Program-made: the position numbers and the translations under genes
Shown: one piece after another, positions 1 to 64,000 of the stretch
Numbering within the stretch: the stretch's first letter is position 1
Layout of the letters: every line of letters begins with the position of its first letter
Notes under the pieces: model-generated
The model's input: only the letters and a program-made list of their open reading frames with translations
Told to the model about the DNA's origin: nothing
Databases searched by the model: none
Assembly (NCBI GenBank): GCA_022385755.1
Contig: MU278355.1
Span: forward strand, 66,974 to 130,973
Direction: 5' to 3'
Origin: Trametopsis cervina
Taxonomy: Eukaryota > Basidiomycota > Agaricomycetes > Polyporales > Irpicaceae
DNA length: 64,000 nucleotides

Positions 1-1745
1 ACATTGAACTCATAGCACAAGGTGTCGTTCATTTTCTCTCGTCGTTCCATGAAGGTTGGAATCAGCACTACGAAAAGTTCAATGCCGCTGGCCAGCTGCC
101 AGCGCGTTCCTCCGAGCGATTACGGGGAGCATAAGCGCGAGCGCGAAAGATGTGGTATGTGACATCTTCAATGCCACCTACATCCTCTGATATCACCGGT
201 ACCTCAGGTCACACTGCTGTCTGCTTCGTCCATTCAAAAGGTCAAGTCTTCCGTAACCAATGTCTTTATACAACGATATTTGCCTGGACGGCTACCCGGT
301 TTCGCATTACTTGTCACTTCCCAAGTACTCCGTCAGTACCCTCATTACGATGATGGTTCCATTCGATCACGCCGACACACGGCAATGTAACACCAGCATA
401 TTCCTACCCATTGAGAGTATGGACATGCGGCTATGACAACACCGATTCAGGTACCGTTGTTGTTATCTCCCACAGCCACTACGATGCATTGCTGTCCATT
501 GCTAACAGCCGTTGAGCAGTCAATGACAGTATTGCTCTCATCAGCAGCTAAGTTATGATGGAGCAAATGCAAATTATGTGTGCGATAGGACCACCGCAAG
601 TCGTAAGTAGTAAATACTGCTATATTTGGTCATACCTGACAAGTATACATCGATGCAGGCGAAGAGGCGAAGGGAGACCTACTTACTGCTATGTGCGCGG
701 TACAGTATGTACATGAATGTCTAGAGCTCTCTTTCGCTCGGCCGACGGGTGCTGCAATCAGCCGTCAGCATGGTGTTACGGGGTCGTTTAGTCAGTACCA
801 CTTCCTCTCATTTCAAACTATCAGTAATGCTGAAGTTATGCAAGCCAGGACGCGTACATAGCACCGATGTGCCCCCGCAGATAGTTAGGTGAACTGGGAA
901 CCAGCCGCTCAAACTTTTGCATAGTCAGCCGCGCGCTGTGGGATATCGAGCGCACGATACTTCCGGCGTCATCAGATCAGTGCGTAACCGGAACAGAAGT
1001 CTATTGAACAAGCAAGCAGGCGAGTGTTTACTCATCGTTTCGACCATCGTAATTGGATCTTTGGTACACAAATGCAGAACTTCAGCAGACAAACGTTCGC
1101 TGGGCATACGTACTGTCGGCGCCAGCAATGAGTCCTCCATACTTGTCTTGATCCGTCTCTGGTAAGCGCAAGCATTCCATGTGAAAGTGACAGTACCAAA
1201 CGACAAATGGCGGTCACATCAGCCAGTGATGCAAAGTGCTCACTTCAGTGTTCGAATACTATCTCGTAGCTGTTGCTGAAAAAGATGCAACTCAAAAGGA
1301 CCATATCGCGTGGAAACACCCTTGCACGTTCCTTACCTTGGGGATGAGGGATGAGATCACGCCTACACAAGCCTCAGGCTCGAGCGTGGATATCATATCA
1401 AACGGAGCGATCGTTGGTCAGTGAATTCTACAATGTTACGTCTTTATACCTGCTGACCATCTGTTCAGCGCGATTCGTCGAAGAGTTACCGCCTTGTTCA
1501 GCAGCATATTCCCGGCATGGTCGGATGGGCACCATGTTAGGGAGCGAAAGTCACCATTACACATTGGATAGGCGGTTGAGTTGCTGCAAGAGGCTCTCGC
1601 ACAAATTGGTAGGGGGTGCTTGGGTATAAAAGTCGTATGGTATGGGCCGAACCCCTACAGCTTTTCATACCTTCAACAGCACTCGAGAAGTGCTTCAGCT
1701 TCTCACCGCTCAACCCTTCATAACCAGTCGACAATTTTCCAAGCC
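1..1745. other. intergenic / no supported gene
   Basis: Only short open frames with no recognisable domain and no convincing splice chain on either strand. The 3' end contains the promoter of the secreted protein that starts at 1746. Confidence 0.5.
1625..1630 (+). promoter_or_regulatory. TATA box of the secreted barwin-like gene
   Basis: TATAAA lies about 120 bp before the ATG at 1746 and is followed by a pyrimidine-rich stretch (1660-1740), a usual fungal core-promoter layout. Inference from position only. Confidence 0.5.
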
Positions 1746-2338
1746 ATGTTCTACAAGGGTCTTATATTTTGTACCTCTCTGGCACTTTCCTCCTTTGCTC
1801 TCCCGGCGAGTGTCATCACTTCTCGTCAGACTGGAGTTTTCCATACCGGAGACGGTGAGCATAATACTTGACCATGGATCTGAGCGTTAATCTGATGCCC
1901 CCTGGTCCCTTAGCTACCTGGTTTAACACCGGACTGGGAGCGTGTGGCATCAACAGCAACGATGCTCAATTCGTTGTCGCTATATCTCAATCGTTGTATG
2001 ATACTTGGCCGTAAGTGTATCCCATCAAAACACGTCGATGGTACTTAGCTGACCTTCATTCGTAATAGCGGATATTCTGGTGGGAACCCAAACAACAACC
2101 CCGTTTGCGGGAGGTCCCTCATCGCTACCTGTAAGCTGTGGATTCATATCACTAGGATAGTTTGATGTCTTGTACTGATTAATATTAATCAGACCAAGGA
2201 CGGCAGGTGACTGCCACCGTCGTTGATCGTTGCACTGGTTGCGCAGTAAACGATATCGACTTTTCCCCTGCTGCGTTTTCCCAGCTTGCAGACCTCTCTG
2301 TTGGCCGTTTGCACGGCGTGAGCTGGGAAATCGTGTAA
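1746..2338 (+). CDS. secreted RlpA-like/barwin-like double-psi beta-barrel protein (riboflavin-aldehyde-forming-enzyme type)
   Basis: Four exons (1746-1854, 1914-2010, 2069-2130, 2193-2338) give 137 aa. A hydrophobic signal peptide (MFYKGLIFCTSLALSSFALP) precedes the family signature: GDATWFNTGLGACG across intron 1, then N-x-N-P-x-C-G, then a V-x-D-R-C-x-G-C motif and a D-x-S-P-x-A-F ending, the usual order of the double-psi beta-barrel fold. Members are small secreted proteins of mushrooms, often induced in fruiting or senescence and named after a riboflavin-aldehyde-forming enzyme; most have no proven enzymatic activity, so a wall or defence role is equally possible. Splice phases agree at all three introns and the length is typical. 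The start is the only ATG giving a signal peptide. Confidence 0.9.
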
Positions 2339-3540
2339 ACCGTCCGAGATTACTGCGGTACCGTGACATTCACTATCGTGAATTCATTGAACTCATGTAA
2401 ATGTATGTAAATGTACTTTTCCCTGTGAATATTCTGTACAGTAGACTTCAGAAGAATTGCATCAGTATGTATGACTCGAACATAGATGCCCAGGTAGCTT
2501 TGCTACGTTTGCCAGTGCAGAGTCAGCAAGTTGTGTCATCAGTCGGCCTTGGCCGGTCGCGTCGGCGCTATCCTCGACTTGGCTGCTTCCCCCTTCGTAT
2601 ACCAGCACCATTACACCTGTCCACGATACGTATGAAGGGGCTGTAACAAATTACGCAACAAGATCAGCTCTTAGTGAAATACCTCTCTTGCGAGCCGGTT
2701 GCGTCAGAACTTGCTGGCGATACTTCCTCGTTTCCATGCAGCGACGAAACAATATGTAAATATTCTACTCTTCTTGCTGATACCAGGACTGCTGTGACTG
2801 ATGCTCACGCTAGCGAGGATTTCTAGGCGGGGTTTCCTGCGAATGTGGTCGCAGTACAAAAAAGGATGACGTTATATGCATACGCCGCTATGCCATCGGA
2901 ACCAGTGGAATTACCGTCCGCAGGGTTCGTCTCAGATAACTCCATCAAAGATCCGAACCTCTCCTACAGGTTAGCGATGAATACGGTTCGCATTTTCTCT
3001 TACCCGTAACTTCCTGGTGGGAGCCGCCAGTTTTTCACACGCCGTATGTCTTGATTTCATTTCTAGCTTTTCCTTGACATAATATAATGGCTCTCACTCC
3101 ACGTTGAACGACGCTTACCCGGTCGCGCAAATTTTGTTAGATACCACCATCGTGGCTTTGTGGCCTGGAACGAAGGAATTAGGGCCTCGACCCCCGATCG
3201 TTTCGCGGCCCACCTTCCCGGTACTGCATGGCCACTCACACATTCGCGACCCAGTGCTAGGAGTGCTAGGGATTCTCTGAGGCCACAGCAATTGGTTTGC
3301 CACAGTTCCTTGTTCTGTGGCCACCCCACTATGCTACCCGGAGGAAAACTCAGTCATAAATACCCTCAAGGGTTCAAAGATCTTTGAGGCACCGCATCTG
3401 CGTAGTACGCCACAACCACTGTGGCCAAGGCTGCGGATGGCCACCTGCCGTGTGACATAAATTCTGCGGGTGCACTGGCATTGTTCGCTCTCTACTCCTA
3501 CCCCCTTCTACTTGAAATTCTCACCTTGCGTCCGTTATCC
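2339..3540. other. intergenic, nothing recognised
   Basis: Short open frames only. No domain, no tRNA and no repeat structure seen. Confidence 0.45.
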
Positions 3541-4348
3541 ATGCCGCACTCCCAAGCATCGTCCCAGCCACAATCAATATCCGACGTCAGCTACTATGCA
3601 GTCACACATAGACCAACTCCATCACCGATAATGCCATCTCTTCCGGCGAATAGGTCGACACGATCGCGTCACCGATCCAAGTCTCGCCGAACGGAGGAAG
3701 TCACCGAAATGACAGCTACAGACTATGAACGGATGAATGATGCTCGCGTCGTATACCGAGATTCAAACGGCATGTCACTCATAGACGTTATAGAGAAATA
3801 TACATCCATCTTGCCTTTTGGCCACAGAGTCGATCCTCTCCTGGATCCCATCTACGATGAACACTATTGTCGTTACGGCTACAACTGCTCTTATACGGTG
3901 AGTTTGTGTACTTCTAAATACAATGGTGGCATCATGCTCACGTTTATTCCAGTATTTTGACAGACATGGACGCCGCAAATCTCTTAATCACTCATACCCA
4001 TTCATATTGAGGAGCCGGACGAGGGCCGATATGATACTGGCGGTGGCTGCAGGAGCTAGACAATGGCTACTGAAAAGTATTCATGGTCCTGTGAGTTTTA
4101 TACACTTCTTTAGTTTCTGCATTTTTGCTAACCACTTATTCGTGGCTGTTCTACAGAACGCCCAGCAACGGACAGCGATGATCAAGACGACAATAAGGAT
4201 GATGAAGATAGTTGACGTGACTATCATATCTATAGACGCGTCGGGTGGGGAGGTCAGAGCTGTTATGACATTAGACACGCCTCTCAATCTGCACGTAGCT
4301 GAGGATGCCAGTGATGTGTCGAGCGTGCTTGGTTCCATTGGTCACTAG
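3541..4348 (+). CDS. unrecognised three-exon gene
   Basis: Exons 3541-3897, 3953-4090 and 4157-4348, both introns phase 0 with GTGAGT donors, would give 228 aa. The N-terminal third is Ser/Pro/Arg-rich and low in complexity; the middle (VIEKYTSILPFGHR, then HYCRYGYNCSYT) looks globular. I do not recognise a family. The last exon is ambiguous. If intron 2 instead begins at the GTATTC inside AAAAGTATTC (about 4077), the third exon is read in another frame and ends at 4215 in a strongly acidic tail rich in Asp, typical of nuclear or scaffold proteins. An in-frame GTG exists upstream at 3421, but the first ATG of this frame was chosen. Confidence 0.5.
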
Positions 4349-5094
4349 TCGATATAATAATGTTATTGTGCCTATTGTTATGTGGCGAGTGTGAGGGTCA
4401 ACGTAGCGATCGTGTTGAGGGTTTTGTTAAAGGCCAAAGCCTTTGCTTTCATGAATCTCAATGAGACCAACATTCTGCCAGTTCTTTGTCTATTTTGTCA
4501 TGATGACGGAGGGATATATACGAAACGGACACTGAACAAGATTGCCCGAAAGGGAAAGCTTCGCCTTTGGAATCTAACAAGCGCAAACACCGGCTCGTAC
4601 CTCACCATCATGTCTACGCTCTGAGCCTCATTCGACGACGCATTAGTGGATCTCTCAGACGTGCAAAGACAGTGAAGCTGCCTCGCTAAAACGCCATCAA
4701 TTTTTTGAGAATATATAACATAACTTCGACTACACGTACTCCACTCGCCCATCCCGAACTGGAATCCTTTAAGCATTGTCATCATGCCGTCTGAAAGTCA
4801 GCAACGATACCGACCCTCGGCGACATGTGGGGATCTATTGATCTGCTCTGCTTTGCTCTACGTCTTTCCCTGTCCTACCACATTAAGTTGTTTGCTTGGC
4901 TGGGAATTCCCACTCTCTACGATCATACTGCTATCCTTCAGACCATTTTGTTGCCAAAATCCACAATAGATCGTCGTGAATAATCTGCGTCTTTCGTCTG
5001 GGACCGACTTTGGATACTAGTTATTGTCTGGCAAAGGGGGCCATGTAACCCGATCAGTTCGGGTGAGTCTTTCACTGCTTTACTCTTGACCAAT
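4349..5094. other. intergenic, nothing recognised
   Basis: Space between two same-strand unknown genes. Short open frames lack splice partners or domains. Confidence 0.4.
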
Positions 5095-5959
5095 ATGGAC
5101 ACAAGTTTCGAACAAAACACGTCCGAAATACACCCCCTCGAACATGCTATCAGAATCACATACACACCGACTTCAGCCGAATCCCCTTCGGGCTCGACCT
5201 CGCCGCCCGTCAAACCCCTGTTGGCCATAGCCACCTTCAAGCGGTCGATCCTTCTGCCAAGTCCTGATGGATCGCTTCCAGAAGAAGCCTACCAGCCACA
5301 GTTCTGGCTTGTGAAGCTTACCATCCCAAGGGGGTTGCCTTTGCATAAGGGCCGCAACATCGAGAAAGTGAAGCTGAAGCCCAGGCGGAGGCAGTTCGGG
5401 AGCGATGGGTACAAGAGCGCTCTGCGAGAAATTTCTCGTTCCTCTCTACACTTTTGCTACTACTCGGTGAGCAGACCCTATGATTATCCGCGTAAATAGA
5501 CTCATGGTTTTCAGTGGCTAGAAGACACGAGTGCGGTGATCACGCATCACTGGATGCCCCTCGAAGATGCGAGATGGGTGACCACCACCGAACTACTTCG
5601 CTCCATATCAAGTGATCTATGGTCGCATTTCACAATCAGTAGAGGAGGGCACATAGTTCAATCGGTAAGCCATAACCACTATCACTCTATGCCTACATCG
5701 TTCTCACTGGTGGATTTACCAGACTGACAACTGGTCATGGGAAGGAGAGCCTGCTGTTTTGCTCGCCGAAACACCCAAGATCATCCAGATATATATCTCG
5801 TACACCTTCCGATGCGTGATGGTTGTGTTAGCGAGCCATCCGGGGCATATGGTACAAGAAATGGGTGAAGATGGGTTGAAGGTCGCTGCGGATCAAAGAA
5901 TGAAGGACCTGAGGGAATGGGTGTACATGAATAGGAATACTAACCCAGAAGCTGGCTGA
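5095..5959 (+). CDS. unrecognised three-exon gene
   Basis: Exons 5095-5466, 5515-5664 and 5723-5959 give 252 aa; both introns (48 and 58 nt) are phase 0 with good GTGAGC/GTAAGC donors. Residues 1-45 are Ser/Thr/Pro-rich, followed by a likely globular part with an alternating hydrophobic pattern (QFWLVKLTIPRG) and a C-terminal helix (AADQRMKDLREWVYMNR). No membrane segment or known motif. It lies in tandem with the unknown gene at 3541 and shares its exon number and phase-0 introns, which may mean a common origin, although the two proteins do not visibly align. It converges on the NmrA-like gene. Confidence 0.6.
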
Positions 5960-6411
5960 GACGGCGTTGGCCTCTGGTCTACTATGATGGGTCCGTGTCA
6001 TGGAACTGTAACATAACCGCGGCAACTGACCGCCATGAAGTGTAGACATACTAGCTGCTATTATACACAACATTTGTACTCGTAGCTATAATGAATGACA
6101 TTCTGTGGGCTGCATGTAACAAATGATTGCTGAGTTATGAACCTGCGTATGAAGCTCATCCTTGATAAACGAACTGTAGGAGGGGATTACGCAACACATG
6201 ATAGCGGCGGATTGTTCACTGGGGAGGGATGAATGGGCAGTGATGGAGCGTGTACGCCTTATATCTGAGCTTCGACTATTTATTTCGCGTATCGCCTATA
6301 TATTCGCTATATACCCCAGTTGCGTTCGTACATTTGTAGCTTCATCAATAGAAACAGCTTTAAACCGGTGAGGGAACTCAATAATACAGATTGATATAGG
6401 GCCCTGCTCCG
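5960..6411. other. convergent 3' intergenic region
   Basis: AT-rich spacer between two converging genes, including a TATATA-rich stretch near 6290-6310. Presumably it holds both 3' ends. No gene seen. Confidence 0.4.
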
Positions 6412-7430
6412 TTATTTGCTGTACTGCTTAACTTCCTCTTCACCCCCACCGACACCCAACATCTCCCGCACGGTGTCCTCGAATGGCTTCAGATCTCGGC
6501 CAAGGATATCGTGTAGTAGGGTGTCCACTACTGCGAGTTCACCACGCTTCAAGGCTGGGTAGGTCGTCGCCCATTTTGTCAACACGTCTACATCACCGTT
6601 GTTGCTTGCAATGTACTCCTGCACGGGGACGACCTGCAATTCGAGGGGCGAGTCCAGCTTGAGAGTAGTGGTGATGAGTTGGGCAAGTTCTGTAAGCGTC
6701 CAGGCTCGTAGTCCTGTGAACTTGATGATCTCGTTCTTGTGAGTGTCCTGCGTGCGGTGTGTGAGAGGGTGACACTCCTCGAGGAAATTTGATAGGTTAC
6801 TCACCGACGTCATAAGCTTCGCCGTACCCTCGCCAAGATCCTCTCTACACACCCATGCAATCCCACCGTCGCCATCTGGAATCTTCACCTGATTTCCGCG
6901 GGAGGGGTTCCAATACCCAAAGTACAACGGGTAGCTCTCGCTGTATATCCCCTCTCGTATGATAGTGTACGTTAGCCCGCTTTCCTTGAGATAACGCTCC
7001 GTATCGAGGTGCGCTTGCATGACCGCTGCTTGGCTGTCGCCACCAAACATCAATGAGGTGTAGTATACATGTTTGATACCGACGCGTCGCGCTGCATCGA
7101 TAGCGGCGATGTGGCTCTTGACGCGAATTTCGTGTGCGATGGAGGGATATGAGACGATGAGGAGTTTGTCGCCGCCTTTGAAGGCCGCGTCGAGTGTATC
7201 TGGCTTGCTGAAGTCTCCTTGACGGACCTCCACGCCGGACTGAGTGATTTCTGGTGAGGCTCCAGCAGGGTTATACAGCGAGACCACGACGTCACTCGCT
7301 GTACGATGTTGGGTTCAGAGTTCAGTTAGGTCCGTAAGTAGGAACACTCACCCGGAACGAGGCCTACCAAGTATTTGAAGACCTGGGAGCCAAGTCCGCC
7401 GGTTGCGCCTGTGACGATGTATTTTACCAT
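6412..7430 (-). CDS. NmrA-like NAD(P)-binding Rossmann protein
   Basis: Three exons on the minus strand (7430-7352, 7298-6805, 6747-6412) give 302 aa. The N-terminus starts directly with the dinucleotide loop (MVKYIVTGATGGLGSQV, a G-x-x-G-x-x-G motif), followed by VVSLYNPAG, EVRQGDFSKPDTL, LLIVSYPS, and HVYYTSLMFGG with the Y at the position used by extended SDRs. The middle YTIIREGIYSE and the C-terminal IIKFTGLRAWTLTELAQLI segments are typical of the NmrA/quinone-oxidoreductase-like group. Such proteins are redox sensors or NADPH-dependent reductases acting in the cytosol or nucleus; the substrate cannot be told. Phases match at both introns. The second intron can be read through in frame, but the spliced form fits the family better. 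Confidence 0.85.
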
Positions 7431-7649
7431 GACGGCTATTCGTTACTTGTCAAAGTCGGTGGGCTGTGTTGAGGATAAGCTGAACGATCCCATACAACAC
7501 CTGCATGCCTTCATATTTGGAACTGGTGACGCAGTGTGTGATGTCGGAAGCAGTAGTGGTTTTACCAGGGAATATTAAAGCAACCTGTGGTGTGGGCTGC
7601 GAAGTTTGAGGCAACGTTGTTTAACCGATGGTATCTTCCGCCGTGGAGG

Positions 7650-7659
7650 AAAAAAAAAA
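7650..7659 (-). terminator. RNA polymerase III terminator of tRNA-Ala
   Basis: Ten A residues on the plus strand, so ten T residues two bases after the tRNA 3' end on its own strand. This is the standard Pol III stop signal. Confidence 0.8.
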
Positions 7660-7660
7660 G

Positions 7661-7744
7661 TGGACACTGGGAGGATTGAACTCCCGACCTCACGCAATTG
7701 CAAGCTGATGCGAAGCGTGCGCGCTACCACTGTGCCAAGTGCCC
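7661..7744 (-). tRNA. tRNA-Ala (anticodon CGC) with a 12-nt intron
   Basis: Read on the minus strand, the 7-bp acceptor stem GGGCACT/AGTGTCC includes the G3:U70 wobble pair, the hallmark of alanine tRNA. The D arm is GCAC/GCGC with loop AGTGGTA (one A-C mismatch). The anticodon stem CACGC/GCGTG holds loop TT-CGC-A followed by a 12-nt intron (7708-7697) after position 37, then T38. The T arm is GGGAG TTCAATC CTCCC. Discriminator A. Without the intron the RNA is 72 nt. The A and B boxes are intact and a T10 terminator follows. It decodes GCG. Confidence 0.92.
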
Positions 7745-8972
7745 ATATACTCTCTGCTAAGTATTTAATACTAGTACCGTAAAAGCTGGGAGATACTCCT
7801 ATGATCTACGTTGGCCTACAGCCTTCACACCCTTACACACGACGACGTGAATATATATTGCTAACTCTCGACTGGAAACGTCAGAAAAGAACCTGACTTG
7901 CAAGCAGGCGCTTCCGAAGGGTGTCTGCTCTCAACGCTGGGCACTGTAGCTGTTCAGCCGAGGAGCACCGTGAACGTCTCGTCTGTCCTTTGCAACGCGG
8001 GGTCAAAAGCGACTGGGAGCATTGACTATGTCATGGTCTGTGGTCGGGTAAAATACAAAATCAGGATCATAGGCTACAAATCACCGAGTCAGTGTGATTC
8101 GTTCCAATATGATGAAGGACGTACGAGAGCTGGTTGGAGAGTTGGGTGCCGAGGAAGGCTGATAGAACGAACTTGGCGTGTGAATGTTCAGTTTAGCACG
8201 GTTGTGCTGAAGCAAGTCTAACGCATGAATCATGTCGTTGTCGGGCTCGGGATACGCATCAAACATGGCGACGTCTGTTTCGTGCTGCAGCGCTGGCGCG
8301 AGATTCGCACGTTTGACTGCCTAGTTATTCGCGGAAAAGAAACGTTGTCAGAGAATGCACGAACGTCATTGACCCTGACCACTCACAGAACCTGCAGCCT
8401 GGCTGCTGAGCTCACTGGATGGCTTGCGTTTCAGAGACATTACACGAAGCAGAGTCGTGGAGGGAGAGTGGTGGATATGCCAGGAGGGCTCAGGCAGGAG
8501 TAGGGTACTCTCAACGCGATCCCGACTAGTTATGTAGTTACTCGGAGTTGTGAAATCAAATCTTACGGAATTACGCCCACGAACATCGCTGCCACCGCAG
8601 TACGCCAACCAAGGTAACTCCCATGCGCCTAGACGTATGTTCTACCTGTCGTTCACATCTTCGCGCATTGCGCTAATAGCATAGAGAGAAAACTGTTCAG
8701 CGTAATGATATAGTGGCCTCGATGAGTAGAGAGCCCAAATCGGGAAGCCAGCTACACCATCACGTTCGACGGAGTTTGAACTTCGTAGAGGCGTCATGCA
8801 CACAGGCGCGATTGAGACTTGCCGATGCACTCATTCTGACATCCTCTTTCTCTTATTTATCCTCTATTTCTTACGCTCCTTTCACGGCGGCCGCGCCAGG
8901 ACATGGCAGACATAGTGAACGGACGATGCCATAACGAGAAGGCCCCCCAGGACAGCCCTCCGCTCTTTCAGC
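7745..8972. other. intergenic, nothing recognised
   Basis: Short open frames on both strands without domain or splice support. The 3' part presumably contains the promoter of the DUF300 gene starting at 8973. Confidence 0.4.
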
Positions 8973-11900
8973 ATGGGAAACTCGTTCTACAATGTATGCA
9001 AGCACCGTTCTCTTCTGCGTCTAGTTGTAGCTGACGGTCATCAATAGTGCACCATGTGTGTAACTCAGAGTAATGCGATGTGCGCGCTCACAAAATTAGC
9101 TTTGCAGATTGGCTGGCTCGTCAGTACCGTGTTCACGATCGCAGCCATTATAATCTCGTTCTGGCTTATGGGGAAGCATCTTCAATGGTACACCAATGTA
9201 GGGAAAATATAGCATCGCTTGTCACGCTAATTTTGCTCACGTTTCTGTAGAAAACAGAACAGAGATGTGAGCGCCACATTTGAACAGACCGACGCAGTCG
9301 ACTCAGTCTTCACTATAGATATTGTCCGCATTCTCCTCCTGGTTCCACTGTACGCCGTGATCAGTCTGGCATCATATTTGTTTTGGGTACGTTGCAGCCA
9401 TAGACATCGAGTGCTTTTCTTATATTGAGCCGATAGAACCACTCTACTCCATTGCTTCTTCTCCGGGACTGCTACGAATCGATAGTGTTGACAGCGTTCT
9501 TCTATCTCCTCCTCACGTATATTTCGCCTGACCCAGAGGAACAGAAAGAAATATTCCGCAAGGTACGTTCTTTGTACATTCAACACTACTTCGTACACCA
9601 TCGACAGTCCTTGTGCCGAGGGTGCAGTTCGACTATGATTTACAAACCTTTGCTTTCTATCTAGAATGGGTTGTCTCATTTCAATGACAGGCTGCGCCAA
9701 GTAAACGGCGAGCAACCAAGGAAGTGGATGTTCCCTCTCGGCGCCATGACCGCGAAACCACAGGTTTGTGTTCATGTATCAGTTTGCTCGACGTCTCACT
9801 CTCGACTCATCACCTGGTAGGATGGACTGTACTTCCTTCAGCTCATGAAATGGGGTGTTCTGCAGTACTGCGTCATACGCCCTACGTACGTCTTGTCTCC
9901 TACGATCTTGCTTTACCTATATAACATCCGTCGTGTGCAGAACCACTCTGGCAGCTGTCATTCTCGACTACGTTGGACTGTACTGTGAAGATTCCTGGAG
10001 TCCGGGATGGGGCCACATCTATGTGCGCACTCGTCTGCCAACAATGAAATCCCCTCGCTCAAACATCTCTATCTATAGATTACGGTCATCGTCTCTGTTT
10101 CCGTGTCGGTGTCCATGTACTGCCTCATCCAGCTGTACGCTACCGTCTCCATTATTCTCGCTCCCCAGAAACCACTCCTCAAAATGGTCGCTATCAAGGC
10201 AGTCGGTACGCCCTTTGTCTGATCAGTACCGCCATTACACGTCTAACGACGCCCCAACTTCAGTTTTTTTGACATTTTGGCAGGCAACAATGCTTTCCGT
10301 ACTTGCAACATTTGGTCTCGTGAAGGATGTAAGGCCGCTTTCTTCTACTGTAAAGCATACGACGCTTAAGGCTTCTATGTAGACGCAATACATGACCGCG
10401 GAGAATATCAACATTGGGATAGGCGCAATCATGGAAACTGTCGAGATGACGTATGTTCAGACACACTCTATTGCTAATCATCTACCCATCTAACTTCCGT
10501 CCCTACCAAGACTATTCGCTATCCTGCACCTAAAGGCGTTTAGCTACAAGCCATATGTCATCTCCTCGCATCCCACCAAACGACTACCTGCCCTCATCCA
10601 CGCTTTCAATTTCATGGAGACGTTCCGAGAGCTCAGGGACGGCACCATATACTTATGGTATCGTATGCATGGTCGTGAAACTGACAAACTAGCAAGACGA
10701 CAGGGTGTACTGGAAGGGGTATTTGGAAAGTCAAGAATCGAAATCCAAGGTGGGCCGCGATCCGCTCTTCTGGGGGATCCTAAAGCCTCGTCGGAGAAAG
10801 AACTTGCGGTCGAAGTTGCCGCTGACCGCGCGGTACACATAGAAGAGAGCCAGTGGTTTGGTGCTGGAGACGATTATACATATGGCCCCGGCTACCGTTC
10901 AAACAGACGGAGAGAGAAGAGTGACGGGTTGGAAGTGCAGATTGAGAGGGAATTGGCTAAGCGCGGGTACGGGCGTCGCTGTGAGTTTCCCTTTGGTATG
11001 GCATCAGCCTATAAGTGTTGAAATCCATCAGATCCTTCTACAACTCGGCCGAGGAGCGGCGGGTACGACTTGATTAACGTCCCAGTTTTTCAAGAAGGCC
11101 AGGCCGAGAGCTCTCACCGCCGAGAGAAGTCTTGGTGGAACATTTACGGTCGCTTCTCTCAGCCAGACCCGGCTTCAGTTTCTGGGCCGACATCAGTGCC
11201 AGGTGGAGAGAGCTCCAGGAACCAGAGGCGAAAGAATCCCTCCGGAAAGCGATTGGTTGATATAGATGTCAGATCACAAACATACGATGATTTACCTCCT
11301 CCTTCATCCATCCGCAGGTATCGAGAAAGCAAAATGGGTCCATCTCCCGCGGAGGTTTCTCCACCGTTACTCTCGACGGCTTTCTCTCACAGATCACCAC
11401 CTGCTGTCCTCTCATCGTTCGCTGTGCCGACATCTATCGACAAACCACCCGCAGTATCCAACCCACAACTCATGTCACTCTCGAGACCAGCTCTTTCCAC
11501 GTCTCCATCCGATCCCAACCGTCCGGATAGCTTCCTCGGACGTGTTTTTCCGCCCATGTCCGACGCCTCAAATTCCGCGGAAAATCTAACCCCTGCTGGC
11601 ACCTCGTCGCAGTCACATCGTACGCAAGTTCGCTTGACCCCTGGCCCAGAACTCGTTCCTACCACAAAGCACAAAGCTGTCACACGAAAGCCAGTGCGGT
11701 ATGATGCCCCGACCACTCCTCCGGCCATCTTCGTGAACGCACAAATCGAGGCAGCGCCGATGATGCAAGCGGGGCCACCGGAGAGGAATCGCGCCGCAGG
11801 GTTTGAGGCACATCATTGGCCTCCCCCACAATCTTCACCACCGGGCATTCCCATATCTCCCATGCCTGCGTACCCATCACATGATCTGCCCCCACCCCCA

Positions 11901-12158
11901 CATAACCGTTACATTCCTAGAAGGGACCAGATTGTGCTCCCCGCCCCCTTGGCCTCAGCCGCAGATTCTAGATCTTCCCCCAGGGACCGAACGCAAAGTC
12001 ACCAAGCGCAGCCGTTACCGGATCGACTACCTCATAGTTCCTCTGGCCCTAGTCAGCGCGGATTAGCTAGTCCTCCGCAGCTACGCCGCTCAACACATAC
12101 GAATGTACGACGTTATAGCCAAACCCTACATGCAGCAGCCATCGCCGACAGGTCATAG
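8973..12158 (+). CDS. DUF300/TMEM184 family seven-helix membrane protein (organic solute transporter alpha-like)
   Basis: Thirteen exons: 8973-8993, 9048-9197, 9251-9266, 9319-9386, 9437-9562, 9665-9763, 9821-9885, 9941-10022, 10079-10205, 10264-10328, 10383-10450, 10511-10980, 11032-12158; 827 aa. Every junction keeps frame and restores family motifs: HLQWYTN-KTEQR-YIVRILLLVPLYA, LLRDCYESIVLTAFFYLLL, DGLYFLQLMKWGVLQYCVIRP, LDYVGLYCEDSWSPGWGHIY, VVFLTFWQATMLSVL, MTAENINIGIGAIMETVEM. These are the hallmarks of the family, which includes plant LAZ1 and animal TMEM184; members sit in vacuolar or endosomal membranes, and the transported solute is uncertain. Exon 3 is only 16 nt. The last approximately 440 residues are a Pro/Ser/Arg-rich, probably disordered cytosolic tail. 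Exon 2 also contains an alternative donor (GTGTGT at about 9056) and acceptor that would shorten the N-terminus. Confidence 0.93.
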
Positions 12159-12674
12159 AGGACCAAGTAGCCAGCCAACACCTGCGCCTTTGAATATGGA
12201 CCACCAACCAGGATTTCTCAATCGCATCCATGACTCGCCATAGTCAAGGCAGACATTTTCACGTCATTATCGGGGCCTGCATATACTGCATTTGATTTCA
12301 CGTTCTGCATTTATTTTCCTATCTTATTTTGACTTGAGCGCATCATCCTACGACTGTAATGACCTGTAACGACTAACGAACCTGATGATATCCCCTTAAT
12401 GTACCCTCATGACATGTATACACTCAGTGCACTGAATATTCCTACCTTTGTCTGATCATTGATTTGATTGACTGACTTGACCTATATTGCGAATTCAGGT
12501 GGCGGTGAGTGACAATACCTCAGCCAGAGGTATGCATGAATTGTGCGCAAAATGACTAATAGTACAGTGGTTTGTATTACGACAACGGAAATAGCTGTCA
12601 GAAAGCGCGGCCTGAGAGAATGGTGTTAGTATACGCATAACGCCCCGGATCTAACCAGAGTGCATTCTGTTTTG
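12159..12674. other. convergent 3' intergenic region
   Basis: Spacer between the 3' ends of the DUF300 gene and the coiled-coil gene. No gene or repeat seen. Confidence 0.4.
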
Positions 12675-14423
12675 TTAACGGGCGTTGGGAACGCTGTGCT
12701 GAGCGCCGGGTCCGAGTGATCCAGGAGTTGGAGAGGTCGGAACAAGCTGGAAACCGACCTAAGCAGGCCCGTCAGACTCGTGCACCGCTTCTATATACCT
12801 CAGCCCAGACTTACCCCGATGTACGACAAAAACCTATTGATGCTCTCTTCACGAGACTCCTCTACGACGGGCTCTTCCGCAAAGACTTCTGGCTTCTGCT
12901 CAACATCCTCCTCGTCCTCACCAATTATCGGCGGCAGGAGCGTTGTAGGGTAGCGCACGCGCACGAGCCCATAGTCTTCCATCAGCGCCTTGGCCTCCTC
13001 GGGACCAAGCCTGATCAGGCTCGTCAGATCGCGCGGGAACAGAGGTGACGGCGTCGGCGGCTCGATGTCGAGACGCGGCAAACGGGCGCGACGACCCTGT
13101 GCAGTGGCGGGCGTCGGATGGATGGCGTCCGACTCTGAGAATACGCGCGTTGTCATGGGCAATGCGGCTGGCGCTTTGTCGGCGTAGGCGGACGCAGACC
13201 CGCCGTGCGCGGACCCGGCTGGGATGGATACCGACAGTGGCCAGTCGGATCGCGGCACAGGGGGCGGTCGGAGGAGAGGCATGAGAGGCTCGTTGAGGGA
13301 ATTGGAGCGTATGAGAGCGTTATGGCGCCGTGCTTCCCTGTGATGCAGAAACGTTTGTGAGTGTTAATAAGCGACGAACGATGATGATGATAAAGCATGG
13401 AAACTAGGATTAACAGAAAGATGGCTTACGAATTGTGTAAGCTGATCTTCACTTCCTGTATTTGCCGCTTATATCTGATCACATCGTCTCGCAGTTTCTG
13501 AGGTATCTGTTCTGCAAGCTATACGTTGTGTAAATGCCGTAACCTACTGTGTAGGCATATTCCTATACGCACCTGCTGTCGAACTCGCGCCGCTATCTCA
13601 CGCTGAACCATGTCCTTGACTATGCCACTGGCGGTCTCTCTCAACCGGCCGTATAGCTTCGTTCGAACCTGCTCCATGAGCAGTGTTTTCATGTCCTGCA
13701 TTCGCTCCTCTTGACGCTTATGCTGATCTTCCAATTGGTGTCTGACAGATGCAATCTATGCTCCCACGATATCAAGGGCGTTCATTAGATAAGGGCTGTA
13801 TACCGTGTATAGAGGATACAGACCTGGTGCACAGCGTTCATTGCCGCTGGAAGTGTGGCGATCTTCACCGTCTGTTCGCCTATGGTATCGAACGTGTTTC
13901 CGAGCGTGCTGAGCATCTCTTTCATTGTCCCCAGCAGATCCTGGACAACCGCCATGTCTTCGGCGTTCACGGTGGTGCTAAGTGGTACAGCAGCAGAACT
14001 CGCACCGTCGTCCGTCCTGATAGTCGTCGGTGCCACCGTTGGGCTTCTAGCATCAGGAGATTTGGGAGTCATGGGCAGAACGGGCTCAGTCGATACGACC
14101 GTCGAGGCATCCTCCACATCTGATTTCGTAGAGTCGGACGACCGCGCCCTCTCTTTCCCTTTCCTTTTGCTTTCCTTCACGCTGAACTCTGATGGGATTG
14201 TTTTCGGAATAGAGTTCGCGACCGAACGCGTCTTCGATCTCGCAGGGGAGCCTGCGGCCGACTCGAACGTCTCTGTAGATGCAAGAGAAGTAGACGCAGC
14301 CACCACAATCGGAGTCGCGTGATCAGAATGAGATTCGCCTGACGACTTGCGCGACGATGGCGGCGACGCGGACTGAGGCCATGCGCCGAGCTTGCTATTC
14401 TGCTGTGCCTTCTTGCCTATCAT
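12675..14423 (-). CDS. unrecognised coiled-coil / disordered protein
   Basis: Minus-strand exons 14423-13824, 13755-13573, 13518-13430 and 13337-12815 plus a probable last exon 12758-12675 give about 492 aa. Residues 1-130 are Ser/Lys/Thr-rich with a basic patch (KESKRKGKERARS), probably disordered and nuclear. Residues 150-290 form a helical region: VVQDLLGTMKEMLSTLGNTF, then across intron 1 RHQLEDQHKRQEERMQDMKT and IVKDMVQREIAARVRQQ, strongly coiled-coil. The C-terminus is Pro/acidic (IGEDEEDVEQKPEV). The final exon is inferred from a perfect GTAAGT donor after Ile-Gly and a phase-0 acceptor. Without splicing, the frame ends at 12800 with four other residues. The ATG at 14423 is the first one; the upstream frame only opens at a TTG. 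Function unknown. Confidence 0.7.
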
Positions 14424-16052
14424 TCTGACAGACAGGCAAAACGGAACCACGACGAGGAGTAGCGGGAACAATGCGGCTGCTGGTCTCCGGGGGCGACGCT
14501 AACGGGTCGATTGCTGGCACGGAATGCACGATCTGGTCCGATATCGCGAGGAGAACCCCTTGAAAGCGGTGTTATTAGCCTGGAAGAGCAAGTTACAGGT
14601 TACAGCTGGGTGGAACTCACAGGGGGAAATGAATTAATAAAACGCCGGAGTGGGGGTGCACAGGTTGTGCGTGCTAGTAGTTGGGCGAGGTAAAGGTGCA
14701 GAGACTGGCTGTGGGATCATGATCCATCTGGGCATACTTGAGGTACGTGCACGAGCGATACACGAGCAGTGTCATCATCTAGGGCTGGAACCTTGGTCGT
14801 ATCGATTATAACGTGGAGTGCGCGTAAAAACCAACGTGTTCGCAATGAGGCTCCGCGCCAGAAGCGAGCACTCACCGGACTGGGCTTACGTTGCTCTCAT
14901 CGTCGAGCAGATCATAACTTTGCAGAGGCGATTGCCCTCTCGTGGCCCAGTTGTAGTGAGGAGCCGAGCCGAAGGGAAACGAAGGTGAGCACTGAGATGC
15001 GTGCACACTGTTCGAGTCGTTACCGCGTCAAAAGACGTCCGTGTAGAGGATAGAACTCCAATAATATGAGGATATTTAGATAGAACCATACGAAGAAAGT
15101 CGATTTGTTATGCACGCTGAGGGCAGCCTGAGGGTACGGTACAGTCGTTGCATGATGCGTCCGAGTGGCAGCGGGCGTTATTGATGTTTGTTTGAAAGAC
15201 CACTCTTTGAGCTACTTACACGTGATTAACGCCTGCATGCTACCAGTTCACTACCGTCACCATATCACTGTGTATTGGAACGTCACAAATACAAGGTGGC
15301 CACGCCAGACCGCCAGGATTGCACAATAGCTGTCAAGAACGACTGTTATTGTTCAATTCTACGACGGTCAGTGTGCTCAATACGCCCCATTTAGCGACCA
15401 CTGGTATTCTCACTGTTGCTGAGGCACTGACACATCGATGCCCACTTCATTCATCTCGATTCTGTATTCTAGCGGCTGTACTTCCTTCTTTCCTTTCATT
15501 GGTAGATTATTTTCGCTCTTTCGCTTCTAGCTGATTGAGACCCAACAGCTCCTGTACTCACGAAGAGTCACTGTACGATGAAAGGCACTGCGACCAAACA
15601 TAGTCAGTTGAGTGGTGGTGGGGTGGACAGGGTATACGTTCAATATTCCTGTGCGAGGCCTGCGCTGCCTCCCAGATATCTAAGAAATCCTACGGACCTG
15701 GTACTGGCCTGTACCTGGCACTTAGCTCACCCCGAGAGATACGGTGCCCCGACATAGCAGTACAGTACGCATGGACGCGACCTTCCACGCTGTCACATGC
15801 ATAATTCAACACGTACAGCCAGCCATGGCTTCCCGGAATATTTCTTTTTGGCCATTCCAAAGGCTGTGATGTTGGCCTTGGGCCGGCGCTAAATCTCTCC
15901 GTTGCAGTGCCACCGCGCGGCGGTATCCCTGAAGAAGGCTGTGTGAATCTACTGAGCAACCTTGTTACGCTGGAGTTACTATAAGAGCAGCACACCGGAG
16001 CAGGCAACGCTTACAATCCTCCCAAGCCTTACCCCCATCCAATCCCTCAAAC
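14424..16052. other. intergenic, nothing recognised
   Basis: 1.6 kb between divergently placed genes. Open frames are short and without domains. A TATA-like element lies at its right end. Confidence 0.45.
15980..15987 (+). promoter_or_regulatory. TATA-like element
   Basis: TATAAGAG lies about 70 bp upstream of the ATG at 16053. Placement is right for a core promoter. Inference only. Confidence 0.4.
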
Positions 16053-16670
16053 ATGTACGGTGGCCACCGCGATAAGGATGCCCTCGCAAGAGCGCCCTCA
16101 GAACTCCCCCGACCTCCTGCCAACTCCAAAGGCAAGGCTCCAGCTGCCGCCTCGGGTTCATCATCCAAGATAGTCACATACGTTCTGGGAGAGAACAGGG
16201 TCTACGTAGCTCTTGGACCGACATTAGAGGTCAGCCACATACACCCCGCAGTCTCGCAACTCCATATACTCATGCATATCCACCAAACATAGGAGGCGAT
16301 AAATCTCGTGTTTGAGGCGTTTCCCGCTGAGACAGAGAACGTCAGCTGCGACCAGATACAGCTGCGCGTCGGTGTACGCGTCAAGGGAGAGCCGGCCCAA
16401 GTGACCGTGTCGCGGTCAGCGTGGAAGATCATCCTCCCTGAACTCAAGCAATACGAGTTAATCCACGTCGCGATCCTCGACAAGCCACTACCGCGTTCTC
16501 CTCGCCAGGAGGCCAAACGTCTAGAGGATGGGTCAGATGCCCCGCCGTCGTATTCGGCCGGCAGCAATTACCACCTCAGCCCCGACTCAAATTCTGAATC
16601 ACGCTCGCGATCACCTTCACCTGGGTTGGGTCACAGGATCGTTGGTTGGCTCAAGGGAGACTCGGACTAA
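16053..16670 (+). CDS. small conserved-looking protein with a possible ubiquitin/PB1-like domain
   Basis: Two exons (16053-16229, 16293-16670) give 184 aa. After a 30-residue Ala/Pro/Ser leader there is a compact domain: KIVTYVLGENRVYVALGPTLE then EAINLVFEAFP, then IQLRVGVRVKGEPAQVTVSR and AWKIILPELKQYELIHVAI. The strand-strand-helix-strand-strand pattern recalls ubiquitin-like or PB1 folds, but this is only a pattern judgement. The C-terminus is Ser/Arg-rich and ends HRIVGWLKGDSD. The intron is phase 0. Not recognised by name. Confidence 0.65.
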
Positions 16671-16920
16671 ACATGGACCAACGTACTTTACTTCCCCTCA
16701 TACCCCGACTTGCAAACCTTGGGTGGTACTTCTGCCTGCTTTTCCCACCGCAATCGTTCTATCTTAGACGGCTATTGTTCAGGACCGTTCTAGCCATAGT
16801 AAATATTAACAGTATGTATTACTAGTGCCTCCCATTTTGTATCCTAGCACATAGTCCGCAAGCACATTGGTCCTTTCTTGTGCAATAAACACGGAAATCG
16901 TCATCTTGACGGTGACCAAA
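16671..16920. other. 3' spacer
   Basis: AT-rich convergent spacer. No gene seen. Confidence 0.35.
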
Positions 16921-17229
16921 TCATTCTTGAAATCCATCTAATCTCACGATGCAAGCGGATCCTTGCCGACATCTCCATATCAAATGCTGGTTCTTCAGGC
17001 AGTACACAAAGCAGGACACCGCCCCCGAAGCCGAAGCAGCCTGCGCACGCGTCTCATCATCTGGTAAATGCTGCGCCCGCCACTGTGCGATCACGTCACG
17101 AATATGTTGGAAATGCGTGCCGATGGTATTAGGATTGAGATGTGTAGCTATACGACCCATATGACTCCACACAGCATACTTCGCAAGCATATCTGAGGCA
17201 ACCACAGCCATCCCAATAGTCGCGATCAT
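16921..17229 (-). CDS. possible short gene or gene remnant, unrecognised
   Basis: A 102-codon frame on the minus strand begins MIATIGMAVVASDMLAKYAV and contains HLNPNTIGTHFQHIRDVIAQ, which looks like genuine globular protein. Upstream, in other frames, lie further protein-like pieces (for example AALAHNFAAYVAGIGAEVGP near 17250-17330) that I could not join to it with a convincing intron. It may therefore be a multi-exon gene I failed to resolve, or a decaying copy. It follows the NAD kinase on the same strand. Function not recognised. Confidence 0.3.
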   Translation of the reverse strand: MIATIGMAVVASDMLAKYAVWSHMGRIATHLNPNTIGTHFQHIRDVIAQWRAQHLPDDETRAQAASASGAVSCFVYCLKNQHLIWRCRQGSACIVRLDGFQE

Positions 17230-17463
17230 CCGGCTACCATCTCGCGAGCATGTCAATCGGCAGGTCCGACCTCCGCACCGATGCCAGCGACATAGGCGGC
17301 GAAATTATGGGCCAGTGCAGCTTCATTATTTACTGGAGGAACGGATGGGCTGATACTGTAGCATGCATAGAAGGCAATTTCATCCTGCTGTCATCAAGTT
17401 AGATAGACGCCGATCATCGTGTCAAAGCGCCATGCTTACCTTGCACTGCGGCCACGAATACAG

Positions 17464-19064
17464 TCACGTTCTGCTATGTCTGAGCAGTGCCTTGCTCCGG
17501 AATGTCGCGTTATACTGCAACAGGTTGTTGATATCTCTCACCCAGTCGTCCTCTTTCCCCGGCGGTGCCCCTTCGCGTGTATCGTCGGGTTCAACGATCG
17601 ACGACCGATTGATGCATGGAACGGGGAATAGAGATGCTTGCACGGTAACGGACTCGCCTGGTTTGAGCTGGTTTGCTCCTTGACCGTCCATCGAGAGCCC
17701 AGCTTCGGCTCGGCTCCGTTCAGATACCTGTCAGTCGAGTATGAGTCGTCACTGCTCCGAGGCACAGGACACAGCGGTGGTTCATTGCATTCCGAGTATG
17801 ATGAGGACTTACGCGTAGGGTGATCGATGATGAAGATGGAAACACAAGCGGTCTAAAAGAGAGGCTGCGCGGGCATATTGGGGTGAGCACCAAAGCGCTC
17901 AATGAAGGATGCACTATTGGCCCTCCAGCAGACAAAGAATATGCTGTGGATCCTGTTGGCGTAGACACGATTAAGCCATCAGACTATCACCCAATGCCGT
18001 CGTTAGATAGCGCTTCCGACTGTCAAGATGTGACGGCACTTACAACCGCCTCGGTCAGATGTTGACCGTCAACGAATACATCAATGGTGTTGAGATGGGG
18101 ACTAGATCCACGGTGTAGTGCGACCTCATTCATGACCTGCCAAGCTAGGCGGGAGTCAAAATCAGGATATCATTTCAATAATGGTGCTCATTCCACATAC
18201 GCTCAATGCCCTTGTCGGAACCGTCCTGGCACTGAAATGTGCATGACAGTCTCATGCGATGCAGCACAGTCGCCTTTCCCTCAAAGGCGCTTTCGATGGC
18301 TTGGACGAAGTCGTCGATATCTGTGTCAAGTTCAGGCGCAATGCTCAGCCAGAGATGCGATGCAGTACACACGGAAAGGTAGTAGGAAGCCTAATGTGCC
18401 CATGGAGAAACTTAGCACGGGCGGAACTTCTCCCGTCTTGAATAATGATGAGGCGTGGAGAATCGTGCCGTCGCCACCCAGTGTGACAATTAGGTCGATC
18501 TTGTCGGCTTCAGGGCCTGCATTGCATCGTCAAAAAGGTCACCACAGCTGTTTGAAATGTGACATGACTTACCTGGTTTCCACGGCTCTGCTCCATCTGG
18601 TCTGTCATTCCTATCCTCGTGATATATTCTCACCTCAGGATGGACCTCTTTTAAGTATCTAGCTATGCTGTGAGTTAACTCCATGACCAGGCATTTTAAG
18701 TGGCTACTCACGAAAGTAACGCAGAAATAGCATCAATCACTGGCTTAGTTCTCAGCTTGTTTACGATGAGGATGGACTTCGGTGGAATGTTAAACTTCTG
18801 TGATCTATCTTGAGCGTCGATGTGGGCAGGCCTACAATGAGCTTGTAACGAGCATGCTTACAGTCGCACGGGGCTTGGCTGAGGAATAGACATCCACCGT
18901 TTAGTTACAGCGTTGTAGCATTTTGGTACGGTTCTTTGTAGCTGTGCTGCATGCGACAAATCGCGAATACGCGACGCCGTAGAAAGCGAAGCGAATGTAC
19001 GAAAACTTGCAGGGCGAATGCATGGCCGTAACATGCTAGTTGACCGCACTGCGGCTAGCATCAT
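17464..19064 (-). CDS. NAD(+)/NADH kinase, mitochondrial POS5-like
   Basis: Eight exons on the minus strand: 19064-18862, 18831-18712, 18667-18573, 18516-18373, 18320-18201, 18144-18044, 17983-17813, 17727-17464; 405 aa. It phosphorylates NAD(H) to NADP(H). Residues 1-60 are Arg/Ser-rich without acids ([20 protein letters not shown]), a mitochondrial presequence. The kinase core follows in order: [19 protein letters not shown], the catalytic [50 protein letters not shown], then [22 protein letters not shown], and the C-terminal [23 protein letters not shown]. Length matches yeast Pos5 (about 414 aa). Intron 1 is only 30 nt, unusually short, and should be checked. The gene is divergent from the Asteroid-like gene with a 327-bp shared promoter. 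Confidence 0.95.
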
Positions 19065-19391
19065 AGAACTTAGACCTGAGATGGAACAGCAGGAATTACT
19101 ACCGCGTTGGCAAGAGATGCATGGAGATGAGGACCAGCAGTCGCGGTGGCTGAGGAAGCAGGTTTACAAAGTCGCAGATGACGAGTGATTACGTAAGCAT
19201 GCTCTATCGAACAGACGCAGATCTTCCTTCTGTTCTCACCACCTTCTTGAGCAGTTGGAATCAAGACTCTAAGGGTCCTGCTAACCCCGCCAAACGGCTT
19301 TGAGGAGATGTGAGTTGTTTCTATGACCGCTCCTTACGTGTACTCATGATCGACACCGAAAATAGACTCTCCGCGTACTCCAAACTTTGGT
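19065..19391. promoter_or_regulatory. shared divergent promoter region (NAD kinase / Asteroid-like gene)
   Basis: 327 bp between the two start codons, facing apart. No clear TATA box seen. It presumably drives both genes. Confidence 0.45.
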
Positions 19392-22216
19392 ATGGGCGTA
19401 CATGGACTCACAACGTACCTGCGAGAGCACAGGAACATAGCGAGAACGGTGCAGTTCACGACGAGCTATGCAAAATCTACTCCTATTGTGGTTGATGGGT
19501 GGTCGTGAGTGGTCATCGAATCCAGGCGAAGGGCAATCCGATACTGATTCGCTTCAATTCGTGTGGCGTCCAGTTTCATTTACGAGATCGTAGCTTTGAA
19601 TGACCAACCATGGGTCTATGGGGGAGAGTATAGAGAGTTCTCCGCTGCTATTGAGGAGGTAATACGAGCGTGGCTGGCCGTAGGACTTCACCTATACTTT
19701 GTCTTCGATGGTGAGCTTCAATGACCTCCCTGGCCAATTGATCTTGTTCAATAGCATCACCCTGATGTTGCATGCAAGGTCCCTTCCCGGAGTTGAAGTT
19801 TTCGACCATCATCTCTCGTGCGAATGAGAACGTGATCAAACCGTCTCTCCTCTTCTTCCGGACCTCTGCCGTCTCGCGGTCAAGACCCAAGTTCTTGCGG
19901 GAGAGCAGTCAATTGCCTCCCCGAACCTACATCGCATGTATCAAAACGCTACAGGGATTACAACACTCACTCGAAGGCGGTGACAGACTGGAGCTACATT
20001 TCGCTGACGAAGAGGGAGACCCATATGCTGTTGAACTCGCCGCTCGCCTTCGCGGTTTCGTCGTGGGAAAGGACTCTGACTTTGTCATCCTCAACGCTGA
20101 AGGCTACCAGGGATATATTCCTCTCGATGAAATGATTTGGTCTCCGCTCGCCGAGGCTGCAGCTTCAGCCGTCACTGACGAATGGGCCGGTGAAGACGGT
20201 TTCCAACCGGTGATGAACTCCAAGTGGAGGAGGAAGGCTGCGGTACTGCAGAAGCACGGTTCCTCATTACCTACAGGTATTATCCCCCCCGCCGGCACCA
20301 GTCCAGATACCCTCCAGCTCTCCGTCACGGCCTATCTCCCTGCGGATCTTGCTGCGTACTTGGAAATACCTTCAAGTTTACTTCCTTTACTCGCCTCCCT
20401 CGTCGGAAACGACTTTACTCGATCGCGTCCTGACGCATCATCAGCAACCACATCACAACAGCCGAATATACAATGGCTCTTTTTCGAACGCCATCTGACG
20501 CTCGCGCAACGTATCCAGCGCGTAGCACTGACCTTGCGCAATATTCTCAACTCAGCCCTCACGCCCTCCGGAAAGAAAGCGAAGAATCGTGAAAAAGAAC
20601 GCCTGACTGGTGTAATGGACCTCATAGACCGCGTTGTGACAGTTCTTCTCGTTCGTAATTTGGATACCATGGCGTCAGGCGAGAAAGAGCAGATCGTTGA
20701 ACGCATTGTCGAGGCAACCCTCCAGTACGCTATCCCTAAATACGAGGGTGAAGATGGGCGGCTTTGGTCTTCGGACGTATGTTTCTGGCACAAAGCTGGT
20801 GAATGCCCCCTGGCTCTCCTACGCTCTGAAGTTCGGCCCGAGCCATCCTTAGACTCGCAATCTGTTAGCAGTGCGAGCGCATCGTTGACAGAGGGTGAGG
20901 CTGTTCAGGACGAAGTTCAGAGTGAACGTGAGCGCGCACGTCATTTGTACGTCTCTGCGTACCGATCTGGCTACCTGGATCCGCATACCCTCGACGTGTT
21001 ACATTCAGGAACATTCTGGCATCGTCAGCTGCTGGAGAGTCCGGATTTGGAAACTGTGGCTCGTGTATTCTCTCGTCCTATCCAGCTATGGACGTACGCT
21101 ATCATCGATGAGGTTGTAAGGATACCCGTCAGAGGAGAAATGGACGAGGGGCCGGAGGTCGAGGGTTCTGTGGACCAAGCTGCGAGTGAAGATAGCGATG
21201 ACGATGAACTAGTCGACGTCGTGGAGGACACGGACACAGAGGGTGAAGACCCGTTAGCCCCATTGCGCGGAGCTCTGCAACAGTTGAACGACTCCGCTCT
21301 TGACCTACGACACGGAGCCAGTGGGGACGCATCCGCTACTTCTCAAGTCAAATCTAACTCGGCCGCGAAGAGCAGGCCGAGGAAAATTGTTGAGGAGTAT
21401 CTGCGACGAGGAACGCGCCTGGCAGCAGAGGAGGTCGAGGTTCCTTCGCTAGCGGAACTACTGGGCAACAGCCGGGCATCGACTCCTAGAGGCGACGACG
21501 ATAGCCTGCCCGTAGTCCTGCTTCCAGCTAAAGCACGCCTCTCGATACTTTTACGTGCTCTAGGAGTGGAAGAAAACACCCTGCCAGTGATGCTCAACCT
21601 CCTTCGGGGCATACCTCCAGAACTTCGTATTCCGGCGCTCACTCTGCGCTGGGTGGTATCTCGCCTCCATGCGCGTGCACGGGAAAGTGGTGGCAACAGG
21701 GAGCGAGAGAAAGAAAAATGGTCGAAGCAGGAAGCGCTAGCGTTCCTTGCTTCCTTCAGCTTCGCTACAGCTCCTTCAGTCAGCAATGACCACGAGATCC
21801 CCATTGTAGATAGAAACGTCCAACTGGTGGCGCAGGTCTTCGCCACAACAGACGCTATCGAGCGACTCTCCGAGTGGTTACTGCTATCTTCGCCTGGTAA
21901 CACGAGCGCTGAGTTTCTGCTTCCGAGTCCTGCCCTCCTTTTCTCAGGAAAGACATTTCACGCCTATCTGACAAGTACAAAACCTATACCACAAGACGCT
22001 GCTAGACTCTCCCTATGCACAGCGGTATGCGAAGGGTTGGACGGCGCATTTGCAGAACAGCCCGACAAGAAACGAAAGAAAGAAAAAGAACGTTCTACTG
22101 CTCCTGATAACACGGTACCGGTCGCCAACAGGTGGCGGGGAGCGCGAGGAAAGAAGACGAATCAAGGTGATGCGGGTGGCAAGTTTGGATTGCTTGCTAG
22201 CTTGGGAACGGACTAA
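19392..22216 (+). CDS. Asteroid-like protein with N-terminal XPG/PIN nuclease fold
   Basis: Exons 19392-19504, 19574-19710 and 19779-22216 give 895 aa. The start MGVHGLTTYLREHR is the classic Asteroid/FEN1-type N-terminus. Splicing joins IVVDGWS to FIYEIVALNDQPWVYGGEY, then AWLAVGLHLYFVFDG to PFPELKFSTII, supplying the first two PIN-domain acidic residues. DSDFVILNAEGYQGYIPLDEMIW marks the second (I-region) acidic site. The rest is a long Asteroid-type C-terminal region with acidic linkers (around EDSDDDELVDVVED) and a basic tail (DKKRKKEKER). Asteroid proteins are XPG-family relatives of unclear biochemical role, usually nuclear. The first two introns are phase 2 and phase 1 and both restore conserved residues, so the start is secure. 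Confidence 0.92.
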
Positions 22217-22818
22217 GGTGGGGCGAGGACGTAGATCTGACATGAATGTAAGTTATATTGATACCTTGACAGCCAGCGCGGGCGTATCATAAGAAGTCAT
22301 AACTGAGTCTGTATGAATAATTTACCTTGATGTAGCTTATATCTTAGGTCTTCTAAATGTACCATTACCTTCTTGCACTCGCTATACCAATCAACTCATT
22401 GCACGACGTATTTCTGGAGAAGTAAGTCGATCAGATGATCCTAAGTCTAAAAACAGGAGAAAACGGGTGGGGTTATCCAGTCGAATATCGAGCCGGAGTC
22501 TACCATCCAAAAAGAGCTATGCTACACGTATCATTATACAAACTGAGAAGGCGAATATGGAGAAGGGTGAAATGGGGGCAACGCTAGACTATCACATATA
22601 ATCTGAAAGGGAGGGTAGTTCGGATAGGGACGGTGTTAAAGAATGGTAAGGCGCAGGGACAGGAATATACTAAGGAACCATACAAATCTTAAGCGCAAAC
22701 GAATGGGCAGTGGCGGAGACAAGTGATGGAGGTTTCGGACATGAGAAATCAAGGGTCCTGCATCGACTGCGTGTACACTGGGAGCAGATGCAGCTGCGCA
22801 CATCGACCGAGAATCAGG
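22217..22818. other. convergent 3' intergenic region
   Basis: Spacer between the 3' ends of the Asteroid-like gene and the repeat-precursor gene. No gene seen. Confidence 0.4.
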
Positions 22819-23586
22819 TCACTGCTGAGACTGGCGTCGGCATTGAGCAATGTTGGCACAGCCGCGTGCACTGACATTCACTTCGGGTTCCGGGACTGGC
22901 TGGGGTTCGGGATCGGCTTCGCGTTTAAGCTGTGATTCGCTCGTGCTGGTCCGTGCCGTAACCGTGATTGCTGGCTCAGGTTCTGGCACAGGCACGGGCT
23001 GTGGATCTCGCTTGCACTGAGCGGCGTTGGCGCAGCCGCGCATCGCAACCACGACTTCTGGCTCTGGCCGCGGCTCCGGTTGTGGCTCTGGCTCTGGTTG
23101 TGGTTGTGGATCGGGTTCGCGTCTGCATTGAGCTATATTCGCACAACCGCGTGGCAGAACGAGAATCTCTGGCTCGGGTGTAGGATCTGGTTCGCGTTTG
23201 CACTGAGCCACATTAGCGCAGCCGCGCCCAAGATTGTCCCTCTACATGCATTATCAGTGCCTTGAAGAGGTACGCGAGTCGTGATGCATACGTACAGCAA
23301 TCATGCCGGCAACCGCGGCAAGTTCGAAGCGAGGCTGGAGATTATCTAAGTCTCACATGTTCACTTTCATAGTTCGATGAGCAGACTCACCCCGACAAGT
23401 GTTTCTGCGGCCCTAGCAATGTTAACGCTGTCGTACATAGGTGCAGAATATGCCAAAGGAGCAGCTAAAAGCAAGTGCGACCCGTCAATAAGCTTTTTGT
23501 GGATGATAATAAATGAAACCTAACCCACCGCCAACAACCAGTGCCGAAATGGCGAATGTACGGGTGAGAATGAACACCTGGACCAT
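22819..23586 (-). CDS. secreted repeat precursor with alpha-factor/KEP-like architecture
   Basis: Exons 23586-23529, 23464-23391, 23334-23296 and 23241-22819 give 197 aa. Residues 1-27 form a signal peptide (VFILTRTFAISALVVGAAPL, likely cleavage after YSA). Exon 4 carries five units, each ending in a dibasic site: KR72-73, RR97-98, KR134-135, KR163-164, RR192-193. Exactly 15 residues precede each site: ARDNLGRGCANVAQC, EILVLPRGCANIAQC, EVVVAMRGCANAAQC, AITVTARTSTSESQL, EVNVSARGCANIAQC. Each dibasic site except the last is followed by 4-10 X-Pro/X-Ala dipeptides (EPDPTPEP, EADPEPQPVPEP), substrates of Ste13-type dipeptidyl peptidases. This is the layout of yeast alpha-factor and of Kex2-processed repeat proteins. 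Role unknown; a signalling peptide or a cyclic-peptide precursor is inferred. Confidence 0.8.
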
Positions 23587-25654
23587 ATCCGACTATTGAG
23601 GAGAGGAGAGTCGCTAAAGGAGATTTTTGTAGAAGGGCGAACGGGGAGACCTCAAGAAAGTAGATGCAGGCTACTCGAGTTAGGAGGGCAAACTGGAGAA
23701 GTCTACATCATCACAAACTGCGGTTGACGTTCTTATACACCCCAGGTTCGCAACGCCGCACTGCAGGGAATTGATCTTAGAGCGTGCTAATCTACTTTGT
23801 GACGCTCATATCTCCACTGATTGAGATACTGGAGGCGTCCCTATGCAGCAGAGTCTTTGTGACAGGTGCACCTAGTGGCTCTGGCTGGGTTTTCGTTGGA
23901 CAAGAGCAACCATAACGGGGGACTTATTGGCGTCTGGACAGAACCATTCTGGATTCGAGATGTATGAGTGTTTTCCACACGTGCGGGTCCACTATCAGAA
24001 CCAATTAGCAGAGAGGATGGTCGAGATGGTGGAGAGGCAGGGTGCTCGGAATGACGGACTGGGCGAGATACAAACGTACTTCCGCATTAGGACGAGTGGT
24101 GACGCCACGGAGAAACCCGTAACGCCGTGATTGGAGGATACATGTGCGCCTATCACGGATACGTGGACTGGGGCGTTCTGCTCTGGTCAAGCTTCTTGCT
24201 TCTGTACTGTATCGTTCGAACAAACTGCTATGATTATGGCGACGAGAAGACACGGTACGGCATAAGCTGAGCACAATCTGTATTGGAAGATGCATCTTCG
24301 CACGTATGTGATATCGTGCTATGGTCTCTGGCACGTTTATAGCAACGGCGTATCAACTCACAAACGGATGCCTCGATTTAGAAGTATGAGCGAGTATCAT
24401 GACACGGCAACCCGGTCTATGATCTACAGTGAGTCGTGCGCGAGCGACACCAGAGAGGTTGGACTCACGGCTACTTGTGTTGCAGGGCCCGCCGTGTGGA
24501 TGCAATGCGCATGCTGAATCGCGCCCTGGTGTCGGTGCTGATTCTTGCATACAAACCACCCTGCTTTCCTGAGGGAAGTCTATCTTTGGCGCTATCGATC
24601 TCCCGCCAGGGAGCAGGGTTGAAGTTATACATCAAGTCAGTGGCGAGTTCAGTCGATGGTCAACGAAAGACTTAAAGCACCAGAAGGGGAGTTCACTCTT
24701 TTTACCTTCAAGTCAAGTTCGAAGAAAACCCGAACCGCTGATCTGCTTACACTGGGACCCATTGAACGCCTGGATATCGACTCCAGCACACATGTCCCAG
24801 TGATCTGGCAGACACGCATATTCCAGTGCTTTCTAATACAATCAGGTCGCACAACGCCACTGGTACGCGTATGGAACTGCAAAACACGATCTCTGCTGGA
24901 TCACATTGATACACGACATGTAATAGAGTCTCAAAAAGCCCTAGACTGTGAAAACGCTCATCTGAGGCTAGTGTTTCAAGTGCAGCCCGCTGCTATCCCG
25001 TCCCTGTCACAAGGTAGTTTCAATTGGGCGGCGGTCTCGAGGCACCAGCATCCTCCATAATTAGGTCTTTCGTGGCCTCAACAGCGTAGTATAACGTAAG
25101 GGACGGATAAGAGTGAGAGCTGATACACTCAATAGCTGCGATATACCAACGCTCCGTTTTGACTTTTGCTTCATCCCTACGTTAGTTTGTGCATGCTGCG
25201 AATCATAATTCTGTACGCGTTCCAATCGTCGAGGAACGTCGGAATCTGCATCAGCTTAGAAATCCAATCATTCTGTGCGCCAACCACGGTGGGAGAGTCG
25301 CGATACCGCAGCGTAGTTGTGGTGTTCGGTTTGTGATCAACGCTGGTATATCCAGGGCAGGCATTAGCAGCATAATAGGGGACCCCTTGGCTAGCCATCA
25401 GAGTACATATATGGAACCTATTCATCTACAGTAGTGCAATTCAAATTCTGCGGCGTTTATGAAAGATCACAATCTACAACACAACTAGTACAGTCATGTC
25501 TAAGAAAGTAAATAAGCCGCCCCACTCGTTCGAGATCAAAACAATTGCATCCTCCCTCATGGTCAAACTGTGCATAAGACAAATGAGACCCAGTCGACAG
25601 AGATGTGGTGCAAATGACTACTCACAACATGTCTCGTGAAGTTACGTAAGACGT
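23587..25654. other. long intergenic region, nothing recognised
   Basis: About 2 kb. Open frames (for example at 24656-25060 +) show no family motif and no splice chain I trust. The left end contains the promoter of the repeat precursor. Confidence 0.4.
23732..23738 (-). promoter_or_regulatory. TATA-like element upstream of the repeat precursor
   Basis: On the minus strand TATAAGA lies about 150 bp before the ATG at 23586. Plausible core promoter, inferred from position only. Confidence 0.35.
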
Positions 25655-26210
25655 TTATAAGAAATTGATGATGGGCTGCCAGCTACCGGCAGCGACGTTT
25701 CTCAGCTCTACAAGGTAGAGCCTATCCAAGGTGATCCCTTGCAAGTTCCATTGGACGCAATCAACAGGCGGGTTGTTTCGCATCTCCTGCATTATTTTTC
25801 AGATCTTCTGCTCACCATGCCTATGGGAACAACAAACTCACAGTGAGGAACTGATCAATCCTTCCCGCCAGAGAGTTTGCGATCCTCTTGATATCGTACG
25901 GTTCGCCGCTGTTGTTGTGAACGACCAGGTTCCTGAAGAACCAATCCTCGTAGCCAGGCCACTAACGAATGTCAGAGCCACCCGCTACAACATATTCCGG
26001 ATATTGACATACCAGGATACGAATTCCGATCCTGGGAGCGGGGATGTTGTTTACGGCGTCGCCGTTCAACAGAGCGCTGTAGTCGCCGAGCCGGACCTGG
26101 TGAAGATTCACCCCAAAGCCGCCTGCTGTGTGGAAGAACACGGATGGCTGAGCATTGAACTGCTGCGCAGGTACATAAGCCCGCTGGGGAACACGAATTG
26201 GTGAAGCCAT
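25655..26210 (-). CDS. small three-exon protein, unrecognised
   Basis: Exons 26210-26013, 25961-25842 and 25786-25655 give 149 aa, all introns phase 0 (51 and 55 nt). The protein has no signal peptide and looks like one compact beta-rich domain: QPSVFFHTAGGFGVNLHQVR, then IPAPRIGIRIL-WPGYEDWFF, VVHNNSGEPYDIKRIANSL, and VQWNLQGITLDRLYLVELRN, ending in WQPIINFL. The pattern resembles single-domain lectin-like or aegerolysin-sized mushroom proteins, but no diagnostic motif is present and I do not assign a family. A TATA box sits 67-75 bp upstream, which supports the start. Confidence 0.75.
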
Positions 26211-28339
26211 TGTTCAATGTTGGTGAGAGAAGCTGAAAACCGGAGTGGTCTGAAGTTTCAAGAATGAGACAGCTGGTTTTATATAACGGTTGGGCGTATG
26301 CAGAGAAGGCAAAGGCTTTTTCAGCAAACGAATTCCAGTCGAGTACTGCACACATGTCTTGTCAGGTGCGACAGATTATTCGGTACCCGTAGTCTGCAAA
26401 ACAACAAAAACAGCAATGACAGGAGTTCAGATGAGTAGACGGACCTTCCATGTATCCCTAACCATACGAACGGAGCGGCGTGAAGTGGAGCGGTGACGAC
26501 GCTCCTTGCAGATGACAAGGGTCCGTACCTGTACAGTCCACAGCGTAACAATTATCTGAAGGACGCTATTCGATACATTGTGCATTAGACGCATACAGTC
26601 AAACGGCATGTCCTGTACACGATAGAAAACAGTCAGCTATTGACGCTTTGTGCAAAGGACGCTCCGGAAGGCGCGTATTCGTCAGAGAAAAATTCAGAGC
26701 GAGTGGCGACGAACTTCGATTGCACAAGAAAGCTCAGGGTTTGGCGTGCAGCAACTTGTTCTGTGCCCTTCGCCGTGACATCACGAAGTTACTTTCATGA
26801 GACCCTAGAAATATGAATTGTCTGTCAGCTACGAAGCACTGGACTCGAAGGCGGAGAGACCGCTGGTGCGTTTACTTGTTGCATTGCCGGGCTGTCGCGC
26901 ACGCGCAGGGCAGGCGAAGGCATTAACGCTCGAGGCAGCGCTACCAGGTGTTGCGCCAATTGCATGGTATACACGCGGAGCACCCTGAGCTGCGAAGCGG
27001 ACAGGTCCCACCGGGACAGATAAGCAAGACAGTGCTCAAGAAGGTATGAGCATTGTCAAAACAGCACAGTTCCGCCACGAAGAGCGCTGGGCCCTGAGTT
27101 TAAGAGACCGATCACTGACTGACGAACCGCAATGAAATCGATGCTTAGGGTACTGCGGGCGCCACGTGCACTGGTAGGAATGTGATTGCCACTGTATTTC
27201 AAACATGGTAAGCATCGATGTACAGCGTCGTAGAGACCGCAATATCTTACATCTCCCAGTTTCCTACCAGGATGTACATATGAAATCATGTAAGACTGGA
27301 GTGAGTTCCAGAAGTTAGCGAAGGAGCGATATGATTGAATACCAGTGCTTACCAGAGGATGGCATGACGAGGAGTGTGCCAGGTTAGTTGGTTATGTGGT
27401 AACAGGTATCAGGACGCTCGCGCAGGGATACATTGATTTTGTCCACCACGGATATTGCATAAGCCCAGGGTTTCCATAAGGCTCGTGACTGTCGGTAGAG
27501 AGGTCCAATTTCCAGGAACCTAGTACCATGATTACCGCCGGCCCGCACGGACCATGTACTTTGATCAATTGGCCTTGGTTGAGCGAGCTCTGAGAGACTG
27601 CTGGGTAAGCATGGCAGTCCGACCGACACGTTCATCCACCCCACGTTGCACTTGACGTTCATGCCCATACCAACACTCGCCATTGCAGACCGTTCCAACC
27701 TAACATTTTCCTCGCAGTGCATATTTCGCTGACTTGCGCTTGTCGCCATCCATGCCTAACCTTGGATACGAGATTGACAGCCTGAGAGTTTGCGTTGGCC
27801 GTCTCGATTGTACGTTTCGTTTCTGCTTGTGCGACGCGTTTCCACGCGCTAAGGAAGGGCAGGTGCGCTGTTTGAGGGACACCAAGGGTCCTTAGCCCAA
27901 GTGGTAGCGCAGGTCGACGGTATGAGCAGCTCATTGAGAGCGCCGCTGCAGGTCTTAGAGCGTTCCCGGCCTGGCTATTGGCGAGTCGACCGTAAACCAC
28001 CCTTGTTGTGTCGCTTGAACCGCTCGAATGTGTGGCGTTACAGAGAATCGAACCTACCACACCTTCTGCCCAAATCGCCCGCCAGCGGATGGGAGTCATC
28101 GAAGACGTTATTCGTCTCTTCTGCATCCAAGCTCGTGTAGCGCAACGTCATTGAATAGTGTGCATATGCGCCGTATCTAACCTATCGGTCGAGTGCTTCG
28201 GACTCCCCATTACTCTCTATCCCTTGACATCACAGTAAGTCGACATGAGCCTTTCGGTAGCACATAGATCTCACGCACCGCTTTCTTTGGTCCTCATTCC
28301 CCAGGCTGTAACATAAACACCGACACTCTGTTCACAGCC
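26211..28339. other. long intergenic region, nothing recognised
   Basis: About 2.1 kb. Short open frames only. An isolated A-box-like sequence (about 27892) and an isolated B-box-like sequence in opposite orientation (about 28045) do not form a tRNA. Confidence 0.4.
26277..26285 (-). promoter_or_regulatory. TATA box
   Basis: TATATAAAA on the minus strand, about 70 bp upstream of the ATG at 26210. Good match and spacing. Confidence 0.55.
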
Positions 28340-29036
28340 ATGTCTTCCAACAAAGACAACGGCCTTCCTACCGACTCGTCGCTGGCTGGGGAGCATTTCG
28401 AGGTGCACCAAACGCAGTCGCACGACGACTACAAACCGGATCCATCGCGGTCGCTTCCACTCTCGCCCGCGCAACAGGCCCTGATGGACGACATTATTGC
28501 GCTGTACTCGTGTCAGCCAACGCGCGAACGTGTAAAGCGTTACACACCTGATTGTGTATACGACGACCAGTTTGTTTGCGCGCGCAACCGGTTCAAGATG
28601 GCTGGCCAGTGGTTTGCGCTGCCTAGCTTGTTTGCGGAGAGCCGAAACGAGAGCTATGAAGTGGTGAAGACTGATCAGGGTCTCATTTAATTCAAGAACG
28701 AGCAGGTACGACGGCGTTCTGGTCTCGACTTCGCATATGAAACAGTGTTGACCATCCATATTTATCCAGACTTGGGTATTTCCCGGCTGAATCAAGTCGA
28801 CAACTATAAACGCTCTCGTGTCACTCTCTCTCGACCCGGACACTGCAGATTCGGACTTTCCGCAAGTCAAATATCATAAAGACCAGGCAAACGGAAAGGA
28901 TTATTCGCATGGCGAGCCTGGATTTGCGTTCAAGAAATGGCAAGCAGATAAAGAGGCAGGAAAAATGGATAGCGAAGACGTAAAGGCCTTCAAGGAAGAT
29001 GATAAGGAGAAGTATGAAGAGCCAGTGAGGAAGTAA
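28340..29036 (+). pseudogene. conserved basidiomycete small protein (SnoaL/NTF2-like), two in-frame stops
   Basis: Two exons (28340-28705, 28770-29036) stay in one frame and read as an approximately 210-residue protein: IALYSCQPTRERVKRYTPDC, FKMAGQWFALPSLF, NEQ at the exon end, then TINALVSLSLDPDTADSDF, QVKYHKDQANGKDYSH and FKKWQADKEAGKMDS. I recall this as a widespread Agaricomycete protein with an NTF2/SnoaL-like core. The frame is broken by TAA at 28688-28690 (where Gln, CAA, would fit) and TGA at 28788-28790 (Arg, CGA, would fit). There is no indel and the splice sites are intact, so decay is very recent, or the stops are sequence errors or recoded. If used as is, the product would end after 116 residues. 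Confidence 0.7.
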
Positions 29037-29394
29037 ACAAGCGGTGCCGCAGACGCACCGTAGAAACAGTTCTGAGAGCCCCAACCCCTGTATATGAGCC
29101 TATTGCCTTTCATTGTAGCAATAGCGTGACTTGGATTCCCATGGGTTGCATCATGAAATTACTTCTGAGGTGAGAGCCGTGGATATCTCGGTCGTGCTGA
29201 GCTACGCGTCACGTGATGTCTTCACAACTCCGGAAGAAGGACGACGTGTCGATGTAAAACGCGTAGAAGGGCCAGGGTACGCATCATAGGAAAGGCAAGC
29301 TTACTGTATAACAGTCGCTACAGGATCCCGGTTTCAAAAAGCTCGGCTCCAAGCATGGTGGTAAGTGATTGAGGCGTGAAACACAACTCGAGTG
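29037..29394. other. intergenic, nothing recognised
   Basis: Spacer up to the left direct repeat. No gene seen. Confidence 0.35.
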
Positions 29395-29607
29395 AAAGAG
29401 ACGCGTTACACGACGCGTCGGTCACGTGCACAAACTGTCACATGTGACTGACAGTACACGCCCTACTGCGATGACGGCTTCACTGTACAGTACTGCAGGT
29501 GCTACAACGAACGCGCGACGCTTGCTTCAAAAATTGCGACGGATCCGGGTGCCTTTAATTCTAGTAAATTTCCAAACGTTCACCCAGCTATGCCAAGCAA
29601 TCCTCCA
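29395..29607 (+). repeat. left direct repeat flanking the first MYND gene
   Basis: Shares ordered near-identical blocks with 32491-32729: GAGACGCGTTACAC, TCACATGTGACTGACAGT, GCGATGACGGCTT, GGTGCTACAACGA, AAAATTGCGACGGAT, GCCTTTAATTCTAGT and GGCTATGCCAAGCAATCC (left copy AGCTATGCC). Same orientation in both copies. It may be a solo LTR-like remnant or the edge of a segmental duplication. Confidence 0.8.
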
Positions 29608-29608
29608 C

Positions 29609-29825
29609 ATTCAAGTTTACTGGAACACTTCTCTGCTTCACGCTGCGGTTGTCGAAAGGCTGCGTCGTTATGTGTGGTCACCATCGAAGCAACACCTGAG
29701 CGACTTGGGCCATGTTGTCTATTTGCAAAGGAATTCGGCAATGGTGGAGAGTGTCGTTGGACAATAACCACTACGTTTTGCGGCACGCTTTCGAGGTCCT
29801 GTACATCGTGGAATTCTATGCGCGT
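29609..29825 (-). pseudogene. start-less fragment of the 1000-residue duplicated family
   Basis: The minus strand reads EFHDVQDLESVPQNVVVIVQ, then PPLPNSF, then EKCSSKLE, colinear with the first about 70 residues of the genes at 51499 and 56528 (EFHDIQDLTSVPQSVLVVLE and EKYSSKLD). The codon matching their ATG is ACG here, and similarity stops abruptly at the border with the direct repeat. It is a truncated, dead copy carried next to the MYND gene. Confidence 0.75.
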
Positions 29826-30267
29826 AGTCGAAACCTTCCATGTTGACTGATGTGAGATGGGACAACCTTTGGAGAGGTTAGCTGAACTTGCTTCTATCAT
29901 CCCTGTCACGCTCAAATCGATCACATGACACAACTGCACTTTCAAGTTGCACAAGAATTAATTGAGTCGTACTCCTGGAAGCTCCCTACGAGAATAAACA
30001 GTGCGTGCAAGGTGCGCTTAAGTACAAGAAAATGCACACCGGCTTAAGCGGTGTGTATCAGCGGACAGTGAACGTATGCGAACAAGATACAGAGGGAGAA
30101 AACACAATCCCGTAAGCCCATCCACCATTCAGTCCGCTCACCTGTAGCGCGCCCAAAAGATGAGGACGAGCCACGTTTGCATGTGGTAGCCCCCAACGTT
30201 GCCGCTCCGGATTCTTGTCCCAAGAAACATAGCGCAACAGTGATAGATACGGTCACAGCATGTGTGA

Positions 30268-32169
30268 TCACGTTCCGGGAATGGGAGTGCTGTTACGTCC
30301 AGAGCGCGGTTTACATACGGCACGGTGTCCTTCCTTCCAGTCGCTGCCCAAGAACGGTATTCAATATAGAGCAGACATGTCTGCATAGCGTGTCCACTCA
30401 CCTTTTCTGACAGTGCTTCGTACAATAATACACCTGGTAGCAGCCCTTGCATACCTTCATGCGGTGCGCTGAATTCATGTGATGGCACAAACACGGCGTC
30501 CATGCGCATGTCGTCGAACCGAGAGCCACGGGCTCCAGCCCGATTCTTCCAAGCCCCAAAGCGTCTCCATAGCGCTTCCAGAGCACCAGGATCCGCTCAG
30601 AGGCGGTTTTAATGTCAGGTTGGTCCGAAGGAAGCACCTCTAGCCGCATTTTGACGACGTGGTGCCAATTCGAGCTTGTCAATTTGATCCTCTTTATATT
30701 TGCGCGGGATACGGCCGGATCGTGTCTGTTTATCACCCCTGCTTGGAAGTCAAGGATGTTCGAGATAGCAGACACTGGACGACGGGTAAAAATAGTCAGT
30801 ACATGTCCCGCACTCCCGTTGCACACGCCGTACCTGTCTCGTTCACGGATGGTTCATCTCCAGCTTCTGTCAGTGGCATACAGTACAACGTCGATACATG
30901 CTTCCCGACGACAGGCAACATGTTCTTCTTGCCTATGATCTTCTTGTAATGGGCAAGATGGGGGCCACCAAAGGAGTCTCCTGCCGATGTAGAAGTAGGC
31001 CCGACGCTCAGATAGCTGTCGCATTCTCATCAGTGTGATTGTGCGATACGTCGAGAGCATCGAACCTACCCAAGCACACATAACGCGACGGATGAGACAT
31101 GGAAGAAGACACGATCGCGTTTCAAAGCATCGCCGTCCCCCTTACATGCCTGCCGTTGACATGCGCCCAGAACGAGCTCAATGATTCCGCGTGCCTTTGA
31201 ATCAGTGCTCTTCGACACACGGTGGGCAACTGCAGAAACCTTGAATACTGCCCAGAGGATGTTCAAAATGTTGCGAAGGTCATCGCCCATGAAGCTCTCG
31301 TCGGCTAGAGCTGTGCTTGCGGCTTTTATAATGGCGATGACATCGGACTCGTCCTGCAGTGCTTTTCGGATGTCGTCGTCTAAACCTCGCTTGCAGCTGA
31401 GGCCGAGCAACTGCGCGGCAATCCGGCGATGAATCGGCATGCCGCCGTGCGCCCACGCATACAGTGAGACCTTCATCAGTGCGTGTGGGACTCTGATTCG
31501 AGAGATCATGTAGTTCAGCAAAAGGCGGCAGCCCTAGGAGGAGAACCACGGACCTTTCGTCTGCACTCCGCCAGGCAACCTGGTACATCGCCTCGAGCGC
31601 AGCCAAGTTCTCTTGCACAGAGCGTACGCATTCATTGATAGCCTCCATGGCCGTCGTCGCATCCAAGCAAACAGAACGATGGATCCAGACGGTGTCACAT
31701 ATAACAGACATCTGCTCTTTCGCCAACGCTTTATGCGGCCACGGCTCATTTGCAAGGCGGAATTCACTCGCGCCAACCTTTGACAACGTTGAGAGCATGA
31801 AAAGCAAGGCTCCGAGGTGCTGCGACCAGGGCGCCCCCAACCATATCAGCACAGACTAGACAGCCCAACACTGCTGCTTCCGCCACTCACCGACATCACA
31901 TAGCTATCGGAGGGCTGTGAGCGCATATCAGTTATGATCCGGTAGATCACTGGCACAAGGTTTGACGCGGAGAGCTTGCGCAGCCGATCCATATCCTCGC
32001 TGTGAATGTATTTCGTGATTAACCACGTCCTAGAGGCCTCTGGCATGTGGGCGCGCGTGTACATGTCGAGGAGCATTTCCGCGATCGTGTTGGGCTGCGC
32101 GGTGTGGAGGGCTATCCCGCGCAGAGAGTACTGAGCACTGGAAGGCAAATCCCTCTGACCGTAGGACAT
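30268..32169 (-). CDS. MYND-type zinc-finger protein, paralog 1
   Basis: Six exons (32169-31891, 31819-31554, 31492-31070, 31015-30834, 30774-30402, 30343-30268) give 532 aa. The C-terminus holds a MYND finger: CAWTPCLC, then KVCKGCYQVYYCTKHCQK and, after the last intron, SDWKEGHRAVC, supplying the C-x2-C, C-x3-C and H-x3-C ligands. The approximately 450 residues before it are helical (IAEMLLDMYT, KVSLYAWAHGG, DDDIRKALQDESDVIAI, ARGIIELVLGACQRQAC) and of unknown fold. MYND fingers bind proline-rich partners, and such proteins are expanded in mushrooms with unknown roles. All six exon borders and phases equal those of the paralogs at 46382 and 49044. It lies between direct repeats. Confidence 0.88.
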
Positions 32170-33215
32170 TTTAGTTTGGAGCGTCAACTATGGCTGCAGC
32201 TGCGGGGAGAAGAAGGTGGCAATGCAGGTGAGCTGCAAGGAGTGGCGGGGTGCATCACATCTTCAGCATTGTTTACCTGTGCACGTGATGACTCAAGTAC
32301 TTACTTGGAAGTTGCAAACACGTGTTAGAGTTCGCTGACTTCTCTTCCCAAGAAGCTCAACTAGGAAGGTGAGAACGAACGTCATCCATGGCGAGTGTAC
32401 TCACCAGTCTCCAACGACCACGGGCGAACATGCGGAAATCGCTCACTTCTAGCTGTGATGCCCAGGTCAGAGTTTCGACAGAGAACGTGGAAGAGACGCG
32501 TTACACACACAAACAACGCGTCCGTCACGTGCACGCGCTTTCACATGTGACTGACAGTCGCAGGCGCCTTTAATTATCGGCACGCCCTTCTGTACGCGAT
32601 GACGGCTTTGGGTGCTACAACGATCTCGCGATGCTTTCTTTCGGGGCTTTCGAAAATTGCGACGGATGCCTTTAATTCTAGTCAAATTCCAAACGTCATG
32701 TTCACCCGGCTATGCCAAGCAATCCTTCACGAAATACGCGCGGATGTAACCCAGAGATGATAGGTCTGAAATACAGCAATAGATGACAAGGCGAGTAATG
32801 ATCGCGATGGGATGGGCTCCCAGCGAGACTCTGACAGAGTCAACGAGGGTGGCTGAGGTGAGCGGCATGTAACGAGGGGGCCATCCCGCAGAAATGGAAA
32901 TGATAGACTTTCCCAAACAGCACCCGGGCTCCCGACAATCGCACTGATAACCCGCCAATCCGCTCCAGCACACTTGCCGCACATGTTTCGGGCTCAGAGT
33001 CATTGGCAAACGTGAACTGTCAGGGCAAAATCCGCAAACTAGCGTATCGATGCGATGCGGGCGTGCCTCGCCCAGATGAACGACAGCGATCAATCGACTT
33101 GGAGGGACGCGACGGACGGACTCTTCTACACAGTAAAAAGCTCCGTGCTCCCGCTCCCGTGGGGAGGGCATATACCACCGCTCAGCGCCACGCCTGCTCC
33201 TCGTTCTCGTCCGCG
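32170..33215. other. intergenic region with the right direct repeat
   Basis: Contains an upstream block shared with the second MYND gene (CAACTAGGAAGGTGAGAA at about 32357, also near 48508), then the right direct repeat, then the promoter of the RGS gene. Minus-strand open frames at 32710-33171 look unconvincing. Confidence 0.45.
32491..32729 (+). repeat. right direct repeat flanking the first MYND gene
   Basis: Partner of 29395-29607, same orientation, with several small insertions and deletions. Together they bracket about 2.9 kb holding the MYND gene and the family fragment. Confidence 0.8.
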
Positions 33216-34852
33216 ATGCGTCCCAAGCTCTCAGCCCCAGTCGCGCAAGTCACCCTAGACCAGATCCTCGCAGGACAAACATGCGACCCCATCTCTCTCC
33301 CCGACTTCGAGGCCTTCCTCATCCACAAACAACGTTCAGTCGAGACATTACGTTTCGTAGTCTGGTTCCATTCATACTCGAAACGATTTGCGGAACTGCC
33401 TCTGCACTTGCAGCTGCTCAGCCCGCCTGTGCGTAAGCCCCCTGCGCGAGGGGACCAGTCGTCTGCGAGGCTGGTGAGGTTGCCGAGTAAGGCGTCGACG
33501 GCGGTGTCTGCGGAGGCTGAGGTGGATGGGGTGTTGTCTAGGGTGTCTAGCACGCGCAATAACACGCCTTCGCGCCAACCGTTTCGTCTTGAATGCGACT
33601 CCATCGCGCACACCTTCCTTATCCCGCCTGAAGATCCCTTCGCCGCCCCGTCCGCTGAGCTGCTCACGCTGAACCTGAACGCGTCGCTCCTCACGGTTGC
33701 CCTCGAAAACCTCGCGCATACCACTCATCCGTCGGTCTTCGAACCGGCGTACGAAAGGTCCTACGACATGCTCCTCAACGCGTCTCTGCCGTACTTCCTG
33801 GCTGACGCCGAGACCAATACAAACAGCGAGAAGACTGTGTACTGGTGGACCGTAGGCATTCTTACCTTCCTCGCTGGGTGGGCCGTCGCCATCGGCTGTC
33901 TGTTTATCGAACAACACCAGCACGCAGGTAGGGTCGACGCGAGGAAGAGGGAATGGCGGCTCTTCGCGGTGCCATTCTTGACTGTGGGAGGGATGCAGAT
34001 GTATTCTGCGTATCGCGGGTGTGTCGCTTTCTGCGTTCTTTTCGCGATTCGCTTGTCTCACCCTGCGTTTCTTCCAGGTTCTGCTCGCAAGTGTGGAGTC
34101 GAGGTGGAACGCAGCTCCGCCCTTGGGAACTCGTTGTTCCTCCCCCAGCTTCTTGTTCACCTCGCCCACGCCTGGATAAATTTGCGTTGGAGGATCTGGA
34201 ACGCGCTGGGACCGAAGACGATCATGGAAGCGACAAGCCGTCTGGACGAAGAGCTCGGGACAGCATTATAAACATCCGTCGGCAAGACTCAGAGGAAGAT
34301 ATCACAGGGCAGTATTCCAAAGCTTCGCTCGAACATGACAATGGCACACCGTATAACGGACCCATCACACTGCCTTCGTTCAGCACCGTCGTAAACAACT
34401 ACGATGCCAGTGAGCAAGACTTGGACCTGAAATCACACGGCGTCGCGCCTTCACCATCACCGGCGCCGAGCTCCGCAAACGCGCGGACACCAACCAGTGC
34501 GACCCACCTCTTCAAGTTCCGTCCGACAGAATCCACCGGCACCTACACGAACGGCGGGAGCCCAAAAACATCGAAACAGCCTCAAGTGCAGACAGATACA
34601 CACGCATACCCGCCCTCCCCAGACGCAGTCTCAGCATCCCCTTATACATCCACCGCAGTCGACCAGCTCTCCACGCCCTCGCAGTCATCGAGCAGCCTCC
34701 CGACGCACGCGCGCATCTTCGGCCCTGAACGCCCGATATTGGATCCCCGGATACGAGCGGCACATAAGAGGGTGCTTCGGGACATGCTGATGGCAGGGTT
34801 CGTATGGGGATCGGTATGGACGGCGGTGGTGCTGTGTATACCGTGGGCATGA
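33216..34852 (+). CDS. RGS-domain membrane protein, Rax1-like
   Basis: Two exons (33216-34018, 34078-34852) give 525 aa. The N-terminal half reads as an RGS fold: LDQILAGQTCDPISLPDFEA, FLIHKQRSVETLRFVVWFHS, and CDSIAHTFLIPPEDPF, with the final helices LLTVALENLAHTTHPSVFEP and ERSYDMLLNASLPYFL. Then come two membrane segments (YWWTVGILTFLAGWAVAIGC and FAVPFLTVGGMQMYSAYRGF, the latter completed by splicing), the QLRPWEL motif, a long Ser/Pro-rich linker, and a third membrane segment at the C-terminus (MLMAGFVWGSVWTAVVLCIP). This layout (RGS, then three TM helices) is that of Rax1, a polarity/bud-site landmark protein in yeast. The role in this fungus is inferred. Confidence 0.85.
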
Positions 34853-35581
34853 CCCTGAAGGATATAAAGAATATAAGCGTGTTGTTGTTGTATTGTTGTG
34901 TATATTACCCTACCTCGTTAGAATAAGTACTGTACTTACCGTAAACGTCTTCGTGTAATTTCGACCGATGGCCCGCGCGTCGAGCTCAGGACCTCGCGCC
35001 GAACTGGTATGCCTGCTCCACAGCGCCTGGCTGATCTATGTTTTTAGGTTTATATCTTGTGATTCTTTTCCATGCCTGCTAATAACAGCGACGCAGCGAA
35101 TATTGCTCAGAGACTGGCTGCAAAGGTGGTCGCTACTTGGTCGCTGGACGGACACAAGAGACCCACCCAGGCCAAGCTCTGTTAGTGCGCTGTACTAACG
35201 AGGGCCTAGGCTCTTGAGACGGAGAATCGAGATCTAAGAGGGCGGACGATAATCTACAGCACTTTACGACACGTGCTAGCGAGCCGGTCCGGGTGTATTA
35301 AATTACTGCCGCCGAGACGTCGCATTGCACACGAGTGCGTTCTCGTCCCTCCTTGGCCCATGTCTCTCCTCCTTGCACCGGGACGAGTCCTGCACACCAC
35401 CAGCACATCTCGCACACGCTAATCTCTCTCCTATTCACCCTTGCATCCCATTAGCATCGGAGTAACCGAGGGAAACGAGAAAATACGGTGGCGCTGGTAG
35501 AGCATGTTCTCAATAACGAATCTAAAGGAGACAAGGTACGCAGCCGTGCTCATCACACCTCGCACTTAGCAAGACGCAGTA
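34853..35581. other. intergenic, nothing recognised
   Basis: 730 bp between two plus-strand genes. Presumably contains the F-box gene promoter. No gene seen. Confidence 0.4.
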
Positions 35582-37086
35582 ATGACCAGACACAGGAGCA
35601 TCTTCATGGGCTGGGACGAGTCCTACATGTCCCCACTACGCCCAACCGGCATCAACAAGCTGCCGCAGGAGCTCATCGATCGCATCCTCGACAACCTCGC
35701 CCATGACTCCGTCGCCCTCCGTAGCTGCTCGTTCGTCGCCCGCTCCTGGCTCAAGCAATGCCGACACCACCTCTTCGGGCTACTGCGCGTGCGCGATACG
35801 CACATCAACACGGGCCTGCGCTCGCGCCCGCTCATGAAGGAACGCTTCCAGACGTTCCTCACCTTCATAGCGTCCATCGCGTCCCCCGGCTTCTGCGCCA
35901 AAGTCCATACGCTGTGTCTCCTCGGGAACGAGGAACGACACGAGAGCCAGACGACAGAGTCGTACATCTCCGCGCACGCGCTCGCTACACTCCTCGGGCA
36001 GCTCCATCGCGTGCGCATCCTCGAGCTCAGCAGAGTGCACTTCACCGCACTCGCGCCAGACCCGCGCGGGCTGTCTCCGTTGCCCATGGGCAAGATGCAC
36101 CTCGACGTGCTCTCCATTGGACGCGTCGGGCTCGAAGATCAATCAACGGACGGGCTATTCTCCGTCCTCGGCCTATTCTCGACCCTAGGCATGCTGCGCG
36201 TCAGCTATCTCGAGACGCCTCGCCACGCGCCGACAGAGGCTGATCTGCATCGACTCGAGCGGCTGCAGGTCCATCGGTTCTCGCTCAAGGGCCATTCGTC
36301 GATGATGCCGCAGCCGTCGCGTACTATGCCTTACATGCTCTCTGTGCTCCTCAACTCGAACTCGGTGCATACCCTGCAGTCGATCGAGATCAAGTGCTGC
36401 ACGCTCGACCAGATTGCAGCGTTTGGCTCGCTCGTGAACGTCACGGGCGCGCACCTGAAGAGCGTCGCGGTCGACATATCGGACATCGTCAAGGGGTCCA
36501 ATGGTGCGTTCCACCAACTCAGCAGTGAACTTTGCTGAGTGCTCATTGTTTAGCAGATTCGCAAGGCGTGATCGAGATGCTCGGGATCCGAAGCTGTACG
36601 GGCCTGCAGCACCTCCGCGTGCAGATCTTCCCGAACGAAGAGGACGCGGCGTCGCACCTGTGGATCCGCGCGAGCCATTTCCTCGCGGCCGTCCTCGCGA
36701 ACATATCGCCACTCGTGCTATCTGTGACGATTGTGCTGCAATACCACGACGTCCTTCTCAAAAACTGCAGCATGGCGGACTGGGAGTCCCTGCGCCAGGT
36801 CGGCGGAGGAGTCGGCTGGAGGAGGTTCACACACCTGGAGGAGGTCGTGTTTGCCCTGATGCCGCGGTGTCTAGAGCCTTCGATAGAGTCGGACGCAAAA
36901 CACCACATCACTTCTCAACTATCGGAGCTGTCGAGGCGTGGGGTGCTGAGATTCACAACGACGGTAAATGGCCTGCATTTCTTTCTGGAAAGAGTTATGT
37001 ATATTTATTTTTCGTTACGAACGCAGGGCTTCTGGGAAGACCGAGAAACCGTGATCTCTCTTAGTCGGAAAAACAAGTGCAGCTAG
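35582..37086 (+). CDS. F-box protein 1
   Basis: Two certain exons (35582-36503, 36554-37086) give 484 aa. The F-box lies at residues 22-60: INKLPQELIDRILDNLAHDS followed by LRSCSFVARSWLKQCRHHLF. Behind it is a series of leucine-patterned strands (VRILELSRVHFTAL, LDVLSIGRVGLED, LQSIEIKCCTLDQI, LKSVAVDIS) like degenerate leucine-rich repeats. F-box proteins link substrates to SCF ubiquitin ligases; mushrooms carry very many, usually uncharacterised. A further intron 36964-37026 (63 nt, GTAAAT...GCAG) can be removed without changing frame, giving 463 aa and joining RFTTT to GFWEDRE. That form is more likely. An internal ATG at 35606 is also possible. Confidence 0.85.
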
Positions 37087-37868
37087 GGAAAACAGTTAAC
37101 CTGCTCGCCGAATCTTGTTCCGTGCCTACGCACGGTGTATTTGTATCCGCATCTCGTTCTCAACATTACTCGCCGCAAGAGCAGAAGCGGGGGAAGTCCC
37201 CTACGCATATGCACATTCCTACACACACGCTCTGTACTACTATGTAGCGTCCCCATCACTAGTCAGTTTAGTACTAGTACTTCTAGCCAGCCATCTTTCG
37301 ATCTCGCGTACCGCCATCTATCATCTCATCTCATGTATACCCTCAAGCAATTTATACGGAGCCGGATTCTAGGTTAATTGAGTTTAAGGATGTAAGGATG
37401 TAAGGATACATAGACAGCCGGATTTACGTGATGTAGGAGTGATGCCTTCCGCTGCGAAATGCGGGGCTGACATATTGTGTTACGCTCGACCTTGTTCCTG
37501 AACGCTTGCCGCTTTTGGGAGGCAGTGTCATGATCGGGACAATGCGTCACCGTGCTGCGGGCGTTAGTCGCTGTTCGTGGCGTCTGCAGGGGTCAGGTAC
37601 AGTAATCGAGTCGCCACCACTGGCACGTTGGGTTCATCAACTTGCGCTTGTTTAATAAGACAGCACGAAGGCGTGGGGTTGAACATTTCGCAGGTACTTC
37701 TCTCCGTCCAACTCAGTCCTGAAGGTCTCATCCAAACTGGATTATTGGTAGCCAAACTACACAGATTACCGGTGTTCTCCATCTAGGGTCCTGATCTCGA
37801 AGCAGCTGGCTGAAGGTTGTCTCAGAACATTCCTGCTATATCACACGACTCATATTCTGCACTTACAG
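37087..37868. other. intergenic, nothing recognised
   Basis: Spacer between the two F-box genes. No third gene seen. Confidence 0.4.
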
Positions 37869-39828
37869 ATGCTCACTGATCTCCCACACGAACTGATCGA
37901 ACAAGTTCTGCTAGGATGCGAGGGCCGACAAATCCTATTATGTAAACAAGTACGTGCTCTCCTATAGCACGTTACGCGAAACATGCATTGACATCGCTCC
38001 ATTTTCGAGGTATGCAAGATCCTGCACCATGTCATCACCAACTCCGTCCTCCTGAACTACCAAATAGACCTATTCGTCGCAGGGTTCGACGACACAAGGC
38101 TCAGCCCATCCTACACAACCCAAGCGCGGCACCAATTCCTCTCCGCCGCGCGCGATGTATGGCGCGGAAACCGGGGGGTCGCGCTCGTCGAGACCCTGCA
38201 CGTCGCGAACCTCGAGTACTGGCCGATCCGCGACTCAGTCCTCCTCCGCAAGCGCAGCAACCGCGCGGACGCGAACGCAGAGGACCCCTCGCTGCGCGAC
38301 TCGATCACATTCGACGTGTCGCAAGTGCGAACGGAGGTCGACGCGGACTCCGCGCTCGCGCACTGGCAGATCCGGCTGCACAAAGAGACGGGGAGCATCG
38401 CGTGCATCGACGCGACGCAGGACCTGCTCATCGTGCGGTTCCACCGGCCGACCGAGTCCGTCCTCACAGACGCGCCGCACGAGCAGTGGTACTGCCTTGC
38501 GATCTATTCGCTCAGTACGGGCGAGCCGCATCACCGTGCGAGCCAGACGACGATTGAGTTCAGGATGTCGCAGCGCGTGATCAAAAATCCGCATTATACG
38601 CGCGTGCATGTGCTTGATAATGTGCTTGCTGTGAATATGGCGAGTGGGTTCCAGCTGTTTACCGAGACGACGTTCTTCGATTGGACGACGGGCGAGAAGA
38701 AAGCGGTAGGCATCATTCTTTGTATCTCAGGATATGCGTATATCTGAGCATGTTGCAGGCCTTCTGTTCTCCTGGCGCCTCTGCGCGTGCCTGGGGCCAT
38801 CCTGCCGCTCTCATCTCCGAGCGATGTTTCCTCCAATCCTGCTATTCGTCCGCAGAACGGCGACCGGCTATAGAGGTATATGTCCTCGACGACGAGGCCC
38901 CGTTCACCTCGAACTCCGACACACGCGACGCGAAGCATGTCGCAACATATTGGCTTCCCCGCGTCGTGAACGGCGACGTCCGGCTCATCCTCAACGTCAC
39001 GTCCCGCCAACAGGTCTCCCCAAACGAGCCCGACTCCGGATTCCTACTCAGCAGCGCGTGCGCACGCATGTTACACGTACAAGTGACCGGGGTCTGGTTC
39101 ACGTCCCCCTTCCAATGCGCGTTCTTCACACCCGTGTACCAGTTTATGGAGGAGGCGAACCGGTTCATGGCGATGACCGCTGCGCAGCGGCGAACGAGTC
39201 TGCCGAAGACAAAACCGTGGGCGACGTGGGGGAACGGGACGACGCGTTGGTTGGAGAAGGACGGGCCGCCGTGGCAGGACGACGCGAAGAGCAGCCTAAG
39301 GGGTTCCGGCTCGCGTTACGTCTTTCCGAACTACCTGCTCGATTTCTCGCCAATCGACGTTGCGCGCGAGGTGCATCGGCATCGCCAGACTAGATCCTCG
39401 AAAGCGAACGTCTTCGCGAGCGAGGCTGTGGGATGGACGACGCATTGTCATGCTGCGAGCAAGGACAACATATCGGGTGCGGACATGTTTGACGAGGATA
39501 TCGTCTCGAGTCTGCCGTATCGCGAGAAGGAGATTGGGGAGCTGCCTGGGTTCGAGCTCGGGTCCGATATCATGCTCGTCAACGACAAGATCGTCACAAT
39601 ACAGGTGCGTGGGCTGCTTCATTTCGACGGATGATATGGCATCTGACAATTATCTTGTAGGGCGGTGTGCTGGATACGATCAAGATATACAAGCCAGGTC
39701 CTATACGCCCACGTCCCGAGGCTCCTGACGGGGTTATGGACGAGTTGACGGCAGCTATGCTACGCGTTGCAATAGGCGGACGGAGGCCTGTGTTTACTAC
39801 GACGACGATGCATGCAGATGCGTTGTAG
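37869..39828 (+). CDS. F-box protein 2
   Basis: Exons 37869-37949, 38010-38705, 38759-39604 and 39661-39828, all phase 0, give 596 aa. It starts at once with the F-box (MLTDLPHELIEQVLLGCEGR, then QILLCKQ-VCKILHHVITNS across intron 1). The rest is rich in beta strands with a beta-propeller-like pattern (VALVETLHVANLEYWPI, IACIDATQDLLIVRF, VHVLDNVLAVNMASG, IEVYVLDDEAPF, DIMLVNDKIVTIQ-GGVLDT), typical of the F-box plus irregular-propeller family common in Polyporales and Agaricales. It probably acts as substrate receptor of an SCF ubiquitin ligase; the target is unknown. The first 90 nt of exon 3 look atypical (Cys/Ser/Ala-rich) and that acceptor is the weakest part of the model. Confidence 0.8.
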
Positions 39829-40005
39829 GTATTGAATAGTAAAATTTTCATTAATATATGCTTCTATGTTGTACAGTATGAGCGCAGCATTTTATGTCCC
39901 ATGGGTGGCACTATCGCTACATTCAGATTTCCCCTTGATTACCACATAAATAAATTATTATCAGTCGGCACGCCCCAGATTATTCCTTCGTATCGTCGTT
40001 TGCAG

Positions 40006-41374
40006 TCACAACCGTGCTGGATGAGGTTCTGTTGGAGTCTCTTTCGGATTGGGAGGGGCGTCGCTCGGGGCAGGAGTGGAGGACATACTCGAGGTGGCGT
40101 TGATAGGAGACGCGGGTGGCACGACCTTTACCCCCGGAGCTTTCGGGTCATAGGCATCAGCATGCACGTACGGCAGCACACCGATCTTGCCTAAGGACGA
40201 CGATCAGCATCAGGGTGGCGTGAGGTGGAAACGGGTTGGGACATACCTTTTACTTTCGGCCACTTCATAGTCGTCATTGCGTACTGGTAATCTAGTATAT
40301 GCACAGGTGGGCGGAACTCCTTGCCCAGCTTCGATACCAGATCATAGTAGGTCGTAGTTATACCGATCTGTGGCTCCGTCTTAACATATAGCGGGGCCTT
40401 AGGTGCAATTAAGTTGAGGGAGTCGTGAGAGATAGGATGACGCTGGACATACCTGCTGGAGGAAGCGATCAATATCATCGTGACCGGCAACTGCAACGTC
40501 TACGTCCTCGTTCTAGGTAACAGTATTAGCTTCGTTATTGGCTCATAGGATAATCACGTACTGTCTTTAGAATATACCATAGTATTTCGTCAATTATCGA
40601 GCGATATTCCTGACGTAAAGGTTAGGAGAATGTATGTGGAAGTATCGGTTTCGGAAATACCTTGGGCATACGTTGGTGTGGCTTGTCGGCGCGGCGCAGA
40701 GCTTTGTAGTATCGAACGGAGAAGATGCTCTGACCAACGGAGCTAAAGGATTGACGTAGATATTCGGGCGAGGGGTCCGCTACCGTGGTGACTGCGCGTA
40801 CGCTGTTATGCCCCTCCACTGCTTTGCAGTACCCTGTGACGAAGATGACATCGGATGCCCAGTGCGCCGGTTTCGAGACCTTTACCGTATGTGTCCAGCG
40901 TTCCCACTGAGCACACATCCAACGAACAACATCCTGGTTCTTCTCCTGGTGCGCAAGCGTCACTAGTTCGCCACCTTTAGGCATATCGAGCCTCGCTTCG
41001 TATGTCCCCACTTTTGGCTTCGAGTGAGCGAGCGATGCGGTTGCACTCAGCTTTGAGCTGGATGCGGGTAGAGTGTCAGTTGAACTCCAGATGGGCTCGC
41101 GGTATGAATCGGATCCGCCTGCGAGGGACGTTTTCTTGTTCTTGTTGGGGGTGTATGCGCAGAACCAAGGAACAAATGTACCCTGCTCAAGGTAGCCAAC
41201 ATAACCCACGTAGCGTACATCTCCTTTAGGCGAAAAGGGTGTCCAGAGAGCCTCGCCGATGCCTTGAGTGGTACCTTCCAGTTCCAATATAGGCACATGT
41301 TCCAGAGCCTGTGCATAGTGGCGACAATGCAATGGAGGTAGTTCTGCTTTACTTGGAGGGTTGTAGTGAGACAT
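40006..41374 (-). CDS. unrecognised five-exon protein
   Basis: Exons 41374-40661, 40609-40562, 40512-40453, 40397-40247 and 40190-40006 give 385 aa. Exons 2 and 3 are tiny (48 and 60 nt) but keep frame and read sensibly (EYRSIIDEILWYILKT, NEDVDVAVAGHDDIDRFLQQ). The N-terminal half has aromatic-rich segments (RYVGYVGYLEQGTFVPWFCA, VVRWMCAQWERWTHTVKV) and ends AHWASDVIFVTGYCKAVEGH. The C-terminus is Pro-rich. No known family. A TATAAATA box about 75 bp before the ATG supports this start over the upstream TTG at 41440. Confidence 0.7.
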
Positions 41375-42029
41375 GAGGGGGTCTGCTGTTAGTGGGAGAC
41401 CGGGATATGTGGGTATGGGGTGGGTGAAGTAGGAAGTCAAGGGCTATTTATAACGTACCGAAGACAGGGGAAACGAAACAACGACACAGCGTGGCCACAA
41501 GCACAATATAAAGACTTAATTGAATAACGGCGCCGTTGCTGTGATTCCCACAATGAGACATCGGATTATGATTACGAACAGCCGAGTGTCTCCGTCTACC
41601 GCAGCACATCGCCTTGGAGGTCAGGATGATCAGCTCACAAGGAAGGAGACCGGAAGAAATGGGTTCGTGCTGAGCTTTCGCCGGCATGCTGACGAGTGTG
41701 TGTGAAGGCCAGGGCCGTGAGCTTATATCCTTCCAGACGTGCGGCCATAGAGCTGAGGGGCAGTGCGGTCATAGCCCCCAGTAGACTCAGCTATACAGCC
41801 TTGAGCAACGGGCGCTGCGGAGGAGCACCAGTAAGGTTACGGCCGTCCAGAAAGTGGCACACCTCCTACACGAGTCCGGGGATCATCGAGGATGAGGAAC
41901 AAGGTCTGAGTCAAGCAATGAGGTACCTTCGAGGTAATAGACGCCTAGAGAAACGCGGGTCACGTGCTGACGCGTTGGGACTTCGGTCACCCGAGCGAGT
42001 CGGGCCATGGTCTGCTTCGTCCCATCTCA
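41375..42029. promoter_or_regulatory. divergent intergenic region
   Basis: 655 bp between the start codons of the unknown gene (minus) and the BRCT gene (plus). Contains the TATA box at 41445. No gene seen. Confidence 0.4.
41445..41452 (-). promoter_or_regulatory. TATA box
   Basis: TATAAATA on the minus strand, 71-78 bp upstream of the ATG at 41374. Strong consensus and correct spacing. Confidence 0.6.
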
Positions 42030-45000
42030 ATGTCCAGAGCAACGCGCTCTCAGCTTACGCTGCCTGATCTCAACTTCACTTTGTTATCACAGTCTCCCCT
42101 CAAGCAGGCGCGTAATGCGAGACAGAATGACGACGCCCCGCCGGAGACAATGCGCGATACTTACTTCTCTGCGGCACGTGCCGACGCTGAAGAGGGATCG
42201 TCAAAGCAACATCGGAAGAGGCCATCGTCTCCTGACACAGAGCGCATCCTGGAGCAGGTGAATGAAAGAGTTGCAAAGAAACCGAAGAACAATGAGTCAG
42301 GTATGTCTTCTGCCACCTACGAGATATGTAGGACCTCGTCCGATCTGCGGTGCAGATTCCACTGGAGACAGCCTCATCTCAGGCAAACCCGTTTCAACTT
42401 CATCACTACCCCCGCAGCCCTCGCCACAATTTCGCCCTATATCGTCTCCGAACGCAACCCCCCGTGCACAATCAGTACCTGCAAGAAGCGCTGTACCGCA
42501 TCTTGATCTCAGCCGGGTTCCTCCCTCTCCCTCCAAGCAAAGAGCTACCGAGAGACTACGGTTTACGTCGGTACCTCCCGAAGGAGTTATGCCCACGATA
42601 ATCACTACGCTTCCGAGCTCAGGCGAGCTCAGTATGGCACGCAGCCAAGATCGAGACCTGGATGTACAAGGAGAAGTCGCGCCCCTCCCTGCTCTTGCAT
42701 TTGGTTCTCCGCCAGCTACCCCTGTAGCAGCGGGCCCGTTTGCTTTCGCTACTACATCTCCACTGACCCCCCTTCCTCCAACGCCGTTCGTCCACTCAAG
42801 TGCTCCCGGATCTACAGTCAAGTATCAAGATGTGGTAGTGGCGATTAAACAAGACGTCGACCAGGATGACGCGACTCAACAGGCGTCCTCTCGTGCGAAG
42901 ACTCCTACACCTGCGAGCCGTATCCCCCGTCCATCAACCGCTTCTTCCATCCTCTCCGCTAAGAAGGGCGTAGTCTCGAAAATGAGACCTAAAACGCCAA
43001 CAACCCCATCACGCCCAAGCAGTCCATCCCTCGATTCTCCCTCGAAACCTCTACCTCCGAAGACGCCAACGCGAGTTAAGCAGCCTGCTATTCCTGGCAG
43101 CTCTATGAAAGCGAAGACACCAGCTCGAGGTCGCCCATCGACTCCCGGCCCCTCAAGATCGAAAACCCCTGCAGCGGATGTCAAAACACCAGGCCCTTCA
43201 AATGGCGCGGAGACTAGACGTTCAAGAACGCCCGCAGTAATCCGTTCGCGACCGCATACACCGATGCAAGCTGAGGAAGACGTCTTCAATGTTACGCATG
43301 CGGCCGAGCCACAAAGTTTCTCCCAGGATCCTTCCACTCCAAAGGTCAAGCCTCCAGTGACGCCGTCACCAGTGCCAGTCGAGAAGGACATACCGCCAGA
43401 GACTACTAATATCGATGCTGCTGCAGCCACCGCCCAACAGCCTGACGGTAAACATGAGGAAAGACCGCCCGTAGCCGGGCCATCCAGCACGAAGGTCGAT
43501 CCCCCTACCGTTGCACCTACAAAGGTTGCGACAGGGTCTCAGCCTGGTGCGTTTGGCACGAACGGGCTCACTCGGAGGCCGCTACCGCGGAAGAAACCTG
43601 TCTCGTCTTCCACAGATGCGAAAGTAGCTGGGAGAATCACAAGGTCGGCATCGCTAAGACAGCAGGATGTTAAGGCGCGGGGTGACAAGAAGCAGGATGA
43701 GGAGAAGAAGGAGCCGGAGATCAGAAGGCCAGTTTCTGTGGTGGGCGTTACCAGTGCCGCGCAAGGTGAGCATGAGTGTCACGCAGCTCGTTCTGACCGC
43801 TTATATGCATGCAGCTCCGTCGTCTACGCCTTCCGTCAGTGCAGTGAAGACGCCTATGCGCGGAAGGTCAGCGACCGTGTCGATCACCCGGCCCACCGCT
43901 AGCTCTGCGGCCAAATCCAACCCGTCTTCTCCAGTGAAGTCTCGCCCGCCTGCCTCAACAGCGACCTCCCGTCCATCCATGGGGCCGTCTCGTCCGCAGA
44001 CATCTATGAGCGTGCATAGGCCCCCGAATAGCACGAGCGCCGCATCGTCTTCCGGCGCATTGTCCACGCTCTCGCTGGCTTTGGAGAAGCTGAACATGCC
44101 GCCGCCGTCACGACCGAACTCAAGTGTAGGCTTCAATCGGGCGAATACGAGTCTTGGGTTCAATAGGGAGAAGGGGAAGGGTGCCGATCTTATGGACGTG
44201 GACAGTGAACCCTCCCAGCCCTCGAGAACGTCTGTTAGATCCGCTGGGGACAATAGTCGTCCCAAGACTCATCACAAATCTGCTTCCAACGCTACGCCAG
44301 GGACAAGCAATCCTTCTAGTCAACCTACGAAACCCGGTCCAATACGACGCACTAACACTATAGGCCATACTGGTGTCAGCATAGGAACGAAGGACAATAC
44401 GAAACAGAAGACATCGCTCATGCCTCCCCCTCCGGTGCCAAGTACGCAACCTGTTACCGCCCCCACTGAAGTCAAGAAGTCGATCAGTCTGCATAATGGT
44501 ATGGTGTCCGGCAAAGCCAAAGGCGGTTTTATCTTCGGGAACAACAAGCCCGGTGCAGCGCGGGGAATATTTGGTGTAGCTGCGTTGCCATCTTCTATGC
44601 AGCCTGGTTCGTCTGCTGTTAGAGATCGTGTCGTACACCGCGTGAGCAAGCAGTCGAGCTTGCCTGTCGTTGAAGGAAGTCCGGTGAAAGGTGGTGAGAG
44701 GGACGCAGATGGCGATGTTGCCATGGATTCACCGGAGCCTCTTTCTGATTCTGAAGTTCGCCCGTCGGTTGACTCTAACCCCTTCGCGCCTCGCCCGTCG
44801 ACTGCGACTCCGGTTCATTCGACTGGCGATATGATGGTGCCTATCCGGGATGCTGAGCATGATGGCGAGGCGGAGGTCAAGGATCCGTCGTCTAATCAAC
44901 GCAAGAATCAGTCTCGTCGAGCGTCGCAAGCACACCAATTTCTATCCGAATCTCTGTCCTCCCTCCCGCAAACACCGCCCCGGAAGGCCCCTGCTACGGA

Positions 45001-46012
45001 AGGCAAAGGGAAGGGTCGTGCGGATAGCAATGGCCAGTCGAGCTCCAGGACCGAGATGAACAGGCGGTCTGCCCCTGGGGTACTTGGTGGCACTAACGGA
45101 AATGGTGCTCGTGTATCCACGCGTAGGGCCGCTGCTGCAGCTGCCGCCATTGCGATTACTCCTCCCGTCACAGACAAACCGCCGAAAGTCTCCACACCCG
45201 GCTCGTCTCAGGCCCCAGGGGTGAAGCAGAAGACGTTGAAGATCCTGCGTGAGTGCAACGTGTTCGTCGACGTGAGGACAGATGATGGCGACGATGCTGG
45301 TTCGCTGTTCGTGGAGATGCTGAAAGGTCTGGGCGCAAGGGTTCGTCTGCTTGGTTCGCGATCAGACGACGGATGAGCTGATTCGTGCCTTTTAGATACT
45401 CAGTAGGGTAGGACAGACCTGCACGCATATCATATACAAGAATGGGCTGATGAGTACACTGACTCGATATCGGTGCGCACTAAATCTTATTGGCGAGAGC
45501 AAACTGCTAACGGCTTATGCAGACTGCTGAACACGCCGAAGCCTGCGGTCGTCGGGATCGGATGGGTTGTCGAGTGCGTAGAGCAGAGGGCCCGCGTCGA
45601 TGAGGCAGCGTTCTTAATTGACATTGAGGGTGCCAGCATTGCCGGCTCAAACAAGGTGCGCATTCATTGAGACTTTCCAAAGACTGAATAGCGGTCTCAT
45701 AAGTATGTATCAGAGACGCCGCTCGATGCTGCCAAAGCATCTCTTGGATTCGCCAGAACGTCCCAAGCAAACCGCTCCCCAGACTGCACAAGCTCAGGAC
45801 GGAGCGGTCGTCCCTTCCAACACAGAATTATCATCGTCACGTAAGTGCGTTTTTCAGCCGTTTGGCGGCGAGACTAACCATCGAATCGTGCAGCGTCCTC
45901 CGAAGGAGCTACTGTGGACCGTTCTCTAGACGACCTTCCTCCCCTTGAGCGGGCCCGACGGCGACAGAGCACGATGCATTCTCGCGCACGAACGATTGAG
46001 AGTTATATGTAG
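42030..46012 (+). CDS. large BRCT-domain nuclear protein
   Basis: Seven exons (42030-42300, 42356-43765, 43815-45340, 45396-45472, 45523-45655, 45714-45840, 45894-46012) give 1220 aa. Residues 30-1030 are low-complexity Ser/Pro/Thr/Lys with many K-T-P and S/T-P motifs (RAKTPTPASRIPRP, KAKTPARGRPSTPGPS), expected CDK targets. The C-terminus is one BRCT domain rebuilt by splicing: LKILRECNVFVDVRTDDGDD, LFVEMLKGLGAR-ILSRVGQ, TCTHIIYKNGLMSTLTRYR, then PAVVGIGWVVECVEQ with the invariant Trp. It is followed by RRRSMLPKHLL. BRCT domains bind phosphopeptides in DNA-damage and cell-cycle signalling. The overall layout is like fungal microcephalin-type single-BRCT proteins, but orthology is not proven. 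Confidence 0.88.
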
Positions 46013-46381
46013 TATATCATTGGTCTAATCTTTGCCGGCCAGCTCCGTCTTCCATAAGCGTTAACGATACTAACATTCATTGTACGACATACTCAATAAT
46101 TATATATATATGTAAATATCGGTCTTGGTGGGCTGTGTGATACATGCCATGTACGCGTATGTGGAGCATAGCATAGTCTCGCGCCGTTGGATTGATATCG
46201 TTTCCACGAGCGGACAAGAGGGGTTGCACAACGCTATAAAACAAATATGCCGTGAAGCCATTCACTACCGAGTCCACACACCCACAACCCAATCAAAGTT
46301 GGCTGTCGAATACAGCAGCCTGCGAGGGTTTCCCTCCGGGTTTTGATTGTGGGAAAAACAGCGCAAGAATGGTAGATGCAG
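46013..46381. other. convergent 3' intergenic region
   Basis: AT-rich spacer between the BRCT gene and the second MYND gene, with a (TA)n-like tract near 46100. No gene seen. Confidence 0.4.
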
Positions 46382-48302
46382 TTATGATTTTGTCTCATCG
46401 TTGAGGGCACTGTTATGTTTACTAAGCTTTTTACATACATCACGATGCCCGCCTTGTTCCCAGTCACTGCTCGGAGAGTGTGCTCAACATTGAGCTGCCC
46501 AACAGGAGAGTAGAGAACATCCACTCACCCTTTCTGACAGAGCTTCGTACAGTAGAACACCTGAAAGCAGCCCTTGCAGACCTTCATGGTGTGGACCGAA
46601 CTCATTTGGAAGCACAAACATGGTTTCCACGCGCATCGTGTCGACCCTGGTGGAGTTGCAGAGGGATGCGCAATGCTATCAAGCCTTAGAGCGTCCCCGT
46701 ATCGTTTCCAGACCGCCGTGATGCGCGCGAAAATATCTTTCATGCCGGGATCGTTGATGTGAAGCGCGAGCATTCTTGGAAGCAGGTAATTCCAGGTTGA
46801 GCTTATTAGCAGGATTTTCTTTGTATTTCCGCGGGTTACCGTCGGATCTTGCTTGATCACCACCCTTGCCTGGAAGTCCAGGACGGTCGACATAGCATTC
46901 ACTGAACGGAATATCAGTACACATCCCAGGCCCTCCTTATGCATCCCATACCTGTCTCGTGTACCGTCGGCAGATCATCAACCAGTGGTACATAGATCGA
47001 TAGCATGGCAAGCTTTCCAAACAATGGTACAACGTTCGCCTTGCCTATTACCTTCTTGTAATGCGCAATGTGGACACTGGCGAGGGCTGCGCCACCCGAG
47101 GTCGACACAGGTCCGGAAACAACGTGTCTGCCCGTATCTTCGTCATCAAGGCCATGTAGGTTATGATTAGAGTCGAAGACCTACCTGAGCACGCGAAAGG
47201 CGGAAGACCCAACATGGTAAAAGCGGCGGTCGCGGAGCGCCACGTCTTCGTCCCCAGAGCACGCCTGTCGCATGCACGCACGAATGATGAGCTCAACAAT
47301 ACCGCGCCTGTGATCATTGTCCCCCGACACGCGGTGTGCAAGCGCAGAAACCCGGAATACTGCCCCCAAGATGGTCAATATCCCATCAAAGTAGTCGTTC
47401 ATGAGCTGCTCGACAGTGAGGAGGGCGTGTGCAGTTCTCAAGACGGCGAAGACGTCTGACTCATTTTGCAACGCGCTTCGTATGTCGTCGTCTGAGAGTT
47501 GTCCGCTTTCAATGTGCTGCACCGCGAACATGCGATGAATGCGTACGCCGCCGTGTGACCACGCATATAACGAGATCCTGAATGTCTCGGGCGTAGCAGC
47601 AGGATTCCTGGAATCGCAACGTCAGCAGGCCTATATTTCAGGCGGAAGAGAGGAACCGTGGACCTTAGGTCAAAATGCACCAGAGAGGGTACGAGGTGCA
47701 GTCCTAGAAGCTCTGCGATGACCAGTTGCAGATGTCCCACACGTCGGTTGATATCATCACGAGCCGTCATAGCATCTAGCAAGACAGACCGGCGCATCCA
47801 AACCGCGTCGAGTAGGATGGGCAGATGCTCTTTCACGAACGCCTTGTGTGGCCATGGCGTTTTCTCGTCTGCAAGACGGAAATTGTCTGCGCCGACTTTT
47901 ATAAATGTGCCAAGTATGTCGATGAGAGCCCCGACGTCCTATCACAAAAGACGAGGCCGTTTCCAATAGTATTAGCACGCACAGTCCAACGGCTCACTTT
48001 TTGCAACTCACCGTTATCACGTACAAAGTGGGCGGCGTGGTGCGCAGATCAATTATGATCCGGAAGATTACAGGTACAAGCGTCGACCCGGAGAGCTTGC
48101 GCATGCGGCGGAGGTTGTTTCGATTGCTGTTGATGTAATTTGCGAGCAGCTGGGCCCCAGAGACCGATCTCAGGCCGACAGGCCAGGGCGTGTACATGTC
48201 CAGGAGCATCTCAGCAATCTCGTCGGGCTCGGCAGCATGAAGAGGTATCCTGAACGGAGACTCTTCAGGACTCAGAGGCGTGGGCGCATGATCTGAAGAC
48301 AT
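46382..48302 (-). CDS. MYND-type zinc-finger protein, paralog 2
   Basis: Six exons (48302-48012, 47938-47664, 47607-47185, 47127-46952, 46901-46529, 46466-46382) give 540 aa. The C-terminal finger is CAWKPCLC, KVCKGCFQVFYCTKLCQK, then GDWEQGGHRDVC, with one residue more than paralog 1 between the sixth Cys and the His. The body shares IAEMLLDMYTPWP, RISLYAWSHGG, DDDIRSALQNESDVFAV and RGIVELIIRACMRQAC with the paralogs. Exons 3 and 5 have exactly the same length as in paralog 1 (423 and 373 nt). Its upstream region shares blocks with both other copies. Role unknown. Confidence 0.87.
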
Positions 48303-49043
48303 ATCACTGAGTTCGAAGTGCCAGTACAACTATAGGAAGTGGCGTAGGTGAGCCATTGACACAGGAGCCCAGGGCCTTTACGTAGTGGCCTGAGTGACTT
48401 ACCTGCCTACCAGCTAAGTGAGGTACGATGACTACAGCTTGTGGGACAAACGAGATCGTATCCGGGTTAGAGTTCTGAGATCTCGCTCTGGCAACCAGGA
48501 AGCCCAACTAGGAAGGTGAGAAAGAACGTCGGCCACCACGGGTGTACAGTCCATCTACAGCGATCGTAGAAGCGCTTGCAGGTCAAAGTTACTGTTCAAG
48601 AGGTTCATTGTGGTCCAGCAAGGCTGCAGAGCGTTAGGAGTCGGCATCTGAACGCGACTGGCACGAGCAAGATCAGCTCCGACGGTTGCAGTGCCGATCG
48701 CATCTGATGCTTAGTCGCAGCCCTCCGCACTTCGCACGAGCTGGACTTTTCTGAGTTCGTCATATCAAGACATCATCCCTACAAAATAAATGACGCATGC
48801 ACAGCAATTTAAGAGAGTGCGTATCAGCAAACAATTTACGGCTTGCGGGCAGCTACAGAAGGGGTATACGAAGTGGCAAGGCCAGTATTTGTGACTCGAT
48901 CTATTGTTCAGTTTACTCACGTGCAACCCGCTCAAGGTGAGCTAGGTATTGCAGATAGTTAATCCACTGGATTGCGGTTCAGAAACGGGCGGTACAGACG
49001 CAGTCACGGCGTGTATGATCATGTCGCATGGCCTGAACCACTC
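48303..49043. other. intergenic region with shared upstream block
   Basis: Holds the upstream region of paralog 2 and the 3' flank of paralog 3. A block at 48570-48640 (CAAGAGGTTCATTG, then CCAGCAAGGCTGCAGA) recurs upstream of paralog 3 at about 51210-51260. No gene seen. Confidence 0.5.
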
Positions 49044-50981
49044 TTACGTCCGATGCGCGCGCGCTTGACATTCAACACGATGATCCTCCTTCCAATCGCT
49101 ACATAGGAATGGCATTCAATACAAAATAGACATGAGAGCAGAGCATATTCACTCACTTTTTCTGACAGTGCTTTGAACAGTAATACACTAGAAAACAGCC
49201 TTTGCATAGCTTCATGCGGTGCGCCGGATCCATCTGATAGCACAAACAGGTCTTCCACCCGCACTGTCTTGAAGTACTGAAAACTACAGGCTTCTCTATG
49301 ACCCTGTCGAGGCCGAGAGCGTCACCGTAACGCTTCCAGATTACCAGGGTACGCTCACAGATCGCCTTCATCTCGCGCTCGTTCGAAGGAGGCACCTCGA
49401 GCCACGTTGTGAGAGTGTGGTACCAGGTCGAGCTTACAAGCATGATCTTCTCGATGTCCGCATGTGATAGAGCAGGATCACGTCTAATTACCATTGCTGC
49501 TTGAAATTCGAGGATGACCGAAAGAGCGAGTACTGGCCGGCGCACACCGATCGTCAGCACGAGTCCCATGCCCCTGTTGCACATGACGTACTTGTCTGGT
49601 TCAGGGACGACTCATATGCAGCGTCGATATATGGAATATAAACCATTGTTGCCACAAACTTCCCGATTAGCGGTAGCGCGTTCTTCCTGCCCATGACCTT
49701 CTTGTAACGAGCGAGGTGGAGACCGTCGAAGGTGTCTCCTGCCGAGGCAAGTCCGACGATTGCCATACTACCGCGCCCTTATTAGCACGCTTGTGGGATA
49801 TGAAGAGAACAAAAGACTAACCCTAGCGCGCCGAATGCGCAAGACGTGATATGGTAGAAAAGGTACTCGCGCTTCAATGGATCATCGTCCCCCATACATG
49901 CCTGTCGTTGACACGCGCCAAGTATGAGCTCGATGATACCGCGTGCGTCCGGATCGCTGCTCCCTGATGTACTGTGGGCAACCTCAGAAAGCTGGAAGAC
50001 TGTCCAGAGGATGATTAATGTGTTGTGAAGGTGCTCGTTCAGAGTCTGCTCGTCCGCTAGGGCTGTGGATGCGGTTCTCATGATGGCGATGACGTCAGAC
50101 TCATCCTGCAATGCACTTCGTATATCGTCGTCTGACCGATGCTTGCTGCTGAAGTTCTGCGCAACGATCCGGTGATGATCCATCCCACCACCGTGCGCCC
50201 AGGCATACAGTGAAACCTTCAATATTTCGGGTGGGGTTCTAGAATCTCTGGAGTAGGTAGAAATAGTGTACGTCAGCAAAGACAGAAAAGGCGAGAGCCT
50301 CAGCAAGGGAATCACAGACCTTGGGTCTTCAGTCCTGTTCTCATAGGTCATCATGTATAGCATCTCAAGTTCACCCAAGGCCTCTTGCACATGCTGCACA
50401 TGTAGGTTGACATCGTCTGAATCCGTGGTAGCGTCAAAGAAAACGGCGCGGCGTAGCCACATTGTGTCGCATACTACCAGTAGCTGCTCCTTCGCCAACT
50501 CTCCATGCGGCCACCGCGTATTCTCATGTATAGGGCGGGATTCGTTTGTATCACCTATACCGGCTTTCAGCAACTTTACAAGGGTGCGAAGGAGAGCAGC
50601 AACGTCCTATCACAAAAGATGAGACCGTTTCAGACAATGGTCGCACACACATAGACCAGACAGCCCAGCGACCCTGCTTCTATCACTCACCGACACCATA
50701 CAGCCGTTGAAAGGCCCCGAGTGCAGACCAGCCACGATCTGGAAGATCACAGGCACAAGCCTTGACTCGGAGAAGTTGCGCAGTCTTGTAGCGTTTACAT
50801 TATTGCTGTGAATGTAGTTTGCGAGCACCCGTGCCCCAGAAGGCGACTGAAAGTCAGAGGGCCAGGGAGTGTACATGTCCAGAAGGAGGTCGGCGATTGT
50901 TCTAGGCTGTGCAGTGTGAATGACTATTCCGAACGGTAGCCCATCAGGACCCGAAGACGAGGGCCCACGATTTGGAGGCAT
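49044..50981 (-). CDS. MYND-type zinc-finger protein, paralog 3
   Basis: Six exons (50981-50691, 50606-50320, 50247-49822, 49767-49592, 49532-49157, 49098-49044) give 536 aa. Finger ligands: CGWKTCLC, KLCKGCFLVYYCSKHCQK, then NDWKEDHRVEC. Body motifs match the paralogs (LLLDMYTPWPSDF, KVSLYAWAHGGG, DDDIRSALQDESDVIAI, ARGIIELILGACQRQAC, HLARYKKVMGRKNALPLIGK). The protein ends only seven residues after the finger. A TATA box 71-78 bp upstream supports the start. It is divergent from the large duplicated gene at 51499. All exon borders are conserved with the other two copies. Confidence 0.88.
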
Positions 50982-51498
50982 AGTTTTGGACGTTCGCTAT
51001 GACCGTAGGCTGATGGTAATGTAGCTGAGTTGTATTGTCAGCATTGTGGACTTATATAGGCATTGACTTGAGTACTCACATCGCCGCTGGAAGCTGGTAT
51101 ATTACAGCGGGAGGTCACCTCGCTCTCGCCTGAATTCTTATAGCCAGAAGCTCGATTAAGATGACAAAGAATGCCAGCAGCCCTTGAGACAGCGGACGTA
51201 AACCAAAGTCGCTGCTCAAGAGGTCATTGCCGTCAAACTGTGTCCAGCAGGGCTGCAGATTCGTTTGATGACTGTGCACGCAACATTGGACGTGGTGGAA
51301 TAAGCGAGGCCAGCTGGCTCCGACGATTGCATTGGATGTCAGCAAACCTAACCGAGGCTCAAATGTGATTGCCCGATCCCACTACGAGATCTTGCCGCTA
51401 CATGACGGCGCTTGCGAGTTTTGGAATCCACGCTCGGTCGAGCTTGTGCGCGTCTTGTTCGTTCCTACAGTTGTAGGTGACCCCACTAAGATCCGACT
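50982..51498. promoter_or_regulatory. divergent intergenic region
   Basis: 517 bp between the start codons of MYND paralog 3 and the first large duplicated gene. It contains the TATA box at 51052 and the block shared with 48570. From about 51380 on it is also shared with the sequence upstream of the second large copy. Confidence 0.45.
51052..51059 (-). promoter_or_regulatory. TATA box of MYND paralog 3
   Basis: TATATAAG on the minus strand, 71-78 bp upstream of the ATG at 50981. Confidence 0.5.
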
Positions 51499-54400
51499 AT
51501 GCTCACAGAGTTTCACGATATACAGGACTTGACAAGCGTACCGCAAAGCGTACTTGTTGTCCTTGAACATCTCGCGCAGCCATTGCCGTCTTCCGCTGCA
51601 CATTGGCAACATAGCCCAAGTGTGGCTTCGGTCGCGAGCACATATGACGACGCGACAATCGAACGACCTCAGCATGCAACAGAGAAGTATTCCAGCAAAC
51701 TTGACAATCAAGTAGATTTCATCAACTGGGTGTCCTCGTCGTTCGCACAGCTCACTAATATTGATGACCAATGTGGCCCGCGCCACACTCGTCCGTTGTG
51801 GAACATGTTTTTTCGACATATGGGCCACGCAAGCTATAATCAATCTGTAATACGGTGTGTGGGGGCAGTACTATTGTGTGTCATAACCGTTTGAGATGCT
51901 TATATCGGGTAGAAACGAAGTATATGTCGCCTTACCTAAAGGGTCTTTGCCATTGGAGGAGACTGCGACGATGCTAATCTCATGTGTTCCAACCGAGTTT
52001 CACAACGTGCCGCCATCGAATGACAGCCCTACATCATCCGAGCACCACAGTACAGCGTCATCTCCAGCGGGGACATCACAAGGCTTTACATCTGGTAACA
52101 GAGTCCGGTAATGTTGTCGAAATTTCTAGTGCTGACACCTCATTCATAGACAACAACTCTTCCGGTCCGCCAATGATTTCCCCTCCCGATGTCAGCAAAA
52201 CTCTGTCTACCTCCCACCATGAACACGCCCAAGGCGAGTTGGTGATTCCCGCGAATGCTGACGCCGATGTAAAAGGCGCAGACGCGAGCCTGAAGGAAGA
52301 CGAGACTGGGAACAATGCTAAAGGCGAGACCGACGGTGAACTTGGCAGCCAAGGGGATGCTTCAAGCGTGAGCGAAGAGATGATTGAGAGCACCGACTCT
52401 TCAGTCTGGAACTGGCTACGAATGCCGGACCCTTGGAATTCCGGCCAATTGTTTAGCTCTTCCCCACATCCTCCACCGGCATCGGAATCCATCTCTTCAC
52501 AACTTCCTCTTGATGTCCATGTTCTAGCTGGCGCAGGTCCTCAGACCAGGCTGATGTTACCTGTCGTATGTGTCGCAGATCCAGGGTCCATAATACCGCT
52601 TCTCTCCAGCATAGTATACCAGCGACGGGTCTGGAACACTGACATACCAGTTGTTGGGGTCGAGATAACAGAGTATAGTAGTGTTGCGCGCCTTCACCTC
52701 GCATGGACGGACTCCGAGGTCTGCTTCTCATGCTATCGACTGGCTGATAAAGACTGAATTCATCGTAGGACCACATACATGTTGCGACCTCGAGGACAGG
52801 CACCAACACTATTGGTGGTGTCTTTGACATGGCGAAAGTGGACTCCGCGATGCTATTTGCGCAGTTTCTGATCTCATTGCGGTACCAGTTCACAGCGCTC
52901 CTAGCTGCAGTGGCTTCGCAGCAGCCACGCTCCCTAAGCTGGCGATACGACTCAGGCTCACCCATCTTTAGTGGATGGTGTGATCGTACATTAACCTGGG
53001 TGAACACAATCGATTATGAGGACAAGACGAAGTGGGTGTACAAATACCCTCGTCCTTCCCCGCTTTACTGACCCCTTCGTTGTCTCACAGCATCGCTGAA
53101 AGTGTCTCTCAAAACACCCAATCTTGTTCGGCAGACGGAGTCATACTGCCTCGCAAGAACAGCACGAAGATGAGGCCCGACACTCTATTGCCTTCGTAAG
53201 CTGCACTATGGCACCAACATGCGATCTTGACTGACTCACACGTAGTGAGTCCAGTCATTCCGTAGCTAGTACGAAGAGCAGTCCTGTAGGATCATCGCGT
53301 GAGTCTTGCTCAATGTATGTACTCGCTTGCTCTATATGCACCGATATCTAATTATGCTTGTCAGCTTCGCCGGAGGAGCCGCTGGAGAACTGGAAGACGA
53401 CGCTATGATTACTACGTGGATGTGCCATAGATCTGCGATTCAAGTTCCATTCACCATATTACCGGCTGGAAGCTCCAGAGAGGCCAACTTCGTCAACAAC
53501 ATGTTAGATCAATACAATGATGTGGTTGGCATTGTCTGGCCTGCTAGCTGGACAGCGCAAGTACGTGTTTGTTTGCAGTTTGGCTACGGGCTCTATCCTC
53601 ATGCATTATAAGAATAAGTTACCTTTAGCCGGTTTCAAATTTTGCACTGAGCTGTGGAAGGGTTATGAAGAACATTGTCATACGAGCGGGACGCCACCGC
53701 CACTACCAGATGAATTAGTCTCCATCTTGTCGGCGAACTTCCCGGCTCTACGAGGAGTGGTTGCAGGCGCCTATAACAAGGATTCCCGCGATGTAACTTC
53801 GAACGAGGCAGAGGAGAGATTCGACTGGGATAGTCCTCTGTATCACTTCCTTGTGACCGAGGATCAATATGCCTCACCACACGTGCTGTAAGTCTTCTAC
53901 TGTCAGTGTCAGTGTGTTGCTACCTCGCTAAGTGTTTCACAGCGTGGAACGTGAACTTGTCTTTCCCTCGAATCCAGTCTTGCGCTTATTGGAGAAGAAT
54001 AAGTCTTACGAAGCTCCAGAAGTGCGTGCGATCCTTGTTGATTGGGGCGATCAATGCTTCGCTGTGAGACGCAAGGCGCAAGCAGACGCATCTCTGAGCG
54101 AATTGGAAGAGCAAGCTGAAAATGCTCACTTCATTGCCTCTGAAATCGCATTACTGTTCAATTCACTCCGCAGATCAGAAAAAAAGTTTTACCGCACAGT
54201 GCGCAAGCAAGCAAAGCAAGAGCCTCGGAAAGGCAAATGCGATGCTATTTTCTTTCTGCCTATTGAGGGCACCGGATCCGACTTGTTCAAATTTGTGAAG
54301 TGTTCAAAGCAACCCCAGCGAAGGCAACACTCAGATGACATAACTAACAAAGTCGAAACTTCTGCCAAAGATAAGCCCAGAGATCTCAGGTCTCGCCTCA

Positions 54401-55215
54401 ACTCGTCACTCTACATGAACCCACTCGACGGGGCGCGCGAAGACATTCCGGCAACATCACCGCGTCGCGTGCCTCCTGCGCAACGACTCTCCACCACACT
54501 CTTGCTTCCATGCCTGGTTGTGGAACACAAGAAGAGCAGTCATAAGTCAATTATGGAGGCTCTGAACAAGGTACGGATGCATTGCGTTTCCGGCGTACAT
54601 TTCCTTGCTGCGATAGGCATCCGTGAGTGGCCTGTTTACGGTCTGGTCACGAATGGCTCAGAAGGTGCCGTGATCATGGCCAGTATGTCTCAGTACGGGG
54701 TGAGCTGAATCTTTCATATGTGCGCACCATATTACGATACAACTGTCTGACTTGGATATCAAACAGGCTGTTCATGTTTTCGACCGCAATCCCATATCTT
54801 TTGATCTGTCTAAGGCTCTGGACGTATACAGATTTGCCACCTTTCTTCTGCGGCTGAGGGCGAAGAGTGAGGCGTTGCGGGCTCGATTCGAGGAGGTTCG
54901 CGTGGATTTCGAACGACGCCTCAAGGCTGGAGAGCTCGACGACTGGGGTATGAAACAAGACCTCGAAGAGTCAGCGGAAGAGGCGACAGAAGAGAAAGTT
55001 CCAGACCCGGCGGCTTCAGCGGGGCAACAACCGTCGTTGCCTGCTACTCAGGAGCAAGACGAACGTCTATAAGAGCTGAACACATTGACGGCAAACCTCG
55101 TGCTCAGGGAATGATCTCACTATTTGGACAGCATAGACACGAACACATACATACATGGTCTTGTTTCGTGTACGGATATAACTACAATATGCATACCAAT
55201 GAGAATGACATGCTT
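51380..55215 (+). repeat. segmental duplication, copy 1
   Basis: Matches 56390-60450 in the same orientation, from the shared upstream stretch (GCGAGTTTTGGAATC, CTACAGTTGTAGGT) through the whole gene and its 3' flank (TGATCTCACTATTT, ATATAACTA). Borders are estimates. Confidence 0.8.
51499..55072 (+). CDS. large duplicated-family protein, copy 1 (possible PD-(D/E)XK-like C-terminal domain)
   Basis: Ten exons (51499-51854, 51913-52094, 52150-52718, 52769-53031, 53091-53195, 53246-53314, 53365-53560, 53613-53887, 53943-54699, 54767-55072) give 1025 aa. Borders were set by comparison with copy 2. The N-terminal third is acidic and Ser-rich; HVLAGAGPQTRLMLPVVCVA and DSAMLFAQFLISLRYQFTAL look globular. 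The C-terminal part has RLSTTLLLPCLVVEHKKSSH, where strand-E-x-K (54533-54541) follows upstream acidic residues, then helix IMEALNKVRM and strand WPVYGLVTNG. This resembles a PD-(D/E)XK nuclease core, although catalysis is unproven. It ends in a charged coiled coil (RARFEEVRVDFERRLKAGEL). The family occurs in other Agaricomycetes as uncharacterised proteins (from memory). The stop comes 14 codons earlier than in copy 2. Confidence 0.75.
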
Positions 55216-55455
55216 TTGTGATTGAAACGGCACTGACCAGGTACAGTCGCGTTCACATCCCACGCACTTCCATCATAATGCATACCCATGCAAACGCCTA
55301 TTTTGGCAGCCGCAGCTTGATGACGCACCTACCGGCTTTGCCACAGTAACCGCTGCAACCCGCAATGTTGCAAGCACACTTCCTAGTGCTTGTATGAATA
55401 GCAGACGCATCGCGTAGAATCCCGCATCCAACCTGCCCATCCTCGCAAGCTCACC
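55073..55455. other. intergenic, nothing recognised
   Basis: 3' flank of copy 1 (the first approximately 140 bp are part of the duplication) and the presumed promoter of the methyltransferase-like pseudogene. Confidence 0.4.
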
Positions 55456-56265
55456 ATGTCCATGCTATGGATGCCATTGGCTACGCCCCTACCTGTATCT
55501 CCTCTCCTCAAGACCTCCTTCCTGTTCGTGAACGCGCGATGCAGGCATGCAGCGTACACCGCCCCCAACCCTGTTCCAGGCGCAGCAGAGATGAAGTAGT
55601 ATGGCAGCTACAGCGTCTGGTGGTTCAGCCTCGTGCGAGAGTGGGCTGCGACAGCTAAACTCAGTCCTTCGCCGCCGCATTGCGTTGTCTTATCTGCTTC
55701 TCTACCTGACACCCCGAACGTGTGCAAAGCATCCACTGGCTTTACGCCACAGTCAAGTCAGCAGTGATCCTCGCGAACAGTATCCCGTCGGAGCGCGGAG
55801 CGTACGTTCTATCTACGCGCCTGCGTTGGCCCTCCGCTGCTGCCCGACGTCGGTATCACCCCCACTTGGATGGTCGGCTCAGCCTTGGTAGTCGCTGGTG
55901 CTGCCATTCGCGTAGCATGCCACCGCGAGCTCGAACCTTGGTTCACGTGGGCGATGTCGGTCGAGAAGGACCAGGAGCTTGTCACCACAGGCCTGTATTC
56001 CGTCGTATGCCACCCAGCATATGCAGGTATGATTCTCGTCAACACTGGCGGACTCCTGTCAGGAAGCTGGATGAGAGCGGTAAGATAGGGCGAATTGAAC
56101 GGCGTGAAGGTCGCCCTACTTCTTTGCGTCGTGTACACCGTTGCTATACCGACTAGGCTGGCCTTCCGCACGATGAAGGAGGATCGTGAGATGAGGGCCA
56201 ATTTTCCAGAGCAGCGGGAGGCCTATGCGAGGACGACACCGTATGTGTTTCCGTATGTGTTTTAG
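55456..56265 (+). pseudogene. isoprenylcysteine carboxyl methyltransferase (ICMT)-like, degenerate
   Basis: Recognisable pieces in order: a start with LLKTSFLFVNA (55456 on), SVWWFSLVREW, WLYATVKSAVILANSIPSE, then TPTWMVGSALVVAGAAIRV, LEPWFTWAMSVEKDQELVTT, the signature GLYSVVCHPAYAGM, and FRTMKEDREMRANFPEQREA to the stop. This is the fold and motif order of ICMT-type methyltransferases, which methylate prenylated Cys at the ER. The frame shifts between ILANSIPSE (about 55790) and TPTWMVGS (about 55860) without an acceptor to explain it, and TAG at 56086-56088 cuts the last membrane segment in frame. It is either a pseudogene or affected by sequence errors. It lies between the two large duplicates. 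Confidence 0.7.
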
Positions 56266-56527
56266 ATTCAGGTCCCTCCTTGTACGACATGATGAGCGTC
56301 ATTGAATCTGCATATACTTCAGAATACAAGAGTCAATAGCTGATAGAGAACCGTGCCAGCATGCTCACAAGTAGTTGCACTGCGAGATCTTGCAGCCACC
56401 TGGCGCCCGGCGGCAGTCTGGCGAGTTTTGGAATCTCACGCTCGGTAGAAGCGCTTGTTCGCGTCTTGTTCGTGTCGTGTTCGCGTTTTGTTCCTACAGT
56501 TGTAGGTCAACCCACTAGGATCCAACT

Positions 56528-59500
56528 ATGCTCACAGAGTTTCACGATATACAGGACTTGACAGGCGCACCGCAAACCGTACTTTTTGTTCTCGAACAAC
56601 TCGCACAGCCATTGCCGTCTTCCGCTGCACATGGGCAACATAGCCCAAGTGTGGCTTCGGTGGCGAGGACATACGACGACGCGACAATCGAACGACCACA
56701 CCATGCGACAGAGAAGAATTCCAGTGAGCTTGACAATCATGTAGATTTCGTCAACTGGTCGTCCTCGTCGTTCGCACAGCTCACCAATATTGATGACCAA
56801 TGTGGCCCGCGCCACACTCGTCCGTTGTGGAACATGTTTTTTCGACATATGGGCCACGCGAGCTATAATGAATCTGTAATACGGTATGTGGGGCCAGTGC
56901 TATTGTGTGTCATAAACTTTTGAGATGCTCATATCAGGTAGAAATGAAGTATACGTCGCCTTGCCTAAAGGGTCCTCAACATTGGAGGAGACTGCGATGA
57001 TGCTAATCTCATGTCTTCCAACCGAGTTTCACCACGTGTCACCATCGAATGACAGCTCCACATCATCCGAGTACTACAGTGCAGCATCATCTCTAGCAGT
57101 GACATCTCAAGGCTTCATATCTGGTAACAGCCTCTGGTAAATCTGTCGAAATTTCTAGTGCTGACACCTCATCCGTAGACAACAACTCTCCCAGTCCGCC
57201 TATGATTTCCCCTCCCGATGTCAGCGAAACTCAGTCTACTTCCGACTATGAACACGCGCAAGGCGAATTGGTGATTCCCGCGAACGCTGACACCGATGTA
57301 GAAGGCGCAGACACGAGCCTGCAGGAAGATGAGACCGGAAGCGATGCGGAGGGCAAGACCGACGGCGAACGTGAAATCCAAGGGGGTGTTTCAAGCGTGA
57401 GCGAAGAGATGGTTGAGAGCACCGACTCTCCGGCCTGGAACTGGCTACGAATGCCGGACCCTTGGGATTCTGGCCAATTGCTTAGCTCTCCCCCACATCC
57501 ACCACCGGTATCGGAATCCATCTCCTCACAACTTCCTCTTGATGCCCATGTCCTAGCTGGTGCAGGTCCTCAGACCAGGCTGATGTTACCTGTCGTATGT
57601 GTCGCAGATCCAGGGTCCATAATACCGCTTCTCTCCAGCATAGGATACCAGCGACGAGTCTGGAACATTGATATACCGGTGGTTGGGGTCGAGATAGCGG
57701 AATATGATAGTATTGCGCGGCTTTACCTCGCATGGATCGACTCTGATTCTGAGAACAAGGTCCGCTTCTCATGCTTCTGAGCGGCTGATAAAGACTGATT
57801 TTATTGTAGGACCACATACATGTTGCAACCTCTGGGAAAGGCACCGACACTGCTGACGGGATTTTTGACATGGCGAACCCGGATTCCGCAATGCTATTTG
57901 CTCAGTTTCTGATCTCATTGCGTTATCAGTTTACATCGCTCCTAGCTGCAGTGTCTTCGCAGGAGCCACGCTCCCTAAACTGGCGATATGACTCAGGTTC
58001 TCCCATCTTCAGTGGATGGTATGCTCGTACATTGGCATGGGTGAACACGATCGATTGTGAGGACGAGACGAAGTGGGTGTACAAATACCCTCGTCCCTCT
58101 CCGCTTTACTGACCCCTTCGTTGTCTCACAGCATCTCTGAAAGTATCTCTGAAAACACCCAACTTCATTCGGCAGACGCAGTCATGCCGCCTCGCAAGAA
58201 CAACAAGAAGAGTGATGCTTCGAAGACGAAGCCCGAGCCTCCACCGCCATCGTGAGCCGCACTGTGGTTGGAACATATCATTCTGACTAACTCACGTGCA
58301 GTGAGTCCAATCGCTCCACGACCAGCGCAGAGAGCAGTGCCTTCGAAAACACCCAACCTCGTTCGGCAGACGCAGTCATGCCGTCTCGCAACAACAAGAA
58401 AAGTGATGGTTTGAAGACGAGCCCCGACACTCTATCGCCTTCGTGAGCTGCACTATGGTGGAAATATATTATCATTATCTTGACTGACTCACGTGCAGTG
58501 AGTCCAATCGCTCCGCGGCCAGTGCAAAGAGTAAGAGTAGTGGTGTAGGATCATCACATATGTCTTGTTCGGTGTACGTGCTCGCTTGCTCTACATGCGC
58601 TGATATCTAAGCATGCTTGTTAGGTTTGCCAACGAAGCGGCTGGAGGACTAGACGACGGAGCTACGATCACGACATGGATGTGCCAGAGATCTGCAATTC
58701 AAGTTGCATTCGTCAGATTACCAGTTAACAGTGCCTCTAGAGAGGTCACATTTGTCAATGATATGTTAGATCAATATGACGCCATGACGGATATTGTCTG
58801 GCCTGCTAGTTGGACGGCGCGGGTATGTGTTTGTTTGCAGTTTGACCACGAGCTCTATCCTAATGCATTATTAGAACAAGTTACCTTTGGTGGATTCAGA
58901 ATTTCGCAATGAGCTGTGGGACAGCTATGAAGAACTTTGTCGTACGAGTGGGTCACCACCGGCTCTACCAGACGAACTAGTCTTCATCTTGTCGGCGAAC
59001 TGCCCGGCTATGCCAGCAGTGGTCGGAGGCGCCTATAACAAGGATTCCCACGATGTAACTTCGAACGAAGCAGAGGAGAGACATGACTGGGACAGGCCTC
59101 TGTATGACTTCCTTGTTGCCGAGGGTCAATGTGTATCACCACATGTGCTGTAAGTCTTCTATCCACAGTGTGTTGTCGTCTCACTGACAGTAACACAGCG
59201 TGGAGCGTGAACTTGTCTTTCCTTCCAATCCCGTTTTGCGCTCGCTGAGCAAAGATCGGTCTTACAATGCTCATGAGGTACAAGACGTACTTGAAGATTG
59301 GACCGTACAGTGCCATTCTGTGCGAACAGAGACTTCAAAACAGACCTCCTTGAAGAAGTTCGCTGAGCATGCCAGAAATGCTGTCATAATTTCCAATGCA
59401 CTCGCAGGGTCGTTCGAGGCGCTTCGTCAATCGCGCCAATTCCTTTCGACGGCGCGCAAGCAAGCAGGCAAGGAGCCTCGGAAAGGTAAATGCGATGCTA

Positions 59501-60349
59501 TCTTCTTTCTGCCTATCGAGGACGCCGGCTCCAACTCGTTCAAATTTTTGAAGTGTTCAAAGCGACCCCAGCCAAAGCAACACTCTGATGTAGGTATGGA
59601 TGAAGGTGGACCGTCCCGCGAACGTGATAATCTACCTCTCATATCTCTCCTCAACTCATCACTCTACATGAACCCACTTGACGGGGCGCGCAAGGACACT
59701 CCAGTACGACCGCGTCGCGTGCTTCCTGCTCAGCGACTCTCTACAGCGCTCTTGCTTCCATGTCTAATTGCGGAATACAAGAAAAGCAGCCATAAGTCAA
59801 TTATGGAAGCTCTGAACCAGGCGAGGATGTATTGCGTTTCCGCTGTCCATTTCCTTGCCGCCATAGGCATCCGTGAGTGGCCGGTTTACGGTCTGGTCAC
59901 GAATGGCCCAGAAGGTGTTGTGATCATGGCTAGTATGTCGCAGTACGGGGTGAGCTGAATTGTTCATATTACAATGCACCCCCCTGACTAGGCTAGAACA
60001 GGCTGTTCACGTTTTCGAACGTAATCCCATATCCTTTAATCTGTGTAAGGCCCTGGACGTATTCCGATTCGCCACATTTCTTCTGCGGCTGAAGGCGAAG
60101 AGTGAGGCGTTGCGGGCGAGGTTCGAGGAGGTTCGCGTAGATTTTGAACGACGTCTCAAGGCTGGAGAGCTCGATGACTGGGGTATGGAACAAGGCCGCG
60201 AAGAGTCGACGGCGAAGGCAACAGAAGAGAAAGTCGCGGAGCCGGCGGCTTCAGCGGGGCAACAACCGTCGTTGCCTGCTATTCAGGAAGAAGACGAACA
60301 TATACAGCAGCTGAACACTTTGACGGCAAACGTTGCTCTCAGGGAGTGA
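56528..60349 (+). CDS. large duplicated-family protein, copy 2 (possible PD-(D/E)XK-like C-terminal domain)
   Basis: Eleven exons (56528-56883, 56942-57123, 57179-57759, 57810-58072, 58132-58251, 58302-58442, 58499-58573, 58624-58822, 58875-59149, 59199-59949, 60002-60349) give 1096 aa. All borders and phases equal copy 1 except for one extra exon: exon 6 is a tandem copy of exon 5 (SENTQLHSADAVMPPRKNNK versus ENTQPRSADAVMPSRNNKKS), both followed by near-identical introns. The E-x-K triad is conserved (LLPCLIAEYKKSSHKS, 59773-59781), as are IMEALNQARMYCVSAVHFL and WPVYGLVTNG. The C-terminus runs 14 residues further than copy 1 (LNTLTANVALRE). Function unknown; a nuclease-like or transposon-related origin is inference. 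Confidence 0.77.
58151..58538 (+). repeat. 194-bp tandem exon-intron duplication inside copy 2
   Basis: GAAAACACCCAAC recurs at 58151 and 58345, and each unit ends with an intron that finishes in ACTCACGTGCAG followed by TGAGTCCAATCGCTCC. Copy 1 (53110 on) has a single unit. Confidence 0.85.
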
Positions 60350-60675
60350 TCTCACTATTTAGACAGCATAGACGCAGATACGAATACTCACATACGCGCT
60401 CTTGCTTTGTGTATGGATATAACTAGAGTATGCATCAATGAGAACAAGTTGTTGTCCTGGTCGAGCTTGTGCAGTGATTGAGAAGATTGTACGGAGGCTC
60501 TCGTACCTTGAAGTGCTGAGCACAGTACACAAGGAAGCAGCTCCGCGTAATTATCTCGCTCGCTTATGGGCAAAACCGAATCATTTCTCGTTGCTGAAGG
60601 AAGCGAGTGCTAAAAGCATTGGTACAAGAGCTCAAGAACTACGATAGCTACACGAAAACAAATGATAGAAAACAA
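60350..60675. other. convergent 3' intergenic region
   Basis: 3' flank of copy 2 (the first about 100 bp are duplicated) up to the 3' end of the minus-strand Ser/Pro-rich gene. No gene seen. Confidence 0.4.
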
Positions 60676-63103
60676 TTACACAAATGCAACAGAGCTAGCC
60701 ATCGTCTTCGGCGACGACGGCACATTTAAAGGGGGTTCGTCACGATGGACAGAAGGAAACATAAAGGGCGAAAGCGGCGTAGATGGCGTGTTCGGGGAAT
60801 CTGGTAACGGGTAGAAAGCTTCAAGCGTTAGCGAACGGCTGCTAGAGCTTGCTTGGAGCGGTGATGGGGATGGTGGAGGAAATCTGTAGCTAGGAGAGGA
60901 TGAGCTGGTAGCCGTTTGTGTCATCAGCGTGCGTGCAAGATAACTGTGATACAACATACCAACTAATGTCGCTGCGGTACCTCTCATCTGACGCTATCCC
61001 GGCACTTTCGACGACGCTAAATGGTGTGATCGTTTCACCGCTGCTTGAGTGAGTGTGTCCCGTCCCTGTCCCGCTCATAGCCTTGAATGGCACCAGTGGG
61101 CGCTGCGATCTCCCTCCGCTGCCAAAGAGGTTGCCTCGTCCTTGCCAGCTGGTCGGAGCGCTATTGTGGTGCGAGGACGGTCCCCAGTCATCCACAAGTT
61201 CCTCGTCCACGATGCTCTCTGCACTGCCGACACTACGGCTGCTGTCCCGCATCGTGCCTTTCGGGACCCACATGTCCAGTCGCTTGAACGGATCTTGTTC
61301 AGGTGTCAGGACACGACCGATCGCTCGTGCCTCTTCCGCAGTCTCATTTGCTCCGAGACCAAGCCCGAGACCTAATGCAAGCGAGAATTGGCTCCGCGAT
61401 AACGAAGATGACGTGGTCGCACTGTATGAACCTGTAGAGACAGTCCGGTAGCCATAGCCGATGGCAGAGCGCGCGTCTATGTTGGAAGGCGAACCTACGA
61501 AGTAACTGGGTGTACTCGGTGTGGGAGGTAACGAACCGTCGGCTGACGTCGGAGAAGAAGCATCCGTGTCAAACGACCGCTCAGAATCATGCGACCTGGC
61601 GGATTTCATGGGTGGGGTTTGTTGCGAGACGTTCGAGGACGCGGACGATCGACCCCGAGCGCAAGGCGTCCCTACAGATGCAGCAGGAACGGCGATATTA
61701 AGTTTCGAGCGTGTGCGCAACTTTGACAGTTTTAATGAGCGAACCGAAGGGATATGGCGGACTGCAGGGATCGTAACGATGGATGACAGACGCTCTTTCA
61801 ACGTCCGGGTTGAGCGAGTACTTGACTATTGCTCATCAGTGACAAAGCCAAGCGCATACAAGAAAACATACCACTGTGCAGTTACTCGTTGCGCTACCCC
61901 GTCGCTCAAATACATATGCGGGAACATCGATATCGTCTGGATCACTGATTCGTGCCGCCACGGACGCCTCGGCTGGCGGAAGCGGCGCTGGTCTTGGGTT
62001 GACGTAAGGGTCAGGGCATCGCTCGTCTAACTCGGCTTCGAAGAACTCGATGCCTAAGCCAAGACTGACGATCCCTTCTCCGTCGGAGCCTTTCACCAGG
62101 CCACTGGAGACCACGGCAGGATGCGGTTTGGAAGGCGCGGGAGTAAGCTGGGAGCCTGAGTTGCGACGAATATGCGACGAAGCTAGACGGGGACGAATGT
62201 GGTGGAGGGATTTCACGGTCTTGAGGCGCATGGGAGAACTGGAAAGAGGCGGGGAGGGGGAAAGAACGTTTACTGATAGAGGTTTTGTACCATCCGACGC
62301 GTCTATGTCGCCGACTTCTTCACGAGAAGAGTCACGGGGATCTACGCGTATATTAGCGCATCTTCACGTAAAAGTAGGGTCTACTCACCGGGGTAATCAG
62401 GCAGCTCGACCTGCTTCTCCTGCGGGCATAGCAAATCCAAGGGGACCGAACTCGTCCGCTTTGGCGCGGGTCGCGTTGCGATATCTCCAGAGGAACGAGC
62501 AGAGGTCCGATTCTTGACCCATGCCTTGGGGGAAGTCGCGTATCGTCCTGGTTTCATTCTCGGTGGAGAAGAAGGGCCAGAGGGGGGGAAGGTGTACGCG
62601 ACATCGAACGTGTCGTCCACCTGTTCGGGGCCAGTTTCGAGACGCGACGAGCGGAGGAGATTGGAGGCGCGTGTCTTGAGAGCCCTGAAGAAGCCAGGTT
62701 TGTACGGATCATGGCGAGGGCTGCTGGTACTGGCTAGGGCATTTGCCATGGAGGGGATGGACGACAGGGAGCGTGAACGACGGTGAGGGTCGAGAGAAAA
62801 AGTATGGGGAGGGGCGAGAGAAGCATGACGGCGCCTGCGAAGGAGAGAAGAAGGGGTCGGTGAGGGCGCGGCAAATGCCATCGAGGTGTATGAAGGGGTC
62901 GAACGTCGTCGAGGGCCAGTGAGCAAAGGGTGCTCGTCGTCGCCGCCAGGAGCTGAGGCGAAGGCGAGAGGCAGGTTGCCAAGGTCGAACGCGTCGGACA
63001 CCAGCCGCTGGAAATCGTCGAGCGACAGAAGAGGGGCGTCGTCGTCGTAGTTAGAGCGGGAGCGCGCGCCGGGACGCATCGTGCGAGAGAGAGAGGCGGG
63101 CAT
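60676..63103 (-). CDS. Ser/Pro-rich protein, unrecognised
   Basis: Four exons (63103-62389, 62341-61872, 61825-60960, 60904-60676) give 759 aa. Nearly all of it is Ser/Pro/Arg-rich and probably disordered. More ordered patches are LLSLDDFQRLVSDAFDLGNL near the start, KPGFFRALKTRASNLLRSS, SLGLGIEFFEAELDERCPD, and FKRLDMWVPKGTMRD near residue 600. Many S/T-P and R-x-x-S sites suggest heavy phosphorylation. Intron 2 needs the acceptor CAATAG at 61826 to keep frame. The ATG at 63103 is the first; the upstream frame opens only at TTG. No family recognised. Confidence 0.72.
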
Positions 63104-64000
63104 GTCCAACGACGAGGGCGGGGGACATGGACGACGGGGAGAAAGAGGGAGAGGGAGGGGGACGAGCTGAGCATCTGTGGCTGCTGTCGGCCATCTTTCC
63201 TAGAAAAACAAACATATCTCGTTTTGTGTAGATTGATGCTGTGGGATTAATGAAGGCCTCTCAACGTCTTCTTTGCTTCTTCGCGCGTCCAAAAGACTTA
63301 CTCAATTTCCCTTCCCGGACGTGATCGCTGAGTGGAAACAGTCCAGATCTGTGACGAGATGCGCTCGTCATCCCATACGCGGCAATCTGCGAACCTTCCC
63401 GATTCCGCTTGGTGCTCTACCAGAGTGCGTCCACAACAATAGGGGTGTTCAGAGTGCGTTACCGAAAGACTAGCGGACGCTTCGAACAATTTAATTCTTC
63501 TCTAGCGATGCGTGAGCGCCGGCTCGGTAACCCTACTCTGAGCACCACTAATACTATGCTCTGGTGCAATGCCATTGACGGTCTCGATTATATGCTGTCG
63601 TCTGCACTCTCAGTAACTTGGTGCGAGCGAAGTCTTTTTTTATGATGATGTATATACATATAGTCAAACCCAGGGAAATATCTCCTTTCACGCAGGGAGT
63701 TGCGCCGCATCCTTTCGACACTCCTCTTGCGACATATGGCGGTGGCAAACTGGCGGAAACGGAAGCGGCCAGTTCCGATTCACAGGCAATCGCCGACAAG
63801 CGGCACGGGCAGGTTGAACCTACCCACCCTTTACGCCGTCGCCAACACCACACATGGAGGCATCTGAAAAGGTGTAAACTCGCTCTGGCCCAGCCTTACG
63901 ACTTGATCATCCTCGCGGTCTCGCATGGGACAGTATAGGAATCGAAGCCCTACGAAAAACGACGGCTGTCTCCTACTGAAGCTGCTAATGCCACGACTTC
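63104..64000. other. upstream/intergenic region, nothing recognised
   Basis: Purine-rich 5' flank of the Ser/Pro-rich gene (63100-63180), then about 800 bp with short open frames only. No domain or RNA gene seen up to the window end. Confidence 0.4.

What the first reader, a model, noticed from the sequence alone, without database searches (positions are those of the whole stretch)
22819..23586. Alpha-factor-like multi-peptide precursor in a basidiomycete
Seen directly: a signal peptide, five units each ending in KR or RR, and exactly 15 residues before every dibasic pair (for example EILVLPRGCANIAQC, EVVVAMRGCANAAQC, EVNVSARGCANIAQC). Four of the five carry C-A-N-x-A-Q-C, which could close a seven-residue disulfide ring. 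After four dibasic sites comes a run of X-Pro/X-Ala dipeptides (EP-DP-TP-EP; EA-DP-EP-QP-VP-EP), exactly what Ste13-type dipeptidyl peptidases remove. Known: ascomycete alpha-factor precursors use this Kex2 plus Ste13 design, whereas basidiomycete mating pheromones are CaaX lipopeptides. Inference: a secreted 15-residue peptide family of unknown purpose (signalling, defence, or a modified cyclic peptide).
Basis: partly seen in the sequence, partly recalled or inferred. Interest (0 to 1): 0.9.

Follow-up and report, generated by a model that had tools for sequence, protein, structure and literature searches.

The report
Polypore multi-copy disulfide-ring peptide precursor
A wood-decay fungus carries a gene for a secreted precursor that looks set to be cut into several small ring-closed peptides; it belongs to a family of bracket-fungus peptide genes whose secretion signal is kept nearly letter-for-letter while the peptides differ, and whose purpose is unknown.

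Summary
A four-exon minus-strand gene (23586-22819) encodes 197 aa: signal peptide, five dibasic sites, four CANxAQC cores, and four in-phase X-P/X-A runs each followed by exactly 15 residues. The cores are under protein-level selection (pS 0.69, pN 0.086). The architecture is known: KEX2-processed repeat proteins (KEPs) with STE13-type spacers are published in basidiomycetes (PMC6339444, PMC9769878). The family seems undescribed. Relatives occur in 44 named species of 28 genera, all Polyporales as far as known. They share a nearly invariant exon-1 signal peptide (FILTRTFAISALFVGA) and a core R-x-C-x(4-5)-C: 117 instances in 91 proteins, 102 with R/K two before the first Cys; shuffles give 12.3 and 1.3. 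The 15-residue spacing is not conserved in homologs. The conserved unit is an octapeptide (GCANIAQC here, NCNGYMGC in Irpex, TCFNVAYC in Phanerochaete, SCRQQGCL in Trametes), so the 15-mer is probably an intermediate or alternative product. No STE2 match was found (test without positive control); STE3 and UstYa matches lie on other contigs. Best reading: a secreted disulfide-closed signalling octapeptide, not a mating pheromone. A marginal match to the C-terminal loop of plant RALF remains a weak rival.

The parts
23529..23586 (-). exon 1: MVQVFILTRTFAISALVVG + first base of the next codon; the nearly invariant signal-peptide exon
   Evidence: alignment; mean pairwise identity 0.88 over 44 rows
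23465..23528 (-). intron 1 (GTGGGT..TTTTAG); position shared with relatives
   Evidence: apparently unspliced metagenome rows
23391..23464 (-). exon 2: end of signal peptide (..AAPLAYSAP) and start of propeptide
   Evidence: homologs P0001-P0003
23335..23390 (-). intron 2 (GTGAGT..CTCCAG)
23296..23334 (-). exon 3 (13 codons, PRFELAAVAGMIA); predicted from splice signals and frame only
23242..23295 (-). intron 3 (GTACGT..TGTAG)
22819..23241 (-). exon 4: all five repeat units and stop codon
23200..23223 (-). core 1 GCANVAQC, followed by KR
23170..23193 (-). dipeptide run 1 EP-DP-TP-EP
23125..23169 (-). unit 2, 15-mer EILVLPRGCANIAQC (core GCANIAQC 23125-23148), followed by RR
23059..23118 (-). 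dipeptide run 2, ten X-P
23014..23058 (-). unit 3, 15-mer EVVVAMRGCANAAQC (core 23014-23037), followed by KR
22972..23007 (-). dipeptide run 3, six X-P
22927..22971 (-). unit 4, 15-mer AITVTARTSTSESQL: no Cys, keeps length and the Arg, followed by KR
22885..22920 (-). dipeptide run 4 EA-DP-EP-QP-VP-EP
22840..22884 (-). unit 5, 15-mer EVNVSARGCANIAQC (core 22840-22863), followed by RR; the stretch that matches the C-terminal 20 columns of Pfam RALF

Best explanation
The gene encodes a KEP-type preproprotein of a family so far seen only in Polyporales. After the signal peptide is removed, Kex2 cuts after KR/RR, a Kex1-type carboxypeptidase trims the basic residues, and a Ste13/DPP-type peptidase removes the in-phase X-P/X-A dipeptides. 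This yields 15-mers that are probably cut again after the conserved Arg to leave the octapeptide GCAN[VIA]AQC, closed by one disulfide (CX5C). Four copies plus one decayed copy are made per precursor. The peptide most likely acts outside the cell as a hormone-like signal (self or neighbour communication) through a receptor other than STE2/STE3, not as a mating pheromone. Shown by sequence: gene model (except exon 3), sites, phases, selection on cores, family, presence of Kex2-like and DPPIV-like genes. Inferred: expression, actual cleavage, disulfide, signalling role.
For: Gene anatomy; purifying selection between cores; a relative found with the full protein at E 5.6e-5; 20 of 20 proteins found at E up to 10 by a query of residues 1-45 of P0001 alone carry a downstream Cx4-5C. 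R/K at -2 in 102 of 117 instances against a shuffle mean of 1.3. The same octapeptide start is reached by different routes in relatives: R| in Irpex, KR| in Trametopsis, after EA-DP-EP-AP in Phanerochaete; six precursors end exactly one residue after the second Cys. Kex2 P-domain and DPPIV_N matches present. Products consistent with cutting after single Arg, and XP/XA trimming, were seen by mass spectrometry for C. cinerea KEPs expressed in Pichia (PMC9769878, first of three parts of Results and the Discussion read). The stretch CRQMGCLYALP is identical in members from Cerioporus, Polyporus, Lentinus, Trametes and Cubamyces and changed at few places in Fomes, Daedaleopsis, Dichomitus, Ganoderma, Pilatotrama and Earliella, which fits a conserved signal better than an arms-race toxin.
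Against: No transcript or peptide data. C. cinerea kep knockouts showed no phenotype, which the authors read as pointing to biotic interaction (PMC9769878). Cores differ strongly between clades, and 15 of 117 instances lack R/K at -2. X-P runs are only partial in Irpex (DP-EP, then PV). The exact fit of 15-mers to the X-P phase in this species argues that the 15-mer itself may be the product. One of five units has no Cys.
Confidence: 0.5

Rival explanations
1. The peptides are defence or competition molecules (antimicrobial, anti-nematode or anti-fungal small cyclic peptides), with a conserved secretion exon and diversified cores.
For: Conserved signal exon with divergent cores, and paralogs with neighbouring locus tags in Trametes versicolor (VTO73DRAFT_11528/11530/11531), T. 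sanguinea and Wolfiporia; cores differ between clades; the KEP paper favours biotic interaction.
Against: Cores are tiny and carry little charge (none in GCANIAQC, one Arg in CRQMGC); the core is nearly unchanged over about eleven genera; cores in this gene are under purifying, not diversifying, selection; the C. [quoted passage not shown]
Confidence: 0.25
2. The core mimics the C-terminal (second) disulfide loop of plant RALF peptides and acts on plant cell-surface receptors.
For: Pfam RALF (PF05498) matches this protein at 22.3 bits against a cut-off of 22.0, E 0.00028, best stretch residues 174-193 on model columns 46-65 of 65. A review says that RALFs of nematodes and Fusarium lack the first disulfide and keep the second, and that FERONIA binds the conserved C-terminus of RALF1 (PMC10442051, passages read); another says that fungal RALF homologues occur in ascomycetes and basidiomycetes (PMC5679519, passages read).
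Against: Only this member matches: 0 of 21 other members of A1 up to E 1, 0 of 4 other CX5C members up to E 10. Of the four intact units given alone only unit 5 matches, at 18.2 bits, below the cut-off; units 1, 2 and 3 do not match up to E 10. A search of the own genome with the RALF family gave no match at E 0.001, this locus included (no control rang). No YIxY motif and no RRxL site in the protein (by inspection). Much of the match (Arg, both Cys, following basic pair) is family-wide and so not RALF-specific.
Confidence: 0.06
3. The cores are RiPP precursors modified by UstYa-type enzymes (dikaritin-like cyclic peptides).
For: KEP layout equals that of dikaritin precursors (PMC9769878 introduction); five UstYa stretches exist in the genome.
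Against: All five UstYa stretches found lie on contigs C1, C11 and C18, none on C8 (only best candidates are scored); cores of this gene hold no Tyr; the two Cys give a simple ring.
Confidence: 0.07
4. A true alpha-type mating pheromone acting in a basidiomycete.
For: Kex2 plus Ste13 layout and a two-Cys core as in some ascomycete alpha pheromones.
Against: No STE2 match in the genome (no control genome rang, so weak); STE3 matches on C15 and C11, not on the contig of this gene; no MF_alpha Pfam match in 22 members; sexual pheromones of basidiomycetes are a-type (PMC6339444, passages).
Confidence: 0.03

Closest known systems
KEX2-processed repeat proteins (KEPs) with STE13 signature in Basidiomycota (Le Marquer 2019; Umemura 2020; Vogt 2022)
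   Same: Signal peptide, repeated cores at dibasic sites, in-phase XP/XA dipeptides, unknown function
   Different: Cores here are disulfide-capable Cx4-5C octapeptides with a nearly invariant exon-1 signal peptide; 59 of the 80 motif-bearing proteins hold one core (some are truncated models) and would not be called repeats. Whether any member stands in the supplementary lists of those papers could not be checked.
Ascomycete alpha-type pheromone precursors
   Same: Processing design; some have two Cys in the core
   Different: No MF_alpha match; ring CX5C; no STE2 found
Dikaritin RiPP precursors (ustiloxin, asperipin, epichloecyclin)
   Same: KEP layout
   Different: No UstYa match found on the contig; no Tyr in the cores of this gene
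RALF peptides, plant and fungal
   Same: The whole protein reaches the Pfam cut-off marginally, through unit 5
   Different: No YIxY, no RRxL, no first disulfide; relatives and the other three intact units do not match

Membership tests
KEP (KEX2-processed repeat protein) | N-terminal signal peptide | tested here: met
   exon 1-2 sequence and homologs by inspection, (no signal-peptide predictor was run)
KEP (KEX2-processed repeat protein) | repeated similar peptides separated by KR/RR/KK | tested here: met
   five sites, four near-identical cores
KEP (KEX2-processed repeat protein) | actual cleavage to peptides | not testable with these tools
   needs peptidomics
STE13-signature KEP | XP/XA dipeptides directly after the dibasic site, in phase | tested here: met
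   4 of 5 sites, runs of 4, 10, 6 and 6
ascomycete alpha pheromone | MF_alpha Pfam match | tested here: not met
   0 of 22 members up to E 1
ascomycete alpha pheromone | STE2 receptor in the genome | tested here: inconclusive
   no match, but no control genome rang either; STE3 is found by the same method
dikaritin RiPP | UstYa/DUF3328 gene close to the precursor | tested here: not met
   all five stretches found lie on other contigs
RALF | Pfam PF05498 at its curated cut-off | tested here: inconclusive
   22.3 against 22.0 for the whole protein, 18.2 for unit 5, no match for units 1, 2 and 3; no match in the six-frame search
RALF | YIxY motif, RRxL site and four Cys in one peptide | tested here: not met
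   inspection of the translation; motif definitions from PMC10442051 passages

The most novel reading that the evidence does not exclude
Polypores share a peptide-hormone system unknown so far: a disulfide octapeptide family processed like alpha-factor, in which the signal peptide itself, coded by one small exon and conserved at 88% mean pairwise identity over 44 rows while most of what follows drifts, has a second function (a released signal-peptide fragment, a translational or sorting code, or recognition by a dedicated modifying or export factor).
Probability: 0.15. Interest if true: 0.85.

Novelty: new variant of a known kind. Interest (0 to 1): 0.6.

Why it matters
Basidiomycetes carry alpha-factor-style precursors although their known mating pheromones are lipopeptides, and what those precursors are for is an open question stated in PMC6339444 and PMC9769878. 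Here is a family with a defined minimal core, found in 28 genera of wood-decay fungi that include Ganoderma, Trametes, Wolfiporia and Fomes. It can be tested with eight-residue synthetic peptides. The near-invariant signal-peptide exon is a second, separate puzzle and gives a usable tag for finding members that repeat-based KEP surveys would miss because they hold only one core.

Tried and rejected
Mating-locus link: STE3 matches lie on C15 and C11, not C8. UstYa cluster: no match on C8. Paralogs in this genome: none seen with the whole protein or with P0019; the only other matches were weak (E 1.09 on C7, E 0.897 on C2). Pfam scan of 30 stop-to-stop ORFs (one given in part) of the 64 listed: only an NmrA-like dehydrogenase (6412-7314) and a sub-threshold XPG_I_2 match (19766-22216); no hint of a biosynthetic cluster, though introns make this scan insensitive. 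Solved structures: best E 0.19, by low-complexity stretches; none for one unit. Trypan_PARP (PF05887, E 2.9e-9, 37.4 bits against a cut-off of 100) is an EP-repeat match and was discarded. Other Pfam matches of members of A1 up to E 1 (DUF7640, EryCIII-like_C, RseA_C, Cnd1_N, CCAP, Colipase) were discarded as weak and seen in one or two members each. P0091 (E 2.4, PF06035) was dropped as unrelated before the counts; it is in the listing but lacks the motif. NCBIfam: best E 0.017. Species: one exon each of two of the three GH7 genes was searched; both match PDB 1gpi best, not identically. This does not identify the species. Placing the genome near the phlebioid polypores rests on the closeness of the signal peptide and CX5C core to Irpex and Phanerochaete. 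Papers: searches gave no listing that describes this family; supplementary tables could not be read and most subscription journals are not held.

Full report
What is there. The minus strand of window 23586-22819 reads as a four-exon gene. The protein is MVQVFILTRTFAISALVVGAAPLAYSAP, a short propeptide, and then five units ending in KR or RR. Four units carry GCANxAQC; the fourth unit keeps the length and the Arg but has no Cys (TSTSESQL in place of GCANxAQC). After dibasic sites 1 to 4 come 4, 10, 6 and 6 X-P/X-A dipeptides that start directly after the dibasic pair and stay in phase, and then exactly 15 residues to the next pair. Exon 3 is the weakest part of the model, but leaving it out keeps the frame. 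A DNA pattern for the core finds four places in the whole 29.4-Mb assembly, all in this gene; the reversed control pattern finds one.

Is it a real gene? The four cores differ at 5 to 11 of 33 nucleotides per pair, but in residues only at the one variable ring position and at K/R of the dibasic site. Pooled pS is 0.69 and pN 0.086; under random mutation so few amino-acid changes have P between 0.00005 and 0.0154 for each of the six pairs, which are not independent. This points to selection on the peptide, without any transcript.

Family. The full protein finds Irpex lacteus P0001 (E 5.6e-5) and, weakly, Phanerochaete sordida P0002 (E 0.33); only 7994 candidates were scored. A query made only of the first 45 residues of P0001 gave 20 proteins with E up to 10 among 26 candidates, P0001 itself included; all 20 have a Cx4-5C in the part beyond the signal peptide, a feature the query could not have selected. 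P0002 was not among them although it shares the signal peptide, so these searches miss members. An alignment query gave 89 proteins with E up to 10 among 7995 scored candidates, one of which (P0091, E 2.4) I dropped. Of 71 rows that carry a species name, 44 species and 28 genera are represented. Ten species looked up are all Polyporales; the other genera are Polyporales by recall. In 91 proteins (90 found plus this one) 80 have Cx4-5C and 21 have two or more copies; there are 117 instances, 103 Cx4C and 14 Cx5C, with R or K two residues before the first Cys in 102. Shuffling the parts beyond the signal peptide 200 times gives a mean of 12.3 instances (most 21) and 1.3 with R/K (most 6). Related sequences make these counts not independent. 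By genus, Cx3-6C is present in 28 of 28 named genera, Cx4-5C in 26, and R/K at -2 in 23; Phanerochaete, Meripilus, Antrodiella, Somion and Abortiporus lack R/K there. The 11 proteins without Cx4-5C are P0074, P0076, P0078, P0080, P0082, P0084-P0088 and P0090; several look unspliced or truncated, P0082 and P0085 have Cx3C instead, and P0076, P0080 and P0088 have no Cys there.

What the conserved unit is. In the phlebioid relatives the core is x-C-x5-C, mostly directly before a basic pair: R|GCANIAQC|RR here, R|NCNGYMGC|RR in Irpex, KR|TCYSIMAC|RR in Trametopsis, and in Phanerochaete TCFNVAYC|KR standing directly after EA-DP-EP-AP. So the same N-terminal end can be reached by a single Arg, by a dibasic site or by trimming of X-P dipeptides. 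Exceptions among the 14 Cx5C instances are two Irpex copies followed by KA and RE, and a CVSGISC in Phanerochaete without flanking sites. Elsewhere the core is mostly x-C-R-x-x-G-C-L/M: L or M follows the second Cys in 94 of 103 Cx4C instances, K or R comes next in 37 of those 94, and six precursors end exactly one residue after the second Cys. In Somion the layout KR-(XP)n-core returns in two of three units with a Cx3C core. I saw the 15-residue length in none of these, and X-P runs are only partial in Irpex. I therefore take the octapeptide as the likely product and the 15-mer as an intermediate or alternative. Products that seem to come from cutting after single Arg, and removal of XP/XA dipeptides, were both reported for C. 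cinerea KEPs expressed in Pichia (PMC9769878: introduction, first of three parts of Results, and Discussion read).

The signal peptide. Residues 5-20 are almost fixed. Over 44 rows (one per species plus this gene; rows matching fewer than 10 of 16 consensus residues were left out, which removed Fomitopsis serialis P0083, a model without this start) mean pairwise identity is 0.88 for the 15 residues coded by exon 1 and 0.46 for six residues just after intron 1. Seven metagenome rows appear to be translated without splicing at the same codon. The searches used words from this very region, so members with a drifted signal peptide may have been missed and the figure is an upper estimate. Even so, sequence identity of this kind, not just hydrophobicity, is unusual for a signal peptide (general knowledge, not tested here). 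I cannot explain it.

Machinery. The genome has a Kex2-type P-domain match on C5 and a DPPIV-type match on C21, so cutting and trimming are feasible; a Kex1-type gene was not sought. STE3 matches are strong and lie on C15 and C11. STE2 gave none, but that family rang in no control genome either. UstYa stretches were found on C1, C11 and C18 only. No second copy of the gene was found; these searches score only the best candidates.

How it probably works. Secretion, Kex2 cutting, Kex1 trimming, dipeptidyl trimming, possible further cutting at Arg, and oxidation to a seven-residue ring. The outcome is several copies of one small ring peptide per precursor. I think a signalling role most likely: CRQMGCLYALP is identical in members from Cerioporus, Polyporus, Lentinus, Trametes and Cubamyces and little changed in six further genera, and the cores here are held by purifying selection. 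Defence is the main rival. A mating role is unlikely.

RALF. Pfam RALF matches this protein just above its cut-off (22.3 against 22.0) on the last 20 columns of the model. Unit 5 alone gives 18.2, below the cut-off, and units 1, 2 and 3 alone give no match up to E 10. The other 21 members of alignment A1 do not match, and a search of the genome with this family gives nothing at E 0.001 (no control rang). A review says that Fusarium and nematode RALF mimics keep just the second disulfide, at the C-terminus (PMC10442051, passages). Most of the shared residues are family-wide, so I rate the match as probably chance, yet testable.

Known or new. KEPs with STE13 signatures in basidiomycetes are published (PMC6339444, sections 9 and 15 and passages read; PMC7329392, passages and the first of two parts of section 6 read; PMC9769878 as above). 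'Cystein' and 'disulfide' do not occur in the main text of PMC9769878 or PMC7329392, and 'disulfide' not in PMC6339444, which does speak of two conserved Cys in ascomycete alpha pheromones and in one KEP of the basidiomycete yeast Trichosporon oleaginosus. The searches listed no paper on this family. Supplementary lists were out of reach, so single members may be listed there.

Noticed in passing
P0003 (Irpex rosettiformis): A sub-threshold match of P0003 to Pfam CCAP, the arthropod cardioacceleratory peptide (12.1 bits against 27, E 0.19); the Irpex core and CCAP are both CX5C rings (CCAP ring recalled). Probably chance.
   Followed up: no
P0015, P0032, P0034 (T. versicolor); P0031, P0042, P0063 (T. 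sanguinea); P0035, P0051 (Wolfiporia): Paralogs with neighbouring locus tags: single-core and multi-core precursors with nearly the same signal peptide apparently close together.
   Followed up: partly
P0082 (Somion occarium): KR followed by in-phase X-P runs in two of three units and a Cx3C core: another lineage with the alpha-factor-like layout and a different ring size.
   Followed up: partly
window 42262-45376, + strand: Two overlapping long open frames (546 and 572 aa) without any Pfam match at E 0.001.
   Followed up: no
window 19766-22216, + strand: 816-aa open frame next to the gene with a weak, sub-threshold XPG_I_2 match.
   Followed up: no
window 6412-7314, - strand: NmrA-like NAD(P)-binding protein.
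   Followed up: no
window 7660-7744, - strand: tRNA-Cys gene.
   Followed up: no
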